DNA from: Vasconcelosia minhoensis LEGE 07310
Lineage (GTDB): Bacteria > Cyanobacteriota > Cyanobacteriia > Phormidesmidales > Phormidesmidaceae
Length of the DNA stretch: 64,000 nucleotides
Reading direction: 5' to 3'
Assembly: GCF_015207255.1 (NCBI RefSeq)
Contig: NZ_JADEXG010000025.1
Span: 1-64,000, forward strand
Below the pieces are notes generated by a model. The model ran no database searches. It was not told the origin of the DNA and saw only the letters and a list, made by a program, of their open reading frames with translations. Of this stretch, positions 1 to 64,000 are shown piece after piece. Each line of letters starts with the position of its first letter. Position 1 is the first letter of the stretch. Position numbers and translations under genes: made by a program.

Positions 1-384
1 GTCGAATTGGGTGGGGCGGCTGACATGAGCGCGATCGCGAAATAAACTAACACTATCCAGCAGTTCGATAACGCCCAGAGCAGCAGTACTTTCAGGCTCA
101 GCAGGCAAAAATTCCAACAGGCTAAAGCCTACTATATCAAAATTTTCGCTGAGGCCAGCCAGCAGATCTCTGAGCCTTTCTTTAGTGATTCCACCAGGGG
201 TAGGACAAGCCACATGGGGAAATTCTTCAGGCTCGATCACGTCCAGGTCCAGATGGATGTAGAGCTGATTAAAACCAGCCCTTTTCAAAGCTGAAAATAG
301 CTGTTCATGCTCTCGATTGTTGACTGCTTTGGCTGAGACTACGGACAGGCCGTTTTGTCGAATGAAGTGGGATGCAGCACTCAT
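1..384 (-). pseudogene. Arginase/agmatinase-family C-terminal fragment, runs off left edge
   Basis: The minus-strand frame from an ATG at 384 to the window edge encodes the C-terminal half of a ureohydrolase (arginase, agmatinase, formiminoglutamase): the metal-binding signature HLDLDVIEP, then CPTPGG, then a GFSLLEF strand. Such enzymes use two manganese ions to hydrolyse guanidino groups. The family is normally near 290 residues or more, and its N-terminal half, with the GGDHS and DAHxD metal motifs, should lie just upstream. Instead there are in-frame TGA TGA stops at 421-426 and the divergent glk gene, and no arginase motif in any frame. No ribosome binding site precedes the ATG. I infer a 5'-truncated remnant. 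The 3' end is outside the window. Confidence 0.7.
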
Positions 385-563
385 CCAGGATGATAGCAGA
401 GGAGTACCGCGATCGCACTTTCATCAGAATTGTTAAAAAGCTGAGCACTGGCTAAGAAAGTTATGAAAAGCAAGGTGATAGTCTGGCTTGCCATTTAGAC
501 TAGGAAGAGAACCCGTAGAGCTAAAAAGCACAGTTATCAAAACGTTAATTCAAATTTAACCTT

Positions 564-1631
564 ATGTCTCACTTACTCGTCGGTGATATCGGCGGCACTA
601 AAACAATTTTGTGTTTGGTAGACGCGCCCCCTCAGCAAATCACTCGCAAAGACCAGTTTGAAGTTGTGTTTGAGCAGCGGTATGAAAGCCAAAAATTCTC
701 AGACCTTGTGCCGATGGTGCGTCAGTTTTTAGACCAGGCTAAGCAGGCAATCGGAACATCTTTCAATCTCGACAAGGCCTGCTTCGCGATCGCGGGTCCC
801 GTAGTCGATAACGCATCAGCGCTCACCAACCTAGACTGGCGGCTAGACGGTGACCGATTACAAAAAGCGCTTTCAATTTCGCAGGTGCAACTGGTCAATG
901 ACTTCATGGCCATTGGCTATGGGGCATTGGGGCTAGACTCAGCCGACCTGCATACCCTCCAGGCGGTCGAGCCGCAGCCCGGCGCGCCAATTGCGGCGAT
1001 TGGCGCGGGTACAGGTCTAGGAGAGTGCTTTATCGTCCCTCGGGGTGATGGCTATGCGGCCTACGCTTCAGAGGGCGGCCATGCCAGTTTCTCGCCCCTT
1101 TCTGAGCTTGAGTTTCAGCTCCGTCAGTATTTACTCGAGCAGAAAGCCAGCGATCGCGTTTCTATCGAGCGGGTCGTCTCCGGCCAGGGGATCATTGCCA
1201 TCTACCAGTTCCTGCGCGATTCTCATCAGCATTCGGAATCACCAGCAGTGGCTCAAGCGGTCCGCGAATGGGCGCAGTGCAGCTATCCCTGTGAAGGCGT
1301 CGATGACCCGGCTGCGGCGATCGCTGAAGCGGCTGCCGATGACAAGGATGAGCTTTCCCAGCGGACGATGCAGCTATTTGCCTCTGCCTATGGGGCCGAA
1401 GCCGGAGACCTAGCGCTAAAAATGCTGTCCTTCGGCGGCCTTTATATTGCCGGCGGGATTGCCGCCAAGAACGTCTCGCTACTGAGTTCAGGGGTCTTTA
1501 TGCAGGCTTTTAGGCAAAAGGGCCGCGTCAGCGGGCTATTGGAGAAAGTGCCCGTGCATATCGTTTTAGAGCCCAAGGCGGGGCTGATTGGGGCAGTGAT
1601 GCTGATGTCGTCACAGTATGGGGGCGACTAA
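564..1631 (+). CDS. glk: Glucokinase
   Basis: Cytoplasmic glucokinase of the bacterial Glk family (not ROK): phosphorylates glucose with ATP to glucose 6-phosphate. Visible motifs are the phosphate loop GDIGGTKT near residues 7-14, FAIAGPV, LVNDFMAIGYG with the catalytic Asp near residue 113, GAGTGLGE near 146-153 and SEGGHA near 170. At 355 residues it is slightly longer than the E. coli enzyme (about 320), as in other cyanobacteria. The ATG at 564 is the only start that keeps the phosphate loop near the N-terminus. It stands alone, divergent from the arginase fragment and convergent with the CMD operon, with a shared hairpin terminator between them. Confidence 0.95.
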   Translation: MSHLLVGDIGGTKTILCLVDAPPQQITRKDQFEVVFEQRYESQKFSDLVPMVRQFLDQAKQAIGTSFNLDKACFAIAGPVVDNASALTNLDWRLDGDRLQKALSISQVQLVNDFMAIGYGALGLDSADLHTLQAVEPQPGAPIAAIGAGTGLGECFIVPRGDGYAAYASEGGHASFSPLSELEFQLRQYLLEQKASDRVSIERVVSGQGIIAIYQFLRDSHQHSESPAVAQAVREWAQCSYPCEGVDDPAAAIAEAAADDKDELSQRTMQLFASAYGAEAGDLALKMLSFGGLYIAGGIAAKNVSLLSSGVFMQAFRQKGRVSGLLEKVPVHIVLEPKAGLIGAVMLMSSQYGGD

Positions 1632-1700
1632 ATCCCTTTCTCAACGAAGGGTTGCAAAACCACCTAGAATCTGTTCTGACAGAGATACTAGGGCAGAGAT

Positions 1701-1732
1701 CAAAGTCCTTCTCCCGAGGGAGAAGGACTTTG
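1701..1732. terminator. Perfect 15-bp hairpin between convergent glk and CMD genes
   Basis: Two 15-base arms (1701-1715 and 1718-1732) are exact reverse complements separated by two bases. The hairpin lies between the stop of glk (plus) and the stop of the CMD gene (minus), so it probably serves as a bidirectional terminator. There is no long T-run on either side. Confidence 0.75.
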
Positions 1733-1769
1733 GATGAGGACCGAGGCGGAGCAGTATCAGTGAGTTCAA

Positions 1770-2303
1770 CTACATCTCGATCTCAACCTCAAGCGAATCG
1801 AGAAACTTGTTAAAGCTGACAAAGGTCTCCATTACGCCGTAGGCTTCTACCAGCTCAGCATCAGAGACACCGGCCTGCTTCACCGCTTCAAATTCAGTAT
1901 TGGGAATATGGTTGGGGTCGCGGTTGACCTGACGCATCAGCTCGACCAGCTGAATTTCTTTGTCACTGAAGCCAACTTTCTCAAGCTTCCCTTTGCGGAT
2001 ATCCTGAAGCTCAGTCTCCGATAGCCCCATATCGAGCAATATTTGGGAATGGGCCGCAATACAGTATTCCGTACTGTTGTCCTGAGAGACGAGGAGGGCG
2101 ATGGTCTGCTTCAGCTTGCCAGACAGCTGTCCGGTCTCCATCGTCGCCTTCATCTTCTCCCAGTTGGCCCGCAGCAGCGGAGGGTAGTGGGCATAGGTCT
2201 TAAACAGGTTGGGCACCGCGCCAAACCCCTGCTCGATTTCAGCAAAAATATTCTGAACGTCCTGGGATACTTCGTCGCTGTTGAGCGCTTTTAGGTGTGG
2301 CAT
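1770..2303 (-). CDS. Carboxymuconolactone decarboxylase/AhpD-like protein
   Basis: A 177-residue all-helical protein of the CMD/AhpD superfamily, which includes peroxidase-like thiol proteins. The core ALLVSQDNSTEYCIAAHS (around residues 68-85) occupies the place of the family motif CxxCxxxH. Cys and His are kept, but the first Cys is Thr, so a classic AhpD disulfide cannot form. The start at 2303 has a good ribosome binding site (AAGGAG, about 8 bases upstream). It is the last gene of a leftward operon, 39 bases after the NAD(P)H dehydrogenase, which suggests a redox role. The substrate cannot be told from sequence. Confidence 0.85.
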   Translation of the reverse strand: MPHLKALNSDEVSQDVQNIFAEIEQGFGAVPNLFKTYAHYPPLLRANWEKMKATMETGQLSGKLKQTIALLVSQDNSTEYCIAAHSQILLDMGLSETELQDIRKGKLEKVGFSDKEIQLVELMRQVNRDPNHIPNTEFEAVKQAGVSDAELVEAYGVMETFVSFNKFLDSLEVEIEM

Positions 2304-2342
2304 ATGATGGTCTCCTTAGTATCTGTATATCTGTTGAAATTG

Positions 2343-3692
2343 CTAGACTGACTTCTCGTCGCTCCCCAATGCGTGAACTACTTTGCGAGCGACAGCTGCT
2401 GCAACAATGGCCCCGGCCACCCATTGGACGACTTTTCCAGGGTCCTGCGGTTCTAAATAGCGGTCTACAACCGCATCGTTAAACCACTTCATCTCCGCCT
2501 GCAGATTGTGGATAGGACTGGGCAGCCGACTCAGGTAGGTGGCCTGACGAATTAAATGGGCAATTTCTCCATCCACCTCGACTCTGTCATCGATGTTGGC
2601 GGCTGCCGCTTCTAGACCCAATTTCATTAGCGTGCCTCGGATGGCAGCATCAGCGGGCTGGAGCTGCCGGCCTTCGACCAGCGCTTGCAGGTTTTGAGCG
2701 ATCGCAAGCCCCTGCTGATGCGCCACCTGAGCCGTAGGCGGCAGCGACTCGCCTTCGACAGTAGCACAGTCGCCGCCCGCAAACACCTCTGGAAATTCGG
2801 GCAGCTGCATTGTCGGTGTGACGATCAGTCTCCCTTTGCGATCGCGGTGCTGCTCAGCAATCGGCAGGTCTTTGACCAGCGGATGGGCTGCCGTCCCCGC
2901 TGTCCAAACGGCAGTTGCAGCGGGGATAGTGGCGGTCTGCCCTGCCTGCTGATAGTCCACCGCCTTGGGTCGGACTGCCGTTGCCGCTGCCTCCGTGATC
3001 ACCTCGACCGCTCGCCGCTGTAGCTGCTGCTCTGCCGTCTCTCGCAGGGGATCGTTGATATCGCCCTTGAGAATCTGTGCCCCGCGGCTCAATAGCACAA
3101 TTCGGACTTCTTGGGGGTCGCCACCCAGCTCTTCAAACCAGTTGGGGACCAGGTCGGCGAGAGTCGCTGCGAGTTCAACCCCGGTCGGACCGCCGCCAAT
3201 TATCACAAAGGTCAGCAGCAGCCGCCGCCGATCGGGATTGGCCGATTGCCTCGCCTGATCCAAACAGGTGCGGATTTTCCGGTCGAGCGCGATCGCGTCG
3301 TCGCTGTCTCGAAACGCGATCGCGTATTCGCTAGCGCCTTCAACCCCGAAATAGCCGGTTACGCTTCCCAGGGCAATCACTAAGTGACTGTAGGGGCAGA
3401 CCCTGCCTGAGTGAAGGCGAACCTGACGGTCGCTTAAGTCGATCGCCGCCACCGTATCCTGTACAAAGCGGACGCCGCTACTCCCGAGCAGCTCCTCAAA
3501 GCGAGGCATCACCTGCTGCTGGTCCATTTGCTCGCTGAAATAGTCGTACAGCAAAGGACGAAACCGAAAGCGGGCTTCTCGATCAACCAAAATCACTGAA
3601 TGGGGGTGATGATTCCGCCGCAGCTTGAGGGCGGCGTATAGCCCCGTAAAGCCACCGCCGAGAATCACGGTTTGCTGAATTAAGCGATCCAT
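2343..3692 (-). CDS. Type 2 NAD(P)H dehydrogenase (NDH-2-like)
   Basis: A 449-residue flavoprotein of the pyridine nucleotide-disulfide oxidoreductase superfamily that resembles cyanobacterial Ndb enzymes, which pass electrons from NAD(P)H to quinones without pumping protons. Two dinucleotide folds are visible: ILGGGFTGLYAA at residues 10-21 for FAD and IIGGGPTGVELAA near 163-175 for NAD(P)H, plus FAGGDCA near 310 in the FAD-binding C-terminal part. The tail (about 405-449) has a hydrophobic stretch, WVAGAIVAAAVARKVV, that could anchor it to a membrane. Start has AGGA 5-6 bases upstream. It is the middle gene of a three-gene operon, 27 bases after the membrane-protein gene. Confidence 0.88.
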   Translation of the reverse strand: MDRLIQQTVILGGGFTGLYAALKLRRNHHPHSVILVDREARFRFRPLLYDYFSEQMDQQQVMPRFEELLGSSGVRFVQDTVAAIDLSDRQVRLHSGRVCPYSHLVIALGSVTGYFGVEGASEYAIAFRDSDDAIALDRKIRTCLDQARQSANPDRRRLLLTFVIIGGGPTGVELAATLADLVPNWFEELGGDPQEVRIVLLSRGAQILKGDINDPLRETAEQQLQRRAVEVITEAAATAVRPKAVDYQQAGQTATIPAATAVWTAGTAAHPLVKDLPIAEQHRDRKGRLIVTPTMQLPEFPEVFAGGDCATVEGESLPPTAQVAHQQGLAIAQNLQALVEGRQLQPADAAIRGTLMKLGLEAAAANIDDRVEVDGEIAHLIRQATYLSRLPSPIHNLQAEMKWFNDAVVDRYLEPQDPGKVVQWVAGAIVAAAVARKVVHALGSDEKSV

Positions 3693-3719
3693 AATGTCCT
3701 GAAAACGACTGATATCGTC

Positions 3720-4232
3720 TTAATGGCTGGCCAGATTCTCGCTCTGATCTGGATCGGCTCCCGACCTTTCCGTCCAGTCGATCCAGACCTGATCCATCCA
3801 GCCGACAATCAGGCCGTAAATGGCGTGCAGCACCAGCGTAATGAGCACATACATGCCTGCTGGCCCAATGTACAGCGGAGAAGTCGGCGGCAGTTGATGA
3901 TTGAGGCCGCCTGCACCAAAGAAGCCCCAGCCAATAATCGGCGAGTAAATCACCATCAGAATCAGCCACAGCACCAATGCCAGGCCAATGCCCTTGAGAA
4001 TATTGGTGCGGCGACCAAAAAGGGCGACTAGCAGGACAGAACCCAAAGCCGCATAGGCAAAGTGAAGCAGTCCTGCCAGAGGTGGAGACTGGATGCCGGT
4101 CGTGGCGGCTAAAAATGCCGCCGACGGAGGCACATTAATCGGAGCCATACCGGTTTTTGTGCCAACAGCCAATACAATAAACATCACTAAGCCAGCGACT
4201 AAACCCGCTACGATTGCTTTGACCCATTTCAT
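3720..4232 (-). CDS. Four-helix membrane protein of unknown function
   Basis: A 170-residue integral membrane protein, not recognised as a named family. About four membrane segments are visible: residues 5-25, 55-75, 85-107 and 125-147. The last 20 residues are polar and acidic. The ATG at 4232 has AAGGGAA about 8 bases upstream. It is the first gene of the leftward operon with NDH-2 and the CMD protein, so it may sit beside a quinone-linked oxidoreductase, but that is inference from position only. Confidence 0.8.
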   Translation of the reverse strand: MKWVKAIVAGLVAGLVMFIVLAVGTKTGMAPINVPPSAAFLAATTGIQSPPLAGLLHFAYAALGSVLLVALFGRRTNILKGIGLALVLWLILMVIYSPIIGWGFFGAGGLNHQLPPTSPLYIGPAGMYVLITLVLHAIYGLIVGWMDQVWIDWTERSGADPDQSENLASH

Positions 4233-4709
4233 GATTAAATTCCCTTCTTAATTGACAATAACAAAACGCGACTCCATAGTCTCAGATCGGCAACAGTCTC
4301 AGATCGGTAAGACACGAGGACCCTAAGCGCTGAATCTGAATGCACTCATACGCGCCCGAGCAAGCAGCAGCGTGGCATTCGCCACTTTCCAAACAGATTC
4401 TAATTTTTTTCTCGCTTTGATTGCCTTCATCTAAAACGCTATCAATCCATTCAATTTTCTTGTTCTTCTACTCACCTAACTGATTTAGCTGTTATCTTCG
4501 AGACTATCCTAAATGTTCTACAAAAGCCTGAATTTTTCATGAGAATTTTCAATAGAGCAGCGAACCAAGTCCATTTAGTTTCAATAGATTTACTCGCATC
4601 TATCTAAGGTCGAATGATCAACGCTCTATCTCCGTATTAAGGTTGATTTATCGCTGTGAACGATGCTTATTCAAATACCCATAACGGCCCTTTAGTAACA
4701 ATAATTTAC
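4233..4709. other. Spacer of 477 bp: promoter region of the leftward operon, no gene
   Basis: AT-richer than its surroundings. It holds the upstream region of the membrane protein-NDH-2-CMD operon and, at its right, the 3' flank of the glycosyltransferase. Apart from a 17-bp tandem duplication near 4278-4311 I see no gene or RNA. An open frame on the plus strand from 4656 is mostly antisense to the glycosyltransferase and looks like a shadow. Confidence 0.6.
4278..4311. repeat. 17-bp tandem repeat (x2) upstream of operon start
   Basis: Two adjacent 17-base copies (4278-4294 and 4295-4311) match at 15 of 17 positions and share AGTCTCAGATCGG. They lie 46-79 bases upstream of the ATG at 4232, within or just upstream of the expected promoter. 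Could be a duplicated regulator site; nothing identifies the regulator. Confidence 0.6.
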
Positions 4710-5681
4710 TTATCGCTTCAGTTTGTTGATTGCTCGCCTGAGGGTAAGATGCAGGATTCGCCCAGCGGTAAGGTCTGGAATATCAGAGACATAGTTAGGG
4801 CAATGGTCAAAAAAGTGGTTGAGTTCCGTCAAGATTATGCGCAGACGGGGAACAAGCTGGGCCGGGCGATAGGGTGCAAAGAGATCTTTGGGGAGACTGC
4901 TGGGCTGCCAGCTTTGAACCGCTTGGAGAATTCGCTCGACGTCGTAGCCGCTAGCATAGCCGGCAATCTTATGACAGTTGAAGCCGGGGTCGAGATAGTC
5001 CGCTAGGGCGTGGTTAACGCTAGAGAAGACCTGGCAGCCGCAGGCCATCGCTTCCATCGGCGGTAGGCCAAAGCCTTCAGTGAGGCCAAAGCGGCCCCAG
5101 TATTCTGCCGAATCATAGAGATAGACTTTGGCCCGGTTGAACAGGCCCGCGAGGTCATCAACGTAGCTATCGATTAGGGTCACCTGGCAGCGCGATCGCA
5201 GTTCCGGCACCAGCTGATTGAGCAAATACTCCGACGACTTGCGGGCCTGCACTACCACGTCGATATCTCGGGGCAGGTTGCGATCGCAAAACTCAGCTGA
5301 AATTTCATTGGGAAAATAATAGATCAGCGAGCCCAGCGCCTGCTGGCCCCAGTAGCCCATGGTATTGCGGCTGACCGTGATGATCGGCACGCTGGCCGGA
5401 ACAGAGAAGCCATAGCCCGCGCTGTGGGCATGGTAGACCACATTGTGATGGCGCAGGCGGCGCAGCAGCTTGGGCAGGTCGAAGCCCCAGCTGACGATAA
5501 AAATTGCGCGCTCTGCCAGCACATCATCCAGAAACAGCGTGTCTTTTTCCCGCTGCCGGTAAGTCACCACCGCCGCCTCGCAGACCTGCTGCGCTAGCGC
5601 CAGCGTTCGCAGTTCGGCCCCAAGCCCACCGCCACGATACTTCTGGGTGGTGCCTGGCAGCAGAAAGAACAGTTTTCGCAT
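4710..5681 (-). CDS. GT4-like glycosyltransferase
   Basis: A 323-residue protein with features of GT-B fold, family 4 glycosyltransferases, which move sugars from nucleotide-sugar donors. The donor-binding C-terminal half has GLTEGFGLPPMEAMACGCQV near residues 200-220, including the conserved E-x7-E pair. The N-terminal half has the glycine-rich GGGLGAELR and YHAHSAGYGF. It is shorter than typical GT4 enzymes (350-400). The C-terminal tail is basic (RRAINKLKR). It stands alone with no polysaccharide genes next to it, so the acceptor is unknown. Confidence 0.8.
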   Translation of the reverse strand: MRKLFFLLPGTTQKYRGGGLGAELRTLALAQQVCEAAVVTYRQREKDTLFLDDVLAERAIFIVSWGFDLPKLLRRLRHHNVVYHAHSAGYGFSVPASVPIITVSRNTMGYWGQQALGSLIYYFPNEISAEFCDRNLPRDIDVVVQARKSSEYLLNQLVPELRSRCQVTLIDSYVDDLAGLFNRAKVYLYDSAEYWGRFGLTEGFGLPPMEAMACGCQVFSSVNHALADYLDPGFNCHKIAGYASGYDVERILQAVQSWQPSSLPKDLFAPYRPAQLVPRLRIILTELNHFFDHCPNYVSDIPDLTAGRILHLTLRRAINKLKR

Positions 5682-5745
5682 GGCTCTACGGGAATTGCGT
5701 CATCCAGCCTGGATCATCGCAGATTGGGCCGCCCCTACGACAGTC

Positions 5746-6651
5746 CTACCCAACCAATTTTTGCTGCCGACCATAGACCGCTTTGAAGGTGTCTAAAAAG
5801 GCAAAGGCAGAGGGCGTCAGCAGCCCATCCCTGAGCCAGGATGCGCCTAGCCAGCGAGTTAGGACAAAGGGCAGATGCACCCAGCGCACCCCCGGCGGAA
5901 TCGGCTGCGCCGCCAGCATTGGCAGGATACCAATGCCCAATCCCTGTTCTACCATGCTCATCGTGGTTGAGTCGTTACGAATTTGATAGGCCACCTCGAC
6001 CGGCGGGACGGCTCGCTGTAGGGCTTGGTAAATGCTTTTGGAGCAGCTGCCGTGGGTCGAGGTGATAATTGGGTGCTTTTGCAGATCTTCCCAGGTTAGC
6101 CGTGAAGTCTTGAGTCCAAAGTTTGATGGCAGCAAGGCAACGTACTTGTCCTCCAGCATCGGCAAGGTTTCAAAAGATTCGCCTTCGAGCAGCTCGGCGA
6201 TGCAGAAATCGGCCTTGCCATCGGCCAGGCACTGGTGAAATTCATCGACTTCGTCCAGCTCCAGAATCGACACCTGAATGCTGGGGTAGCGGCTGTGAAG
6301 CTTCGCGATCGCGCCCGGCAGCAGATGGCTGGCCGTACTCCGAAAGGCCGCAATCCTAACCACACCGCCGTCTACACCCCGAGCCTGGACGGCCTCTCGG
6401 CCCATCGACTCCAATAGCGCGAGCACCTGCTGTGCCTGGGAGACAATCCGCTCGCCCACCGGTGTCACCGTCGCGCCGTGACGGCCCCGGTTGAGCAATA
6501 CCACGCCCAGCTCGGCTTCCAACGCGGCGATGCTGTGGCTGACGGTAGACTGGCTCAAATCTAGCGCTAGTGCTCCCTCGCTGAAGTTGCCCGCCGCCGC
6601 AACGGCAACCAACGCCCTGAGCTGAGCAATCTTGATCTTAGAAGGCATCAT
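5746..6651 (-). CDS. LysR-family transcriptional regulator
   Basis: A 301-residue LysR-type regulator. The N-terminal winged helix-turn-helix (about residues 8-65) includes LRALVAVAAAGNFSEGALAL, LSQSTVSHSIAALE and LGVVLLNRG. The effector-binding periplasmic-binding-like domain follows from about 92 to 295. Two ATG codons in tandem (6651 and 6648) can start it. The gene is divergent from the 100-residue gene at 6842, and a palindrome, CATAG-ACC-CTATG, in the shared spacer is a plausible autoregulatory site. The ligand is not evident. Confidence 0.92.
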   Translation of the reverse strand: MMPSKIKIAQLRALVAVAAAGNFSEGALALDLSQSTVSHSIAALEAELGVVLLNRGRHGATVTPVGERIVSQAQQVLALLESMGREAVQARGVDGGVVRIAAFRSTASHLLPGAIAKLHSRYPSIQVSILELDEVDEFHQCLADGKADFCIAELLEGESFETLPMLEDKYVALLPSNFGLKTSRLTWEDLQKHPIITSTHGSCSKSIYQALQRAVPPVEVAYQIRNDSTTMSMVEQGLGIGILPMLAAQPIPPGVRWVHLPFVLTRWLGASWLRDGLLTPSAFAFLDTFKAVYGRQQKLVG

Positions 6652-6719
6652 GCGATCGCGAAGGAAACTCCCATTTTCAGGCTATCGCAAACTTCTCAGC
6701 CGGGAGCATCGATTTTTCC

Positions 6720-6732
6720 CATAGACCCTATG
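6720..6732. promoter_or_regulatory. Palindrome CATAG-N3-CTATG, candidate LysR operator
   Basis: A perfect 5-bp inverted repeat with a 3-base spacer in the 190-bp spacer between the divergent LysR gene (start 6651) and the gene at 6842. LysR regulators typically bind short interrupted palindromes upstream of their own gene. The assignment rests on position and symmetry only. Confidence 0.4.
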
Positions 6733-6841
6733 CAGGGAATGCTTTGCCGGTCTCAGACCCGGTTTCTACAGTGGTAACTGTTCAGCAATTCGCTGACATT
6801 CCCACTTTTTTTACCCGCTATTTTCCTCAGGAGGAGGCGCT

Positions 6842-7144
6842 ATGGAAAGCTATTCCCACCCTTCGAACTGTCAGATTGAACTACAGCGCCGTCAGCTAGA
6901 GCAGCTCTGGCAAACGCCCTCGGCAGCGCCTGCCCAACCTTGGCAGGTCCTACGCCGCTTGGGTGCCTGGCTGGTCAAAGCCTTGACAACTAGCAATGAG
7001 TTACGCATCTGGGTCAGTAAATCTAGCAGTGGCGTCCTCTGGCATGCCTACGATCCGGTTACCCGGCAAAGTCGCCAGTTTACTTCAGAACATGAGCTTC
7101 GCAGCTGGATCGACCAGCGCTACTACCAGCACTATACTCAGTAA
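6842..7144 (+). CDS. Conserved hypothetical cyanobacterial protein, 100 aa
   Basis: A 100-residue soluble protein without a domain I can name. It has an N-terminal amphipathic, Gln/Leu-rich helix (CQIELQRRQLEQLWQ), then a Trp- and Tyr-rich half resembling a small beta sheet (ELRIWVSKS, WHAYDPVTR) and a final helix, SEHELRSWIDQRYYQHY. The ATG has a very strong ribosome binding site (GGAGGAGG about 4-6 bases upstream). It is divergent from the LysR gene, so it may be that regulator's target. Confidence 0.8.
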   Translation: MESYSHPSNCQIELQRRQLEQLWQTPSAAPAQPWQVLRRLGAWLVKALTTSNELRIWVSKSSSGVLWHAYDPVTRQSRQFTSEHELRSWIDQRYYQHYTQ

Positions 7145-7276
7145 TCCAGCTCTCATGCTCAACCCCTGGAGCGCGGTCACCCTGCACTCCTTATTTATGG
7201 GATTTATGGGCTCTGATTCGGCCAGCCTAAATTGCCGGTATGATGAGGCTGGATAGCGGTGAGCGTGAGGACCCCT

Positions 7277-7459
7277 ATGTTTGGTTTAGGATTGCCCGAA
7301 ATTGCAATTATCGGCGTGATTGCCGTGCTGGTCTTTGGCCCTAAGAAAATTCCCGAGCTGGGCGGCGCGCTGGGGAAGACGCTGCGTGAGTTTAAGGCCG
7401 GGATGGAAGCGGGGGATGAGGATGAGACGGATTATTTGGAAGAGGGGGAGGATGAGTGA
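7277..7459 (+). CDS. tatA: Twin-arginine translocase TatA/TatE subunit
   Basis: A 60-residue Tat pore-forming subunit that carries folded proteins across the thylakoid or plasma membrane. The sequence MFGLGLPEIAIIGVIAVLVF forms the short N-terminal membrane helix, followed by the hinge GPKKIPELG and the amphipathic helix ALGKTLREFKAGM, then an acidic tail. The frame is open 18 bases further upstream from a GTG, but the ATG at 7277 gives the canonical MFGLG start and has GAGG 6-7 bases upstream. No tatC lies in the window. Confidence 0.95.
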   Translation: MFGLGLPEIAIIGVIAVLVFGPKKIPELGGALGKTLREFKAGMEAGDEDETDYLEEGEDE

Positions 7460-7567
7460 TGGGGTGATCGGGTGATGGAGTCGCGTTGCCTTGGGTGTTG
7501 CGCGTTTGATTGCTAGGCGGGCTCCTGGCCATGCTCCTTCTATCCAGTTATTCAGAAAAGCTTGATT

Positions 7568-7825
7568 CTATCGGCTAAGCTGTTCAATTTGTTCGATTGC
7601 GGTTCGAGCTTTACTCATAGTAATCTCTGTCGAGTCAGTTACCTGAATAAAGGCAATCTCCGGACGCTTAGCCATCGCCTCTACCAGGGCCTGAGGGGGG
7701 CGACCTACGAGAGTCGCTTCCTTGAATCTTTCCACTAGCTCCTCCGTGCTGAGGTGATCGAAATGGTTGGCAACCGTCTGATAAGAAGTCTCCTTTCGCA
7801 GCTCTGAGAGCGTTCTAGCCTCCAT
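7568..7825 (-). CDS. Hypothetical protein, 85 aa, beside a toxin remnant
   Basis: An 85-residue soluble protein rich in charged helices, not recognised. Its end, ITMSKARTAIEQIEQLSR, is predicted helical. The frame is open further upstream to 7960, but the ATG at 7825 is preceded by AGAGG at a spacing of 7 bases, while the upstream part looks non-coding, so I chose the short form. A truncated PIN-domain start lies immediately upstream on the same strand. The gene could be what is left of a toxin-antitoxin neighbourhood, but nothing in the protein itself proves an antitoxin. Confidence 0.55.
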   Translation of the reverse strand: MEARTLSELRKETSYQTVANHFDHLSTEELVERFKEATLVGRPPQALVEAMAKRPEIAFIQVTDSTEITMSKARTAIEQIEQLSR

Positions 7826-7956
7826 TGATATCCTCTGCCAGCATGACCGATAAAGGTATGTATAGGAATCTACCTGGCAAAGAGGCTGATATGACAGCGT
7901 GAGGTAGCGGCTGAGCCAACTTGGAGCATCGTGCCGGATTGACATATACCCGTGAT

Positions 7957-8031
7957 TCATATCATCAGCCCGCTACGCGCAAACGATTGACCTTCGTTTA
8001 GCAGTGCTACAATCGCATTTGCGTCTAACAT
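7957..8031 (-). pseudogene. N-terminal remnant of a PIN-domain (VapC-like) toxin
   Basis: An ATG at 8031 opens a 24-codon frame starting MLDANAIVALLNEG, which is the first strand and helix of PIN-domain ribonucleases (VapC toxins), including the first acidic catalytic residue and the following Asn. The frame ends at TGA 7957 after ARSGLMI, far short of the usual 125-140 residues, and no later PIN acidic motifs follow in any frame. I call it a dead toxin fragment. The match covers only about 14 residues, so some doubt remains. Confidence 0.5.
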
Positions 8032-8111
8032 ATAGCGGCTACCACAGATCAGTCATACTGTCTTTTGAACATGGTAACGCTTCCAATTGATCAAGCGCTG
8101 GGGTAGCCGCT

Positions 8112-10025
8112 ATGACCACTGGGCCGCTGAATAAGGTGTCATTACGCGAGGGTTTGACCGCTGAGCAGCCGGAGGGTCAGCCGCTGATTGAGGAGCTGGA
8201 CCAGAGCCAGGAGATTGATCTGGAGTTTCTCTATACCCGCGATATCGAGTTCCGGCAAGAAACGATTTACTTCATTGTGGTCGATCGCTTCCATGACGGC
8301 GACCCGGAGAACAACGAAGGTCCAAATCCAGAGCTGTATGACGCTACTCGCACAGACTGGCATAAGTACTGGGGCGGCGACCTGCAGGGTGTGATTGACA
8401 AGCTCGACTATTTGCGCAACATGGGCGTTACGGCAATCTGGCTGACGCCTCTATTCGAGCAGATTGAGGCGCTGTTTATCGACAGTGCCGCGATTCACGG
8501 CTACTGGACGAAAGACTTTAAGCGCATTAACCCGCGCTTTATCGCAACAGATCAGAACCCTTCGCTGAACAAGACCCAAGACGACCGCAATACTACCTTC
8601 GACCGGCTGATTGACGAAATGCACCAGCGCGATATGAAGCTGATCCTTGACATCGTCTGCAATCACAGCAACCCCGATATCAGTGGTACTAAAGGAGAAC
8701 TTTACGACGACGGGGTGAAGATTGCTGACTTCAACCACGACGATGATCACTGGTATCACCACTATGGCGAAGTCACCAATTGGGAAGACGAGTGGCAGGT
8801 GCAAAACTGCGAGCTATCCGGTCTGGCGACCTTTAATGAAAACAACACGGCCTACCGCAGCTATATTAAGGCGGCCATTAAACAGTGGCTCGATCGCGGC
8901 ATCGATGCGCTCCGGGTCGATACGGTGAAGCACATGCCGATCTGGTTTTGGCAGGAGTTCAACGCCGATATTCAGGCTTACCGACCCGACGTATTTGTCT
9001 TTGGCGAATGGATCTATAGCCACCCAGCCGACGATCGCTCGGTTGAGTTTGCCAACCATTCCGGCATGACCATTCTGGACTTTGGCCTCTGCACCGCCAT
9101 CCGGGCGGCTCTAGGCGAGGGAGCTGAGGGCGGCTTTCACCTCGTCGAAGAGATCTTTGCTCAAGATTACAAATACAAGGGTGCGACCGAGCTGGTCACC
9201 TTTATTGATAACCACGATATGCCGCGCTTTCAGTCGCTGAATCCTGACCCAGAAATGCTGCGGGTCGCGATCGCGCTGATTATGACCAGTCGTGGCATCC
9301 CCTGTATCTACTACGGCACTGAGCAGGGCCTGCACGACGACACCGACGGCGGCAACGATCCCTACAACCGACCGATGATGACCGACTGGGATACGAGCGC
9401 ACCGCTGTACCGAACGATTCGGCTGCTGTCGGGGCTGCGGCGACTGAACCCCGCCGTTTTCCTGGGCGGCCAGTGGACTCACTATATTTCGCCCGATGTC
9501 TACTGCTACGCCCGCCGCTATGGCGAATGCACCTGCTTCGTGGCGATCAACCGGGGCGAGGCAACGACGCTGCCAGCGGTGATGACTGACATGCCCGACG
9601 GCGAACATACCTGCGTGCTCACGCGCTGCAAGCTGACCGTGCAAGACGGGCAGATCCACCATCTGGAACTGGCGGCCCGAAGCGCGATCGTGCTTAGCCA
9701 CGTGGGCAGACGGGCTGAGGGCCAAACCCTGGTGCGGGTGCAGCTGAACGGGGTGAATACCCAGCCGGGGGAAACCATCGTGGTCTCGGGCGACTGTCCG
9801 GAACTGGGGGAATGGGACATTGCCAAAGCCTACCTGCTGGAATACATCAACTCGAATACCTGGTTTGCCGAAATTCCCTTTAACGAAAGCGCTGGCAAGC
9901 TGATTGTTTACAAATACGCCATGCTGCGGCAGGGAACTTCGCCGCTGCGAGAAAATTTGGTGGCGCGGCAGTGGTTTGTCGCTGCTGAGGGCACGGTTAA
10001 GTGGCGCGATACCTGGGCGAGTTAG
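8112..10025 (+). CDS. GH13 alpha-amylase-type enzyme with C-terminal CBM20
   Basis: A 637-residue glycoside hydrolase family 13 enzyme acting on alpha-1,4-glucans. The (beta/alpha)8 motifs are all present: DIVCNHSNP near 181, ALRVDTVKH with nucleophile Asp270, FVFGEWIY with acid/base Glu299, and FIDNHDMPR with Asp369. Residues from about 535 form a starch-binding CBM20 domain (VRVQLNGVNTQPGETIVVSG, then LGEWD). There is no signal peptide: the N-terminus (MTTGPLNKVSLREG) is polar, so the enzyme probably acts on intracellular glycogen. Arrangement resembles cyclodextrin glucanotransferases as well as amylases; the exact product is undetermined. No glycogen genes flank it. Confidence 0.92.
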   Translation: MTTGPLNKVSLREGLTAEQPEGQPLIEELDQSQEIDLEFLYTRDIEFRQETIYFIVVDRFHDGDPENNEGPNPELYDATRTDWHKYWGGDLQGVIDKLDYLRNMGVTAIWLTPLFEQIEALFIDSAAIHGYWTKDFKRINPRFIATDQNPSLNKTQDDRNTTFDRLIDEMHQRDMKLILDIVCNHSNPDISGTKGELYDDGVKIADFNHDDDHWYHHYGEVTNWEDEWQVQNCELSGLATFNENNTAYRSYIKAAIKQWLDRGIDALRVDTVKHMPIWFWQEFNADIQAYRPDVFVFGEWIYSHPADDRSVEFANHSGMTILDFGLCTAIRAALGEGAEGGFHLVEEIFAQDYKYKGATELVTFIDNHDMPRFQSLNPDPEMLRVAIALIMTSRGIPCIYYGTEQGLHDDTDGGNDPYNRPMMTDWDTSAPLYRTIRLLSGLRRLNPAVFLGGQWTHYISPDVYCYARRYGECTCFVAINRGEATTLPAVMTDMPDGEHTCVLTRCKLTVQDGQIHHLELAARSAIVLSHVGRRAEGQTLVRVQLNGVNTQPGETIVVSGDCPELGEWDIAKAYLLEYINSNTWFAEIPFNESAGKLIVYKYAMLRQGTSPLRENLVARQWFVAAEGTVKWRDTWAS

Positions 10026-10059
10026 GGAGAGGGAGGGGTAAGAGTAGAGAGATAGGGGG

Positions 10060-11574
10060 TTAGAAGTCGAAGTAGATGTAGGGGGCAGTTTCGGTGGGGG
10101 CGAGGAGCCAGGCGATGAAGAAACAGAGCGGAATCAGCAGGGTTTTGACAGGCCAGCTGAGCTGAAGCTGGAGGCCACGCTGGATGCTGTGGGCGACGCA
10201 CATGCCAGCCATAATCAGCAGAATCAGCAGCAGGAGTTGCGGGCGGCTGAGGCCAAAGGCTTCCTGATAGACCTTTTGGGCAAACTGGGCGTCGGCTGCC
10301 TGGCCCCACAGCTTTTGCAGGGCTAAACCGGAATCGCTCAGGCTCGGCAGGCGAAAGAAAATCCAGCTGGAGAAGACCATCGTCTGGGTTAGCAGCCAGG
10401 CCAGCAGCATCCCTGGCAGGCTCAGCCAGAGCGCCTTGAGGCCCGGCCAGCGCTCGGCCAGCCGAGCGTTGAGCCGATGCGCAATCAGTGCCAGACCGTG
10501 CAGTCCGCCCCAGATCACAAAGCCCCAGCGATCGCCATGCCAGATCCCGGCCACGAGCATGATCAGCATCAGGTTTAGGCAGGTGCGGCCAATGCCCCGA
10601 CGGGAGCCGCCCAGAGGAAAGTAGAGGTAGTTGCGCAACCAGTCTCCCAGCGTCATATGCCAGCGTCGCCAGAAGTCGGCGATGCTGGTCGAAAAGTAGG
10701 GAAAGTTAAAGTTTTGCGGCAGGTTGAAGCCCAGCAGCAGGGCGCTGCCTCGGGCAATATCGACATAGCCGCTGAAGTCGAAGTAGAGCTGCAATCCGTA
10801 GGCTAAGGTCGCCAGCCAAAGGTCGCCGCTGCCCGCCCGAGCTAGATTGTCAAAGCTCAGGTTCACCAGAAGCCCCAGGTGGTCGGCGATCAGCAGTTTC
10901 TTCACCGCGCCGATAGCAATCAGCCAGACGCCTTCAATGCCCTGACTCAGCCGGGGGAAATGGAGCGCCTTCAGCTGGCCGGTAAAGCCGTGGAAGCGAG
11001 TAATCGGACCGGAGATCAGCTTGGGGAAAAAAAGCTTGTAGGCGGCAAACTGGACAAAGCTACTGGCCGCTGGCGAACCCCGGTAGACATCGATCAGATA
11101 GGCAATGCATTCAAAGGTAAAAAAGCTCAGCCCTAGTGGCATCAGTATCCCGGTAGCCAGGTCGGCGGGGTCGGCAGCAGGGTTGGCGGGCAGGGTGAAG
11201 CCCAGCATATTTAGCGTCGGCGATAGGTACTTAAACCCCAGCAGCAGCAGCACGTTTAGAGCCACCCCCAGCTGCAAGAGCCGCAGTCGCTGCTGGTTCC
11301 AATCCTGGCGCGCATTCTGCCAGGCCGCGTTGGGAATGCGCCAGTCTAGCGGGGTCGCTAGCTGCTGCCCCAAATAGAAGTTGAGTGCGACCAGCACCCC
11401 CAGCAGCGGCACATATTGGGCCTGCAGCGATCCATAGAACATCAGACTGGCGATTACGATTAGCCAGAGCTTGAGCGGTCGCGTCGGCAGCAGCCAGTAA
11501 AGGCCGAAAACGCCGGTTAAAAATAGACTGTAGAGGACTGATGGCAGAGTCATGCGCGATCGCGCAGTCTGCAC
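10060..11574 (-). CDS. MBOAT-family O-acyltransferase (AlgI-like)
   Basis: A 504-residue polytopic membrane protein of the membrane-bound O-acyltransferase family, similar to AlgI, which moves acyl groups (usually acetyl) across the membrane to exported polysaccharides. About ten hydrophobic segments are visible. The family region FPYFSTSIADFWRRWHMTLG (about 297-316) and AGIWHGDRWGFVIWGGLHG (about 342-360), with the conserved His residues, are intact. It lies 72 bases downstream of the DUF1574/SGNH gene on the same strand. The two probably form one operon that acylates an exopolysaccharide. An 11-bp tandem repeat fills the gap between them. Confidence 0.93.
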   Translation of the reverse strand: MQTARSRMTLPSVLYSLFLTGVFGLYWLLPTRPLKLWLIVIASLMFYGSLQAQYVPLLGVLVALNFYLGQQLATPLDWRIPNAAWQNARQDWNQQRLRLLQLGVALNVLLLLGFKYLSPTLNMLGFTLPANPAADPADLATGILMPLGLSFFTFECIAYLIDVYRGSPAASSFVQFAAYKLFFPKLISGPITRFHGFTGQLKALHFPRLSQGIEGVWLIAIGAVKKLLIADHLGLLVNLSFDNLARAGSGDLWLATLAYGLQLYFDFSGYVDIARGSALLLGFNLPQNFNFPYFSTSIADFWRRWHMTLGDWLRNYLYFPLGGSRRGIGRTCLNLMLIMLVAGIWHGDRWGFVIWGGLHGLALIAHRLNARLAERWPGLKALWLSLPGMLLAWLLTQTMVFSSWIFFRLPSLSDSGLALQKLWGQAADAQFAQKVYQEAFGLSRPQLLLLILLIMAGMCVAHSIQRGLQLQLSWPVKTLLIPLCFFIAWLLAPTETAPYIYFDF

Positions 11575-11594
11575 TGCGCAGGATGTTGAAGCTG

Positions 11595-11638
11595 AGCCCA
11601 GACAAGGCCCAGATAGGGCCCAGACAGGGCCCAGACAG
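11595..11638. repeat. 11-bp tandem repeat, four units (GGCCCAGACAG type)
   Basis: Four consecutive 11-base units at 11595, 11606, 11617 and 11628; the last two are identical and the others differ by one to three bases. They occupy most of the spacer between the DUF1574 stop (11647) and the MBOAT start (11574). The unit shares the core GGCCCAGA with the 11-bp repeat in the psaJ-psaL spacer. Confidence 0.85.
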
Positions 11639-11646
11639 GGCTCGGA

Positions 11647-14600
11647 CTACTCAGACGAGGGCCAGGGAATGAGCGGATCTTGGGCTAGCTGATTGGAGAC
11701 CTGGTAGGCCCCGTAGCGGTTTAGGTGGCTGGGGTCGGAGAAGTATTCGTAGCGCTGGGTCCAGACCTGGCCGAGGTCGCGGTAGAGAAATCCAGAAGTA
11801 GAGCCGGCCACGTTAAACATGTAGCGATTGAAGCTTTGCTCTGCCTCAGAGCGAATCGGGTCTAAATATTCGTCCGTCAGCGGCGTGTTGACGAACACGA
11901 TTGGCAGCTGCTGGGTCTGGGCATAGTCCAGCAGCTGCTCCAGGGCCGCAGACTGCTTTCCCTCTAGCCTAAAGGCTTTGTAGTCGCTGTCGTAGGCCCC
12001 CGATACGCGGACGTATTCCTGATAGTAAGTGGCGGGGTTAAAGCGAATGGAGAGCGGCAGAAACCCGTCGAAGTCAATCATGCTGGTTTCGCTAGGCAGG
12101 CCCGTGAGGAGTTCGCCGGGAGCCTCTGGGTCGATCTCGGGAGTCGCTGACAGGCCCGCCGTTGAAACCGCATAGGCTTCGTTTAGCAAGGCCTTCGCCG
12201 CCTGCCGCTGGCCATAGGTGGCGGCCAACTGGCCCAGTGCCTGGCTGAGGGACTGATCCACCTGCTGATACCGCCGGGTTACCTGGCGGGCGATGCCAAG
12301 CAGCGGCTCGATTTTCGCTGAATCGGCAGCTGGCTTCGCTAGCAAACCGGCCTGAAGCTCCTGATAGCCCTCCGAAACCGCGATCGAATTAAAGGTAATG
12401 TCCTCCCGACCGCTGTTGAAGGCGCGGGCGCCGTCGGCCCAGATCACCAGCCGCGGCAGCTGCTCCGGCGGAATCAGCTGACGGATTACCAGGTCTACCA
12501 CCTGGGCCGTCGCCCCGTTAACGCCAAAGTTAAACACGCTGATGTCGTCGTTGCCCACCCTGGCCAGGGCCTGTCGGAGCGCGGCCGGATCAACCCCCCG
12601 CAGTGCCCGAGAGCTGCCGATGACTAGCACATCTGGCGGACCTGACTCAGCCACCCGCTGGCTGTAGAGGGCTAGCTTCTCATTCAGCTGTTTGCTATTG
12701 AAGTTGGGAAAGGGGGACTCGGCCAGCAGCGCCGACGTTGAAATAAAGCCTTGCTGAGGACTGTAGATCAGCTCAGCATCGTCGATCGCCGAAGAAGTGA
12801 CATTGCTCCCCGCCGGCTTGGCCAGAAAGCCGTCTGCAACCTCATCCGCAGCCGTCTTGCTGGTACCGGCCTTGGGGCGCTCGGCCAGCCGCGGTGCGGA
12901 CTGGATCTTGACAGCGGCCGCTGTCGGGCGCAGCAGCCGGGCCAGGGTCCAGTCAATCTGTAGTGTCAGCAACAGCCCAATGGTCCCCCATGCGATCGCG
13001 GTGGCAGGCTTCATCCGCAGCGCCTTCGGCAGCGGTATCGAGACCCCGCTGGCCGTTTCGGCTGGGGTAAAGAGCTGCGTTTGCTGCAAAGCCTGCTGTA
13101 TCTCCTCAGCAGCCTGGCGCAGTAGGCGCCAGAGCGCCGCCTGCAAGTCGCGTCCGGTCACCTCGGGTCGCAGCGGCTCGGCCTCAACCGGCGCAATCAG
13201 GTCGCCAAGATAGACATCCGAAGCGGCAAACTCAGGAGCGGCCTCGGGCACCAGGCGCTGCCGCTGCTTAAAGTCGCTGCCATAGCTCCAGATCGGCTGC
13301 GTTTGACCCGCCCGCCGACCGTAAATCCGCAGGCCCTCCAAATGCGGCCAGCGAAATTCTTCGACATACTCCGTCACCAGCGGTACGACCCCCTGCTTGG
13401 GCGGGCAGACCGGACCGTCGGTCATCACATGCAGCAGCCCCTGCTTGAGTAAAAGCTGCACTCGGATGCCGCCGGTGGCGAGCTGTTCGTCTAGGTCTGG
13501 GTTGAGGTGTCGGGTGAGACAGTAGGCAATCGCGCTCAGGTCGCCCCGGCGGGCTAGTTCCAGCGTATCTTTGGCCAGGGCCGGATGCTGTTCAGCTGGT
13601 AGCACCAGACATTTCAGCCAGTCTGGGTTGATCCGGTCTGAGGCCGGTCCGTAGAGCATGGCTCGATGCAGGCCCTGCGGCGCTAGCTGCTGGAGCAGGT
13701 CAGCTAGGGCTGCAACCGGTGGCGACTGCTCTGGGTCGCGCTCTGGAATCGGTTTGGGGCCAAAGTTCGACGACCGATGGCAGACCACATGGAGGGTGGT
13801 GTCTTTAAGCTCTAGCTCAGCGGTCTGCTTCCACTCGGCCAGCGTCTGATTGGTCAGCCGCTCTAGGGCGGCCAGGTCCCCCCAGCGGGCCCATTCCCGC
13901 AGCATTTCCGTCGGCGGCGTCAGGTCTACCCGCAGCCGCCAGTCCGATGCGGTTTCGCCCCGCACGTGAATGGTGATCACGGCATCTTGAAACTGGGTGA
14001 GCTGGAGGCCGCGCAGCCGCTCTGCCACCGGCTCGGCAATCATCAGCGGGTCGGGGCTATAGCTGGCCTCGCAGGAGATTTTTAACCGCGAGATCAGATC
14101 GGGGGACGGATCTAGACCCACCAGGTCGTCTTCATCGTCGCTGGCCGTGATGGTCTGGACTCGCTTGGCCCGGCTCGGAATCACCCGGGCACTGACCCGC
14201 ACGCCCACATCTAAGGTGCTCAGGATTTCGCTCAGATAGCGCGCGATCGCGTCTGGGTTACCCTGCCGGGCCAGGCTCAGATTAGAGAGGACAATCGCCG
14301 AGAAAGAGTCATCCGCTTTGTCCGGGTCGCCGGGCCGATCTGCGTCGCCGACCAGCTGCTCTAGATGCCGCTCCAGCCGGTTGAGATAGAGCGGGGCTGT
14401 CCAGGTGGGCTGTGCCTGCTGCGGCTGCCGGTTGTATACATAGATCTGATAGATCTGGGGAAACTCTTTTGCCAGCTGCTCCCTGGTCTCATCCTCTAGC
14501 AGCGATCGCACCAGCGCCAGCAGCGTACGATTGCGCTCCAGTGGTACCGCAGACTGATAGAGCACGTGTAAAATATTGCCGCGCAGCCTGACCTGAAGCT

Positions 14601-14700
14601 CCGGCGGCGCTCCAGGCGACTGCACCGCCGCCTGGAGCGCCGGAATCAGCGGCGCGATCGCGGCGTCGGATGTTTGCTTGAGGGAGTGCCTACCGGACAT
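11647..14700 (-). CDS. DUF1574-type protein: repeated N-terminal modules, one membrane helix, SGNH esterase/acyltransferase domain
   Basis: A protein of about 1017 residues. The first half contains several copies of a degenerate 80-100 residue module (pattern: helix, RLRGNILHVLYQS-type strand, proline, helix, then YVYNRQ- or RIYGRRAG-type strand and PxW), clearest near residues 15-105 and 385-490, weaker between. One membrane helix (AIAWGTIGLLLTL) lies near 575. The second half is SGNH-like: VLVIGSSRALRGVDP holds the Ser near 700, PIVFVNTPLTDEYLDP follows, and DPSHLNRYG near 995 supplies the Asp-His pair. With the MBOAT partner it probably acylates exported polysaccharide, as AlgX/AlgJ do with AlgI. 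I chose the ATG at 14700; a GTG at 14730 is also possible. Neither has a clear ribosome binding site. Confidence 0.8.
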   Translation of the reverse strand: MSGRHSLKQTSDAAIAPLIPALQAAVQSPGAPPELQVRLRGNILHVLYQSAVPLERNRTLLALVRSLLEDETREQLAKEFPQIYQIYVYNRQPQQAQPTWTAPLYLNRLERHLEQLVGDADRPGDPDKADDSFSAIVLSNLSLARQGNPDAIARYLSEILSTLDVGVRVSARVIPSRAKRVQTITASDDEDDLVGLDPSPDLISRLKISCEASYSPDPLMIAEPVAERLRGLQLTQFQDAVITIHVRGETASDWRLRVDLTPPTEMLREWARWGDLAALERLTNQTLAEWKQTAELELKDTTLHVVCHRSSNFGPKPIPERDPEQSPPVAALADLLQQLAPQGLHRAMLYGPASDRINPDWLKCLVLPAEQHPALAKDTLELARRGDLSAIAYCLTRHLNPDLDEQLATGGIRVQLLLKQGLLHVMTDGPVCPPKQGVVPLVTEYVEEFRWPHLEGLRIYGRRAGQTQPIWSYGSDFKQRQRLVPEAAPEFAASDVYLGDLIAPVEAEPLRPEVTGRDLQAALWRLLRQAAEEIQQALQQTQLFTPAETASGVSIPLPKALRMKPATAIAWGTIGLLLTLQIDWTLARLLRPTAAAVKIQSAPRLAERPKAGTSKTAADEVADGFLAKPAGSNVTSSAIDDAELIYSPQQGFISTSALLAESPFPNFNSKQLNEKLALYSQRVAESGPPDVLVIGSSRALRGVDPAALRQALARVGNDDISVFNFGVNGATAQVVDLVIRQLIPPEQLPRLVIWADGARAFNSGREDITFNSIAVSEGYQELQAGLLAKPAADSAKIEPLLGIARQVTRRYQQVDQSLSQALGQLAATYGQRQAAKALLNEAYAVSTAGLSATPEIDPEAPGELLTGLPSETSMIDFDGFLPLSIRFNPATYYQEYVRVSGAYDSDYKAFRLEGKQSAALEQLLDYAQTQQLPIVFVNTPLTDEYLDPIRSEAEQSFNRYMFNVAGSTSGFLYRDLGQVWTQRYEYFSDPSHLNRYGAYQVSNQLAQDPLIPWPSSE

Positions 14701-15042
14701 AGAGCTTGTATCAGTACGAATCCCAATCACTTGGAGCCAATCGCTTGGGCTAGGATTTGGGGCAGGATTTGGGTGTCAGCTTTACGAATTTGCCCAATCA
14801 TCCATAAAAACTGGAATTCTGTCTAGGGCTAATCCTCATTGGGTCTCCTGGGCTCCTGACTGGGCTCCTGGCTGAGTCCCTGACTGAGTCAAGGAGCGGT
14901 TGGGAAGACGCTGCCGTTAGCGCCGAAAAAATTGTCTCGCCAAAAGCATAGCTCGCTCTAATCAAAACGAACAGGTCAGATTTAGCGCCGGTTCTCGTCT
15001 CAAACCGAAGTTAGCGGTAAAATTTTGGAAAAGGCTTAAGTC
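14701..15042. other. Spacer of 342 bp between divergent genes, with a short 12-bp repeat
   Basis: Divergent promoter region between the DUF1574 gene (minus) and the gene at 15043 (plus). Apart from three degenerate 12-base units at 14850-14885 I see no gene or RNA. Confidence 0.6.
14850..14885. repeat. 12-bp tandem repeat, three units
   Basis: Units GGGCTCCTGACT, GGGCTCCTGGCT and GAGTCCCTGACT run in tandem at 14850, 14862 and 14874, preceded by a partial copy. It sits in the divergent spacer. No function is evident. Confidence 0.65.
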
Positions 15043-15291
15043 ATGACGAACTACCTGCGTTCCACCCCTGCCGAATTATCGCCCGGTTTGGCTATCGAAT
15101 CGCCGCTAGAACCCGACTGGCTGCTCAGTCTGGCAACCGTTCCCTTAATCACTACCCTGCTCGCGGGCCGTTTATTGGCCGACTGGGCGCAGCAGGTTGG
15201 CTGGGCTAGTGAAGAAATCTTTCGCGGTGAGCGGCTGCCGGTGCTGCCCATTGCGCTGCTGTCTGAGCCGCTGCCCGAGGATGAAAGCTAG
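15043..15291 (+). CDS. Small hypothetical protein upstream of ppc, 82 aa
   Basis: An 82-residue protein with one hydrophobic stretch (WLLSLATVPLITTLLAGRLLA, about residues 26-46) that may be a membrane or amphipathic helix, and a Pro/Glu-rich C-terminus ending LPEDES. Not recognised as a named family. It lies 126 bases upstream of PEP carboxylase on the same strand. Start ATG at 15043; the upstream AAAAGGC is a modest ribosome binding site. Confidence 0.6.
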   Translation: MTNYLRSTPAELSPGLAIESPLEPDWLLSLATVPLITTLLAGRLLADWAQQVGWASEEIFRGERLPVLPIALLSEPLPEDES

Positions 15292-15417
15292 CCGCATGGC
15301 CCAGCGCTTGAATCATTATTTACAATTCAGCTTCTAAAAGACATGAGCAGCGGTCGAATCTGTCCCGGCTAGCGCTTACAATTTTGTCGAGTGTTCTTCC
15401 CTAACCCCCGAAGCCGC

Positions 15418-18400
15418 ATGAGTTTTACCGTCTCCTCCCACAGTCCGGTAGCGTCCGGCTTAGACAGCCCGACCGGTCTGCCTGAAACTGCGACCTATGA
15501 CTGGCTGCTGCGCCATCGACTCAGGTCGATTGAAGACACCTGGGCAAAGGTGATCGAAGACGAATGCGGGCTAGAGCTGGTCGAGCTGCTGACGCGGCTG
15601 CGGCAGATGTGCGCCCCCGACGGCCAGGCCAACCCCGACCGGGATGCGTCAGATGTGCTGCCGCTGATTGAGGATCTGTCGCTGGATGAGGCCATCCGCA
15701 TGGCCCGGGCCTTTGCCCTCTACTTTCAGCTGATCAATATTGTCGAGCAGCATTACGAGCAGCGGGGGCAGCAGCAGCAGTACCGGGCCGCCTATGAAGA
15801 TGCCGCGATTTCGAAAGCCTACGGTTCTCAACCGGACGACCGCCCCGAAGATGGCCATGGGTCTCCCGACGGCGGGGCCACCGACCGTCCCGACCAGGCC
15901 AATTTTCTAGCTGAGCTAGTCGAGAAAAGTACCTCCGGCCCCGAAGCACCTAAAGATGTTGGTACCTTCTACTGGCTATTCCCCACCCTGAAGCGGCTGA
16001 ACGTGCCGCCGCAGATGATCCAGCGGCTGATCAACCAGCTCGACGTGCGGCTGGTGTTTACCGCCCACCCGACCGAGATTGTCCGCCACACGATTCGCGA
16101 TAAGCAGCGGCGGATCTCCGACATTTTGCACCAGCTGGACCGATCGGAGGAGAGCGCCCGGTCAATCGGGCTGGTTTCCTCCTGGGAGGTAGAGGGGCTC
16201 CAGGCCCAGCTGAAAGAAGAAATTCGGCTTTGGTGGCGTACCGACGAGCTACACCAGTTCAAGCCATCGGTGCTGGACGAGGTCGATTTTACGCTGCACT
16301 ATTTCGACGTGGTGCTGTTCGACACGATTCCCGAGCTGCACCACCGGATTACCCGCGCCCTGCAGGGCACCTTCCCCAACCTGACGCCGCCGCAGCATAG
16401 CTTCTGTCGGTTTGGTTCCTGGGTGGGCAGCGATCGCGACGGCAACCCCTCGGTAACGCCCCAGGTCACCTGGAAGACGGCCTGCTTCCAGCGCAACCTG
16501 GTGCTGGATAAGTACATGGGCTCAGTCCAGAAGCTGACCCACCTGCTTAGCCTGTCGCTGCACTGGAGCGAGGTGCTGCCCGACCTGCTGGAGTCGCTGG
16601 AGCAGGACCAGCTGCAAATGCCGGAGATCTATGACGAACTGGCAATTCGCTACCGGCAGGAGCCCTACCGGCTGAAGCTGGCCTACATTGAGCAGCGGCT
16701 GAAGAATACCCGCGATCGCAGCCAGAAACTCTACCACGGTGACTATCTGCAAGAAGAAGAGACAGTCGCCCAGGCCGGCACCCTCTATCGCTCCGGCGCA
16801 GAGTTTCTGCATGAGCTACAGCTGATCCAGCGCAACCTGAAGGAGACGGGACTGGTCTGTCAGGATTTGGAAAAGCTGATCTGCCAGGCCGAAATCTACA
16901 GCTTTACCCTGGCCCAGCTCGATGTCCGCCAGGAGAGTACGCGCCATGCCGACGCGCTCAATGAGATTACCGAGTACCTGGGCATCTTGCCCAAAGCCTA
17001 TAACGACCTGACCGAAGCGGAAAAAATGGACTGGCTGGTGGCCGAGCTAAAAACCCGCCGACCGCTGATTCCCGGCGAGCTGCCCTTTTCCGACAAGGTA
17101 CAGGAAACGGTGGCCACTTTCCGCATGGTGCGGCGGCTGCATCAGGAGTTTGGTCCCCAGATCTGCCAGAGCTACATCATCAGCATGTGTCACCACGCCA
17201 GCGACCTGCTAGAAGTGCTGTTGTTGGCCAAAGAAGCGGGCCTGTACGACCCGGCAACGGGGACGGGAGGGCTGATGATCGTGCCGCTGTTTGAGACGGT
17301 GGAAGACCTGAAGCGGGCGCCGGCGGTGATGCGTAGCCTGTTTGAGCTGCCGCTGTATCGGGCGCTCTTGCAGGGTGGCTATGCTGAGCTAGAAGTGCTG
17401 CAAGGCGGCGAGTCCCAGCCGATGGCCCTGCAGGAGATCATGCTGGGCTATTCCGACAGCAATAAGGACTCGGGATTTCTCAGTAGCAACTGGGAAATCC
17501 ATAAGGCCCAGCAGTCGCTGCAAACCTTAGCCGACGGCTATACTGTGGCGCTGCGGATCTTCCACGGTCGGGGCGGCTCGGTGGGGCGCGGCGGCGGCCC
17601 GGCCTATGAGGCGATCCTGGCCCAGCCGGGCCGCAGCGTCAACGGGCGAATCAAGATTACCGAGCAGGGCGAAGTGCTGGCCTCCAAGTACAATCTGCCG
17701 GACCTGGCCCTGTACCACCTGGAGACGGTGACGACGGCGGTAATCCAGGGCAGCGTCCTGGGCAGCAGCTTTGACGAGATTGAGCCCTGGAATGAAATTA
17801 TGGAGGAGCTGGCGGCGCGATCGCGGCAGCATTACCGCGCCCTAATTTACGAACAGCCGGAGCTGGTCGAATTTTTCCATCAGGTGACGCCGATTCAGGA
17901 GATCAGCCAGCTGCAAATTAGCTCTCGCCCGGCCCGGCGCGGTGGCAAGAAGGATCTCTCTGGCCTACGGGCAATTCCCTGGGTGTTTAGCTGGACCCAG
18001 ACCCGGTTTCTGCTGCCGGCCTGGTACGGCGTCGGGACGGCGCTACAGGCCTACGTAGACGAAGCGCCGGAGGAGCGGCTGAAGCTGCTGCGCTATTTCT
18101 ACACCAAGTGGCCGTTTTTCAAAATGGTCATTTCCAAGGTCGAGATGACCCTGGCCAAGGTGGATTTGCAGATTGCCCTGCACTACGTCAACCAGCTCAG
18201 CCATCCCGACAAGCGCGAGCAGTTCCAGGTCCTGTTCGACCAGATTGCCGAGGAGTTTCGCCTCACCCGCGAGATGGTGCTGGCGATTACCGGCCACCAG
18301 CGGCTGCTCGACGGCGACCTGGCCCTGCAGCGCTCGGTACAGCTGCGCAACGGCACGATTGTGCCTCTGGGCTTCCTGCAGGTGGCGCTGCTGAAGCGGC

Positions 18401-18525
18401 TGCGGGAGTATCGCGACAGTGCCGCCTCGGGGATGGTGCGATCGCGCTATAGCCGCAGTGAGCTGCTGCGGGGGGCGATGCTGACGATCAACGGCATCGC
18501 CGCCGGAATGCGGAATACGGGCTAG
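15418..18525 (+). CDS. ppc: Phosphoenolpyruvate carboxylase
   Basis: Cytoplasmic enzyme that adds bicarbonate to PEP to give oxaloacetate, the main anaplerotic route in cyanobacteria. About 1035 residues, as expected for cyanobacteria (larger than the 880-residue E. coli enzyme because of an inserted region near residues 120-170). Hallmarks: FTAHPTEI with the catalytic His near residue 217, GSDRDGNP near 342, [18 protein letters not shown] near 680, and the loop [14 protein letters not shown] near 715. The C-terminus ends [14 protein letters not shown], the family ending. The frame opens at a GTG at 15391, but the ATG at 15418 starts the usual MSFTV-type leader. No strong ribosome binding site for either. 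Confidence 0.96.
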
Positions 18526-18618
18526 CGACGAATTTCTGCCCTGTGCCTGACTTTTGGGCTTGACTTTTGCGACCCCGGTAGGGTATTACCTGCTCATACC
18601 GGTGTGAGGAAGTCTGTG

Positions 18619-19134
18619 ATGCTCCGTATTTCAAGCAATTTAAGCGGGCTCGCTGGGGTCGTGGCGGCGGGCGCGATCGCCCTCAGTCTCCAGTCCCCTG
18701 CCCAGGCCCAGGCCGCCTTTGGCAGCTATGTCGGGGCGGGTGCGGCGGTCGGTCTGAGCGACGACGACAACGGCGACGGCGATGGCGTCTCTTTCGTCAT
18801 TTCGGGCCGCTACAACATTCTGGAGCTGCCGATTTCGATTCGCGGCCAGGCGTTTCTTTTGGGTGACGGTTCAGCCTTTGTGCCGACGGTGTCCTACGAC
18901 TATCCGCTGAACTTTCAAACCAATGTCTATGTCGGCGCGGGTATTTCTCTCCCCAGCGGCGGCGAACCCTCGCCGGTGGGCGACCAGGTGTCGTTTGTGA
19001 TTCAGCCGGGAGTCGATTATTTTCTGCCCGGCAGCAATCTGGTCGTCTTCGGCAACGCCGTTTTTGCCCTTAACGGCTTCTCAGACGGCGGCACGGCCAC
19101 TTCCGTCCAGGGCGGCGTCGGCGTCCAGTTCTAA
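18619..19134 (+). CDS. Exported beta-rich protein of unknown function, outer-membrane-like
   Basis: A 171-residue protein with a clear Sec signal peptide (hydrophobic core AGVVAAGAIALSL, cleavage near AQAQA about residue 34). The mature part has alternating strands ending in aromatic residues (GRYNILELPISIRGQAF, DYPLNFQTNVYVGAGISL, GGVGVQF) that resemble a small outer-membrane beta barrel ending in Phe. A DDDNGDGDG stretch could bind calcium. I chose the ATG at 18619 because AGGA lies about 7 bases upstream; a GTG at 18604 is in frame. No named family recognised. Confidence 0.75.
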   Translation: MLRISSNLSGLAGVVAAGAIALSLQSPAQAQAAFGSYVGAGAAVGLSDDDNGDGDGVSFVISGRYNILELPISIRGQAFLLGDGSAFVPTVSYDYPLNFQTNVYVGAGISLPSGGEPSPVGDQVSFVIQPGVDYFLPGSNLVVFGNAVFALNGFSDGGTATSVQGGVGVQF

Positions 19135-19146
19135 AACGCCCGAACT

Positions 19147-19193
19147 CAGAACACCTGTATTTAAGAACGCCTGTATTTAGGAACAGCTGTATT
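19147..19193. repeat. 16-bp tandem repeat, three units
   Basis: Three consecutive 16-base units at 19147, 19163 and 19179 share the pattern AGAAC-N2-CTGTATTT with one to three changes. They lie in the 112-bp spacer between the exported-protein gene and the HerA-type gene. Confidence 0.75.
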
Positions 19194-19246
19194 AATCGCC
19201 GGTCTCAAGCTACGATAGCCCCAGAGCGTGCATTTCGGGGTGATCG

Positions 19247-20971
19247 ATGGAAATACGTCCGCTGGGTTCGGTGATTCAGGGTTCCCTCAGCCAGGGTTTG
19301 GCGGTGCGGCTGCATCCCGACGTGCTGGTTGAGGAGATGCGGGTAGGCAAGTTTCTGGTGGTGCAGGGGGTGCGATCGCGCTTTTTCTGTATGCTCACCG
19401 ACGTGGCCCTGGGCACCACCAGCCAGCGGATTGTGGCTAACCCGCCGGAGCCCAGCAATCTGTTTTTGCAAGAGGTGCTGGCCGGGTCGGGCACCTACGG
19501 CACGATTGACCTAACGCCGATGCTGATGTTTACGCCGGGGGCGGAGACTGAAAGCCCAACAAAATCCCCGGCTAAAAAGCGCAAAGCCGATTCCAACGGC
19601 GGCCTGGCCTCCTATCAGGCGAACTCCAGCGCCGCGCTGGAGCTGCTGCCGGTGAAGACGATTCCCGGACACTTCAGCCAGGTCTACGACGCCAGCGAGC
19701 GAGATTTTCGAGCGGTGTTTGGCTGGGAAGACGACCCCCACCGGCGCAATTTTGCGATTGGCCAGCCGATTGATATGGCGGTGCCGATCTGCATTGACCT
19801 GGACCGGTTTGTGGAGCGCAGCAACGGCATCTTTGGCAAATCGGGGACGGGCAAATCCTTTCTGACCCGGCTGCTGCTGTCGGGGATTATTCGCAAGCAG
19901 GCGGCGGTGAACCTGATTTTCGACATGCACTCAGAATACGGCTGGGAGGCGGTCAGCGAAGGCAAGCAGTTCAGCACGGTGAAGGGGCTCAGGCAGCTGT
20001 TTCCCGGCCTGGTGCAGATCTTTACCCTGGACCCGGAAGCCACCCAGCGGCGGGGCGTGCGCGATGCCCAGGAGCTCTACGTCAGCTTTGACCAGATCGA
20101 CGTGGAAGACCTGACCCTGATCAGCCGCGAGCTTAACCTGTCGGAGGCAAGTTTAGAAAACGCGATCATTCTGCGCAACGAGTTTGGCAAGCATTGGATT
20201 AACCGGCTGCTGGCGATGACAAATGAGGAGATCCAGGAGTTCTGCGAAGTTAAGATGGGCAGTAAGTCTTCGATTATGGCCCTACAGCGCAAGCTCACCC
20301 GGCTAGCGGAGCTGAAGTACATTCGCAACAGCTGCCCCCACAACTATGTGGCCCAGATTCTAGAGGCGATTGACGCCGGTAAGCATGTGGTAATCGAGTT
20401 TGGCTCGCAGTCGAATATGCTTTCCTACATGCTGGCAACGAATGTGATTGCCCGCCGCATTCACGCCAGCTATGTGCGCAAGGCCGATCGGTTTTTGCAG
20501 ACGAAGAACCCCTGCGATCGCCCCCAGCCGCTGATGATTACCATCGAAGAAGCCCACCGTTTTTTAGATCCCGCCACCGCCCGCCAGACCATCTTTGGCA
20601 CGATTGCCCGGGAGATGCGCAAATACTTTGTCACCCTGCTGGTGGTCGATCAGCGCCCTTCGGGCATCGATAACGAAGTCATGTCCCAGGTTGGCACCCG
20701 CATCACCGCCCTGCTCAACGACGAAAAAGACATCGACGCCATCTTCACCGGCGTCTCCGGCGGCCAAAACCTGCGCTCCGTGCTCTCCAAGCTGGATTCT
20801 AAACAGCAGGCCCTGCTGCTCGGCCACGCCGTCCCCATGCCGGTCGTCGTCCGCACCCGCCCCTACGACCAGACCTTCTACACCGAAATCGGCGATACCG
20901 CCTGGGAAGAGATGCCCAGCCCGGCCCTATTCAAAGCCGCCGAAGCCGCCAAGGCCGACCTGGGCTTTTGA
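19247..20971 (+). CDS. HerA-type (DUF87) ATP-binding protein
   Basis: A 574-residue hexameric-translocase-type ATPase of the HerA/FtsK group. An N-terminal HAS-barrel-like beta region (about 1-90) precedes the P-loop GIFGKSGTGKSFLTR near 196-210; the Walker B strand LMITIEEAHRF lies near 427-437, and VVDQRPSGID near 465 is a typical downstream motif. HerA proteins move along DNA, often with the nuclease NurA, and some serve in defence. There is no NurA gene here. Gly-Val start region MEIRPLGSVIQGSL is at the ATG 19247, with GGGGTGAT upstream. A TPR gene follows after 37 bases and may be co-transcribed. Confidence 0.88.
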   Translation: MEIRPLGSVIQGSLSQGLAVRLHPDVLVEEMRVGKFLVVQGVRSRFFCMLTDVALGTTSQRIVANPPEPSNLFLQEVLAGSGTYGTIDLTPMLMFTPGAETESPTKSPAKKRKADSNGGLASYQANSSAALELLPVKTIPGHFSQVYDASERDFRAVFGWEDDPHRRNFAIGQPIDMAVPICIDLDRFVERSNGIFGKSGTGKSFLTRLLLSGIIRKQAAVNLIFDMHSEYGWEAVSEGKQFSTVKGLRQLFPGLVQIFTLDPEATQRRGVRDAQELYVSFDQIDVEDLTLISRELNLSEASLENAIILRNEFGKHWINRLLAMTNEEIQEFCEVKMGSKSSIMALQRKLTRLAELKYIRNSCPHNYVAQILEAIDAGKHVVIEFGSQSNMLSYMLATNVIARRIHASYVRKADRFLQTKNPCDRPQPLMITIEEAHRFLDPATARQTIFGTIAREMRKYFVTLLVVDQRPSGIDNEVMSQVGTRITALLNDEKDIDAIFTGVSGGQNLRSVLSKLDSKQQALLLGHAVPMPVVVRTRPYDQTFYTEIGDTAWEEMPSPALFKAAEAAKADLGF

Positions 20972-21008
20972 GCCGCCAGGAGCCGCGCCCCCGGAGCAAC
21001 TTCTCCCT

Positions 21009-22238
21009 ATGGCTCTAACCAACCTCGACCCTGCCAATCTGCGCGAGTTTCGGAGGCTGATGATATCAGTCAAGGCCAGCACTCAGCGGCTCAATCTATT
21101 GCTGGCTATCTGTGACGATCGCAGTCTGCAAGACACCCTGGTCGCGGCCTACGAATCTGAGCTGATAGCCCAGGAGGTCATGCCTTTTCGAGCCTGGCTC
21201 AACCTGAAACAGCCCAGCCTACGGGCCACGCTAAAAAATCTGGTCGCCCAGGAACCAGTCCTCCAGACGGGAGAACCGGCTGTGGTGACGGTGCTCAACG
21301 CCAGCGAACTGCTGGGAGTGCGACTGACTGACGATAAGTCAGAACAGGAGCGCTTTTTCTTTTCCTTACAGTGGACCCGGGGAGCGTTGATCCAGTTTGA
21401 ATTTCCGGTTGTGCTGTGGCTGTCCAACGCCCTCTCTGATCGGTTAGCACAGCAAGCGCCTGACTTTTGGAGCTGGCGCGGCGGTATGTTTGAATTTGCA
21501 ACCCAGCCCCAGAACCGTTCTGAGCATCGACCGCGATCGCGGCCGATGCGCGAGGTTGAAACGCCTGACAGATTTCGCCATTTCTCGATTGAAGCGCAGC
21601 AGCGGCAAATCGCTCAGCTGGAACAGACGGCACCCGAGTCGCCGCTGCTAGTGACGCTGTATAACCATCTAGGTAAAGCCCATGAGCAAAAACACGCCTA
21701 TGAGCAGGCAATGGAGTTTTATGAGAGAGCCTTAGCGCTAGCAAAGTTAAACCACAATTCAACTGGGCAGGCTAGATCCCTCAGCAATATGGGGGATTCG
21801 CTGCATCGCTGCGGGAAATCGGTGCAGGCCCTCGACTTTTACGAACAAGCACTGACCCTTTATCGCGAAGACAAAGACGGCTGGGGTGAAGAACTGGTTT
21901 TCGGAAAGTTGGGATTAGTCTACTATTCCCTAGAGCATTATCAGCAGGCTATTGATTTGCTTCAACAGCAGGTGGAGATTTCTCGTGAGATGGGCGATCG
22001 CGCAGACGAAGCAATTCTACTCGGTAACTTAGGGTTAGCCTATCATTCGCTAGGGCAATATCAGCAAGCCATTGAATTACTTCAGCAGTCGCTGGAGATT
22101 TCCCGCGAAATCGGCGATCGCAGCGGCGAAGCCTTTGCCCTGGGCAATTTGGGAAATGTGTACGCTGCTCTGGGACAAAGTCACCAAGCAGGCGAACTCC
22201 ATCAACAGGAATTAAAGATTTCCCGCGAGATAGGATGA
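21009..22238 (+). CDS. TPR protein with effector-type N-terminal domain, prematurely ended
   Basis: A 409-residue protein. Residues 1-165 resemble the N-terminal domain seen in cyanobacterial NB-ARC, NACHT and TPR signalling proteins, ending in the typical APDFWSWRGGMFEF. Tetratricopeptide repeats start at about 200 and are clearest from 230 on (YEQAMEFYERALAL, YQQAIELLQQSLEISREIGDR, GNLGNVYAALGQ). The last repeat stops at KISREIG where the earlier ones continue GDRxxEA: one base has been gained in the HIP1-like GGCGATCGC, creating TGA. I infer a truncated version of a longer TPR array. The frame is open far upstream within the HerA gene, but the ATG at 21009 is the sensible start. Confidence 0.8.
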   Translation: MALTNLDPANLREFRRLMISVKASTQRLNLLLAICDDRSLQDTLVAAYESELIAQEVMPFRAWLNLKQPSLRATLKNLVAQEPVLQTGEPAVVTVLNASELLGVRLTDDKSEQERFFFSLQWTRGALIQFEFPVVLWLSNALSDRLAQQAPDFWSWRGGMFEFATQPQNRSEHRPRSRPMREVETPDRFRHFSIEAQQRQIAQLEQTAPESPLLVTLYNHLGKAHEQKHAYEQAMEFYERALALAKLNHNSTGQARSLSNMGDSLHRCGKSVQALDFYEQALTLYREDKDGWGEELVFGKLGLVYYSLEHYQQAIDLLQQQVEISREMGDRADEAILLGNLGLAYHSLGQYQQAIELLQQSLEISREIGDRSGEAFALGNLGNVYAALGQSHQAGELHQQELKISREIG

Positions 22239-22352
22239 TCGCTGAATTACGCTCTTGGGACGAACGATTTTAACGTGCGAGAAGGAAGCGTTTGACCCGA
22301 GACTTAAATCGTCGGTTCAGCTTAAACGCCTGGCTGAACGGTAAGCGAGTAG

Positions 22353-22396
22353 GCTGCGAATGCTGCTACATGGCAAGCTGTAGCAGCATTCGCAGC
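22353..22396. terminator. Perfect 18-bp hairpin at the 3' end of the M20 remnant
   Basis: Arms 22353-22370 and 22379-22396 are exact reverse complements around an 8-base loop. It overlaps the last codons of the truncated M20 gene. Could be that gene's old terminator or one arm-pair of a small mobile sequence; there is no T-run on the minus strand. Confidence 0.6.
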
Positions 22397-22623
22397 AGCA
22401 CATTTGCCCCGTTTTCTAAGTCTTCAGGGGTCGTGTACTCGTCAACATTGTGGCTAATGCCGCTAACGCTGGGGACAAAAATCATTGTGGATGGTGCCAT
22501 GGCAGCTATCAACCCGGCATCGTGGCCCGCGCCGCTGGGTATTCTCTTAACCGATAAGCCTAGCCCAAGGGCTGTCTGCTCCACCCTGTCAATCAGATTG
22601 GGAGCAACCGCTACTGATTGCAT
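22366..22623 (-). pseudogene. C-terminal remnant of an M20-family amidohydrolase (N-carbamoyl-amino-acid hydrolase/allantoate amidohydrolase type)
   Basis: The 85-residue frame reads as the end of an M20 metal-dependent amidohydrolase: IPSGAGHDAGLIA with a metal-ligand His, then MIFVPSVSGISHN, then ENGANVLLRMLLQLA. Intact HyuC/AllC-type enzymes are about 410 residues; the catalytic N-terminal 300 or more residues are missing. Upstream (22624-22707) is hairpin sequence, not coding. No ribosome binding site is visible. I regard it as a decayed fragment. Confidence 0.72.
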
Positions 22624-22634
22624 AACGCTGTTTG

Positions 22635-22657
22635 GCCGAGCCTTTGGACAGCTCGGC
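22635..22657. repeat. 7-bp inverted repeat upstream of M20 remnant
   Basis: GCCGAGC at 22635-22641 pairs with GCTCGGC at 22651-22657 across 9 bases. It stands next to a longer hairpin and just upstream of the M20 fragment. Confidence 0.5.
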
Positions 22658-22659
22658 TA

Positions 22660-22704
22660 GCTGTCTGCGCTATTGGAAGCAGCATCCCCAATAGCGCAGA
22701 CAGC
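22660..22704. terminator. Perfect 17-bp hairpin downstream of osmC
   Basis: Arms 22660-22676 and 22688-22704 are exact reverse complements around an 11-base loop. It starts 3 bases after the stop codon of the OsmC gene (minus strand), so terminator is the simplest reading, although no T-run follows on that strand. Confidence 0.65.
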
Positions 22705-22707
22705 GTT

Positions 22708-23271
22708 CTAGGATTCAACCTGGAGGCGAGGCGTTGCCGCTACCGGATTGCGCAGGTTCCAAACGTTGGGGGAAACCGCGATCGCAGTCTCATAGATTTT
22801 CTGGAACTGCGCTTCTGTTGCATCTCCTCGCACCGTCAGCGTCCAGTCCAGGGCCTGGAATCCGGGAGTCACATTGGCATCCAGACCAAAGAATCCGCGC
22901 AGGTCTAGCTGGCCACTGCTTTGGATATCTACCTTCTCCAGGCGAATCCCTTCCAGGGTGCAGAGGACCGTAAACGTCGTCATCAGGCAGGCATTGAGCG
23001 CTGCCAGGATGACCTCTTGGGGATTAGGACCAAGGTTCGTGCCACCGGCTTCTTCTGGTTCGTCAATGACCAGGTGGAAGTCTCGCTCAATCGTTTCATT
23101 GCCTAAGTCAAAAGACTTCACCCGAGCAATTGAGCGGCCACCCTCGACCCAGGTCGTCGATACGCGAAAGGCCATTTTTCCCTGACTGGCATCGGCAGCG
23201 ACGGTGTCAGCCAGTTCCTTTAGCACGTCAGGGTCGAGCCCATTGAGCGTAGATGTCAGCTGAGTTGTCAT
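22708..23271 (-). CDS. OsmC-family peroxiredoxin-like protein
   Basis: A 187-residue OsmC/Ohr-fold protein, the family of thiol-dependent hydroperoxide reductases and related stress proteins. Visible are GTNLGPNPQEVILAALNACLMTTF around residues 95-120 with a Cys at the position of the second active cysteine, and the sheet FDLGNETIERDFHLVIDEP. The first OsmC cysteine, expected in the GPxP region, is not obvious, so peroxidase activity is unsure. The ATG at 23271 has AGGAG about 8 bases upstream. It stands alone; a strong hairpin follows it. Confidence 0.88.
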   Translation of the reverse strand: MTTQLTSTLNGLDPDVLKELADTVAADASQGKMAFRVSTTWVEGGRSIARVKSFDLGNETIERDFHLVIDEPEEAGGTNLGPNPQEVILAALNACLMTTFTVLCTLEGIRLEKVDIQSSGQLDLRGFFGLDANVTPGFQALDWTLTVRGDATEAQFQKIYETAIAVSPNVWNLRNPVAATPRLQVES

Positions 23272-23321
23272 GATTAAGCTCCTAATGAATCATAATTAAA
23301 GGGATGTTGGATGGCTGGGGC

Positions 23322-23537
23322 TTAGCTTAAAGTCTGGGCAACCTTGGCAATCCGGTCGTAACCTCTAGGGCTAAGCGCCTGTAGCGTTTCTAAAAATTTG
23401 GGATGGCTCATCCCAGAGACTAGAAAAACCTGCTGATAGGACGCCGCCTGAACCTGTTGGATCACTGCTTTATCAGCCCAGAATAACCGGCAGGTAGCCC
23501 GTTCCAGGCTGCCAATGTCGAGCTGTACTTGGCTCAT
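23322..23537 (-). CDS. Small hypothetical protein, 71 aa, possibly a fragment
   Basis: A 71-residue frame, not recognised. The same frame stays open upstream for about 30 codons in protein-like sequence (GAIAAGIDDYLAIIQYLRTG) with no usual start codon, until a TGA near 23650. This suggests the 3' part of a longer gene that lost its start. It lies between the OsmC gene and the signal-peptide repeat protein. Confidence 0.4.
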   Translation of the reverse strand: MSQVQLDIGSLERATCRLFWADKAVIQQVQAASYQQVFLVSGMSHPKFLETLQALSPRGYDRIAKVAQTLS

Positions 23538-23604
23538 CAGCCCGGTGCGGAGGTACTGGATGATGGCCAGATAGTCATCAATCCCAGCCGCGATCGCGCC
23601 TTGC

Positions 23605-23952
23605 CTACTTGCTGCTGCGACTGTCCCGGTTATGCCAAATCAGGTCAACCAGGGTCGCATCCTTGGAAACCTCTTCAGGCGTAGAGACCTGCTCCTTGGC
23701 AATGGACTTGCTTTGGCTATCCAGGTGCTCCAGGCGAGTGGATTGGATACTTTCAATGCCTTTGCTCTGGTTATCTAGGTGTTCTAGCCGGGCCGACTGG
23801 ATGTTCTCGACAGCTTTCGACCCGCCCCGGTCTAGCACCTCATAGCGCCGCTGCTGGAGGTTGATAGTTCCGTAGTCGGCGGCCTGGGCAGCTGGCATAC
23901 TGGCAGCGGCGGCAATGGTCATAGCAACGGCGGTAAAGAAATAGCGTTTCAT
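23605..23952 (-). CDS. Small exported protein with IQSxRLEHLDxQSK repeats
   Basis: A 115-residue protein with a signal peptide (MKRYFFTAVAMTIAAAASMP, cleavage near AQAAD, residue 23). The mature part carries two copies of an 18-residue repeat, IQSARLEHLDNQSKGIES and IQSTRLEHLDSQSKSIAK, predicted helical with a heptad-like spacing, so it may form a coiled coil. The frame is open to 24117, but the ATG at 23952 has GAGGAG 7-9 bases upstream and begins the signal peptide. No named family recognised; periplasmic or surface location is inferred. Confidence 0.72.
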   Translation of the reverse strand: MKRYFFTAVAMTIAAAASMPAAQAADYGTINLQQRRYEVLDRGGSKAVENIQSARLEHLDNQSKGIESIQSTRLEHLDSQSKSIAKEQVSTPEEVSKDATLVDLIWHNRDSRSSK

Positions 23953-24271
23953 GATGGGTCTCCTCAATGGGTAGGGGGTATTTGCTTCGATAACCCCTAC
24001 CCTAAGGACCAATCGGGAAGTTCTAGAGAGGGAAAAAGACTTTTGATTCGTGCCATCGATCGAGCTGATTCTGCAGCCAGCGCCGTCGTAGACAAGCGGG
24101 TGTCGTGAGTCATTCACGAGCTCTGGCTAGACCGTGCTGCGCTCCTAGCGGGAAATCTGGCTCAGATCTTGCAGGGCTTGCAAAGGGGGCTAGTGATTCC
24201 TGAGCATCTTTGTCGCTCAGCTCTGACCGGATAAACTGATGAAATGACTTGAGCAGCTGTACCAAGTCTAT

Positions 24272-25033
24272 CTATGTAGTATCTTGCTGCTTTAACCATG
24301 AGCTAAGCCAGGCTGGAACGGGCGCTTGAGCGTAGTCAATCACAACCTCATATCCGGCTCGGTCATAAACCTGATCCAGCAGAACATGTAGGTCAACGAC
24401 CGGCTCGCTATCTTCGGCCTTCAGCGGCAGCGGAAATTGAGGAATTTCATCGGGTAGGTTAAAGGCGTACAAGTCTGCCTGGGGACGCAGTTCACTTCGA
24501 CTGACCAAAATTCGGTAGTGGCTTTTAAGCTGCCCTGCTGCTAGCGCCATCGGTTCACCGCTGCGGAGCAGGTCAATTTCAATCAGATGGGTACGGCTGC
24601 TCAGTATTTCTCGCCGTTTCTCTTCATATGCATTGCGTCCCGTTCCGGAGCGTTTGTTGGTAGGTGACAGCAGCTCAACTGCTGCCACGACTTCCCCTGT
24701 GTCAATTTCCTGGATTTGCAAATAGCTTTCGCGGAGCTCAAGCGGCATTGGGACTCTAACCTTCATCGGGCTGGCAGGTTTCATCGTTGCCACAGTATTT
24801 TGGGCGGCGATTTCTGAGGCCAATCGCTGCTCTAAAGTGACGTCTGGGATGCCGATTAGCACAGCTTCGTCCCCCTGAAGATCATAGACCCGTCGCTCAA
24901 TCGCCGCTCGGTATTTCGGCATCAGCTGAGGATTTAGTCCATCGGCGATGGCCACAATCAGCCGACTATGAACCTCTGGCCAGAGCGTCGGATTCTCCAG
25001 ATAAGGATTCATTCCCGGAAACGGTGACGGCAT
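24272..25033 (-). CDS. DUF4058 family protein
   Basis: A 253-residue member of DUF4058, common in cyanobacteria and of unknown function. The family opening MPSPFPGMNPYLENP and the following WPEVHSRLIVAIADGLNPQL are clear, as is the central VVAAVELLSPTNKR motif with its acidic and basic residues reminiscent of nuclease-like folds. The frame opens at 25096, but the ATG at 25033 gives the family N-terminus and has AGAGGGG about 6 bases upstream. It has no obvious operon partner. Confidence 0.9.
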   Translation of the reverse strand: MPSPFPGMNPYLENPTLWPEVHSRLIVAIADGLNPQLMPKYRAAIERRVYDLQGDEAVLIGIPDVTLEQRLASEIAAQNTVATMKPASPMKVRVPMPLELRESYLQIQEIDTGEVVAAVELLSPTNKRSGTGRNAYEEKRREILSSRTHLIEIDLLRSGEPMALAAGQLKSHYRILVSRSELRPQADLYAFNLPDEIPQFPLPLKAEDSEPVVDLHVLLDQVYDRAGYEVVIDYAQAPVPAWLSSWLKQQDTT

Positions 25034-25228
25034 GCCTACCCCTCTATCAGAAGCTTCCCTAAATCTGCCATAACATCCGCTGGAATGCTCATGCATAGAA
25101 TCTAGAATTAAGTAATCGGGCAGCCGGAGGCGACGCTGCTCGACAGGTAGGTAGAAGTGGCCTTATCCCCGAACTACGACCTGGGCAATCGCGTTTTCCA
25201 GCATTATGAAGCCTTGACTTCCTATAGT

Positions 25229-26131
25229 TTAGCCAGCCGTATGTAACAGCATTGTCAGCAGCGGCAGGCAGAGAATCAGTGAGCCCAAACCCAGCCACAG
25301 CCAGCTGTAGCCCGAATTTTGCACCAGTGACGGACTATCAAGTAAAACGTTAATCCGTTCTTCCAGGCGGCTGACCTGGCGTTGACTGGCGAATAGGACC
25401 CAGCCGTTGGGTTCGGGGACGGCAAACTGGGTCATTTTGAGCAGCGACTCAGCCAGTATAAGCGGCTCAACCCGGCGGGCGGCCCAGCGGTCGGCGCGGA
25501 GTTCCCGTAGCAGCAGCAGCTCCTGCCAGAGCTGCTGGGTGGCGGGCAGCCAGGCAGAAATGCGGCCCAGCCAGCCCAGCCAGAAGAACCAAAACGGGTC
25601 GCGGTAGCGGCGATGCGCCTGCTCGTGCAGCAGCACAGCTTCGACCTCCGACGGCGTTAGCACAGCGGTCAGGCCGCGGCTGACGATTAGCTCTGGCTGC
25701 CAGAAGCCGACCCGGGCCGCGAAGGGAACGGCGCTGTCGAGCTGGCGGCCCGGCTGATTTTGAATGATGACCGGCGGGAGAGCGCAGATTTGCTGGCGCG
25801 ATCGCATCCCCAGCCCAGCCAACCAAGCTAGGACCCCCAGCGCCATCCCAATCAGCCCCAGAGCAACCGAGTAGCCCAGCCAGCCCACCGGCAGCCCCAG
25901 CATGTAGCCGCGCAGCCCCATCGCCAGGACGGCCAGGGCGGTCGCTAAAATTAGCAGCGGCGGCAGGGCAAAGCTGGCTAGCGTCCGCCGCCAGCGGGTT
26001 TCCCAAGCTAGATCAGAAGACGGCCGCCGAGGGAATAGCCGCCCGGGACCGGCTTTTGTTAAGTCGGCCCGCATCGTTAGCCGCAGGCCGACCGCGATCG
26101 CGGTGCTGAGCAGTAGCAAAAAACCGTGCAC
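25229..26131 (-). CDS. M56 (BlaR1-type) membrane metallopeptidase
   Basis: A 300-residue membrane protease of family M56. Several membrane segments flank a zinc motif, LLHEQAHRRYRDPFW (HExxH near residue 188), with LRELRADRWAARR supplying the third ligand (ExxxD). The usual extracellular sensor domain of BlaR1/MecR1 is missing; the protein ends after the last membrane helix. The GTG at 26131 begins one base after the BlaI stop and has GGAG upstream, so it is the start. In this two-gene operon the protease is expected to cleave or relieve the BlaI repressor; the signal is unknown. Confidence 0.9.
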   Translation of the reverse strand: MHGFLLLLSTAIAVGLRLTMRADLTKAGPGRLFPRRPSSDLAWETRWRRTLASFALPPLLILATALAVLAMGLRGYMLGLPVGWLGYSVALGLIGMALGVLAWLAGLGMRSRQQICALPPVIIQNQPGRQLDSAVPFAARVGFWQPELIVSRGLTAVLTPSEVEAVLLHEQAHRRYRDPFWFFWLGWLGRISAWLPATQQLWQELLLLRELRADRWAARRVEPLILAESLLKMTQFAVPEPNGWVLFASQRQVSRLEERINVLLDSPSLVQNSGYSWLWLGLGSLILCLPLLTMLLHTAG

Positions 26132-26132
26132 T

Positions 26133-26549
26133 TTACGACTCCTTCCTGGCTTGGCGGATGGCGTTGAGTCGCTGCGCGATCGCGTCCAACCGCTCAATAC
26201 TATCGCTGTCCAGCTCATCGGCAAAGGCGGCGACAATGTCGGGATTGCCGATGGCGAGCAGTTGCTTCAGCTGGCGGTAAGCCTGCAAAACCTGGGCATC
26301 TCGCTGCGAAACCAGCGGCTCCCAAACAAAGGCCCGCTGCCGCTTGTGTCGCTTGAGCCAGCCCTTTTGGGTGAGCCGATTCAGCACCGTCGTCACCGAA
26401 GCATAGGCCAGCTCGCGGTCGGGGTCAGCCAGAATTTGGTCGTGGATTTGCCGGGCCGTAGCGCTGCCCAGCTGCCAGAGAATGCCTAAAATTTCGGCTT
26501 CCAGGGAGCCTAACGACAGCTTTTTAGGCGAGTTGGGCAGAGGAGCCAT
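26133..26549 (-). CDS. BlaI/MecI/CopY-family repressor
   Basis: A 138-residue winged-helix repressor: LSLGSLEAEILGILWQLG, TARQIHDQI, LAYASVTTVLNRLTQKGWL and KRQRAFVWEP are the family's helix-turn-helix and wing. The C-terminal half is the dimer helix with the region cleaved by M56 proteases in known systems. The frame opens at 26603, but the ATG at 26549 fits family length and has AGAGG-type sequence nearby. It is first in the blaI-M56 operon. The promoter region toward the divergent hpsE gene contains an 18-bp palindrome that may be its operator. Confidence 0.92.
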   Translation of the reverse strand: MAPLPNSPKKLSLGSLEAEILGILWQLGSATARQIHDQILADPDRELAYASVTTVLNRLTQKGWLKRHKRQRAFVWEPLVSQRDAQVLQAYRQLKQLLAIGNPDIVAAFADELDSDSIERLDAIAQRLNAIRQARKES

Positions 26550-26708
26550 GAGAGTATGCAAGCCAACCTTATTAAGGGTATGGACTTGCCGGGCTGCTGT
26601 CAAAAGACAGACTGTCGCTGTTAAGTCGCTATTAATTCGCCTTTAATCAGCAGTGGCTATATGTGGCTATATAAAGATGTAGGCTGATTCTCAGCTCACC
26701 GATCGTTT

Positions 26709-26726
26709 TATGTCAGATTTGACATA
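26709..26726. promoter_or_regulatory. Palindrome TATGTCA-GATT-TGACATA, candidate operator
   Basis: A perfect 7-bp inverted repeat with a 4-base spacer. It lies 14 bases upstream of the HpsE frame and 160 bases upstream of blaI, in their divergent spacer. BlaI-family and other dimeric repressors bind such sites. The half-site ATGTCA also occurs in a palindrome at 32519-32554. Confidence 0.5.
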
Positions 26727-26739
26727 ATTTTAGAAGGCG

Positions 26740-27801
26740 ATGTTGCAACCCGGCCTGCCAATAATGGTTGACTTTTCAGTCGTCATCTGTACTTACAATG
26801 GCGCCTCGCGGCTGCCCCAGGTGCTGGAACGGCTGCGATCGCAGCTGTATACCCAAACATTTTCCTGGGAGGTGCTGATTGTCGATAATAATAGTCAGGA
26901 CGATACGGCTCGCCTGGTCCAACAGTATCAGGCCGACTGGCTGCCAGCGGTACCGCTGCGCTACGTCTTTGAGCCCAGGCAGGGGCTGGCCTATGCCCGC
27001 AGGCTCGCAGTACAAACCGTGGTCAGCCCGCTGATCGGCTTTTTAGACGACGATACCTGGCCCGAAGACACCTGGGTCAGCGCAGCCTACCAGTTCGCCC
27101 AGCAGCATCCCCAGGTAGGCGCTTTTGGTAGCGCCATTCGCGGCAGCTACGAGGTGCTGCCGCCGCCCAATTTTCAGCGGATTGCCTGCTGTCTGGCGGT
27201 GATTCAGAGAGGGGCTGAGCCCTTTCAATATTCGGCTGAGCGCGGCGTGCTGCCAGCCGGGGCCGGGATGGTGATTCGGCGGCGGGCCTGGGTGGACTGT
27301 GTGCCAGAGCAGCCCAGCTTGACCGGCGTCTGCGGTAGCAGCCTCGACGCCAAGGGAGAAGATGTGGAAACGCTGTCCTATCTGCGCAGCGGCGGCTGGC
27401 CAATCTGGCACAATCCCCACATGCAGCTTTTTCATCGCATTCCCAAGGCGCGGCTAGAGCGGGGCTATCTGCTAACCCTCTTTCAGCGCATCGGCTACAG
27501 CCGCTACCCGCTGCGGATGGTGCGCTATGCCGCCTGGCAGCGTCCGCTAATGGTTGGACTGCACGGAGCAAACGACCTGCGAAAGGTGATTCTGCATATT
27601 CTCCACACTCGCCAGCTCACCGATCTAGAGACGACCGAAGCCTGTGAACGGATGCTGCTCTACAGCAGTCTGCTGAGTCCGCTCTATCACTGGCAGAGTC
27701 AGATTGGTCAGGGCCTGAGCTGGGTGCCTTTGCAAGCTAGGTTGAGAGCCAAATTGAGGTCTCGGCTCGGGTCTGGTCTGCTTCAGCGGCTGTGTTCCTA
27801 A
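26740..27801 (+). CDS. hpsE: GT2 glycosyltransferase, HpsE-like
   Basis: A family 2 glycosyltransferase that closely resembles HpsE of the hormogonium polysaccharide locus. The GT-A fold signature is FSVVICTYNGASRLPQVLERL, then VLIVDNNSQDDT and the metal-binding LIGFLDDDTWPEDTW near residue 95-110; GAGMVIRRRAW lies near 180. It transfers sugars to a secreted polysaccharide used in gliding and surface attachment. The ATG at 26740 has AGAAGG very close; the ATG at 26764 (MVDFSVVICTYNG) matches the usual N-terminus better, so the first eight residues are unsure. It leads a tight three-gene operon with another transferase and a pyruvyl transferase. Confidence 0.85.
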   Translation: MLQPGLPIMVDFSVVICTYNGASRLPQVLERLRSQLYTQTFSWEVLIVDNNSQDDTARLVQQYQADWLPAVPLRYVFEPRQGLAYARRLAVQTVVSPLIGFLDDDTWPEDTWVSAAYQFAQQHPQVGAFGSAIRGSYEVLPPPNFQRIACCLAVIQRGAEPFQYSAERGVLPAGAGMVIRRRAWVDCVPEQPSLTGVCGSSLDAKGEDVETLSYLRSGGWPIWHNPHMQLFHRIPKARLERGYLLTLFQRIGYSRYPLRMVRYAAWQRPLMVGLHGANDLRKVILHILHTRQLTDLETTEACERMLLYSSLLSPLYHWQSQIGQGLSWVPLQARLRAKLRSRLGSGLLQRLCS

Positions 27802-27805
27802 CGCC

Positions 27806-28861
27806 GTGCCGCCGATTGCGTTCTACATTCCGCCAACTTTCTGGCCACCTGAGCTGCCGACCAGCGCGGAGCAGAACTGGGCCGGGTTTGGCTTGGGTAT
27901 CTATGCCTGGACGCTGCAAACCTACCTGCGGCTGCGGGCGGTGGGTTTTCCCTGTGAGCTGGTGGACCGGCTGCCCGCCGAAGGGATTGTGCTTTTTCAC
28001 AGCAATGCGGCGCGGGCGACGCAGCCCCGACCGTCGGCAAAGCGACTGCTGATATGCCTGAAGGCGGAATCCTATCCCTACCCCTATGCCCAGCTTCAGG
28101 TGGTACAAAATCCAGTGGAGGCGTCTGCCCGATACCATCGCTACTTCACTCCCCACTGGCCGCAGCCGGGGCTAATGGCGCGATCTCAGTTCCCAAATCA
28201 GTCCCCAGGCCGCCCAGACCGCTTTGAAACGGTCGCCTTCTTTGGCCATGCCAACAGCCTCGCCCCCGAGCTGCAAACCTCGGCTTGGGAGGAGGCGCTG
28301 GCCGAGCTGGGGCTGCGCTGGCAGCCGGTAATCAACACCAATCACTGGAATGATTTTGCCACCCTGAGCACCGACTGGAATGACTATCGCGCCATCGATG
28401 CCATCGTGGCCGTGCGCAGCTTCAGCGCCTGGCAGCAGTGGCTCCAGGGCGGCTACCGGCACAAGCCCGCGACTAAGCTCTATAATGCTTGGCTGGCAGG
28501 AGTCCCGGCTATTCTAGGTCCAGAGGTGGCTTATCGAGCGGAACGCCGCAGTCCGCTGGACTACCTAGAGGTGACTTCGATGCCAGATCTAATCGCTCAG
28601 CTGCGACAGCTCAAGTCTGATTCAGGATTGCGTCAGGCCATGGTGGTGAATGGCCGCGATCGCGCCTCTGCCTACTCTCCTGCCGCTATCACCCAGCGGT
28701 GGCAGCAGTTTCTCGAAGCCGTCGCTATCCCGGCCTATGATCGATGGTGTAAGCAGCCGGCCTGGCGGCGGACTTATCAGCTGCTGCCGTCTGTTTATGA
28801 CAGCTACCGCAGCCGCACAGTGAATAAAGCCAGCCGCCTGCTAATAAAATTCTCTCGCTGA
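27806..28861 (+). CDS. Glycosyltransferase-like protein in polysaccharide operon
   Basis: A 351-residue protein starting at a GTG four bases after the HpsE stop. The C-terminal region has a GT-B-like donor site, KPATKLYNAWLAGVPAILGPEVAYRAERR (about residues 220-248), followed by a conserved-looking SPLDYLEV and a helical end. The N-terminal half lacks an obvious signature, so the family is not certain. Position between HpsE and a pyruvyl transferase supports a role in the same exopolysaccharide. Confidence 0.75.
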   Translation: MPPIAFYIPPTFWPPELPTSAEQNWAGFGLGIYAWTLQTYLRLRAVGFPCELVDRLPAEGIVLFHSNAARATQPRPSAKRLLICLKAESYPYPYAQLQVVQNPVEASARYHRYFTPHWPQPGLMARSQFPNQSPGRPDRFETVAFFGHANSLAPELQTSAWEEALAELGLRWQPVINTNHWNDFATLSTDWNDYRAIDAIVAVRSFSAWQQWLQGGYRHKPATKLYNAWLAGVPAILGPEVAYRAERRSPLDYLEVTSMPDLIAQLRQLKSDSGLRQAMVVNGRDRASAYSPAAITQRWQQFLEAVAIPAYDRWCKQPAWRRTYQLLPSVYDSYRSRTVNKASRLLIKFSR

Positions 28862-28868
28862 CCGGCCT

Positions 28869-29786
28869 ATGCAGATTTACTACTACCAGCGCCGCGATCG
28901 CCAGCCTAATTTTGGCGATGAGCTCAATACCTGGCTGTGGCCCCAGCTCTTACCGGGCTATTTCGATGACGATCCGAACAGTATCTTTATCGGCACCGGA
29001 ACATTGTTGAACAATCTTTTTCCAGAGCGGGTTTCAGCTGCTGAAAAAGTTGTCATTTTCAGCACCGGTGCCGGGTATGAACAGCCGCTGCAGGTGATTC
29101 CACCCCATTGGCAAATCTGTTGCGTTCGCGGCCCGCTCTCGGCTCAGCAATTGGGGTTGCCATCCAGTAAGGCAATCGCCGACGGCGGTATTTTAGTCCG
29201 CTTGCTGGTTCAGCCAACCACAGAAAAACAATATCCCTATAGCTTTATGCCCCATATTCACCACGCTGACTTTGCCCAGTCGGCCTGGCAGCGCATTTGT
29301 CAGGCGGCGGGAATTTGCTATGTCGATCCGCGATCGCCGGTAGAAGAGATTTTGCAAACGATCAATCAAACTGAGGTACTGCTGGCAGAGGCAATGCACG
29401 GCGCGATCGCGGCAGATGCCCTAAGAGTGCCCTGGATTCCAATTGTGACCAGCCCGCGGATTCTGCCTTTCAAGTGGCAGGACTGGTGCGCTTCGATGGG
29501 GCTGACCTATCGACCTCAAACGCTGCCGCCGCTGGTTGACTATCCCCGCTGGGGGCGCGGGCTGCGGTCAGGGGGGCAGTCGGCCCGGCACTGGCAGCGG
29601 AGTTTGGTACAGTCTCCAGTCGCGATCGCGCAGTACGGCCTCAGTCCTAATGAAGCGCAGTTTGCCAAAATAATATCTCAGATTGCTGAAACTGCTGCCC
29701 CCTGTCTCAGCTCAGACGCCATCATCACAGAGCGGACGGAGCAGCTCAAAGCCCGATTATCAGCGATACCCAACCCCAATGGCTAA
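28869..29786 (+). CDS. Polysaccharide pyruvyl transferase family protein
   Basis: A 305-residue protein of the CsaB/polysaccharide pyruvyl transferase family, which adds pyruvate ketals from PEP to sugar residues and so gives surface polymers negative charge. Motifs: NFGDELNTWLWPQLL near residue 14, FIGTGTLLNN near 40, VRGPLSAQQLG near 85, DGGILVRLL, and EAMHGAIAADALRVPWIPI near 176-195, which is the family's conserved His-Gly region. It is third in the operon, 7 bases after the previous stop. Confidence 0.9.
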   Translation: MQIYYYQRRDRQPNFGDELNTWLWPQLLPGYFDDDPNSIFIGTGTLLNNLFPERVSAAEKVVIFSTGAGYEQPLQVIPPHWQICCVRGPLSAQQLGLPSSKAIADGGILVRLLVQPTTEKQYPYSFMPHIHHADFAQSAWQRICQAAGICYVDPRSPVEEILQTINQTEVLLAEAMHGAIAADALRVPWIPIVTSPRILPFKWQDWCASMGLTYRPQTLPPLVDYPRWGRGLRSGGQSARHWQRSLVQSPVAIAQYGLSPNEAQFAKIISQIAETAAPCLSSDAIITERTEQLKARLSAIPNPNG

Positions 29787-29911
29787 GGGCACGGCGCTGA
29801 CTGATGCGCAGGAGATACACCGCGGCCTTCGCATTCAAGACAGCGCTGTTACCTGTCGCCTTACCGGATCTGCAATCTAAATACTCAGGGATGAGTCGTC
29901 GCTTCACTCCA

Positions 29912-29976
29912 AAAATGCTATCCGGCTCATCAAAGGTCACAAATGCTAGGCTGAAGGGGCTCTGGCCCTCCTCTCC
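29912..29976 (+). repeat. 65-bp direct repeat, copy 1
   Basis: Matches copy 2 at 30401-30465 in 60 of 65 positions, same orientation, no gaps. It lies 52 bases upstream of the gene at 30029. The rest of the 242-bp spacer 29787-30028 shows no convincing gene. Confidence 0.85.
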
Positions 29977-30028
29977 GTACCCGTTTAGGATAAAATATAG
30001 GGGAAAAATTTGAAACCAGGCTAAGCCT

Positions 30029-30298
30029 ATGACCGTTCGAGAACCCCGCTATAGCAAAGAGGAATTTTCTCGGCGAGGCAAAGAGCTCTACGAGACTCAG
30101 GTACGCGCTCAAGTTGAAGATGGAAATCATGGCAAAATAGTGGCGATTGACATTGAAACTGGAGCTTTTGAGGTAGCTAAAGATAGCCTGACCGCTGCTA
30201 AGCAATTGCTTAGGCGTCATCCTCATGCCCAGATCTTTGGCATTCGGATTGGGCATCCTGCTGTGCATCGCTTCGGTTTTCGTCCTACTGCATCATGA
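30029..30298 (+). CDS. Small protein of a two-gene module with an aspartic protease, 89 aa
   Basis: An 89-residue soluble protein: a basic N-terminal helix (YSKEEFSRRGKELYETQVRAQVE), then KIVAIDIETGAFEVAKDSLTAAKQLLRRHPHAQIFGIRIG, which has alternating strand and helix. It resembles the small proteins commonly encoded just upstream of clan AA (retropepsin-like) aspartic proteases in cyanobacteria. Its TGA overlaps the ATG of the broken protease (ATGA), the usual coupling for such pairs. The pairing suggests a toxin-antitoxin-like or regulatory module, but function is unknown. Confidence 0.75.
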   Translation: MTVREPRYSKEEFSRRGKELYETQVRAQVEDGNHGKIVAIDIETGAFEVAKDSLTAAKQLLRRHPHAQIFGIRIGHPAVHRFGFRPTAS

Positions 30299-30438
30299 TT
30301 ATTGGCAGCGTAAATGCCAAGCGAGAAGCAGTGGTGCAATTAGCGGTGTTGGGTGAAAGTCAGCGTCGGGGCATTAAAGCAATCATCGACGTTTTTAGGC
30401 AAAATGCTATTCGGCTCATCAAAGGTCACAAATGCTAG
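30295..30438 (+). pseudogene. Truncated clan AA (retropepsin-like) aspartic protease
   Basis: The 47-codon frame begins MIIGSVNAKREAVVQLAVLG and reaches KAIIDV, the strand leading to the catalytic DTG motif. The Asp is codon 32, but the expected Thr-Gly and the remaining 80 or so residues are replaced by sequence of the 65-bp repeat, ending in TAG at 30438. The fold needs the DTG loop and the second half, so this gene is dead. Intact homologues are about 110-130 residues. Confidence 0.78.
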
Positions 30439-30465
30439 GCTGAAGGAGATCTGGCCCTTCCCTCC
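30401..30465 (+). repeat. 65-bp direct repeat, copy 2
   Basis: 60 of 65 positions equal copy 1 at 29912-29976. It begins seven bases after the Asp codon of the broken aspartic protease and ends five bases before the GTG of the radical SAM gene, so it is also that gene's leader sequence. The two copies bracket the two-gene module. Confidence 0.85.
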
Positions 30466-30470
30466 ACTTT

Positions 30471-32084
30471 GTGACTGATTCCGTTTTTTCGGCTGAAAAG
30501 CGCTTATTTACCCCGGCGATGACAATCGCTGAGGCCATCCCGCTGATCTTTGCCTTCCCCAATGAATACAGCGTGGGCATTACCAGCCTGGGCTATCAGG
30601 TGGTGTGGGCAATGCTGGCCCAGCGGCCCGATCTGGAGGTCAGCCGCCTATTTACCGATGTGCAGGAATCGCTGCCTGCCCGGCCCGAGCTGATCGGCTT
30701 TTCCCTCTCGTGGGAGTTGGACTATGTGCACGTGCTTGATTTGCTGGAGTCACAAAAGGTACCGACAAGAGCGATTGCGCGTACCTACGACCATCCCCTC
30801 GTCTTTGGCGGCGGCCCCGTCCTAACTGCCAATCCCGAACCCTTTGCTGCCTTCTTCGACGTCATTTTGCTCGGCGATGGCGAGACCCTGCTAGACGAAT
30901 TTCTGGACGCCTACCAAACCGTCCGCCAGGCCGACCGGCAGACCCAGCTCAGAGCCCTGGCTCAGGTGCCGGGCGTCTACGTGCCCAGCCTTTACAAGGT
31001 AACCTACAGCGCTTTAGACGGTCCGGTAGAATCAATTCAGCCGATGGATAGTGACATCCCGGCGCAGGTACAAAAGCAGACCTACCGCGGCAATGTGCTG
31101 TCGGCCTCTACCGTCGTCACCGAGAAGGCCGCCTGGGAAAATATTTTCATGGTGGAGGTGGTGCGCAGCTGTCCGGAGATGTGCCGCTTTTGCCTAGCCA
31201 GCTACCTGACGCTGCCGTTCCGTAGCGCTAGCCTGGACGACGGCCTGCTGCCCGCGATTGAGCGCGGCCTGAAGGTGACTCCGCGGCTGGGCCTGCTCGG
31301 CGCGTCGGTGACCCAGCATCCCCAGTTTGAGACGCTGCTCGACGTGCTGAATCAGCCCCAGTACGACGATGTTCGCCTCAGCATTGCCTCGGTACGAACC
31401 AATACGGTCGATTCTAAACTGGCGCAAACGCTGGTCAAGCACGGCACCCAGTCGATTACGATCGCGGTTGAAAGCGGCTCCGAGCGGGTACGCCAGATTG
31501 TCAACAAAAAGCTGACGACCGACGAGATTGAGGCCGCTGCGGTTAATGCTAAAGCAGGCGGCCTGAAGGCCATGAAGCTCTATGGCATGACCGGCATCCC
31601 TGGCGAAACCGCAGAAGACGTGGAGCAAACCGCGGCGCTGATGCTGCGGCTCAAAAAGGCAGTACCTGGGCTGCGGCTGACCTTGGGCTGTAGTACCTTC
31701 GTGCCTAAGGCCCATACGCCTTTCCAGACCTATGGCGTCAGCCGTCAGTCCGAGCAGCGGCTAAAGTATTTGCAGAAGACATTGCGATCGCGGGGTATCG
31801 ACTTCCGACCTGAAAGCTATAGCTGGTCGGTCGTTCAGGCGCTAATTTCAAGGGGCGATCGCCGCCTCGCCGACCTGCTAGAGCTCACCCGCCACTACGG
31901 CGACTCGTTGGGCAGCTACCGCCGCGCCTTCAAACAGCTCAAAGGCAAGCTCCCTCCTCTAGAATTCTATGTTCACCAGGATTGGCCAATCGACCAGCCG
32001 CTGCCCTGGGACCATCTGCAAGGCCCGCTACCAAAGACGACGCTGTTGAAACACTTAGCCGAGTCGCAAGAAGCTGAGGTTTAG
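30471..32084 (+). CDS. Radical SAM protein with B12-binding-like N-terminal region
   Basis: A 537-residue iron-sulfur enzyme. Residues 1-180 have the Rossmann-like fold of B12-binding radical SAM proteins (FGGGPVLTANPEPFAAFFD, then LLGDGETLLDEF near 140-155). The cluster motif CPEMCRFC (CxxxCxxC) lies near residue 235-242. Further SAM-binding features, AVESGSERVRQIVNKKL and KLYGMTGIPGETAEDVEQT, follow. The reaction is not identifiable; members of this group act on RNA modification or lipids. The GTG at 30471 is the first start after an in-frame stop inside the repeat, and no good ribosome binding site precedes it. Confidence 0.88.
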   Translation: MTDSVFSAEKRLFTPAMTIAEAIPLIFAFPNEYSVGITSLGYQVVWAMLAQRPDLEVSRLFTDVQESLPARPELIGFSLSWELDYVHVLDLLESQKVPTRAIARTYDHPLVFGGGPVLTANPEPFAAFFDVILLGDGETLLDEFLDAYQTVRQADRQTQLRALAQVPGVYVPSLYKVTYSALDGPVESIQPMDSDIPAQVQKQTYRGNVLSASTVVTEKAAWENIFMVEVVRSCPEMCRFCLASYLTLPFRSASLDDGLLPAIERGLKVTPRLGLLGASVTQHPQFETLLDVLNQPQYDDVRLSIASVRTNTVDSKLAQTLVKHGTQSITIAVESGSERVRQIVNKKLTTDEIEAAAVNAKAGGLKAMKLYGMTGIPGETAEDVEQTAALMLRLKKAVPGLRLTLGCSTFVPKAHTPFQTYGVSRQSEQRLKYLQKTLRSRGIDFRPESYSWSVVQALISRGDRRLADLLELTRHYGDSLGSYRRAFKQLKGKLPPLEFYVHQDWPIDQPLPWDHLQGPLPKTTLLKHLAESQEAEV

Positions 32085-32552
32085 GCCAATTAAGAATGCC
32101 TATTGTTCCAGTTGAGCGAAGGTATGCTGAGATTTAGGACAGACTTCAAACATGAGCTGCGAGCGATACAAGCAAACGTAGAATTCTAGGGAAAAATTCA
32201 TCCGCCCGTAAGTATATCTCCTCAGTTAAACGTCGTCCTGAACCGCTGGAAGCATTGATATTCGGTTTAGTACAGTCCCCCAAGCTTCGAACCTAATAAT
32301 CTACCCGCGTCCTAAACTCATTCAACTTACTACCCGTCATAACCTAGCAAAGTCTCAAATACTTTGGAAGTCAAACTAAAGTTGATTGGATGATCGCACT
32401 CTATGGGCAAAATCTGCCTGAAAAGGAGTTTGCAAATATCTACCTTTGAACTTCTATACCTTGTGTCTATCATGATGCAATAGTTGGGAGCATGTCACCT
32501 TTGAGCCCTCACCCTTATATGTCAGGGCTATACAGAGTATGGCAAACCTGAC
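32085..32552. other. Spacer of 468 bp, no gene seen
   Basis: AT-richer region between the radical SAM gene and the GNAT gene. No coding frame, tRNA or clear terminator hairpin is visible. Near its right end is half of an ATGTCAGG/CCTGACAT inverted repeat that overlaps the GNAT start codon. Confidence 0.55.
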
Positions 32553-32554
32553 AT
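32519..32554. promoter_or_regulatory. Inverted repeat ATGTCAGG-N20-CCTGACAT over the GNAT start
   Basis: Perfect 8-bp arms at 32519-32526 and 32547-32554 with a 20-base spacer. The right arm includes the first two bases of the ATG at 32553. A repressor bound here would block transcription or, as RNA, the arms could hide the start. The half-site ATGTCA is shared with the palindrome upstream of hpsE. Confidence 0.45.
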
Positions 32555-33035
32555 GCTCACCAATAGTTCGATGATTGACGTTCAAGGTCCAGTTCTCGGC
32601 CAAGCTGCTCTCTGCGAACCAATTCTACGGTTACTCCCTGAATGGTTTGGCATTGAAGTCGCTCTTAAGGAGTATGTCGATGAAATAGATAAGCTACCCA
32701 CTTTCCTTGCAGTTGCCAAAAATCAGGTAGTTGGTTTCCTGACAGTCAAGCAGCATAGTGAATATGCCGCAGAAATATATGTCATGGCAGTTCATCCCAG
32801 CTCGCACCGCTCAGGCGTCGGCCGGCAGCTAGTAAAAATCGTAGAGCAAACATTAGATAGCAGCGGGGTTGAGTACCTTCAGGTTAAGACTCTAGGGCTG
32901 TCACATCCTGACAAGCACTACGCACAAACGAGGGCATTTTACCAGTCGGTAGGATTCCGACCGTTAGAAGAGTTTACAAACCTTTGGCCAGAGAATCCAT
33001 GCTTGCAAATGGTCAAGCGGTTATCAACTTCCTGA
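32553..33035 (+). CDS. GNAT-family N-acetyltransferase
   Basis: A 160-residue GCN5-related acetyltransferase. The acetyl-CoA loop is in YVMAVHPSSHRSGVGRQLVK (about residues 72-91), and the C-terminal YAQTRAFYQSVGFRPLEEF is the typical end. Cytoplasmic; substrate unknown. A second ATG at 32571 (MIDVQGP) is an alternative start. Convergent with tldD, eight bases apart. Confidence 0.9.
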   Translation: MLTNSSMIDVQGPVLGQAALCEPILRLLPEWFGIEVALKEYVDEIDKLPTFLAVAKNQVVGFLTVKQHSEYAAEIYVMAVHPSSHRSGVGRQLVKIVEQTLDSSGVEYLQVKTLGLSHPDKHYAQTRAFYQSVGFRPLEEFTNLWPENPCLQMVKRLSTS

Positions 33036-33043
33036 TTACCCCG

Positions 33044-34444
33044 TCACTCATCCGCTCCCTCACCCCCAACCGTGACCTGCTGAATTCGCAAACTGGGACC
33101 GCCGCAGCCCACCGGCAGTCCGCTCTGCCCACCCTTACCACAGCCGCCGGACTCATCCCAGAGAAAATCATCGCCGATGCCTTCGATCTGATTCAGGGTG
33201 CTGAAGACATTGCCGGAGAGGGTAACATCTCGGACCGGCTCGGTCAGCTTGCCCTGGCGGATCATCCAAGCTTCTCCGGCGCTAAAGGTAAACATTTCGC
33301 CGTTGGTCTGGCCGCCCAGCCAGTTGCGGGCATAGACGCCTTCAGTGATACCCGCGAACAGATCCTGAACCGGCGTCTGGCCGCGCTCGATCCAGGTGTT
33401 GGTCATCCGGACAATGGGCGGATAGTGGTAGTTCAGACAGCGGGCGTTGCCGGTAGGGGTTTCGTCTAGATGTCCAGCTGTTTCGCGGGAATGGAGCCGC
33501 CCCACCAGGATGCCGTCCTGGATCAGCTGAGTCGTCGTCGCAGGGGTGCCCTCATCGTCGTAAAAATAACTGCCGCGATGGCCACCGGGCGCGGCCCCGT
33601 CGAAAATTTGTAGGTTGTCTGGTCCAAACCGGCGACCCAGGGACATCACCTCCATCAGGTCTGGGTTTTCGTAGGCCATGTCGGCTTCAGACAGATGGCC
33701 GAAGGCTTCATGAACAAAAAGGCCGGTGAGGATAGGATCGATCACTACAGGATAGGTGCCCCCTTTAACCGGCGGCAGGGAAAGGGCGCTGACGGCTCGT
33801 TTAGCGGCGTCCAGCACGGCGGCATCGAGCTGCTTTAGGTCTTCGTAGCCGCTGCGCGAGCCGGTTGTTTCTCGTCCGGTCTGCACCCGCTCACCTTGCC
33901 GGGCCGTCGCCGCAAAGCGCATTTCCAGGTCTGTCCAGGCCTGTTCAATCAGCGTGCCTTCAGAAGTGGCGAGCAGCACCTGTTGATAGCTATCCTCATA
34001 GCGGACAAATCGGGTGATTACTTGCGGGTCGGCGCTGCGTAAGATCTCGTCGTAGTGCAAACAGAGGGCTTTTTTATCAGCGACAGAAATGTGGCGGGGG
34101 TCGGTGCCGGTGAGGGGCAGCTCGCAGCGGGTTTTCAGAATCTCGATCGGCGCCAGCCGGGTTTCTTCTGTGCCAATTAGGCGGGCTGCTGCGATCGCGT
34201 CTTCCACCCGGGCCGCCAAATCCTTTAGCCGGTTAAAGCTGGCAAAGCCCCAGCCACCCCGATAGCAGGCCCGCACCTGGCCGCCGACAGCAGTGCCGGT
34301 ACTGAGGGTTTCGACCAGGCCGCTGCGCAGCCAGATATCGGTGCCTTCTGAGGTCTCCAGGCGAATGGCCAGATAGTCCGCTCGTGGGCGATATCTAGCG
34401 ATCAGGTCAGCTATCTGGTCTTGAGCAAGCGAGAGGACAGGCAT
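33044..34444 (-). CDS. tldD: TldD-family metallopeptidase
   Basis: A 466-residue TldD/PmbA (U62) zinc protease, the catalytic partner in TldD/TldE heterodimers that process peptides and small proteins. The zinc-binding FVHEAFGHLSEAD (HExxxH) is near residue 238-250, and GVYARNWLGGQTNGEMFTFS near 380-400 is the conserved C-terminal region. Usually it works with TldE/PmbA, which is not in this window. ATG at 34444. Confidence 0.94.
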   Translation of the reverse strand: MPVLSLAQDQIADLIARYRPRADYLAIRLETSEGTDIWLRSGLVETLSTGTAVGGQVRACYRGGWGFASFNRLKDLAARVEDAIAAARLIGTEETRLAPIEILKTRCELPLTGTDPRHISVADKKALCLHYDEILRSADPQVITRFVRYEDSYQQVLLATSEGTLIEQAWTDLEMRFAATARQGERVQTGRETTGSRSGYEDLKQLDAAVLDAAKRAVSALSLPPVKGGTYPVVIDPILTGLFVHEAFGHLSEADMAYENPDLMEVMSLGRRFGPDNLQIFDGAAPGGHRGSYFYDDEGTPATTTQLIQDGILVGRLHSRETAGHLDETPTGNARCLNYHYPPIVRMTNTWIERGQTPVQDLFAGITEGVYARNWLGGQTNGEMFTFSAGEAWMIRQGKLTEPVRDVTLSGNVFSTLNQIEGIGDDFLWDESGGCGKGGQSGLPVGCGGPSLRIQQVTVGGEGADE

Positions 34445-34497
34445 GGGAATTGGGTTGCTGAGTAAAGGATTGTATCGGAGTGAGCTGAGCAGGTAGA

Positions 34498-35124
34498 GTG
34501 GGCGAGTTGAATCAGCCTCCTACGGTTTATCCTAAAGCTATGACTGGTGAACTGGGTTACTCTTTACCACCGGCGATTCGCCGAATTGCTGGCGCTTTCC
34601 GGATAGTCGGCTGGATCAGCTTTTGGATCCAGGCCGTGCTGGGCGTGATATCAAGCCTGGTTCTGCTGTTTTCAGTGGCGACGCTGAGCGGTCGAGCGAC
34701 CCAGGGCGAGACCAACCCGGGGACAAGTGCGGGGCTGCTGTTTGCCGTGCTTGGGGTGCTGGCGGTCTTTGCCGGCGCTTTCTGGTCGTTTCGCTATACC
34801 CGCCTCAGTCGCAAGCTGCGCACCAGCAATCCCGACCTGCGACCTAAACCCAAGGATGCGATTCGGGCAATTCAGATTGGCCTGATGATTAGCCTGGCAG
34901 GGATGCTAGTCACCCTGCTTGGTGCGGAAGCGATTGTCGGCTCACTGCTGGCCAAATCGCTGGCCCAGCCCCAGGGTAGCGCCCTATTTAACCCGGGCAA
35001 CGTCACCCAGTTTATTCAGCCTTTAGATATTTTCATCGTCCAGGCCAATACCCATACGCTGGTGGCCCATTTCGCCGCGATCGCGTCTGCGCTTTGGCTC
35101 TACCGCAGCGTCAACCGCCAGTAG
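34498..35124 (+). CDS. DUF3611 family membrane protein
   Basis: A protein of up to 208 residues with four membrane segments (about 35-60, 82-100, 122-145, 180-200) and the family opening YSLPPAIRRIAGAFRIVGWISFW. DUF3611 is found in cyanobacteria and plants and relates to the plastid envelope protein TIC21; its transport role is debated. The GTG at 34498 has no clear ribosome binding site; an ATG at 34540 (MTGELGYSLPP) is an equally good start. Confidence 0.85.
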   Translation: MGELNQPPTVYPKAMTGELGYSLPPAIRRIAGAFRIVGWISFWIQAVLGVISSLVLLFSVATLSGRATQGETNPGTSAGLLFAVLGVLAVFAGAFWSFRYTRLSRKLRTSNPDLRPKPKDAIRAIQIGLMISLAGMLVTLLGAEAIVGSLLAKSLAQPQGSALFNPGNVTQFIQPLDIFIVQANTHTLVAHFAAIASALWLYRSVNRQ

Positions 35125-35132
35125 CCTGGGGC

Positions 35133-35711
35133 TTAGAATCCCCCATGCTGCTGTAAATACGCGTCTTCCTCGGCCGTCGTTTGACGACTCAAGATGGCAT
35201 TGCGGTGCGGAAACCGACCAAACTTGGCAATCACGTCGCGGTGTTTTAGCGCATAGTCGAGGCTGTGCTGCAATTCTGGCGCAATGTTTGCCAGGACGGT
35301 AAACAGGGCTACGCTCTGCTGCTGATGTGCTAAGCGCTCGCTGTGCTCAAAGGGCAGATAGAGAAAGTTGCGCTCGATCGGGATCAGTGCGCGATCGAAA
35401 TTATGCGCGATCGCGGATTTCGCCGCCGCCAGCGCCTGGTCATCCGTAGCAAAGCTACGCGGCCTGCCGCGAAATAGGTTGCGGGGAAACTGGTCGAGCA
35501 GCAGAATCAGCGCTAGACAGGAACGGGGTTGCTCCTGCCAGCTGGCGAACTGGCCTGCCGCTGCCTGCTCGTAATCGTTGAGAAAACGCTGGCGGATCTG
35601 CGCGTCAAAGTTCGGATCTTTCTTGAACCAGACCTGGCGAAATTCTCCGTAGTGATGTTGCGGATCCGGGTCGTTAAACCAAAAGGCTAGAATTTTATTG
35701 GGGCGGCTCAT
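35133..35711 (-). CDS. DUF924 family protein
   Basis: A 192-residue helical protein of DUF924, related to TPR-like folds, widely spread in bacteria and of unknown function. Family motifs: ILAFWFNDPDP at the start, WFKKDPNFDAQIRQRF, LALILLLDQFPRNLFRGRPRSFATD near residues 65-90, and LYLPFEHSE. Convergent with DUF3611, eight bases apart. Confidence 0.92.
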   Translation of the reverse strand: MSRPNKILAFWFNDPDPQHHYGEFRQVWFKKDPNFDAQIRQRFLNDYEQAAAGQFASWQEQPRSCLALILLLDQFPRNLFRGRPRSFATDDQALAAAKSAIAHNFDRALIPIERNFLYLPFEHSERLAHQQQSVALFTVLANIAPELQHSLDYALKHRDVIAKFGRFPHRNAILSRQTTAEEDAYLQQHGGF

Positions 35712-35803
35712 GGGCTAGCGCTGGATTGGCGACTTGGGGATGACAAGTCTGGTTTAGGCAATAGTCTGTATTAGCTAGTATCGCTTTTTCTACGGTCGAA
35801 GCT

Positions 35804-36094
35804 ATGTCATTATTTCCCATTATTCTGGCAGTCGTCATCGTTGTCGCCGTGTTTTGCTGGCTCACAGGCTATCGGCTGCCCATTCAGCGGCGTCCGTTGG
35901 GCCAATCGTCGAGTCATCAACTTGGTCGCGGGGTCAACCGTTCTACCCGACAGCAGCTGATGCGACGGGTCGGCGGCAATGCTGCGGTCGCCCAGCGGCT
36001 GGTCGAGCGGGTTAAAATGCAGAACCCCGGCCGCAGTGAGCAATGGTGCTGGGAAAAGGCAATTTACGATATTGAGCGCGATCGGCGAGCCTAG
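35804..36094 (+). CDS. Small membrane-anchored hypothetical protein, 96 aa
   Basis: A 96-residue protein with one N-terminal membrane helix (FPIILAVVIVVAVFCWLTGY, residues 4-23) and a basic cytoplasmic tail that contains a helix pair, NRSTRQQLMRRVGGNAAVAQRLVERVKMQNPG, ending in a cyanobacterial-type WCWEKAIYDIERDR. Not a named family as far as I can tell. It stands alone. Confidence 0.78.
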   Translation: MSLFPIILAVVIVVAVFCWLTGYRLPIQRRPLGQSSSHQLGRGVNRSTRQQLMRRVGGNAAVAQRLVERVKMQNPGRSEQWCWEKAIYDIERDRRA

Positions 36095-36389
36095 CCGTCG
36101 CAACATTCTTACGTAAAGCGTCCGGCTACATTACTAAAGCTTTTGTAATGCTGCCCGACCTTCCCCAAAAATCATCTAGCCTTTGATATATCTTGTGTAT
36201 AGATTTGTCAGAATTTACATTGGAGCTATCGGCTTCATGTCTGACTTGTCTGACTCAACTTTTGTATGGGGCCGCTATTTTAACGTGACGGCTTTCCGTA
36301 TTCTTGGGCAGTCTATGGGTAGAAACACCACAGGGCGCTGAGTCAGCGCTATTCAGTTATCATCAGGAAATTTATAGGAAATCACAGCC

Positions 36390-37466
36390 ATGACGCAATC
36401 GAAGCGGGCGCTAATCACTGGAATCACCGGTCAAGATGGCTCCTATCTAGCCGAATTTCTTTTAGAAAAAGGCTATGAAGTACATGGGGTCATTCGCAGA
36501 ACCTCTACCTTCAATACGGACCGGATCGACCATATCTACGTAGACCCGCATAGCCCTGACGCCAAGCTCTTCCTCCACTACGGCGACCTGAATGACGGCA
36601 CCATGCTGCGACGTATTCTAGAACAGGTCAAACCCGACGAGGTCTATAACCTGGGAGCCCAGTCCCACGTCAAGGTCAGTTTCGATTCGCCAGAATATAC
36701 GGTGGACACGGTGGCAATGGGGACACTGCGGCTGCTCGAAGCGATTCGCGATTACCAGCACCGTACTGGGCTAGAGGTGCGATTTTATCAGGCGGGCTCC
36801 TCTGAGATGTTTGGCAAGGTCCAGGAAGTCCCCCAGAAAGAAACAACGCCCTTCTACCCGCGCAGCCCCTACTCCTGCGCCAAGGTCTACGCACACTGGC
36901 AAACGTTGAACTACCGCGAGTCCTATGACCTGTTTGCCTGCAACGGAATTCTGTTTAACCATGAATCTCCTCGCCGGGGTGAGACCTTCGTTACCCGCAA
37001 GATTACTCGGGCGCTAGCGCGGATTGTGGCGGGTCAGCAGCAGCAGCTCTTCCTTGGCAACCTCGATGCCAAGCGGGACTGGGGCTATGCTAAGGACTAC
37101 GTCAGAGCGATGTGGCTGATGTTACAGCAGGCCAAAGCGGACGACTATGTGATTGCCACCGGAGAAACCCACTCGATTAAAGAGTTTTTAGAAATCGCCT
37201 TTAACTACGTCAACCTGGACTGGAATCAGTACGTCACCTTTGACCCGCGCTATCTGCGGCCAGCCGAGGTTGACCTGCTGATTGGCGACCCGTCCAAGGC
37301 CCAGCAAAAGCTAGGCTGGCAGACGACGGTGAGCTTTGAAGGACTGGTCAAGCTGATGGTCGATGCCGATCTAGAAGCAGTTGGCCTGCCACCGATCAAT
37401 GCCCAGAACGGGAATGGCCTCGATATAGCAACCATTCGGAAGCAGATGTCAGGCAGCCTGTCCTAA
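36390..37466 (+). CDS. gmd: GDP-mannose 4,6-dehydratase
   Basis: A 358-residue short-chain dehydrogenase/reductase enzyme that converts GDP-mannose to GDP-4-keto-6-deoxymannose, the first step to GDP-fucose. NADP-binding [15 protein letters not shown] at residues 10-24, [15 protein letters not shown] near 36-50, catalytic YSCAK near 157-161, and [18 protein letters not shown] near 188. Its product is used by the fcl gene 180 bases downstream. A hairpin separates the two. Confidence 0.96.
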
Positions 37467-37478
37467 TGTTCATTCGCT

Positions 37479-37502
37479 GGGCTAACCCGTCTGGGTTAGC
37501 CC
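37479..37502. terminator. Perfect 10-bp hairpin after gmd
   Basis: GGGCTAACCC at 37479-37488 pairs with GGGTTAGCCC at 37493-37502 around four bases. It starts 13 bases after the gmd stop. No T-run follows, so it may only partly stop transcription before fcl. Confidence 0.65.
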
Positions 37503-37594
37503 GAAGTTAAAGTTGAGACGATGTCCTGCCAGTATCTTGCCAAATGCAGCCCAAATGCACACCTTTGGCTGACGCTGATAGTAGGCTGGGCTAG

Positions 37595-38602
<1,008 letters not shown>

Positions 38603-38683
38603 ACAATTTGTTTTACTATAGGCATGAACCGCGCGGCCGCCCGTCGTCCCTGCCAATCAGCCAGAATGGAGACCTTGAACTCA

Positions 38684-39298
38684 ATGGCCGAAGAAAATAC
38701 GTCCAAAAACGCTGAAAATTCTGAAGAGAAGTCCACCGCAGATAAAGAATCGGCAGCCAAGGAGTCGTCTGCTGAGCAGAAGTCCGAGAAAGCTCAGTCG
38801 GATGATCAGAAAGCCGCTAAGTCTGGGGGCAAATCTGCCGCTAAGTCTGCCGCTAAGTCTGGCAGTAAGTCTGATAGTAAATCTGGAGGCAAGTCTGCGG
38901 CCAAGAAAAAGGAGAAGCCGCCAAAGTTGGAAGACAAGCCTTTCACTGAATTTATGCAGCAGCACTATCTGCCCAGCCTGGAGGAGGCACTCAAGGCTCA
39001 GGGCGCTGACGACCTACAGCTAGAATTTGCCAAACGCCAGCTAGCGGTGCTGGGCTTTAGCGACCCGGATGAGTACTGGCAGGTGATGGGGCAGTGGAAA
39101 GACGGCCGGAAGCAGTTCAACATTGCCTTTATGGATGAAGATATTTCCGGTACCAAGGTCTTTTCCTACGCGACGGCCGGCGACAAACCCAGCACCATCG
39201 AACAGTTTATGGGCGACGAGCGGCGGATTACGCTGGACCTGATGGTGCTCTATACGCTCCAGCGGCTGAATGCCCAGAAGTGGCTCACGCGGAATTAA
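38684..39298 (+). CDS. DUF2996 family protein with Lys/Ser/Ala-rich leader
   Basis: A 204-residue cyanobacterial DUF2996 protein. Its first 80 residues are low complexity (repeats such as KSAAKSGSKSDSKSGGKSAAK), probably disordered; the conserved domain starts near FTEFMQQHYLPSLEEALKAQ (about 85) and ends LDLMVLYTLQRLNAQKWL. Function unknown. Starts at 38624, 38666 and 38684 are all in frame; I favour MAEENTSKN at 38684 because it matches the usual family N-terminus. Convergent with purH. Confidence 0.88.
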   Translation: MAEENTSKNAENSEEKSTADKESAAKESSAEQKSEKAQSDDQKAAKSGGKSAAKSAAKSGSKSDSKSGGKSAAKKKEKPPKLEDKPFTEFMQQHYLPSLEEALKAQGADDLQLEFAKRQLAVLGFSDPDEYWQVMGQWKDGRKQFNIAFMDEDISGTKVFSYATAGDKPSTIEQFMGDERRITLDLMVLYTLQRLNAQKWLTRN

Positions 39299-39315
39299 GC
39301 CTAGAATTGGCCTGC

Positions 39316-40875
39316 CTAGTGTAAAAAATGGCGGGTGCCGGTCAGGGCCATGATCAGGCCCAGTTCGTTAGCCGCCTTAACTGAAGCTTCGTCTCGGATA
39401 CTACCGCCCGGTTGGACAACGGCCCGAATCCCCGCGGCTGCTGCGGCTCGGACCGAGTCGTCAAACGGGAAAAACCCGTCGCTAGCCAGCACTGCACCGC
39501 TGGCGGCGGCACCGGCCTGGTCTAGCGCAATTTTAACCGCGCCGACTCGGTTCATCTGGCCCGCCCCAATTCCCAGGGTGGCGCGATCGCGCGTAATCAG
39601 AATCGCATTTGACTTCACATGCTTGACCACCCGCCAGGCAAACAGCATTTCCTCTAGCTCGTTAATCTCCGGCTTTTGAGCAGAGACAATTTTCCAGTTG
39701 CTGGGATCTTCCAAAAAGTCATCTGTCGTTTGGGCCAGGAAGCCACCCGCGATCGCCTTCACCGTCTGCGCCGGGCCGTCGCTAAATTCTGGCAGAATCA
39801 GCACCCGTAGATTTTGCTTCTGAGCCAGGATGGGCGCTGCTTCAGGCTCGCAAGCTGGGGCCACTACACATTCTAAGAAGGTCTGGGTTAACGCCTGGGC
39901 CGTCGCGGTATCGATGGGCTGATTTAGCGCCACGATCCCACCAAAGGCTGAAATCGAGTCAGCTGCAAAGGCTTTTTCATAGGCCCTAGCCAAGGTTTCT
40001 CCCAGGGCTACCCCGCAGGGGTTGGTATGCTTCAAGATGGCAGCGGCCGGGCGACCATGGGTCGGAAACTCGGCCATCAGCCGACGGGCCGCTTCGAGAT
40101 CGATTAGATTGTTATAGCTCAGCTCTTTGCCCTGGAGCTTTTCGGCAGCGGCCCAGCCGCTGGCCGGGGTCCCATTCTGATACCAAACAGCGGGCTGATG
40201 CGGGTTTTCGCCATAGCGCAGGGCCTGTCGCTGCTGGCCGCTAAGCGCGTAGTGGGTCGGAAAGGCTCTGCCGCCTTCGGCTTCGCTGGTTTGCTCGGTG
40301 AGGTACTGAGCAATCGCCTGATCGTAGGCAGCTGTCTGCCAAAACGCCTGGCGGGCGCAGCTCTCTCGAAAGAACTGGGAGGTTTCTCCCTGATTTTTCC
40401 GCAGCTCGGTGAGATAGGGGGCGTACTGGCTGGGGTCACATAGCACCGTGAGATGGGCAAAGTTCTTGGCCGCCGCTCGGATTAGGGCGACGCCGCCGAT
40501 ATCGATTTGCTCAACCGCTTCGGGCAGCGTCGTGTCGGGTTTAGCAATGGTCTGCTCAAAGGGGTAGAGACTGACGATGACCAGCGTAAAGGGGCGAATA
40601 TCGTGACCCTCTAAATCTTGGACATCTTCAGGAAGATTGGGTCGGGCCAAGATGCCGCCATGAATTCGCGGGTGCAGGGTCTTGACCCGGCCACCCAGGA
40701 TTTCCGGCGAACCGGTGTAGTCGGCTACGGCAGTTACCGGAATACCGGCTTCCGCTAAAACCTCCGCCGTGCCACCGCTGCTGATGATCTCAAACTCAAA
40801 ATCGTTCACCAGCGTCTGGGCCAGATCAGCTAGGCCGGTTTTGTCAGAAACACTCAGCAAGGCCAATCGCGCCAT
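39316..40875 (-). CDS. purH: Bifunctional AICAR formyltransferase/IMP cyclohydrolase
   Basis: Catalyses the last two steps of purine synthesis, AICAR to FAICAR to IMP. The N-terminal cyclohydrolase (MGS-like fold) starts MARLALLSVSDKTGL and has SSGGTAEVLAEAGIPVTAV and KTLHPRIHGGILARP; the C-terminal transformylase includes LRYGENPHQPA, KHTNPCGVA (catalytic Lys-His) and ASDGFFPFDDSV. 519 residues. The frame is open to 41004, but the ATG at 40875 gives the universal N-terminus. Divergent from the esterase gene. Confidence 0.97.
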   Translation of the reverse strand: MARLALLSVSDKTGLADLAQTLVNDFEFEIISSGGTAEVLAEAGIPVTAVADYTGSPEILGGRVKTLHPRIHGGILARPNLPEDVQDLEGHDIRPFTLVIVSLYPFEQTIAKPDTTLPEAVEQIDIGGVALIRAAAKNFAHLTVLCDPSQYAPYLTELRKNQGETSQFFRESCARQAFWQTAAYDQAIAQYLTEQTSEAEGGRAFPTHYALSGQQRQALRYGENPHQPAVWYQNGTPASGWAAAEKLQGKELSYNNLIDLEAARRLMAEFPTHGRPAAAILKHTNPCGVALGETLARAYEKAFAADSISAFGGIVALNQPIDTATAQALTQTFLECVVAPACEPEAAPILAQKQNLRVLILPEFSDGPAQTVKAIAGGFLAQTTDDFLEDPSNWKIVSAQKPEINELEEMLFAWRVVKHVKSNAILITRDRATLGIGAGQMNRVGAVKIALDQAGAAASGAVLASDGFFPFDDSVRAAAAAGIRAVVQPGGSIRDEASVKAANELGLIMALTGTRHFLH

Positions 40876-40973
40876 GGTGTATAAAATCCTCAAATCCGCC
40901 TTTTTAAGATACAGGGGAATGGGAAAGTGAGCGATTATGATCGGTTCAGCGTTTTGACGACGGGAGACGGCTT

Positions 40974-41609
40974 TTGACCCTACGCGCGATTTCACCACCC
41001 CCACCCCCCCATGCCTCCCGGCTGCTCGTGTTACTCCACGGCTGGGGGGCCAATGCCCAGGACGTCGCCGGTTTAGCCACCTACCTCAGCCTGCCTAGCC
41101 ACCAGCTGATCTTTCCAGAAGGGCCATTTGTCCACCCGATGGCTCCCCAAGGCAGGATGTGGTACAGCTTTCCAAACGGCTATGACTTTCGCCAAACCCA
41201 CGCTTTTGAACAGCAGGTAGACCTGCAGCAGAGCCGCCGCGAGCTCAAAGCTTGGATGCTTTCCCTCGCTGATAGCACCGGTATCGGGTTAGAACAGACG
41301 GTGATGGGCGGCTTCTCTCAGGGCGGTGCGATGACGCTAGATGTTGGGCTACAGCTACCGCTGGCCGGGCTGCTGGTGCTGAGCGGCTACGCCCATGCGA
41401 CGCTGAACCCACCGGTCAGCCCGCGTCCGGTCTTACTGATGCACGGACGCCAGGACCCGGTCGTGCCGATTGAGCGTGCCCGCTCGGCGAAAACCCAGCT
41501 GGAGCAGCAGGGGCTGACGGTGGACTATCGCGAGTTCGACGCGGGCCACGAGATTACGCCGGCGGCGCTGGCCGTGGCCGAGCAATTCTGTCAGACCTTT
41601 ATAATCTAA
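40974..41609 (+). CDS. Alpha/beta-hydrolase, carboxylesterase/phospholipase type
   Basis: A 211-residue cytoplasmic esterase of the YpfH/carboxylesterase 2 group. LLHGWGANAQD forms the oxyanion region, GGFSQGGAM holds the nucleophile Ser near residue 117, the Asp is in GRQDPVVP near 162 and the His in AGHEIT near 192. It starts at a TTG; GGGAGA lies about 5 bases upstream and no ATG gives a complete first strand. Divergent from purH. Confidence 0.9.
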   Translation: MTLRAISPPPPPHASRLLVLLHGWGANAQDVAGLATYLSLPSHQLIFPEGPFVHPMAPQGRMWYSFPNGYDFRQTHAFEQQVDLQQSRRELKAWMLSLADSTGIGLEQTVMGGFSQGGAMTLDVGLQLPLAGLLVLSGYAHATLNPPVSPRPVLLMHGRQDPVVPIERARSAKTQLEQQGLTVDYREFDAGHEITPAALAVAEQFCQTFII

Positions 41610-41726
41610 ATTTTTGTCATCCTGCTCACTTGGCAGATAGACTAATCTTTGGACTGATATTAAACTGATAAAGATAAGTTCTATCGATCCAGCTAATTTT
41701 CTGAACAGAGCGGGAGGAAAAGCGCT

Positions 41727-41939
41727 ATGCAGTCTACCCAGGTCCCGGACCAAACCCTGTCTCAAATGACGCCAGAAGCGGTGGCGCAGCTCGCAAAGCG
41801 GCTGGAGCAGGATGCTTATAGCACCCCCTTTGAGGGCCTACAGGATTGGCATCTGCTGCGGGCGATCGCGTTTCAGCGCTCTGAGCTGGTCGAGCCCTAC
41901 ATGCATTTGCTCGACCTGGAATCGTTTGACGAAGCTTAG
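41727..41939 (+). CDS. DUF2555 family protein
   Basis: A 70-residue protein of the cyanobacterial DUF2555 family: VAQLAKRLEQDAYSTPFEGL and DWHLLRAIAFQRSELVEPY are the conserved parts. Function unknown. The ATG has a strong GGAGG ribosome binding site. It lies 37 bases upstream of coaBC and may share its transcript. Confidence 0.92.
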   Translation: MQSTQVPDQTLSQMTPEAVAQLAKRLEQDAYSTPFEGLQDWHLLRAIAFQRSELVEPYMHLLDLESFDEA

Positions 41940-41976
41940 TGCTGGTGCAGCAACCGATAGCTTGGGATAAGCGCAG

Positions 41977-43185
41977 TTGGGCAGCCAGCGAATTTTAGTC
42001 GGGGTCAGCGGCGGTATTGCGGCCTACAAGGTCTGTGAGGTCGTCTCGGCTATGGCCCAGGCCGAGGCAGAGGTGCGGGTCATACTCACCCAGTCCGCCC
42101 AAGCCTTTGTCTCAGAGCTAACCTTTTCAACCTTGGCCCGGCAGCCCGCCTATACCGATGCCGACTTTTGGACTGCTCGTCCCCGACCGCTGCACATTGA
42201 GCTGGGCGAATGGGCCGATGTTTGCCTGCTGGCCCCGCTAACGGCGAATACCCTAGGCAAGCTGGCGGTGGGCCAAGCCGACAATTTGCTGACAAATACC
42301 ATTTTAGCCTCGACCTGTCCGGTGCTGCTGGCTCCGGCAATGAATACCGACATGTGGCAGCAGGCGGCGGTGCAGCGCAGCTGGCAACAGCTACAGCTCG
42401 ATTCGCGCTATCACGCGATCGGCCCCGGCGCGGGACGGCTGGCCTGCGATCGCGTCGGCCCCGGGCGGATGGCTGAGCCGTCCGAGATGCTGACTTTTCT
42501 CACCTCACTTAGCTATACCGGCGGCCAGCGAGACCTGGCCGGTAAGCAGCTACTGATCAGCACCGGTGGTACCCGCGAACCGATTGATCCGGTGCGGTTT
42601 ATCGGCAATCCGGCGACCGGGCGGATGGGCATAGCCCTGGCCCAGGCGGCCCGCCATCGCGGTGCTCAGGTGACGCTAGTACACGGGCCGCTGGAGGCTG
42701 AGCTGCTGCAGCAGCTGGGAGGAATATGCGCGATCGCGGCGCCAACGGCAGCGGCAATGGCCCAGGCTATGCTCGGCCACCAGCCCCAGGCCGACTGGGT
42801 AATCATGGCCGCTGCCGTCGCCGACGTGCGCCCTGCCCGCGTTGCCGCCACTAAGCTACCAAAATCAGAACTCCCGTCTGACCTACCGCTAGAACCTGTC
42901 CCCGACATCGTTGCCGCCCTGGCCACCGCTAGGCAGCCCCAGCAGCTGATTGTCGGATTTGCCGCCCAGACCGGTGAAATTGTGCCGCCGGCTAAGGCCA
43001 AACTGATCCGTAAAGGGCTCGACGCCATCGTCGCCAATCCGGTCGATCGGCCCAGCAGCGGCTTTGGCAGTAACCAGACCCAGGCAGTGCTGATTGACCG
43101 AGCCGGGCGTCAGCGCATCAGCCCCCCGGGCAGCAAACTTGAGCTGGCCCACCGGCTCTATGACTTTCTCCGAGACCTGGCTTAA
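41977..43185 (+). CDS. coaBC: Bifunctional phosphopantothenoylcysteine decarboxylase/phosphopantothenate-cysteine ligase
   Basis: Carries out two steps of coenzyme A synthesis. The N-terminal flavoprotein decarboxylase (CoaC, about 1-175) begins RILVGVSGGIAAYK and has LLAPLTANTLGKLAVGQADN and the catalytic PAMNTDMW; the C-terminal ligase (CoaB) has LISTGGTREPIDPVRFIGNPATGRMG and KLIRKGLDAIVANPV. 402 residues, normal. The only start upstream of the first strand is a TTG at 41977, directly after an in-frame stop. Confidence 0.95.
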   Translation: MGSQRILVGVSGGIAAYKVCEVVSAMAQAEAEVRVILTQSAQAFVSELTFSTLARQPAYTDADFWTARPRPLHIELGEWADVCLLAPLTANTLGKLAVGQADNLLTNTILASTCPVLLAPAMNTDMWQQAAVQRSWQQLQLDSRYHAIGPGAGRLACDRVGPGRMAEPSEMLTFLTSLSYTGGQRDLAGKQLLISTGGTREPIDPVRFIGNPATGRMGIALAQAARHRGAQVTLVHGPLEAELLQQLGGICAIAAPTAAAMAQAMLGHQPQADWVIMAAAVADVRPARVAATKLPKSELPSDLPLEPVPDIVAALATARQPQQLIVGFAAQTGEIVPPAKAKLIRKGLDAIVANPVDRPSSGFGSNQTQAVLIDRAGRQRISPPGSKLELAHRLYDFLRDLA

Positions 43186-43212
43186 GCCCCATGGGCGACA
43201 CTGAGTTTAGCG

Positions 43213-43977
43213 TTAGTTGGTTGGAGGTTGTTCCGATGTCGGCTGCTGCCCCGTCCGGGAACGAATATACTCAATCGCCTCTGAATCGGGGACAAGCCTG
43301 ATTTTACTAAATTCCTCGGTGTCATTGTTTTCCATCTGCGCCAGCAGCGATTCTAGCGGCAGCACGTCTACCTGCAAATCTGCTACCGTTTCAGGGTTGA
43401 CCTCGCCAATCTCTGCCAGTAGCGCCTCTAGGTCGCTGCGAGAAAAGAAAACTGGCAGCACTAGCTCTTCGTTTTCAGGCACCAGTAGATAGGAGCCATC
43501 GGTATCGACTGCGGTATAGACAGGGACACCGCCGGGGTAGTCGCTATTTAAAGTTTGGGCTGCAGCTAGGTCGTCATCCTGCACCATGTAAGCCAGCTCC
43601 AGAGGCTGCTCCCGCTCCACCTGAGCTTCCTGATAGAGTGCACCTAGTTCTACCCAGCTGACCTGGGCACCTGAACCAAACTGCTCAGGATTGTCCTGTC
43701 GGGCGTCCTGCAAAAAGGTCTCTGCATCCTGACCGTCGAGAAAGACATACAGTACCGGCAGCTCAATTCGCTGTCCCTGCTCGGCCTCAGCCACCAGATT
43801 TGCGACGATGAGAGAGCCCTGGGGGTCGAGAAGGACGAAGGCCGGAACGCTGTCGAGCTTCTGAGCGACCTCGGCTTCGGTCAGGGCAATGGCTGGGATT
43901 GCTCCAGCCCCCAAAGCTAAGCTTCCTCCTACGACCCAGGGGGTGCACAGGGACAGCAAACGATGAATAGCGTTCAT
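43213..43977 (-). CDS. tic22: Tic22-family periplasmic protein
   Basis: A 254-residue Tic22 homologue. In cyanobacteria these are periplasmic or thylakoid chaperones important for outer-membrane biogenesis and related to the chloroplast import protein. It has a signal peptide (cleavage near IPAIALTE, about residue 32), KLDSVPAFVLLDPQG, VLYVFLDGQDAETFL and LLVPENEELVLPVFFSRSDLEALL. The ATG at 43977 has GGAGG about 5 bases upstream, so the in-frame start at 43995 is less likely. C-terminus is Gln/Pro-rich. Confidence 0.93.
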   Translation of the reverse strand: MNAIHRLLSLCTPWVVGGSLALGAGAIPAIALTEAEVAQKLDSVPAFVLLDPQGSLIVANLVAEAEQGQRIELPVLYVFLDGQDAETFLQDARQDNPEQFGSGAQVSWVELGALYQEAQVEREQPLELAYMVQDDDLAAAQTLNSDYPGGVPVYTAVDTDGSYLLVPENEELVLPVFFSRSDLEALLAEIGEVNPETVADLQVDVLPLESLLAQMENNDTEEFSKIRLVPDSEAIEYIRSRTGQQPTSEQPPTN

Positions 43978-44136
43978 AGGTCCTCCTATTGACAAATTGA
44001 CAAAGCTAGCACGCCCTATGATGGGCGAGGGGGTTGAACTCGTCCTGATGGGATGGACGATTGCTCAACTGACCGTGGCAGAGCAGCCACTTCCCATGCT
44101 AAGTCCTTTTATCAAAAGTGATACCTAAAAATGATA

Positions 44137-44210
44137 TCGGGATGACAGGATTTGAACCTGCGGCATCCTGCTCCCAAAGCAGGCGCGCTACCAAGCTGCG
44201 CTACATCCCG
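44137..44210 (-). tRNA. tRNA-Pro (TGG)
   Basis: 74 bases fold as a tRNA: acceptor CGGGATG/CATCCCG plus discriminator A, anticodon loop TTTGGGA in a CCTGC/GCAGG stem giving anticodon TGG, and the T-arm GTTCAAATCC. No CCA is encoded. It lies just downstream of the GNAT terminator. Confidence 0.97.
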
Positions 44211-44214
44211 TAAT

Positions 44215-44242
44215 GAAATTGAGCCCGGGCGGGCTCAATTTC
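44215..44242. terminator. 13-bp hairpin between GNAT gene and tRNA-Pro
   Basis: GAAATTGAGCCCG at 44215-44227 pairs exactly with CGGGCTCAATTTC at 44230-44242. It is 73 bases after the GNAT stop and five bases upstream of the tRNA 5' end on the minus strand. Likely GNAT terminator; it also means the tRNA either uses a promoter inside it or is read through. Confidence 0.65.
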
Positions 44243-44315
44243 AGACAGCTTTTATTGTAGCGCGATTGGCCAAGCGTGAAAACCGTCTATTCCTCGATTG
44301 TTTCCTTCAATCAGC

Positions 44316-44837
44316 TCAATCGGGATACCAAAACATGCCCTTGATCCCCTCCGGGTCGGAGACGAAGCCGAGCTGCCGATAAAAATCGACCACGTGGGGA
44401 TCGGCAAACAGCGTGACATTGCTGATATCTTCGCTTCTCAACTTTTTAATCAGCTGCTTCATCAGCGCTTTCCCCAGCCCTTGCCCCTGAAAATCCGGAT
44501 GTACGACCACATCCCAGATGGTGGCGTTAAAGGCATGGTCCGAGGTGGCTCGTGAAAACCCGATCAGGCGTCTACGGCTGCCCTGCTGTTCCCACATAGT
44601 GACCACCAAAAAGCTGTGCTGGATAGCCTTGCGCACCTTACGGACGGGGCGACGCGACCAGCCTACCGCGTCACATAGCTCTTCTAACTCATAGAGGTCG
44701 ATAGTTCGATCGGTACTGAAAAAGACGCGGGCACTGTCATCTGCTCGGGAGGCCTCAGCAATGTAGCCATCAGATGCTGCCTGCTTAGGCTCAGAAGTGG
44801 CCTCAGAAGTCGTGAACAAGCTTTTCCAAAAACCCAT
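44316..44837 (-). CDS. GNAT acetyltransferase, plastid NSI/SNAT-like
   Basis: A 173-residue GNAT enzyme. [27 protein letters not shown] (about 105-131) is the acetyl-CoA site, and [22 protein letters not shown] ends the fold. It resembles the cyanobacterial relatives of the chloroplast acetyltransferases NSI/SNAT, which act on protein lysines and aromatic amines; the assignment to that subgroup is from memory of the family pattern ([19 protein letters not shown]) and is not certain. Confidence 0.88.
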
Positions 44838-45085
44838 GCAGGCAAAAATGAGTGGCGTAGGCGGGCAGACAGTACAGACAATATCAGCAGTATATCTCTG
44901 TGTCCTAAGGGGACGGTAGGACTGCTTCAGCTAAATCTATCAAAATTATCGAAAATCCCACATAATCGCGGGCAAACTAGGTCATTACCCCTGGGCAAGA
45001 TTTAGAATAGGCCGACCTAAAGGCCTGAGATCATTCTACCTGCCCTACTCCCTGCCCAAAGGCCAAAGAGGTTTTAGCGTCGTCC

Positions 45086-45805
45086 ATGGCAGCCGGCTTA
45101 AAGACATCTACCCTCGAATTTCTCAAACGCTTCAATCGGGCGTTTCCTCAGTTCTATGAACAGTTCGTCAGCAGCGAAATCCAGCTCCAAAATCTGAAGC
45201 TGGCCTACCAGCTGTATAAAACCAAGAAAGCGGTGATTGAGCTAAAGCCAGAGGGCCATCGCAGCGCCCTCCACTTTGCCTATCGCAATCAGTCTTTTCT
45301 GCTCAGCGATATTTTTGGCGTGCTGGCGGCCTACGGCCTCACCATCCACACCCTGAGTTTATACGGGCAGATTTATCCGCCGATGCTGGTATTTGTCAAG
45401 CTGTTCGTTTCGCGCGGGGGTAAAGCGCTGACTGGGAAAACAGCGGACAATGTCTGCCGGGCCATCCGCGAGGCCCTCGCTGGCCGGTTTGAAGTTGAAG
45501 AAATGCTGAATGTCGAATTTAACTTAGACGCTGGACTAGAACAGGTCGAGACGGAATTTTACGTCGATCCGGTCTTTCACCTGCCGGCCCTGCTGATCGA
45601 GGCTGACAACCAGCCTGGCCTGTTCTACAAAGTCATGTATGCAATCTGGCAGGAGGACCTGCTGGTCGTCAATGCTAATCTGCTGGTGTGGCGAGGTCGA
45701 ACAAGACTGATTCTCTATCTGCTAGGGCCGAACGAAAGCGTAATCCCTGAGTACCTTGGCCAGAAAATTGCCGAAGGGGTCCGCTATCGACTGCTGGGCG
45801 AATAG
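45086..45805 (+). CDS. ACT-domain-like protein of unknown function
   Basis: A 239-residue soluble protein with two segments that look like ACT domains, the small ligand-binding folds of amino-acid regulators and GlnD: QSFLLSDIFGVLAAYGLTIH (about 72-91) and ALLIEADNQPGLFYKVMYAI (about 171-190) followed by VVNANLLVWRG. Position of Gly and Leu matches the ACT loop. No catalytic domain. Role could be regulatory; not recognised as a named gene. ATG at 45086. Confidence 0.7.
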   Translation: MAAGLKTSTLEFLKRFNRAFPQFYEQFVSSEIQLQNLKLAYQLYKTKKAVIELKPEGHRSALHFAYRNQSFLLSDIFGVLAAYGLTIHTLSLYGQIYPPMLVFVKLFVSRGGKALTGKTADNVCRAIREALAGRFEVEEMLNVEFNLDAGLEQVETEFYVDPVFHLPALLIEADNQPGLFYKVMYAIWQEDLLVVNANLLVWRGRTRLILYLLGPNESVIPEYLGQKIAEGVRYRLLGE

Positions 45806-45899
45806 CGCCAGAGCATAGTCCTAAACCCTAGCTCTAAAGTCTGACCCTGATAGCCCCAAATCATTTGGCCTTGTAGTGGCTTCAGGCTACTATAGAGCC

Positions 45900-46823
45900 A
45901 TGGCCGTTGTGAATATTTTGGAGGTGCCTCACGTCTATGAGCTCACGCCTCCTACTCAGCAATCTGAAGCGCTGGTCTTTGTGCACGGTTGGCTACTTAG
46001 CCGCGTTTACTGGCAGCCGTTAGTGCAGCAGCTGTCGCCTCAGTATCAGTGCTTGACCTACGACCTCCGGGGCTTTGGCCAGTCGAATCAGTACGCTGAA
46101 AAGCGCCTGCATCAAAGCTCTCAGTGGTCGAGCTCGCTGCTGCTCCCGTCTCCTTCGCGCTATTGCCTGGCAGCCTATGCAGAAGACCTGCTGGTGCTAT
46201 TGGAAAAGCTTCGGCTAGATCGGGTCTGGCTGCTGGGGCACTCTTTGGGCGGCAGCATTGCGCTGTGGGCAGCTCACCTGATGCCCCATCGGGTCAAGGG
46301 CGTCATCTGCCTGAATGCGGGCGGCGGCCTATATATTGCCAAGGAGTTTGAGCGCTTTCGGGCGGCTGGGCAGCAGATGGTGCGGTATCGGCCGGCTTGG
46401 TTGCTTAATCTGCCCCTACTGCCCTATTTTTTTGCCCGGATGATGGTGGCTCGGCCGCTGTCTCCCCACTGGGGTCGGCAGCGGCTTAAGGATTTTCTTC
46501 AGGCCAACTCGGAGGCGGCCCTGGGAGCGTTGCTAGAATCGACCACCCGAGCTGAGGTCAATCGCCTACCCCAGGTGCTTGCGCAGCTCCAGCAGCCCGT
46601 ACACTTCATTACCGCGAGCCAGGACTCGGTGATGTCACCCCGCTACGTGCGGCATCTCGCTAGCTTTCATCCGGCGTTTCGGCACCATGAGAATACGGTG
46701 GTTGAGCTGGCCGACTGTGGCCATATGGCGATGGTAGAACAGCCGCAACGGGTGGCCCAGATTGTCGAAGCGATCGTCAATGCTCATTTGCCCTATCGGC
46801 CTTATCTAGATAGAAGCTCATAG
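45900..46823 (+). CDS. Alpha/beta-fold hydrolase
   Basis: A 307-residue alpha/beta hydrolase. [12 protein letters not shown] carries the oxyanion loop, [12 protein letters not shown] the nucleophile Ser near residue 116, [10 protein letters not shown] the Asp, and [13 protein letters not shown] the His. Substrate unknown. The frame opens 24 bases upstream at GTG, but the ATG at 45900 is better placed. Its last 47 bases overlap the 3' end of tsaD on the other strand. Confidence 0.9.
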
Positions 46824-47844
46824 CTGCTGTAACGGGTAGGCGAGACTGGCCGGCCAGGGTTAGGGGCGAGCGGTGCCCCTGCCGCCAATGGTCGGCTGCG
46901 GCGCAGGCGATCATCGCCGCGTTATCGGTACAGTAGGCCAGCGGCGGAAAGATCACGCGCAGCCCACAGTCGGCTGCCTCAGTCTGGAGCTGCTGCCTCA
47001 GCCCGCTGTTGGCCGCAACGCCACCGCCCAATACCAGGGTGTTGAGCTGGTGGTCGCGAGCACAGGCGATCGCGCGTTTACTCAGCACGCCCACGACCGT
47101 GGCTTGAAAGCTGGCGGCAATATCAGCAGTGGGCAGCGTTCGGCCCTCGGCCCGGAGCTTTTCCGTCAGCCGCAGAACAGCCGTTTTAATGCCGCTAAAG
47201 CTAAAGTCGTAGGGATGGAAGCCGCCCCCGGGCAGAGAGATTTTGCCCTCAGGTAGGTCGAACGCCCGGGGATTGCCCTGCTGGGCCAGACGGTCAATGG
47301 CAGGCCCGCCCGGGTAGCCCAGATCGAGCTGCCGAGCCACTTTGTCAAAGGCTTCTCCAGCGGCATCGTCGCGGGTGCCGCCTAGAATGGTATAGTCGCC
47401 GCAGCCGCGCACCTGCACTAGGCTGGTATGGCCGCCTGAGACCAGCAGACAGAGAAACGGCGGGGCCAGGTCGGGCTGGCTGAGGTAGGCGGCATAGAGA
47501 TGACCTTCCAGGTGATGTACCCCGATAAACGGCTTATCCCTTACCATTGCCAAGGTCTTGGCGGCGCTGACGCCGACCAGCAGCGCTCCGACTAAGCCGG
47601 GGGCACAGGTGGCGGCAACGGCGTCGATGTCAGCCCAGTCTAGGTTGGCCTGGGTGAAGACGGCCGCGATCGCGTTCCCCATCGCCGTCACATGGGCGCG
47701 AGCGGCCACTTCTGGCACCACCCCGCCGTAGGGCTGATGAATCTCCAGCTGGGACGCGACGATGCTGCCCAGCACCTGCCGGTCTCGGACAATAGCCGCC
47801 GCAGTTTCATCGCAGCTGGTCTCTAGGGCTAAGATGGTTGGCAT
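46777..47844 (-). CDS. tsaD: tRNA N6-threonylcarbamoyladenosine transferase component TsaD
   Basis: A 355-residue ASKHA-fold protein that, with TsaB and TsaE, makes t6A37 in tRNAs reading ANN codons. Signatures: [19 protein letters not shown] at the start, [14 protein letters not shown] with the metal-binding His pair near 110-114, [12 protein letters not shown], and [11 protein letters not shown] near 270. The frame is open to 48147 but the ATG at 47844 is the universal start. Divergent from psaF; convergent overlap of 47 bases with the alpha/beta hydrolase. Confidence 0.96.
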
Positions 47845-47896
47845 AAAATTAAGCTGAAGCGCGGCGACGCAGGATACTGCGGCCAGAATATTTCGG

Positions 47897-47914
47897 CATG
47901 TAAAGTCCTGTAAT
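47897..47914 (-). promoter_or_regulatory. HLR1-like RpaB-type site upstream of psaF
   Basis: On the minus strand the sequence ATTACAGGACTTTACATG has two TTACA cores spaced exactly as in HLR1, the paired site bound by the light-stress regulator RpaB upstream of PSI genes. Flanking positions match the consensus only partly. It is 124 bases upstream of the psaF ATG and inverted relative to it, and also lies 53 bases upstream of tsaD. Confidence 0.4.
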
Positions 47915-48037
47915 GGTTTGGCTTTACCCCGTTCCGTCAGGGAGTATGATGGCCTGAAAGTTGGGATGTGGCTGCTCAAATAACTTAACCATTTTGGCAG
48001 AAACGCCCAGTGCTCACTTAATAAAGGGAAACAATTC

Positions 48038-48538
48038 ATGCGACAGTTGTTTGCTCTGGCTTTAGTCCTGTGTCTCTGGCTTGGCATCGCTTCTCCAGCG
48101 GTAGCTGGGTTAGCTGGTGATGATGTAGCTGGCCTAGTGCCCTGCAATGAATCACCCGCGTTTCAACAGCGCGCTGCGAATGCAACGACGGATTCGGCCA
48201 AGGCTCGATTCGAACTCTATGGCAGCTCCAATCTGCTCTGTGGCCCCGAAGGGCTGCCCCATTTGGTGACCAGCGGCGACCTCTCCCACGCGGGCGAGTT
48301 CCTGATACCCAGCGTTCTGTTCCTGTATATTGCCGGCTGGATTGGCTGGGCCGGTCGTCAGTATGTGATCGCGGTGCGCGACGACAAAAATCCGGAAGAG
48401 AAGGAAATCATCATCGATGTGCCCTTAGCGGTTAAGTGCTCGCTGTCGAGCGCTGTCTGGCCTTTGGCTGCGCTCAAGGAGATGACGACGGGCGAAATGT
48501 TTGCCAAGAACAATGAGATCCCGATATCCCCGCGTTAA
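48038..48538 (+). CDS. psaF: Photosystem I subunit III (PsaF)
   Basis: A 166-residue PSI subunit. The signal peptide [20 protein letters not shown] is cleaved near AVA-GLAG (residue 23), placing the N-terminal domain in the lumen; [16 protein letters not shown] and [20 protein letters not shown] are conserved, with the two disulfide cysteines. The membrane helix is [19 protein letters not shown] near 87-105. Start has AAAGGG upstream. First gene of psaF-psaJ-psaL. Confidence 0.97.
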
Positions 48539-48625
48539 CTCATTTTTATCGCCTGTCTATTTTGGCAAGCCTTGAATCCTTCCTTTCCACACTGTCTAAC
48601 TTGTTATTTCTAAGTCGAGATGCCC

Positions 48626-48751
48626 ATGGATAATCTGTTGAAATATCTCTCAACCGCACCGGTAATCGCTACCGTCTGGATGCTAATTACCGCCGGGATC
48701 ATTATTGAGTTCAATCGCTTCTTCCCCGACCTGCTGCTGTTTCCTCAGTAG
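48626..48751 (+). CDS. psaJ: Photosystem I subunit IX (PsaJ)
   Basis: A 41-residue single-helix PSI subunit, too short for most gene callers: [18 protein letters not shown] then [20 protein letters not shown], ending FPQ. The Asn-Arg-Phe-Phe-Pro-Asp end is typical. An ATG two codons earlier (48620) is in frame; 48626 gives the usual N-terminus with GAG about 6 bases upstream. It lies 87 bases after psaF. The G of its TAG stop is the first base of an 11-bp tandem repeat. Confidence 0.96.
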
Positions 48752-48816
48752 TGACCCAGAAGTGACCCAGAAGTGGCCCAGAAGTGGCCCAGAAGTGGCC
48801 CAGAAGTGGCCTAGAA
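48751..48816. repeat. 11-bp tandem repeat, six units, between psaJ and psaL
   Basis: Six consecutive 11-base units of the form GTGRCCCAGAA start at 48751, 48762, 48773, 48784, 48795 and 48806; units differ at one or two positions (A to G at position 4, one C to T). They lie between the psaJ stop and psaL. The unit shares GGCCCAGA with the repeat at 11595-11638. Confidence 0.92.
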
Positions 48817-48891
48817 GTCCCTAAAAATCTAGGCGAGCCTGCGGGCGGGCGCTGACCATTCAACGTTGAGTTTGGAGAACCTATTTTAGAT

Positions 48892-49386
48892 ATGCCATCA
48901 TCAGCAGAGTATATAAAGCCGTATAACGGCGATCCTCAGATTGGAAACTTGGAAACCCCGATGAATTCATCCGGGTTTACCAAAGCATTCATCGGCAATT
49001 TGCCAGCCTATCGTCAGGGACTCTCTCCCCAACGGCGAGGGTTAGAAGTGGGTATGGCCCACGGCTACTTACTCTATGGCCCCTTCGCCCTCCTAGGACC
49101 GTTACGCGACTCTGACGTGCCGAGCATAGCGGGGTTGCTGGCAGCAGGCAGCTTGGTCGTCATTCTAACCGTCTGTCTCTCGCTTTACAGCGGCGCTAAC
49201 GTCAAGAAAGAAATTTCTGATGCAACCACGCCGTTTAATCCGCCCGAGGGGCTGAGTACGGACGAAGGCTGGAGCGAGTTTGCCGGCAGCTTCCTGATCG
49301 GCGGCATCGGCGGAGCCACCTTTGCTTACCTGCTCGCCTCGAACATACCACTGCTGCAGAGTGTGGTCACCGGCGGCCATAGCTAG
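48892..49386 (+). CDS. psaL: Photosystem I subunit XI (PsaL)
   Basis: A 164-residue PSI subunit that shapes monomer-monomer contacts. N-terminal IKPYNGDPQIGNLETPMNSS, the chlorophyll-binding FIGNLPAYRQGLSPQRRGLEVGMAHGYLLYGPF, and helices near 75-100 and 130-155 are visible. The loop TTPFNPPEGLSTDEGWSEF separates helices two and three. ATG at 48892, with GGAG some 14 bases upstream. It ends the psaF-psaJ-psaL cluster, followed by a hairpin terminator. No psaI is visible nearby. Confidence 0.97.
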   Translation: MPSSAEYIKPYNGDPQIGNLETPMNSSGFTKAFIGNLPAYRQGLSPQRRGLEVGMAHGYLLYGPFALLGPLRDSDVPSIAGLLAAGSLVVILTVCLSLYSGANVKKEISDATTPFNPPEGLSTDEGWSEFAGSFLIGGIGGATFAYLLASNIPLLQSVVTGGHS

Positions 49387-49423
49387 GCCGATCTGGCTAT
49401 CCAATATCGTTTCAATAGCATTA

Positions 49424-49454
49424 AAAGCCGCTTTGGGAGTCCTGGGGCGGCTTT
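49424..49454 (+). terminator. Hairpin terminator after psaL
   Basis: AAAGCCGC at 49424-49431 pairs with GCGGCTTT at 49447-49454 around 15 bases, followed by TGCTTT. It begins 38 bases after the psaL stop. Confidence 0.7.
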
Positions 49455-49486
49455 GCTTTAGAGCCTTGAGGTGATCTGGAGGAAGA

Positions 49487-49738
49487 CTAAATGTCTGACC
49501 TGAGCGGCGGCGGTATTTCATTCAAAGACCAGTAGTACTCTACCGGAGTCTGCTCATGACGGCAGGTTTCTTCTAGCCGCTTCTGCTGGGATAGGGCTTT
49601 GCGCAGGCTGACGATGAGCGATTGAACCTGCTGCTGCTGCTGAGAATACTGGGGCACAGCAGGTAAGGTACGGCGCTCTAGCAGCTGTAGCAGGAGCTCG
49701 TAATGGACGTGGGACGGTAGCGGCACGGGAGAGGTCAT
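49487..49738 (-). CDS. DUF5340 family protein
   Basis: An 83-residue cyanobacterial protein of DUF5340: IPLPSHVHYELLLQLLERxT-type start (here VPLPSHVHYELLLQLLERRT), then QVQSLIVSLRKALSQQKRLEE, predicted as two helices with a Gln-rich linker. Function unknown. ATG at 49738. Confidence 0.88.
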   Translation of the reverse strand: MTSPVPLPSHVHYELLLQLLERRTLPAVPQYSQQQQQVQSLIVSLRKALSQQKRLEETCRHEQTPVEYYWSLNEIPPPLRSDI

Positions 49739-49819
49739 GGCTTAAAAAGGGTAAATTGGGGCCAGAAGCAGCTGCCTTAAGGCTAGCTGGGGACGAGAAC
49801 GTGGCTTGATCGCCTTCGG

Positions 49820-50701
49820 CTAGCGGCCTAGCAGGGTCGAGATCGCGCGGCCGGGGTCGGGCTGCGCCATCAAAGACTCCCCGACTAGAACGGCTTGCGC
49901 ACCGGCCGCGGCGACTTGCGCCACGTCCTGCGGCTGCCGCAGCCCCGACTCGCTAATCACAACCCGCTCTCGGTCGGCAATCGAGTTGCGATAGGTCTCT
50001 AGCAGCCCGCAGGTGGTCTGGAGATCGACGCTGAAGTCTTCTAAATTACGATTGTTGATGCCGATCAGCTCGACTTCTGGTAGCGCCAGCACTCGCTCAA
50101 ACTCAACTGCCGTATGCACCTCAACCAGTGCGTTCATGCCGAGTGCTTTGGCAATCCGGACAAAATAACCCAGGTCCTGATCGGATAGGATCGCCGCAAT
50201 CAGCAAAATCGCGTCGGCGCCCCGCACTCGAGCTAGGTAAATTTGGTAGGGATAGAGAATGAATTCTTTACAGAGCAGCGGCAGCGTCACCGCCTGACGG
50301 ATCTCGCTGAGATAGTCAAAACTCCCCTGAAAGAACTCGCTGTCGGTCAGGACAGAGAGCGCTGTCGCTCCCCCAGCCGCATAGCTCTGGGCGATGGCAA
50401 CCGGGTCGAAGTCAGGGCGGATGACACCACGACTGGGGGAAGCCTTCTTCACCTCGGCAATCACAGCGGGAGCGGGAGCCTGACGCAGGGCCGCGATCAG
50501 GCTCTGGGGCGGTGGTACCGTCAGTACCTGCCGCTGTAGGTCAGCCAGCGGCAGCTGAGCCCGCAGGCGCTCAACTTCAGCTTCTTTATGCCAGACAATT
50601 TTTTCTAGAATGTTTTGCGGCTGGGCGTCAGGGCGGTTCACCTGATAGCGCAAATGCTTCACCCGAATGACGGGATTGGGCTGACGACGACGAATTTCCA
50701 T
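49820..50701 (-). CDS. trpC: Indole-3-glycerol-phosphate synthase
   Basis: A 293-residue (beta/alpha)8 enzyme of tryptophan synthesis that closes the indole ring. [37 protein letters not shown] with the catalytic Lys, [36 protein letters not shown] and [13 protein letters not shown] are all typical. The frame opens at 50830, but the ATG at 50701 ([11 protein letters not shown]) matches cyanobacterial homologues. It follows lpdA by 49 bases on the same strand, so the two may be co-transcribed. Confidence 0.96.
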
Positions 50702-50750
50702 AGCGATGAATCCAATCTTCTGGCAATGTTTTACGGGCAGTGAGCCGGCG

Positions 50751-52184
50751 CTAGTGATGCACCACTGCCCGCTTGTAGGCCTCATCCAGCACTTCGGAAA
50801 GCGTGGGATGGGTGTGGACAAACTGCGCAAGCTGCTCGACTGACTGCTTCTGCGCGATCGCGTTGGCGGCTTCCTGAATCAAATCCGCCGCGTGCAGGCC
50901 AATAATGTGGGCTCCCAGAACCTCGCCGGTGTCTTCACGATAGATTAGCTTGGCCAAGCCCTCTGATTCAGCCTCAGCCAGCGCTTTGGAATTGGCCTTG
51001 AAATAGCTGCGCACGGTGCCGACCTTGAATCCCTGGCTGGCGGCCAGCTCCTGAGCAGCGGGTTCGGTCAGGCCGACAAAGCTGACTTCGGGGTGGGTGA
51101 AGGCCGCCGCTGGGATACTGCTGTAGCTGACGCTGCGATGGTGCTGACAGATGTTGTCCACCGCCACAACCCCCTGGGCTGAGGCCGCATGGGCCAGCAT
51201 CATCTTGCCGGTTGCATCGCCGATCGCCCAGAGGTGGGGCACCGGCTCGCCCTCTAGCAGCACGGCCATCTGGTCGTTTACGGGTAAGAAGCCCCGCCGG
51301 TCTGCTTCAACAGCAACCGTCTCCAATCCTAGGTTGCGAGTTGCCGGCAGCCGTCCGGTCGCGACTAGGCAGGCATCTACCTCTAGCACATCGACCGTTT
51401 CCTTGGTTTTCGGATCCGCCAGCTCAATCACCACTGGAGAACCCGGTGTTACCGACTTGGCGATAACGCCAACCCGGGTTTCGATGTCGCGCGGCTGGAT
51501 CAGGACCCGCTCAGCCTGTTTGGCAATGTCGGGATCAAACGTCGGCATCAGCCGATCCAGCGCCTCGATCATCGTCACCTCGGTTCCCAAGGCCGTGTAA
51601 ACGTCCGAAAACTCTAGGCCGATGTAGCCGCTGCCGATAATCGCAATCCAATCGGGTAGCCAGTCCAGCCGGATCGCTTCGTCGCTGGTGAAGACCGTTT
51701 TGCCGTCGGTCTCAATGCCGGGCGGCACAAAAGGAATTGAACCCGGCGCCAAAATAATGTCTCGGGCAGTCAAAGTACGCTCGCCCTCGGCGGTAGCGAC
51801 AGTTAGCTTTTGGCTTCCGGCTAGCTTGCCCCAACCGCGGATGGTCTCTACCCCTAGCCGCTTCAGGCTGTTCGTCAGGTCGGCCTGAAGCTTATCGACC
51901 AGGTTTTTGGCGTGGTTTGCGATCTCGTTTCGTTCGAACGTCACGCCAGCAACCTGAATCCCCATGGCTCTGAGGTGCTGAGCATCGCGCATCTCACGCA
52001 CTCGACCAGAAGCAGCCAGTAAGGCCTTGGAGGGAATACAGCCGCGATTGACGCAGGTCCCCCCCATATCACCCGCCTCCACAATCGCCGTCTTGAGGCC
52101 ACACTTGACTGCGTGCAGCGCTGCGCCATGGCCCCCAACCCCGGCGCCGATAATCACCAAATCGTAATCAAATGCCTGACTCAC
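50751..52184 (-). CDS. lpdA: Dihydrolipoyl dehydrogenase
   Basis: A 477-residue flavoprotein (E3) of the pyruvate dehydrogenase and glycine cleavage complexes that reoxidises dihydrolipoyl groups with NAD. FAD loop [15 protein letters not shown], redox disulfide [13 protein letters not shown] near residues 42-54, NAD loop [14 protein letters not shown] near 185, and the C-terminal active-site HTHPTLSEV with the catalytic His. The GTG at 52184 has AAGGAG about 7 bases upstream. The IS element begins 94 bases upstream of it. Confidence 0.96.
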
Positions 52185-52316
52185 GGTTTTCTCCTTCGTC
52201 CAAACAGCGCCCAGAGCGATCGCGGCTGAGCCATTTCTCATTATTCAACCAGATAGCGAGATTAGACAACTATCCCTTTGACACTCCCATGGATAAATCC
52301 AATGGGATTCTCCCGT

Positions 52317-53504
52317 CTAGGCCGACCAAGGGAACAAGCTTAACTGTTCGTCTTGAGTCGGATTCATGGAGTTCAGGGGACTGTCAAAGACCCCATCCGC
52401 TGAAGCCACGACGCCCATTACAGACGCCGCTTCTTTTAGAATCAGCGGACATGAAAAGCCATCCCATTGAGCGATATTCACAGCAGCATTCCAATCCGCA
52501 TTGCACTGGTAGCCATCTGCCCCAGTGAATAGATGCCGGTTGCGCTTGCCATCTAATCGCCCGGTACGATGGTCGGTTTTCGATGTGTAGGCCGCAGGCC
52601 GCTTATGTACCTGCCTGCCCTTCAGGGCCATCTTGTAGCCCAGCTTCTGCTCCAGGTCGTAGTAGGCCCAGGTATGGCGAGACGTTCCGGCGTCAGAGCG
52701 GTTTTTCTGGCGCTGCTTGGAGGTTTGCCGAATCTTTGATAAGTCCTCCAGATACACATCAGCGCCCACACCGTCAGCAAACCGTACAATCCGCCTGCTG
52801 ATAGTATGATTGACTGCTCGCATCCACCGCGACTCTTTGCGCTCAAGCCGCTTCACGGCCCGATACTTGCGTGCCTTCTGGAGCTGCTGGCGCAGCTGCT
52901 GGAACTGACGACGGCGATGTGCCACCTCAGCGCCTGAGAAAAACAGGCATGGCCCGTCAATCGTCGCAGCTACTGCCAAATTGTTTTGCCCCCGGTCAAC
53001 GCCAATGCGCGCAGCACTCTCCACCTCAGGAACGTCCCAGGTGATTGAAAGCACGGCGTACCAGCTACCCCGTAGCCGCATCAGCTTCAGCGTTCCTTTC
53101 AGAGCGACCCCATCAATGATGGCATCAAGCTGTTCAGCAAAGTGGCCCTGGACGCTAATCGGAACCCGCTTAACGCCTTGGACAGTTGGGAAGCTAACCG
53201 AGTAGGTCTGGCCAACTTTGACCACTTTCCAGTTCTGCTTGTTCACTTCAGGCCAGAACACCCTGAACGTCTTGACACGCTTGCCTGCCTTTCCTTTCAA
53301 GATACGAATCACTTGATTGGACAAGGCCGACTTTAGCGGCGTGACAACCTGGGCAGTCGTCAACTTTTTCCGTTCAGCAAAAGGCATCTTCAACAGCTCA
53401 TTCGCCAACTGAGTAGACGCGGCTACCGTATCAGCAAACATATCGGCCTTGGCCTGATTGAGGTCAAGGAACTTGAGCTTAAGGGTTGTAGTTACCTTTT
53501 TCAT
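52317..53504 (-). CDS. tnpB: TnpB RNA-guided nuclease of the IS element, zinc-ribbon cysteines absent
   Basis: A 395-residue TnpB, the RNA-guided DNA nuclease ancestral to Cas12. The RuvC residues are kept: Asp170 in GVDRGQNNLAVAA, Glu253 in VYLEDLSKIR and Asp337 in CNADWNAAVNIA. In the region of the usual zinc ribbon (about 307-334: TSKTDHRTGRLDG and LFTGADGYQC) neither CxxC pair is present; only one Cys remains. The rest is intact, so it may still be active or belong to a zinc-less lineage. ATG 53504 chosen; 53522 is also in frame. The guide RNA would be read from its 3' end across the right end of the element. Confidence 0.93.
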   Translation of the reverse strand: MKKVTTTLKLKFLDLNQAKADMFADTVAASTQLANELLKMPFAERKKLTTAQVVTPLKSALSNQVIRILKGKAGKRVKTFRVFWPEVNKQNWKVVKVGQTYSVSFPTVQGVKRVPISVQGHFAEQLDAIIDGVALKGTLKLMRLRGSWYAVLSITWDVPEVESAARIGVDRGQNNLAVAATIDGPCLFFSGAEVAHRRRQFQQLRQQLQKARKYRAVKRLERKESRWMRAVNHTISRRIVRFADGVGADVYLEDLSKIRQTSKQRQKNRSDAGTSRHTWAYYDLEQKLGYKMALKGRQVHKRPAAYTSKTDHRTGRLDGKRNRHLFTGADGYQCNADWNAAVNIAQWDGFSCPLILKEAASVMGVVASADGVFDSPLNSMNPTQDEQLSLFPWSA

Positions 53505-53559
53505 CGGTCTATTGTAGTACATCTATAGACCAGATTAGATAAAGAGGTTAAATAAAAAT

Positions 53560-53958
53560 ATGGCTCAGGATTACCGTCACAGCAACACCTCTGTCTCACT
53601 GCTGAACTATCATTTTGTTTGGATTGTGAGACGGCGGCGAAAGCTTCTAGAAGGGACTGTAGACGACCGACTAAAGGCATTGATATATCAGGCAGTCAAA
53701 GAAATTGACTGCGAAGTTATCGCGCTTGAAACGCACTATGACCACGTTCACTTATTTGTCAACACTCATCCTCGACTAGCGCCTTATCAGGTGATGCACA
53801 AGGTGAAAGGGTTTACGGCCCATGCGCTGAGGGCTGAGTATCCTTGGCTGAAGACAAAGCTGCCTAGCCTATGGACGCGAAGCTACTTCGTCTCAACTGC
53901 TGGCAATGTCTCAGGAGATACGATTAAACGTTATGTAGAAGAGCAAAAATCCAGGTAG
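53560..53958 (+). CDS. tnpA: IS200/IS605 TnpA transposase (Y1, HUH)
   Basis: A 132-residue Y1 transposase that cuts and joins single-stranded DNA at the element ends. HYDHVHLFVN carries the HUH pair near residues 65-67, and TIKRYVEEQ near 123 carries the nucleophile Tyr. Length and both motifs are intact, so it is probably active. It is divergent from tnpB with a 55-base gap. Confidence 0.95.
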   Translation: MAQDYRHSNTSVSLLNYHFVWIVRRRRKLLEGTVDDRLKALIYQAVKEIDCEVIALETHYDHVHLFVNTHPRLAPYQVMHKVKGFTAHALRAEYPWLKTKLPSLWTRSYFVSTAGNVSGDTIKRYVEEQKSR

Positions 53959-54025
53959 ATTGTGAGCAAAGCTCACCGCCTTATATCCCACCCTTGAAAG
54001 TGGTGGGCTTTACGGCGATTTCTGT

Positions 54026-54059
54026 AAACCCGATCGGGCCATCCGGGCAGATCGGGTTT
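54026..54059. terminator. 10-bp hairpin with T-run, target of the IS insertion
   Basis: AAACCCGATC at 54026-54035 pairs with GATCGGGTTT at 54050-54059, followed by T on the plus strand. The IS left-end flank TTAC overlaps its foot, so the element entered at the base of this hairpin. Probably an old terminator of neighbouring host genes. Confidence 0.65.
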
Positions 54060-54118
54060 TGAGCTGCTGTTTTGGGTAAGTTAAGTCATTAGGGGAGCAA
54101 GTCATTCATACTAATCCT

Positions 54119-54331
54119 ATGAGCGAACAAAAGCGTCAGCGCCTTCAGGCGGCAGAGGATTTCATGAAATCTATGGAGCAGCTTCAGTCGCTGCTTCAGG
54201 GCGACGAGGCTGAATCAGCCCGAGTATCGCGTTTAGAACCGCTGCCAGAACCGGACTCCGATTGGGATACGGCCTCTGTAGAACATGAAGGCCCAGCCAA
54301 CCGCAGCCTACGGCCTGGGGACGAGAACTGA
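54119..54331 (+). CDS. Small hypothetical protein, 70 aa
   Basis: A 70-residue acidic soluble protein: an N-terminal helix (KRQRLQAAEDFMKSMEQLQSLL) and a Pro/Glu/Asp-rich tail, LEPLPEPDSDWDTASVEHEG. Not a named family. The ATG at 54119 has only weak upstream purines. Convergent with the TrmH-type gene. Confidence 0.65.
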   Translation: MSEQKRQRLQAAEDFMKSMEQLQSLLQGDEAESARVSRLEPLPEPDSDWDTASVEHEGPANRSLRPGDEN

Positions 54332-54351
54332 GCCCGCAATGTTGAGTCGGC

Positions 54352-55146
54352 TCAGCGGGAACTAGCCTGAAATCGCTGCCGGCGAGCTTCGTAGAGCAGC
54401 AGGGCAGCGGCGATCGCGGCATTTAACGACTCGACACCTAGCGCTAGCGGAATCCGAGTGCTGACCGTGGCCAGCTGGATCAGCTCCGCTGTCAACCCGT
54501 TCCCCTCATTGCCGATTAGAAAAACCGTGGGCCGGCTCAGGTCGAGTTCCCAGTAATGGGTCTCTGCTTCGGGGCTGGTTGCGACCAGCTGGAGCCCCTG
54601 CGCCCGCAGCAGCCGGCCTTGTGATCGCGGCTCAACGATAGCCATTGGCAGCCGAAACCACTGCCCAGCCGAGGCCCGCAGCACCTTCGGATGCTCCAGT
54701 TCAACGCTGTCGGGGCTGAGCCATAGGCCGTCACTCCCGGCGGCGGCAGCGGTGCGAATAATTGTTCCCAGATTTCCGGGATCTTGCAGGGTTTCGAGCA
54801 GGATGGCCAAACTGGGCTGGGCTGGCGGCGGGTGGTAGTCGGCGCGGCGCGGCGCGATCGCGACGACGCCATCGGGGCTCGCAGTACTGGCAATCGACTT
54901 TAGCACCTCGGCGGCTACTGGCTGCATCGTCGCTCGCTGGGCGGCCTGCTGCCAGAGATGGGGATAGCGATCTCGCCAGGCCTGGGTGTAGCAAACCAGG
55001 CTAAGCGGATAGTCAGCAGCGACGGCTTCCTCGATGAGATGCGTGCCTTCCAGCAAAATCAAACCCTGACGCCGTCGCTGCCGCCCCTGCTGAAGCTGGC
55101 GCAGCTGCTTAACGGTTGGATTTTGCAGGCTGGTCAAGAGCGGCAT
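54352..55146 (-). CDS. TrmH/SpoU-family RNA methyltransferase
   Basis: A 264-residue SPOUT methyltransferase that 2'-O-methylates rRNA or tRNA with SAM. The N-terminal substrate-binding domain starts LTSLQNPTVKQLRQLQQGRQRR; the knotted domain has LLETLQDPGNLGTIIRTAAAAG near 115-136, VFLIGNEGNGLTAEL near 210 and IPLALGVESLNAAIAAALLLYE near 232-253. The target base is not evident. I chose the ATG at 55146 because it begins the family N-terminus; the frame is open to an ATG at 55188. Confidence 0.93.
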   Translation of the reverse strand: MPLLTSLQNPTVKQLRQLQQGRQRRRQGLILLEGTHLIEEAVAADYPLSLVCYTQAWRDRYPHLWQQAAQRATMQPVAAEVLKSIASTASPDGVVAIAPRRADYHPPPAQPSLAILLETLQDPGNLGTIIRTAAAAGSDGLWLSPDSVELEHPKVLRASAGQWFRLPMAIVEPRSQGRLLRAQGLQLVATSPEAETHYWELDLSRPTVFLIGNEGNGLTAELIQLATVSTRIPLALGVESLNAAIAAALLLYEARRQRFQASSR

Positions 55147-55224
55147 AGACAGCGCTTCAGCTGCTAAATCAGACCCATCATCGGCCATCAGAATGCGTCT
55201 TAAGACATCATGCCTAAATCAAGA

Positions 55225-55308
55225 TGCGGAACCCGGGACTTGAACCCGGAAGTCCTTGCGAACACTAGAACCTGAATCTAGCGCGTCTACCAATTCCGCC
55301 AGTTCCGC
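55225..55308 (-). tRNA. tRNA-Leu (CAG)
   Basis: 84 bases fold as a class II tRNA: acceptor GCGGAAC/GTTCCGC plus A, anticodon loop TTCAGGT giving CAG, a variable arm around TGTTCGCAAGGACT, and T-arm GGTTCAAGTCC. No CCA encoded. An open frame runs through it on the same strand and is a shadow. Confidence 0.96.
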
Positions 55309-55561
55309 TTGCGGCTTGTATTTCAGCTGCGATTGATAATCATCTATCAGCGAGGCCCTATTCGTCAATCCCCCTTTGACCCCTTTTGGTTCTTTTTTCC
55401 CCGTTCTGGCAAAAAAATCAGTCCCTTCGGTCCGTAGTTCTAACATGTTTCGATTTAACTACGCTAAATGGGCAAATCGGTTCTCGCAAAACGCCGGTTT
55501 CGGGTAGAATCTACACCTAAATTATCGATTTAGCCTGATATTCATTCTGGAGGACCCTCCT

Positions 55562-56950
55562 ATTCTGACTCCTAATCCCGCCCATAGCGCTGCCAAAGCT
55601 GCCCCAACCGAACAGTCCTCTGTCATTGAGATCTGGGGCGGGTCTTCGTTAGCGGGTCACATTCCGATCAGCGGGGCTAAAAATTCTGCCCTAGTCGTGA
55701 TGGCCGGAACACTGCTGTGCTCGCAGCAATGTCGCGTTCGTAATATTCCAGCGCTGATGGACATAGACCGTATGAGCCAGGTACTGCTGGCGCTGGGCTT
55801 AAAGCTAGAGTACAAAGACAGCGTTTTGGAAGTCGATGCCAGTCGGGTCAGCCAGGCCCGGGCGCCTTACGAAATTGTCAGCAAGCTCCGCGCCAGCTTT
55901 TTCATCATTGGTCCCCTACTGGCGCGTTTAGGCGTCGCCCGAGTCCCGCTACCGGGTGGCTGCGCCATTGGCGATCGTCCGGTAGAGCTCCATATTCGCG
56001 GTCTACAAGCGCTAGGGGCCGAGGTTCATATTGACCATGGCACCGTTCATGCCTACGTCCCGGGTCACCGCGGCAAGCTTCAAGGGGGGCACATCTATCT
56101 CGACTATCCCAGCGTTGGGGCAACCGAGACGCTGATGATGGCGGCGACCCTGGCTGAGGGCGAAACCCTCATTGAAAATGCTGCCCAGGAGCCCGAAGTG
56201 GTCGATCTAGCCAATTTCTGTCGGGCGATGGGAGCAAAAATTCGCGGTGCGGGGACTAACACGATTATGATCAGCGGTGTTCCTAGCCTGCACGCTACCG
56301 ACTACAGCATTATTCCCGACCGGATTGAAGCCGGCACCTATCTGATCGCTGGGGCGATTACCCGGGCGCATTTGAGCGTCGGCCCGGTGCTGCCGGAGCA
56401 TCTGACCCCGCTGATTTCAAAACTCAAGGAAACCGGCTCTGAAATCATTTCTGAGGGGGCCAGCCAGCTGCGGATTAGGCCGGGCCGCCGAGTCATAGCA
56501 ACCGATATTCAGACGCTGCCCTATCCCGGTTTTCCCACTGACTTGCAGGCTCAGTTTATGGCGCTGATGACTCTGGCTGAGGGCAACAGCATGATTACCG
56601 AAACCGTCTTTGAAAACCGGCTACAGCATGTCGCCGAGTTCAACCGAATGGGGGCCGATATCCGAGTTAAAGGGGACTGTGCCATTGTCCGCGGCGTCCC
56701 TCGGCTGTCTGGCGCACCCGTAACCGGGAGTGACTTGCGAGCCTCGGCAGCGCTGGCGATCGCGGGTTTAGCCGCCGATGGCAAAACCACGCTGCACGGC
56801 CTTCAGCACCTGGATCGGGGCTATGAAAAATTTGAGCAGAAACTGCGCCAGGTCGGGGCTCAGATTGAGCGGATGCCGCTGCCGCTAGAGGCGGATGCGG
56901 ATACGGCGAGCCCGGCTTCGTCGTCAGTCCAGAGTCCAGCGGCAAAGTAG
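55562..56950 (+). CDS. murA: UDP-N-acetylglucosamine 1-carboxyvinyltransferase, apparent ATT start
   Basis: First committed enzyme of peptidoglycan synthesis; transfers enolpyruvate from PEP to UDP-GlcNAc. [16 protein letters not shown] and [13 protein letters not shown] carry the active-site Cys; the end has [20 protein letters not shown]. The first conventional start (GTG 55697) would remove the conserved [20 protein letters not shown], so translation must begin upstream. In-frame there is no ATG, GTG or TTG; the best candidate is ATT at 55562, 8 bases after GGAGG, or the following CTG. From ATT the protein is about 462 residues. GGAG can pair with CTCC just before the start. Confidence 0.9.
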
Positions 56951-57083
56951 GCTGAATGAGCTGTTCGGCTCGCGCTAGCGAATCGATATTGGCCGATCAC
57001 AGGGCCGCTCGTGGGGGAGAGTAGGTCGGGGATATATCGCTATACTGTTTGCATCATGAGCAAAGCTGGGCTACGACTCCCCT

Positions 57084-57983
57084 ATGGCATCTTCTAAAAC
57101 CTTGCTAACCGGACTCAGAGCCGATCACTTCCGCCATCCGCTGGATTTGCAGGCGACCCAAACGCTGAAGCAGCTGCCTGGATTAGATTTGATCATTCGT
57201 AGCCTGCTGGGGCCAGTCGGCGAGCAGTTTTTCTATCTAGAAAATATTGCCGCTAGCGTTTTGGTCGGTCCTAGCCAGCTGCCGCAGCTCTATCACCTGC
57301 TGACAGAAGCCTGCCGGGTCCTCGACTTAGAAACGCCACAGCTCTATGTCAAGCAGCATCCAAGCCCCAACGCCTATACCTTCGCGATGCGGGGCAAGCG
57401 GCCGTTTATTGTGGTCCATACGTCGCTGATTGAGCTGCTCACCCCAGCAGAAATTCAGGCGGTAATTGGGCATGAGCTGGGTCATCTGAAGTGCGACCAC
57501 AGTGTCTATCTGACCCTAGCGAACGTGCTGGCACTGATTGCCAGCCAGCTGCCTTTGGGCGGTTTTTTAATTCAAAACTGGCAGTCGCAGATTTTGGAAT
57601 GGGTACGCTGCGCTGAATTTACCTGCGATCGCGCTGCGCTGCTGGTTACCCAGGATGCCCGCACGGTGGCGTCTGTCCTGATGAAGCTGGCCGGGGGCTC
57701 GCCGACCCTCTCGCCCCAGCTCAATCTCGATGCCTTTATCGAACAGGCTCGTTCCTATGACGCCATCAGCAACAGCCAGCTGGGGGAAATGCTCAAGCAG
57801 GTTAAAACCAGCGACCTGACGCACCCGGTGCCGGTGCTGCGGGCGCGGGAGATCGATCGCTGGGCCGCGACGCCTGACTATCAGGGCCTGTTGCAAAGCC
57901 GTCCGATTCAGTATAATAGTGAGGCTATGTCGGAACAAACTTCTGGCGGCAGCCAGGCCATGGGCGGATGGCGGAATTGGTAG
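57084..57983 (+). CDS. M48-family metallopeptidase
   Basis: A 299-residue zinc protease of family M48 (HtpX/Ste24 type). VIGHELGHLKCDHSVY carries HExxH near residue 131; a hydrophobic segment LTLANVLALIASQLPL follows, and ECTCDRAALL-like EFTCDRAALLV near 178 supplies the third ligand. The C-terminal end (SEAMSEQTSGGSQAMGGWRNW) runs into the tRNA-Leu gene: its TAG stop lies inside the tRNA. Likely membrane-bound quality control, but the substrate is unknown. Confidence 0.9.
   Translation: MASSKTLLTGLRADHFRHPLDLQATQTLKQLPGLDLIIRSLLGPVGEQFFYLENIAASVLVGPSQLPQLYHLLTEACRVLDLETPQLYVKQHPSPNAYTFAMRGKRPFIVVHTSLIELLTPAEIQAVIGHELGHLKCDHSVYLTLANVLALIASQLPLGGFLIQNWQSQILEWVRCAEFTCDRAALLVTQDARTVASVLMKLAGGSPTLSPQLNLDAFIEQARSYDAISNSQLGEMLKQVKTSDLTHPVPVLRAREIDRWAATPDYQGLLQSRPIQYNSEAMSEQTSGGSQAMGGWRNW
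57891..57917 (+). promoter_or_regulatory. Candidate promoter of tRNA-Leu(CAA) inside the M48 gene
   Basis: A perfect TATAAT at 57912-57917 lies 45 bases upstream of the tRNA, with TTGCAA at 57891-57896 as a possible -35 (spacing 15, shorter than ideal). It is inside the M48 coding sequence. Confidence 0.45.
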
Positions 57984-58043
57984 ACGCACCACACTCAAAA
58001 TGTGGCGGCTTCGGTCGTGAGAGTTCGAGCCTCTCTCCGCCCA
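57962..58043 (+). tRNA. tRNA-Leu (CAA), 5' end overlaps the M48 gene
   Basis: 82 bases fold as a class II tRNA: acceptor GGGCGGA/TCCGCCC plus A, anticodon loop CTCAAAA giving CAA, variable arm around GCGGCTTCGGTCGT, T-arm AGTTCGAGCC. The first 22 bases also encode the last residues and stop of the M48 protease. No CCA encoded. Confidence 0.96.
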
Positions 58044-58073
58044 GCTTAAGCGAATAGGCAGGAGGATAGCGTT

Positions 58074-58310
58074 ATGACTCAGCGACTGAAGCGTTGGGAA
58101 TCTCCCCGACGTGAGGGCCGAAATCACAAAGGACGCGGTGGCACGGCCAAACAGCGGCAGTACGTGAAGCGACAAAAGCTGTGGCGGCAGCGACTGACGG
58201 ATTCAAGCCCGCAGGCAAACGAATCAAGCCGTCAAAGCAGTCAGCGTAATCAGAAGCGTAATCAGAAGGGAGAGGTTAGCCGCCTCTCTTCTTTTTTGGC
58301 AATTTTTTAG
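58074..58310 (+). CDS. Small basic hypothetical protein, 78 aa
   Basis: A 78-residue, very basic protein (RREGRNHKGRGGTAKQRQYVKRQKLWRQRL) that could bind nucleic acid; not recognised. The ATG has a strong AGGAGG about 8 bases upstream, which favours real translation. However, a terminator-like hairpin with a T-run at 58268-58297 lies inside its last codons, so most transcripts might end before the stop codon. The true 3' end or the reality of the gene is therefore in doubt. Confidence 0.5.
   Translation: MTQRLKRWESPRREGRNHKGRGGTAKQRQYVKRQKLWRQRLTDSSPQANESSRQSSQRNQKRNQKGEVSRLSSFLAIF
58268..58297 (+). terminator. Intrinsic terminator with T-run after tRNA-Leu/small gene
   Basis: GAGAGG at 58270-58275 pairs with CCTCTC at 58283-58288, extended by G-U pairs, and is followed by CTTTTTT at 58291-58297. 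It probably ends the tRNA-Leu(CAA) transcript before holA. Confidence 0.7.
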
Positions 58311-58342
58311 CAGGTCTGACGCTAGAGCTAGGACAAGACGCG

Positions 58343-59317
58343 ATGCCAGTCTATTTTTTTTGGGGATCAGATGAATTTCGGTTAAAGCAGGCGGTCCAGA
58401 AACTCCGCGATCGCGTCCTCGATCCGGCCTGGGCCAGCTTCAACTATGACAAGCTACCGGCAGAGTCATTAGAGCAGGCTCTGGAACAGGCGCTGACGCC
58501 ACCCTTCGGAGCTGGCCAGCGGCTGGTGTGGCTGGCGGATACTCCCATTGCCCAGCGGTGTTCTGAACCGGCGCTGGCGGCCTTAGCTCGAACTTTGCCA
58601 GCGGTACTGGAGACGACGACGCTGCTGCTCACCAGCGGCCAAAAGCCCGACGGTCGGCTGAAATCGACTAAGCTGCTGAAAAAGTATGGCGAGGTCCGTG
58701 AATTTGCCAGCTTTTCCCCCTGGCAAACTCAGCAGATAGAGCAGCAGGTGAAGCAGATGGCTGAGGCTGCTGGACTATCGCTGCAGCCCGCTGCGGTGGC
58801 TCGGCTGGCCGAGGCGGTCGGCGCCGATACTCGCCAGCTGGCAAATGAGTTAGAGAAGCTTAGCCTCTATTGGGCTGATTGCAGTCAGCCGCTGACGCCC
58901 GAAGCAGTGTCTGCCCTGGTGGCCAACAGTGCCCAAAGCAGCCTCCAGCTGGCCGCAGCGCTACGGCTGGGGCAGCCTGAGCGAGCCCTAGCGCTGGCAG
59001 CTGAGCTGGTCGCAGCCAATGAGCCGGTGCTGAAGATTGTCGCGACCCTGGTCGGTCAGTTTCGCCGCTGGCTGTGGGTCAAGCTGATGACGGAGACGGG
59101 CGAACGCGACTTTCCTACCCTTGCTAAGGCGGCCGAGATTGGCAACCCGGCCCGGGTTTACTACTTGCAACAGGAGGTGCGATCGCTCTCGCTGGCCCAG
59201 CTGCAGCAGGCGCTAGAAATTCTGCTGTCGCTAGAATATAGTTTCAAACGCGGGGCCGCCGATCAGCAGCTCCAAACCGCTATGGTAGAGCTGTCAACCT
59301 GTCTCAGAAATCGCTAG
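58343..59317 (+). CDS. holA: DNA polymerase III subunit delta
   Basis: A 324-residue clamp-loader delta subunit, AAA+-like without ATP binding. MPVYFFWGSDEFRLKQAVQKL, TPPFGAGQRLVWL, EVREFASFSPWQTQQIEQQVKQMAEAAGL, and the C-terminal collar VLKIVATLVGQFRRWLWVK are typical. It loads the sliding clamp for replication. ATG at 58343. Confidence 0.95.
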   Translation: MPVYFFWGSDEFRLKQAVQKLRDRVLDPAWASFNYDKLPAESLEQALEQALTPPFGAGQRLVWLADTPIAQRCSEPALAALARTLPAVLETTTLLLTSGQKPDGRLKSTKLLKKYGEVREFASFSPWQTQQIEQQVKQMAEAAGLSLQPAAVARLAEAVGADTRQLANELEKLSLYWADCSQPLTPEAVSALVANSAQSSLQLAAALRLGQPERALALAAELVAANEPVLKIVATLVGQFRRWLWVKLMTETGERDFPTLAKAAEIGNPARVYYLQQEVRSLSLAQLQQALEILLSLEYSFKRGAADQQLQTAMVELSTCLRNR

Positions 59318-59421
59318 CGGAATTGGCTCAGTAATAGGTCTGCCAGGCCGGACGAGTCGAGAAAATCCAACCGGAAACCCGCTAAACTGCTCAAAAAGCC
59401 TGCTGTTGTCACTGCTTCACG

Positions 59422-59928
59422 ATGTCATTTTACCGCTGCTATGCTCAGGGCCGCTTTCGCTCCCGGCTCATCCGCTTTACCCTAGCTAGCGGCTTTGCCC
59501 TGGCTTGCGTCGCCGGCGGTCTGAGCGTCGGCAGTCCCCAAGGTCTGATGCCCGGACGGCGGCCCCCGGCGGCCTATGCGCAGATTGCGACCGAGGAAGA
59601 GATCCAGAGCTACGCCAGCGCCATTGTCGGCATGGAAGACGCTCGGCTGGCCACCTATGCCGAGATTAGCGATATTTTTACTGAGGCCGGCCTGAATGCG
59701 AGCGACTATCGCTTTGCTTGCCCTGACGCCGAATCGCTGGCGGATATTCCCAACCAGGTGCGATCGCAGGTCAAAGCGCCCCTAATCAGCTACTGTAACA
59801 GTGCCCGTGAGCTGGTTGAAGACAGCGGCCTCACCGCTGAACGCTTCAATGCCCTCACCCAGTCGTTCCAGACCGATGCAGCCCTAGCCAACCGGATTCG
59901 TGCCGCTGCAGCAGAACTACAGCCCTAA
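59422..59928 (+). CDS. DUF4168 domain exported protein
   Basis: A 168-residue protein with a long basic then hydrophobic N-terminus ([20 protein letters not shown]) that acts as a signal peptide or anchor. The mature domain, [20 protein letters not shown], then [20 protein letters not shown] and [18 protein letters not shown], is the helical DUF4168 of cyanobacteria and plants. Function unknown. It ends 25 bases upstream of the obgE ATG; the frames overlap if a longer obgE start is used. Confidence 0.85.
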
Positions 59929-59953
59929 ATTCCAAAGCCCCTTTAATATCCCT

Positions 59954-61000
59954 ATGCAGTTTATCGACCAGGCAGAAATTGAAGTCGCCGGTGGCAACGG
60001 CGGCGACGGCCTCACCGCCTTTCGACGAGAAAAGTATGTACCGGCTGGCGGGCCGTCCGGCGGCAATGGCGGTCGGGGCGGCTCAGTCATTTTAGTCGCC
60101 GACGAAAATCTTCAGACCCTGCTCGATTTTCGCTACGCCCATCGGTTTCAAGCGTCCCACGGGGGTCGGGGTGGGCCGAAGAACAAAACTGGCGCCGCTG
60201 GCGCCGATCGGCTTGTTGAAGTGCCCTGCGGCACGCTGGTCTACGACGCCGTCAGCGGCGAGCAATTGGGCGACCTGGTCGAGCCTGGCCAAACCCTGTG
60301 CGTCGCGCCGGGGGGTAAAGGTGGCCTGGGCAATCGACATTTTTTGAGCAACCGCAACCGGGCGCCGGAGCATGCCCTGCCAGGGCTGCCGGGTGAAGAG
60401 CGGCAAATCCGCCTGGAGCTGAAGCTGCTAGCGGAGGTGGGGATTATTGGCTTGCCCAACGCGGGTAAGTCAACGCTGATCTCGACGCTGTCGTCGGCTA
60501 AGCCCAAAATTGCCGACTATCCCTTTACGACCCTGGTCCCCAACCTCGGCGTCGTTCGCAAACCCACCGGCGACGGTACCGTATTCGCCGATATTCCCGG
60601 CCTCATTGCCGGTGCCCATGCTGGGCTGGGCCTCGGTCACGAATTTCTGCGCCATATCGAGCGCACTCGGCTGCTGCTACACCTGGTCGATGCGACCGCG
60701 GCCGATCCCATTGCCGATTACCACATTATCCAGCAAGAGCTGTCCGCCTACGGTCGAGACCTGGCCCATCGCCCGCAGCTGCTTGCCCTTAACAAAATCG
60801 ATGCGCTGCCGCCTGAGCCGGCCGAGGCGCTCTCAGCGGCTCTCACGACCGCCAGCAATCGGCCTGTCTTCACCGTTTCAGCTGTCAGCCAACAGGGATT
60901 AGAGACACTGATGCAGGCCGTCTGGCAGCACCTAGAAACCCTACCCCAAGTTGGTCCCACAGCTGAACCAGAAATGGGGACAGCGCCTCCGGCGGCCTAG
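59954..61000 (+). CDS. obgE: Obg-family GTPase
   Basis: A 348-residue Obg/CgtA GTPase, involved in ribosome assembly and stress signalling. The N-terminal glycine-rich Obg fold ([20 protein letters not shown], then [13 protein letters not shown]) precedes the G domain: [12 protein letters not shown] near 166-177, [27 protein letters not shown] near 212, and LNKID near 281. No long C-terminal OCT domain is present. The frame opens at 59900, but the ATG at 59954 gives the universal N-terminus. Convergent overlap of four bases with the AAA gene. Confidence 0.96.
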
Positions 61001-62439
61001 CGCTGGATCGATAATGGCAGCTGGCTAACGGGCTTGCCATGCTGAATTAAAGCCAGCCGCAGATGGGCCGCAGTCACGGTTGGCGCTGCTTCTGTCTGCA
61101 TTAGCGCGATCGCGCTAGCCGCAATAGCTTGGATCTCGCCGCCGCTGAGCTTGAATGACTTTGCCAGGCTGGCCCAGTCTAGCGACTCGCCTGCGTCCAA
61201 ATCCGCTGCAGCGGCCAGAGCCTGCTGCCAAAGCTGCTGACGAGCGTCCCTGTCGGGTAGTGGAAAATCGAGAACAGTATCCATCAGCTGCCGCCAGCGG
61301 GCTCGCACCAGGTGCAGATAGGGCGTACTCAGCCCGGTAAAGCGAGCGCTGCGGCGCTGCTGGAGCCAGTCTAGCAGTCGGGCCGAATCCAGGGCTGAGG
61401 AGCGGCCAAACCAGACTGAGGGAGCCTTAATCAGCAAGACCGGATAGCGCTCTGGCTGGAGCGCCGTCAGCAGGCTGAGCCAGTCAGATTCTGGCACACT
61501 ACTCAAATCAACCTGGTATAGCGGCTGCTGCTGCGCTGTGGCAATCGCGATCGCGGCCAGCGTTTTCCCCGTCCCTGACGGCCCCACAAATAGGGCGATC
61601 CCCGCCGTTGGCTGAGCAGGGCAATCAGCTTTCCTGGGCGGTCGGCTCAGTCCCTGGAGCTGCACCTTAAGCTCGGGCGGTAGCACCAGCTGGGGCCATC
61701 CGACTGCGGCCGTAGTCGGGTGAATGTAACGGGTTACGCCCGGTGGCAGGGCAAGAACCGAACCGGATAGGCGCAGGGCGGGCAAGGCCGGATCGGGCTG
61801 CTCTGCGAGCAGATAGTCCACCCAGTCATCGCTCAGCCGCAGATAGCTGCTGAGTCGGGTAGAAGCGGCAGGCGCAACATAGCTGAGCACTCGACCCTGG
61901 AGCAGAGACTCCGCTACCGCTAGCTGAGCGCGGCTCCGGCGACGTTCCAAGTCATTGCGGCAGAGCAGCCGCAGCGCTAGGTCTAGGGTCGGCAGTTCGG
62001 CTACCCCCTGATCGTTACCAGTATGCAGGTATTGGTAGAGCCGGCCGTAGCGGCGGTTGATCTCCGGGGCTAGGGTCAGCAAAATCAAATTTTTTTCGAA
62101 CAGGGTGAGCCCGAGATGCTGCCGTAGGGCAGGCAGGGCCAGCGCCACCCCTTTTTGCTGACTGACCTTGACGCGAGCCTCGAGCTGCTGCTGGTAGCTG
62201 CCCTTGGGTGCGGCCGACTGGGGCGGGCGGCAGTCGTCGTAGGCAGGCTGCTGGAAAGAAATAACCCCCTTCCACCAGTGGCTGCTGACTCTGTCAGCTG
62301 GGGTTTTAGCCAACCGCTGGGTGTCCTTAGTCTCCTGGCGCTGGCGGGCGACGGCCAGCATCAGCAGCCGATCGAGCCAGCTGAGCTCAGTTTTGAGATA
62401 GGCCCAGTTATCGGCAAAGGGAATGGGTTTATTGCTCAT
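60997..62439 (-). CDS. AAA-family ATPase with a degenerate Walker B
   Basis: A 480-residue AAA protein. The N-terminal 230 residues are helical and not recognised. The P-loop is [18 protein letters not shown] near 285-302; the expected Walker B, four hydrophobics then Asp-Glu, reads VLLIKAP, so the acidic pair is missing. The sensor and arginine-finger region [18 protein letters not shown] and the lid follow. It probably binds ATP but may hydrolyse poorly. Start GTG 62442 or ATG 62439; I use the ATG, which overlaps the VOC stop by 11 bases. Confidence 0.82.
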
Positions 62440-62854
62440 CACCCAGCCGTCGAATGAATTCTAAGGGCAGGCCGTCAGCATCGGCGATGAAGGCGACTTC
62501 GTACACCTGGGGGCCAATTTGCTGCTGCTGGGGCTCGAGGAGTACAGTCAGCGGCGGGATATCGGCCCGGTCGAACCGCTGACGCAGGGCAGTCAGCCAG
62601 CCGGGCAGGCTTGGCGTCTGCCGGGTTAGGTCAAAGGAAAGGTGGTAGTAGCCGGTGTAGTGCTCATCGCTAAAGGCATCGGCGGCCGCCCGGGGCTCGG
62701 GCACCTGGATTAGCTCAACCCGGCCCCCGAGTCCTTCTAGCCAGCAGGCCAGGGTGATCCCGGCGGTAAAGCGCTCGATTACGGTAAAGCCGAGCTGTTC
62801 ATAAAACGCGATCGCCCGATGAATATCAGCCGTGCGGATAGAAACGTGGTGCAT
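62429..62854 (-). CDS. VOC-family (glyoxalase/dioxygenase fold) protein
   Basis: A 141-residue vicinal-oxygen-chelate protein. MHHVSIRTADIHRAIAFYEQLGF and the later YHLSFDL, VYEVAFIADADGLPLEFIRRL show paired beta-alpha-beta modules with His and Glu metal-ligand positions (first His, later His, last Glu). Substrate unknown. The frame opens at 62932, but the ATG at 62854 matches the family start. It lies in a leftward run with TIGR02652 and the AAA gene. Confidence 0.88.
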   Translation of the reverse strand: MHHVSIRTADIHRAIAFYEQLGFTVIERFTAGITLACWLEGLGGRVELIQVPEPRAAADAFSDEHYTGYYHLSFDLTRQTPSLPGWLTALRQRFDRADIPPLTVLLEPQQQQIGPQVYEVAFIADADGLPLEFIRRLGDEQ

Positions 62855-62891
62855 GGGGCTTGGGCAAAAGGATAGGAACGGACGATGCGAA

Positions 62892-63401
62892 CTATTCAAA
62901 AAACTTAAGATAGCGGTATTGGGTCGGCACACCGGGCTCTTTTTCTAAATCAAAGTTAATAATTGCCCAGCAGGGCTCAACCTCAGACGATGGGCTAAAG
63001 TCTACCGGCAGTCCGTAGAGCCGGGGAGCCCCACTAGCGCTCTGGCTTTGCCAGGGAGTACTGTGCTCCAGATAGGCATGAACCAGGTCCTTGTAGCGCT
63101 CGGCAATGATCACCCGAGTCGCCCGATAGCCCTGGGTATAGAGCCGATCCAGAGCTTCGTGAATCTCGAAGCGAATGCCGTCTGGGTGGGTATGCTGGCG
63201 ATACCACTCGCCTTCCCACTGCCGCCAGTGCCGACCCGACTGCACATGCACCAGCTCCTGAGTGTCAGGGTTTGCCTCAAAAGCGCCGTGACGAGGGCAG
63301 AGGTAGCTATCGGTCAGGGTTAGGGCAGAAATGGTTTGGCGACAGTGGGGGCACCGAATTTCTGGGCCATATAGGGGATATTGAAAGGCAGAATTGACCA
63401 T
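62892..63401 (-). CDS. TIGR02652 family protein
   Basis: A 169-residue protein matching TIGR02652, limited to cyanobacteria. YPLYGPEIRCPHCRQTISAL with CxxC and YLCPRHGAFEANP form a possible metal-binding knuckle; QSGRHWRQWEGEWYRQHTHPDGIRFEIHEALDRLYTQGYRAT is the conserved centre. Function unknown. ATG at 63401; TATAAT on the minus strand near 63463-63468 may be its -10. Confidence 0.93.
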   Translation of the reverse strand: MVNSAFQYPLYGPEIRCPHCRQTISALTLTDSYLCPRHGAFEANPDTQELVHVQSGRHWRQWEGEWYRQHTHPDGIRFEIHEALDRLYTQGYRATRVIIAERYKDLVHAYLEHSTPWQSQSASGAPRLYGLPVDFSPSSEVEPCWAIINFDLEKEPGVPTQYRYLKFFE

Positions 63402-63534
63402 CGATATAATCGACCTGAAGAGGCTTGAGGGGCACCCATAGCAGATAGGCTCCGGTGGATTTATTATAGCGGGGGGCGATCCGGCCCTTGACCGGGTTTG
63501 TGCAGATTCTCTTGATAAACAACGGGGTTATTTC

Positions 63535-64000
63535 GTGGATTCTCTCCCACTTGTCTCGCCACTGATCTCGGCTCCTAGCCAATTTTGGCCCGAACCAGAC
63601 CTTTCTCAGGCCGCCTTCGTAGCGCCGAATGCAACCGTACTCGGCCAGGTAGAGATCGGGCCGGGGGCCAGCATCTGGTATGGCGCCGTAGTGCGGGGCG
63701 ATGTCGATCGGATTTGCATCGGGGCCAGTAGCAATGTCCAGGATGGGGCAGTGCTGCACGGCGATCCGCACCTGCCAACCATCCTCGAAGACCATGTCAC
63801 CGTTGGCCACCGGGCGGTGATCCATAGTGCCCATATTGAAAGCGGCAGCCTCATCGGGATCGGTGCGATTGTTCTGAACGGCGTGCGGGTCGGTCGTGGC
63901 AGCCTGATTGGCGCAGGGACAGTGGTAAACAAGGATGTACCGCCGCGATCGCTGGTCGTGGGCGTCCCCGGCAAGATCTTTCGTCCCCTTTCCGAAGCTG
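63535..64000 (+). CDS. Gamma-class carbonic anhydrase family protein, partial at right edge
   Basis: At least 155 residues of a left-handed beta-helix protein of the gamma-carbonic anhydrase (YrdA/CcmM-like) family. Hexapeptide repeats run through NATVLGQVEIGPGASIWYGA, and the zinc His positions are in VLHGDPHL and VGHRAVIHSAHI. It starts at GTG 63535; no earlier in-frame start is seen. The C-terminal end is outside the window, so I cannot tell a short YrdA-like enzyme from a longer CcmM-like one. Confidence 0.9.
   Translation, partial: MDSLPLVSPLISAPSQFWPEPDLSQAAFVAPNATVLGQVEIGPGASIWYGAVVRGDVDRICIGASSNVQDGAVLHGDPHLPTILEDHVTVGHRAVIHSAHIESGSLIGIGAIVLNGVRVGRGSLIGAGTVVNKDVPPRSLVVGVPGKIFRPLSEA

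What the first reader, a model, noticed from the sequence alone, without database searches (positions are those of the whole stretch)
52278..54027. IS608-like ends resolve the element and predict the TnpB guide
Reading the minus strand, I see flank TTAC, then AAAG directly before the left hairpin (53987-54007), and GAAT directly before the right hairpin (52285-52306), then terminal TCAA. For IS608, TTAC and TCAA are the cleavage tetramers and AAAG and GAAT their guides, so a single-base boundary (52278-54023) follows. TnpB systems take their guide from the flank beyond the right end; here it would be the 16-20 bases on the minus strand from 52277 downward. That guide should match the empty site, with TTAC as the adjacent motif.
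Basis: partly seen in the sequence, partly recalled or inferred. Interest (0 to 1): 0.62.

Follow-up and report, generated by a model that had tools for sequence, protein, structure and literature searches.

The report
IS608-like transposon with predicted TnpB guide
This is an intact jumping gene of a well-known type (IS200/IS605, like IS608 of Helicobacter) in a cyanobacterium; its exact ends and the stretch of host DNA that should serve as its nuclease's guide were read correctly from sequence alone and hold up against related copies, so it is a clean new example of something known.

Summary
On the minus strand the window holds TTAC (54027-54024), then a 1746-bp element (54023-52278) with the IS608 signals: guide AAAG and hairpin at the left end; guide GAAT, hairpin and TCAA at the right end. 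It encodes an intact Y1/HUH TnpA (+ strand) and a divergent intact TnpB (- strand). The tetramers alone are no better than chance, but related copies settle the boundaries: similarity starts at TTAC and stops at TCAA, with unrelated flanks. One related copy has a clean empty site in a sister genome: 626 bases aligned ungapped, joined exactly at TTAC, matching the predicted 20-nt guide 20/20. The window's own empty site was not found (single copy; flanks not conserved in 65 family genomes). A guide-RNA scaffold is supported by halved synonymous divergence over the last ~60 tnpB codons and by covarying stems there. Cleavage, TTAC as TAM and the guide RNA itself remain inferred from characterised TnpBs. 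Mildly unusual: this cyanobacterial TnpB branch lost the zinc-finger cysteines but keeps the catalytic residues under purifying selection; TnpA and TnpB modules are swapped between elements with the same ends. New member of a known kind.

The parts
54024..54027 (-). TTAC: target/left cleavage site (CL), retained flank, predicted TAM for TnpB
   Evidence: start of similarity in nearly all related left ends
52278..54023 (-). whole insertion sequence, 1746 bp, IS608-like (IS200/IS605 family)
   Evidence: boundaries from related copies; single copy in its genome
54008..54011 (-). left guide GL, AAAG
   Evidence: first three A invariant in 14 left ends, fourth base G in most
53987..54007 (-). left subterminal hairpin (IPL) with one unpaired base
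   Evidence: DNA fold of the left end z -3.8; 5 of 8 pairs with compensatory changes
53977..54017 (-). outer 4-bp stem CGCC/GGCG around guide and left hairpin
   Evidence: the repeat finder I2; 82% of cells paired, covariation score above all shuffles
53560..53958 (+). tnpA, 132-aa Y1/HUH single-strand transposase
   Evidence: Pfam Y1_Tnp 6e-37, NCBIfam transpos_IS200, PDB hits including ISHp608 TnpA 2a6m and 2vhg
52317..53522 (-). tnpB, 401-aa RNA-guided nuclease homologue; RuvC D176, E259, D343 kept, zinc-finger cysteines lost
   Evidence: NCBIfam guided_TnpB 2e-36 above cut-off; alignment; Foldseek match to Cas12f and TnpB structures; dN/dS about 0.1
52278..52450 (-). predicted reRNA/omegaRNA scaffold: 3' end of tnpB plus right end; stems 52448-52439/52406-52397 and 52429-52422/52416-52409 (5' limit approximate)
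   Evidence: synonymous divergence falls from about 0.67 to 0.32; covarying stems; RNA fold z -2.65
52307..52310 (-). right guide GR, GAAT
52286..52306 (-). right subterminal hairpin (IPR) with bulged T
   Evidence: 6 of 8 pairs with compensatory changes, covariation 0.70 against 0.20 shuffled
52278..52281 (-). TCAA: right cleavage site (CR), last four bases of the element
   Evidence: invariant in 13 right ends and end of similarity
52258..52277 (-). predicted 20-nt TnpB guide (host flank) AGGGATAGTTGTCTAATCTC, in the region upstream of lpd
   Evidence: position inferred from the right boundary; only match in the genome is this flank itself, preceded by TCAA and not TTAC

Best explanation
An intact, single-copy IS200/IS605-family element of the IS608 type, inserted 3' of a TTAC in the gap between a SpoU methyltransferase gene region and lpd (dihydrolipoamide dehydrogenase). 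TnpA cuts the minus strand after TTAC (pairing with AAAG next to the left hairpin) and after TCAA (pairing with GAAT next to the right hairpin), excises a single-stranded circle, reseals the donor strand as TTAC-AGGGATAG..., and inserts the circle 3' of another TTAC without target duplication. TnpB carries an RNA made from the 3' end of its own gene plus the right end, continuing about 16-20 nt into the flank from 52277 downward. With TTAC as TAM it should cut the resealed empty site but not the occupied site, where the guide is preceded by TCAA, so that repair from the sister copy restores the element. Shown here: boundaries, ends, intact genes, an RNA-like 3' scaffold, and an empty site for a related copy. 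Inferred: transposition activity, RNA production, TTAC as TAM, cleavage.
For: Signals in place and identical to published IS608. TnpA matches IS608 TnpA structures. TnpB matches guided TnpB and TnpB/Cas12f folds. In related copies similarity begins at TTAC and ends at TCAA. Hairpins covary. Copy L064 in G056: empty site in G088, 626/626 ungapped at 95%, seam exactly after TTAC, 20/20 guide match; G093 agrees, and the join opens one continuous 160-codon frame. A second copy, L065: in G088 both its left-flank end and its right-flank start lie directly at a TTAC, 576 bp apart. Synonymous divergence falls to half over the last ~60 tnpB codons with no matching fall in amino-acid divergence; stems covary there. 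The guide's only genome match lacks the TTAC.
Against: No empty site for the window's own insertion. No RNA or biochemical data. TnpB lacks the usual four zinc-finger cysteines, which could alter or abolish DNA cleavage. Covariation counts rest on 10-14 sequences. The third G056 copy (L063) shows rearranged flanks and gives no clean empty site.
Confidence: 0.88

Rival explanations
1. The element and its ends are real, but TnpB is not an active TTAC-dependent nuclease: having lost the zinc finger it acts as an RNA-binding or DNA-binding regulator of transposition, or only on single strands.
For: All four zinc-finger cysteine positions replaced in the window and in most of its cyanobacterial relatives. 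Published surveys found TnpBs that process RNA but showed no cleavage in a TAM screen (PMC10278001).
Against: RuvC D-E-D residues kept, NADWN motif of the 'Derived' TnpB type; dN/dS about 0.1; scaffold constraint at the 3' end.
Confidence: 0.12
2. The IS608-like signals are a chance pattern and the true ends lie elsewhere.
For: The tetramer pairs alone occur about as often as in shuffled sequence.
Against: Related copies with unrelated flanks share exactly these end points; empty site of a relative joins at the same base; hairpins covary.
Confidence: 0.01
3. The element is a dead relic: ends and genes are preserved but it no longer moves, and guide and TAM have no present use.
For: Only one copy in the genome, and no short end-derived copies of it were found there.
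Against: Both ORFs open with catalytic motifs; tnpB under purifying selection between elements, though this tests the lineage and not this copy.
Confidence: 0.15

Closest known systems
IS608 (ISHp608), Helicobacter pylori, IS200/IS605 family
   Same: CL TTAC, GL AAAG, CR TCAA, GR GAAT, two subterminal hairpins, Y1 TnpA, tnpA and tnpB between the ends
   Different: Left linker between TTAC and AAAG is 12 nt here (13 in two relatives); an extra outer stem encloses the left guide and hairpin (not compared base by base with IS608); the base after TTAC shows no C preference (about 4 of 15 right flanks, against ~70% TTAC|C reported for IS608)
ISDra2 TnpB of Deinococcus radiodurans (characterised reRNA-guided nuclease)
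   Same: Guide taken from the flank beyond the right end, TAM equal to the TnpA target (PMC8612924); fold match 8exa and 8h1j
   Different: TAM predicted TTAC rather than TTGAT; zinc-finger cysteines absent; about 16% identity in the structural alignment
'Derived' TnpB clade (RuvC-III NADxN) of the published TnpB/Cas12 classification
   Same: NADWN motif; two 5' stem-loops plus a 3' stem-loop within 10 nt of the guide, as described in PMC10278001
   Different: Zinc finger not recognisable by its cysteines in this cyanobacterial branch

Membership tests
IS608-type IS200/IS605 insertion sequence | Y1 HUH single-strand transposase TnpA | tested here: met
   HVH motif and C-terminal tyrosine in KRYVEEQ
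IS608-type IS200/IS605 insertion sequence | Subterminal hairpins in place of terminal inverted repeats | tested here: met
IS608-type IS200/IS605 insertion sequence | CL TTAC, GL AAAG, CR TCAA, GR GAAT | tested here: met
IS608-type IS200/IS605 insertion sequence | Insertion exactly 3' of TTAC without target-site duplication | tested here: met
   met for a related copy with empty sites in G088 and G093; the window's own empty site was not found
IS608-type IS200/IS605 insertion sequence | Single-strand circle intermediate, lagging-strand bias | not testable with these tools
   needs experiment; the genome is in 161 contigs
TnpB RNA-guided nuclease | RuvC catalytic D-E-D | tested here: met
   D176, E259, D343
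TnpB RNA-guided nuclease | Zinc finger with four cysteines in the TNB domain | tested here: not met
   TNB profile matches over its whole length but the four cysteine positions hold other residues; an atypical member by this feature, still above the curated guided_TnpB cut-off
TnpB RNA-guided nuclease | Structured guide RNA from the 3' end of tnpB and the right end | tested here: inconclusive
   synonymous constraint and covarying stems support it; the RNA itself was not observed
TnpB RNA-guided nuclease | TAM-dependent DNA cleavage | not testable with these tools
   needs biochemistry

The most novel reading that the evidence does not exclude
A cyanobacterial branch of TnpB has dispensed with the zinc finger while remaining an active TTAC-dependent, RNA-guided nuclease, so that the TNB domain works by a metal-free fold; and in this branch ends, TnpA and TnpB are exchanged as modules while the TTAC/TCAA specificity stays fixed.
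Probability: 0.35. Interest if true: 0.4.

Novelty: new member of a known kind. Interest (0 to 1): 0.27.

Why it matters
It shows that single-base ends and a TnpB guide can be read off one genome by analogy and then verified comparatively. It supplies a compact TnpB of 401 aa with a predicted TTAC TAM, a delimited scaffold and a defined guide, ready to test, from a branch without the usual zinc finger. Otherwise the mechanism is the one already known for IS608 and ISDra2.

Tried and rejected
Chance match of tetramers: considered because they are not enriched, rejected on comparative boundaries. Multiple copies in the own genome as a boundary test: none exist. Empty site of the window's own insertion: 65 family genomes searched, only sequence at the start of lpd matched. 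Empty site for the closest full-length copy (L051) in its genus: no flank matches. Third G056 copy L063: flanks lie in different places in G089, no clean empty site. Rfam: no known RNA family at the right end. A literature search for TnpBs without zinc finger found no dedicated report in the open-access library; this does not show that none exists. A pair count of the right hairpin inside alignment A4 was written out of register (helix 3) and is disregarded in favour.

Full report
Observation. Reading the minus strand, the sequence is ...GATCGGGT TTAC AGAAATCGCCGT AAAG CCCACCACTTTCAAGGGTGGG ... GAAT CCCATTGGATTTATCCATGGG AGTG TCAA AGGGATAG.... TTAC is 54027-54024, AAAG 54011-54008, the left hairpin 54007-53987, GAAT 52310-52307, the right hairpin 52306-52286, TCAA 52281-52278. 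The element is therefore 54023..52278, 1746 bp. These four tetramers are the published IS608 CL, GL, GR and CR (PMC5934647). Taken alone the tetramer pairs are not unusual in 64 kb, so the claim needed outside evidence.

Genes. tnpA (53560-53958, +, 132 aa) is a Y1/HUH transposase whose solved relatives include IS608 TnpA. tnpB (53522-52317, -, 401 aa) passes NCBIfam's guided_TnpB cut-off, and its AlphaFold model (mean pLDDT 74) matches Cas12f and TnpB structures. The two genes diverge, with tnpB pointing at the right end, as the right-end guide model requires. Downstream in the same direction lies lpd, whose likely start by homology (GTG at 52182; judged from the sequence and the relatives' matches) is about 95 bp from the element.

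Boundaries from relatives. The element is single-copy in its genome. Searches of relatives gave further copies. When these are lined up, similarity begins at TTAC and stops at TCAA, with unrelated sequence outside. One left end has TTAT with AAAA in place of AAAG, a single case that fits pairing between the two; the L066 left end did not align there. Three further Xenococcaceae elements (L035-L037) and an Okeania one (L038) end in GGAGTGTCAA as well. Both hairpins show compensatory changes.

Empty sites. A related copy in G056 (L064) sits in a chromosomal open frame. The same gene without the element is present in G088: the joined flanks align over 626 bases without a gap at 95%, and the 60 bases around the seam differ at one position; the 20 bases after the right end match 20/20 directly after TTAC. 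G093 gives the same join at 82%. A second G056 copy (L065) has its left flank ending at one TTAC and its right flank starting after another TTAC that are 576 bp apart in G088. Recombination between two copies in the same orientation, or a TnpA-made adjacent deletion, would explain this (inference). The third copy (L063) is rearranged and uninformative. For the window's own site no empty site was found, because the intergenic stretch is not conserved in 65 genomes of the family.

The guide. ISDra2 TnpB takes its guide from the flank beyond the right end and uses the TnpA target as TAM (PMC8612924). By that rule the guide here is AGGGATAGTTGTCTAATCTC (52277-52258) and the TAM TTAC. Comparative evidence for an RNA: among five intact tnpB genes (pairwise dN/dS 0.08-0.13) synonymous divergence is about 0.67 along the gene but 0.43 and then 0.32 over the last 60 codons, without a matching fall in amino-acid divergence. 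Two stems in that stretch covary across ten elements, including ones whose reading frame there is different or closed. The layout, two stems and a terminal hairpin within 10 nt of the guide, is that reported for 'Derived' TnpBs (PMC10278001), and the protein has the NADxN motif of that clade. In its own genome the guide matches only its own flank, where TCAA replaces TTAC, so the occupied site would be spared.

Departures from the textbook. The four zinc-finger cysteine positions are replaced in the window TnpB and in most of its cyanobacterial relatives, while more distant Firmicutes and Bacteroidales relatives keep them. RuvC residues remain. An outer stem encloses guide and hairpin at the left end. 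Modules are exchangeable: G007 has TnpB 75% but TnpA 36% identical; G056 has TnpA 54-55% identical but a TnpB of another clade, split between two frames in the L064 copy; L034 and L053 keep tnpB without an intact tnpA.

Verdict. The finding is confirmed and its interpretation supported; what remains untested is biochemistry and the window's own empty site. It is a new member of a known kind.

Noticed in passing
window 52317-53522 (-); L034, L053, L051, L054, L066, L038: TnpB of this cyanobacterial branch has lost all four zinc-finger cysteines (YTSKTDHRTGRLDGKRNRHLFTGADGYQCNADWN) while keeping the RuvC D-E-D residues.
   Followed up: partly
L054 (G007), 1001-2727: Element with TnpB 75% identical to the window's but TnpA only 36% identical: the transposase module appears to have been exchanged.
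   Followed up: partly
L063, L064, L065 (G056): Three nearly identical 1.7-kb elements with the same ends and a related TnpA but a TnpB of a different clade (with zinc finger); in the L064 copy this tnpB is split between two frames.
   Followed up: partly
L053 (G020:C47): tnpB-only element in which the tnpA place holds a small ribbon-helix-helix-like ORF (MKREKRVPIMFSEVELAKLDKLAEKEGVSRAEMIRKLVDRASS; identified by eye only).
   Followed up: no
L057 849-1321 and L058 967-1439 (G020): Two 473-bp elements with the same TTAC/TCAA ends and no TnpA or TnpB match: probably non-autonomous derivatives mobilised in trans.
   Followed up: partly
L065 (G056) against L126 (G088): Relative to G088 the insertion comes with a 576-bp deletion whose two end points are both TTAC: recombination between two copies or a transposase-made adjacent deletion.
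   Followed up: partly
L134 (G088) about 441-505: Remnant of about 65 bp keeping the first 16 bases from TTAC and the last 55 bases to TCAA of the element.
   Followed up: partly
window 52182-52277: The insertion lies about 95 bp upstream of the likely lpd start with tnpB reading towards lpd, so readthrough from the element may drive or perturb lpd expression.
   Followed up: no
window 54026-54059: A strong inverted repeat (15-nt arms, 4-nt loop) abuts the TTAC target on its left side; possible terminator or hairpin near the target.
   Followed up: no
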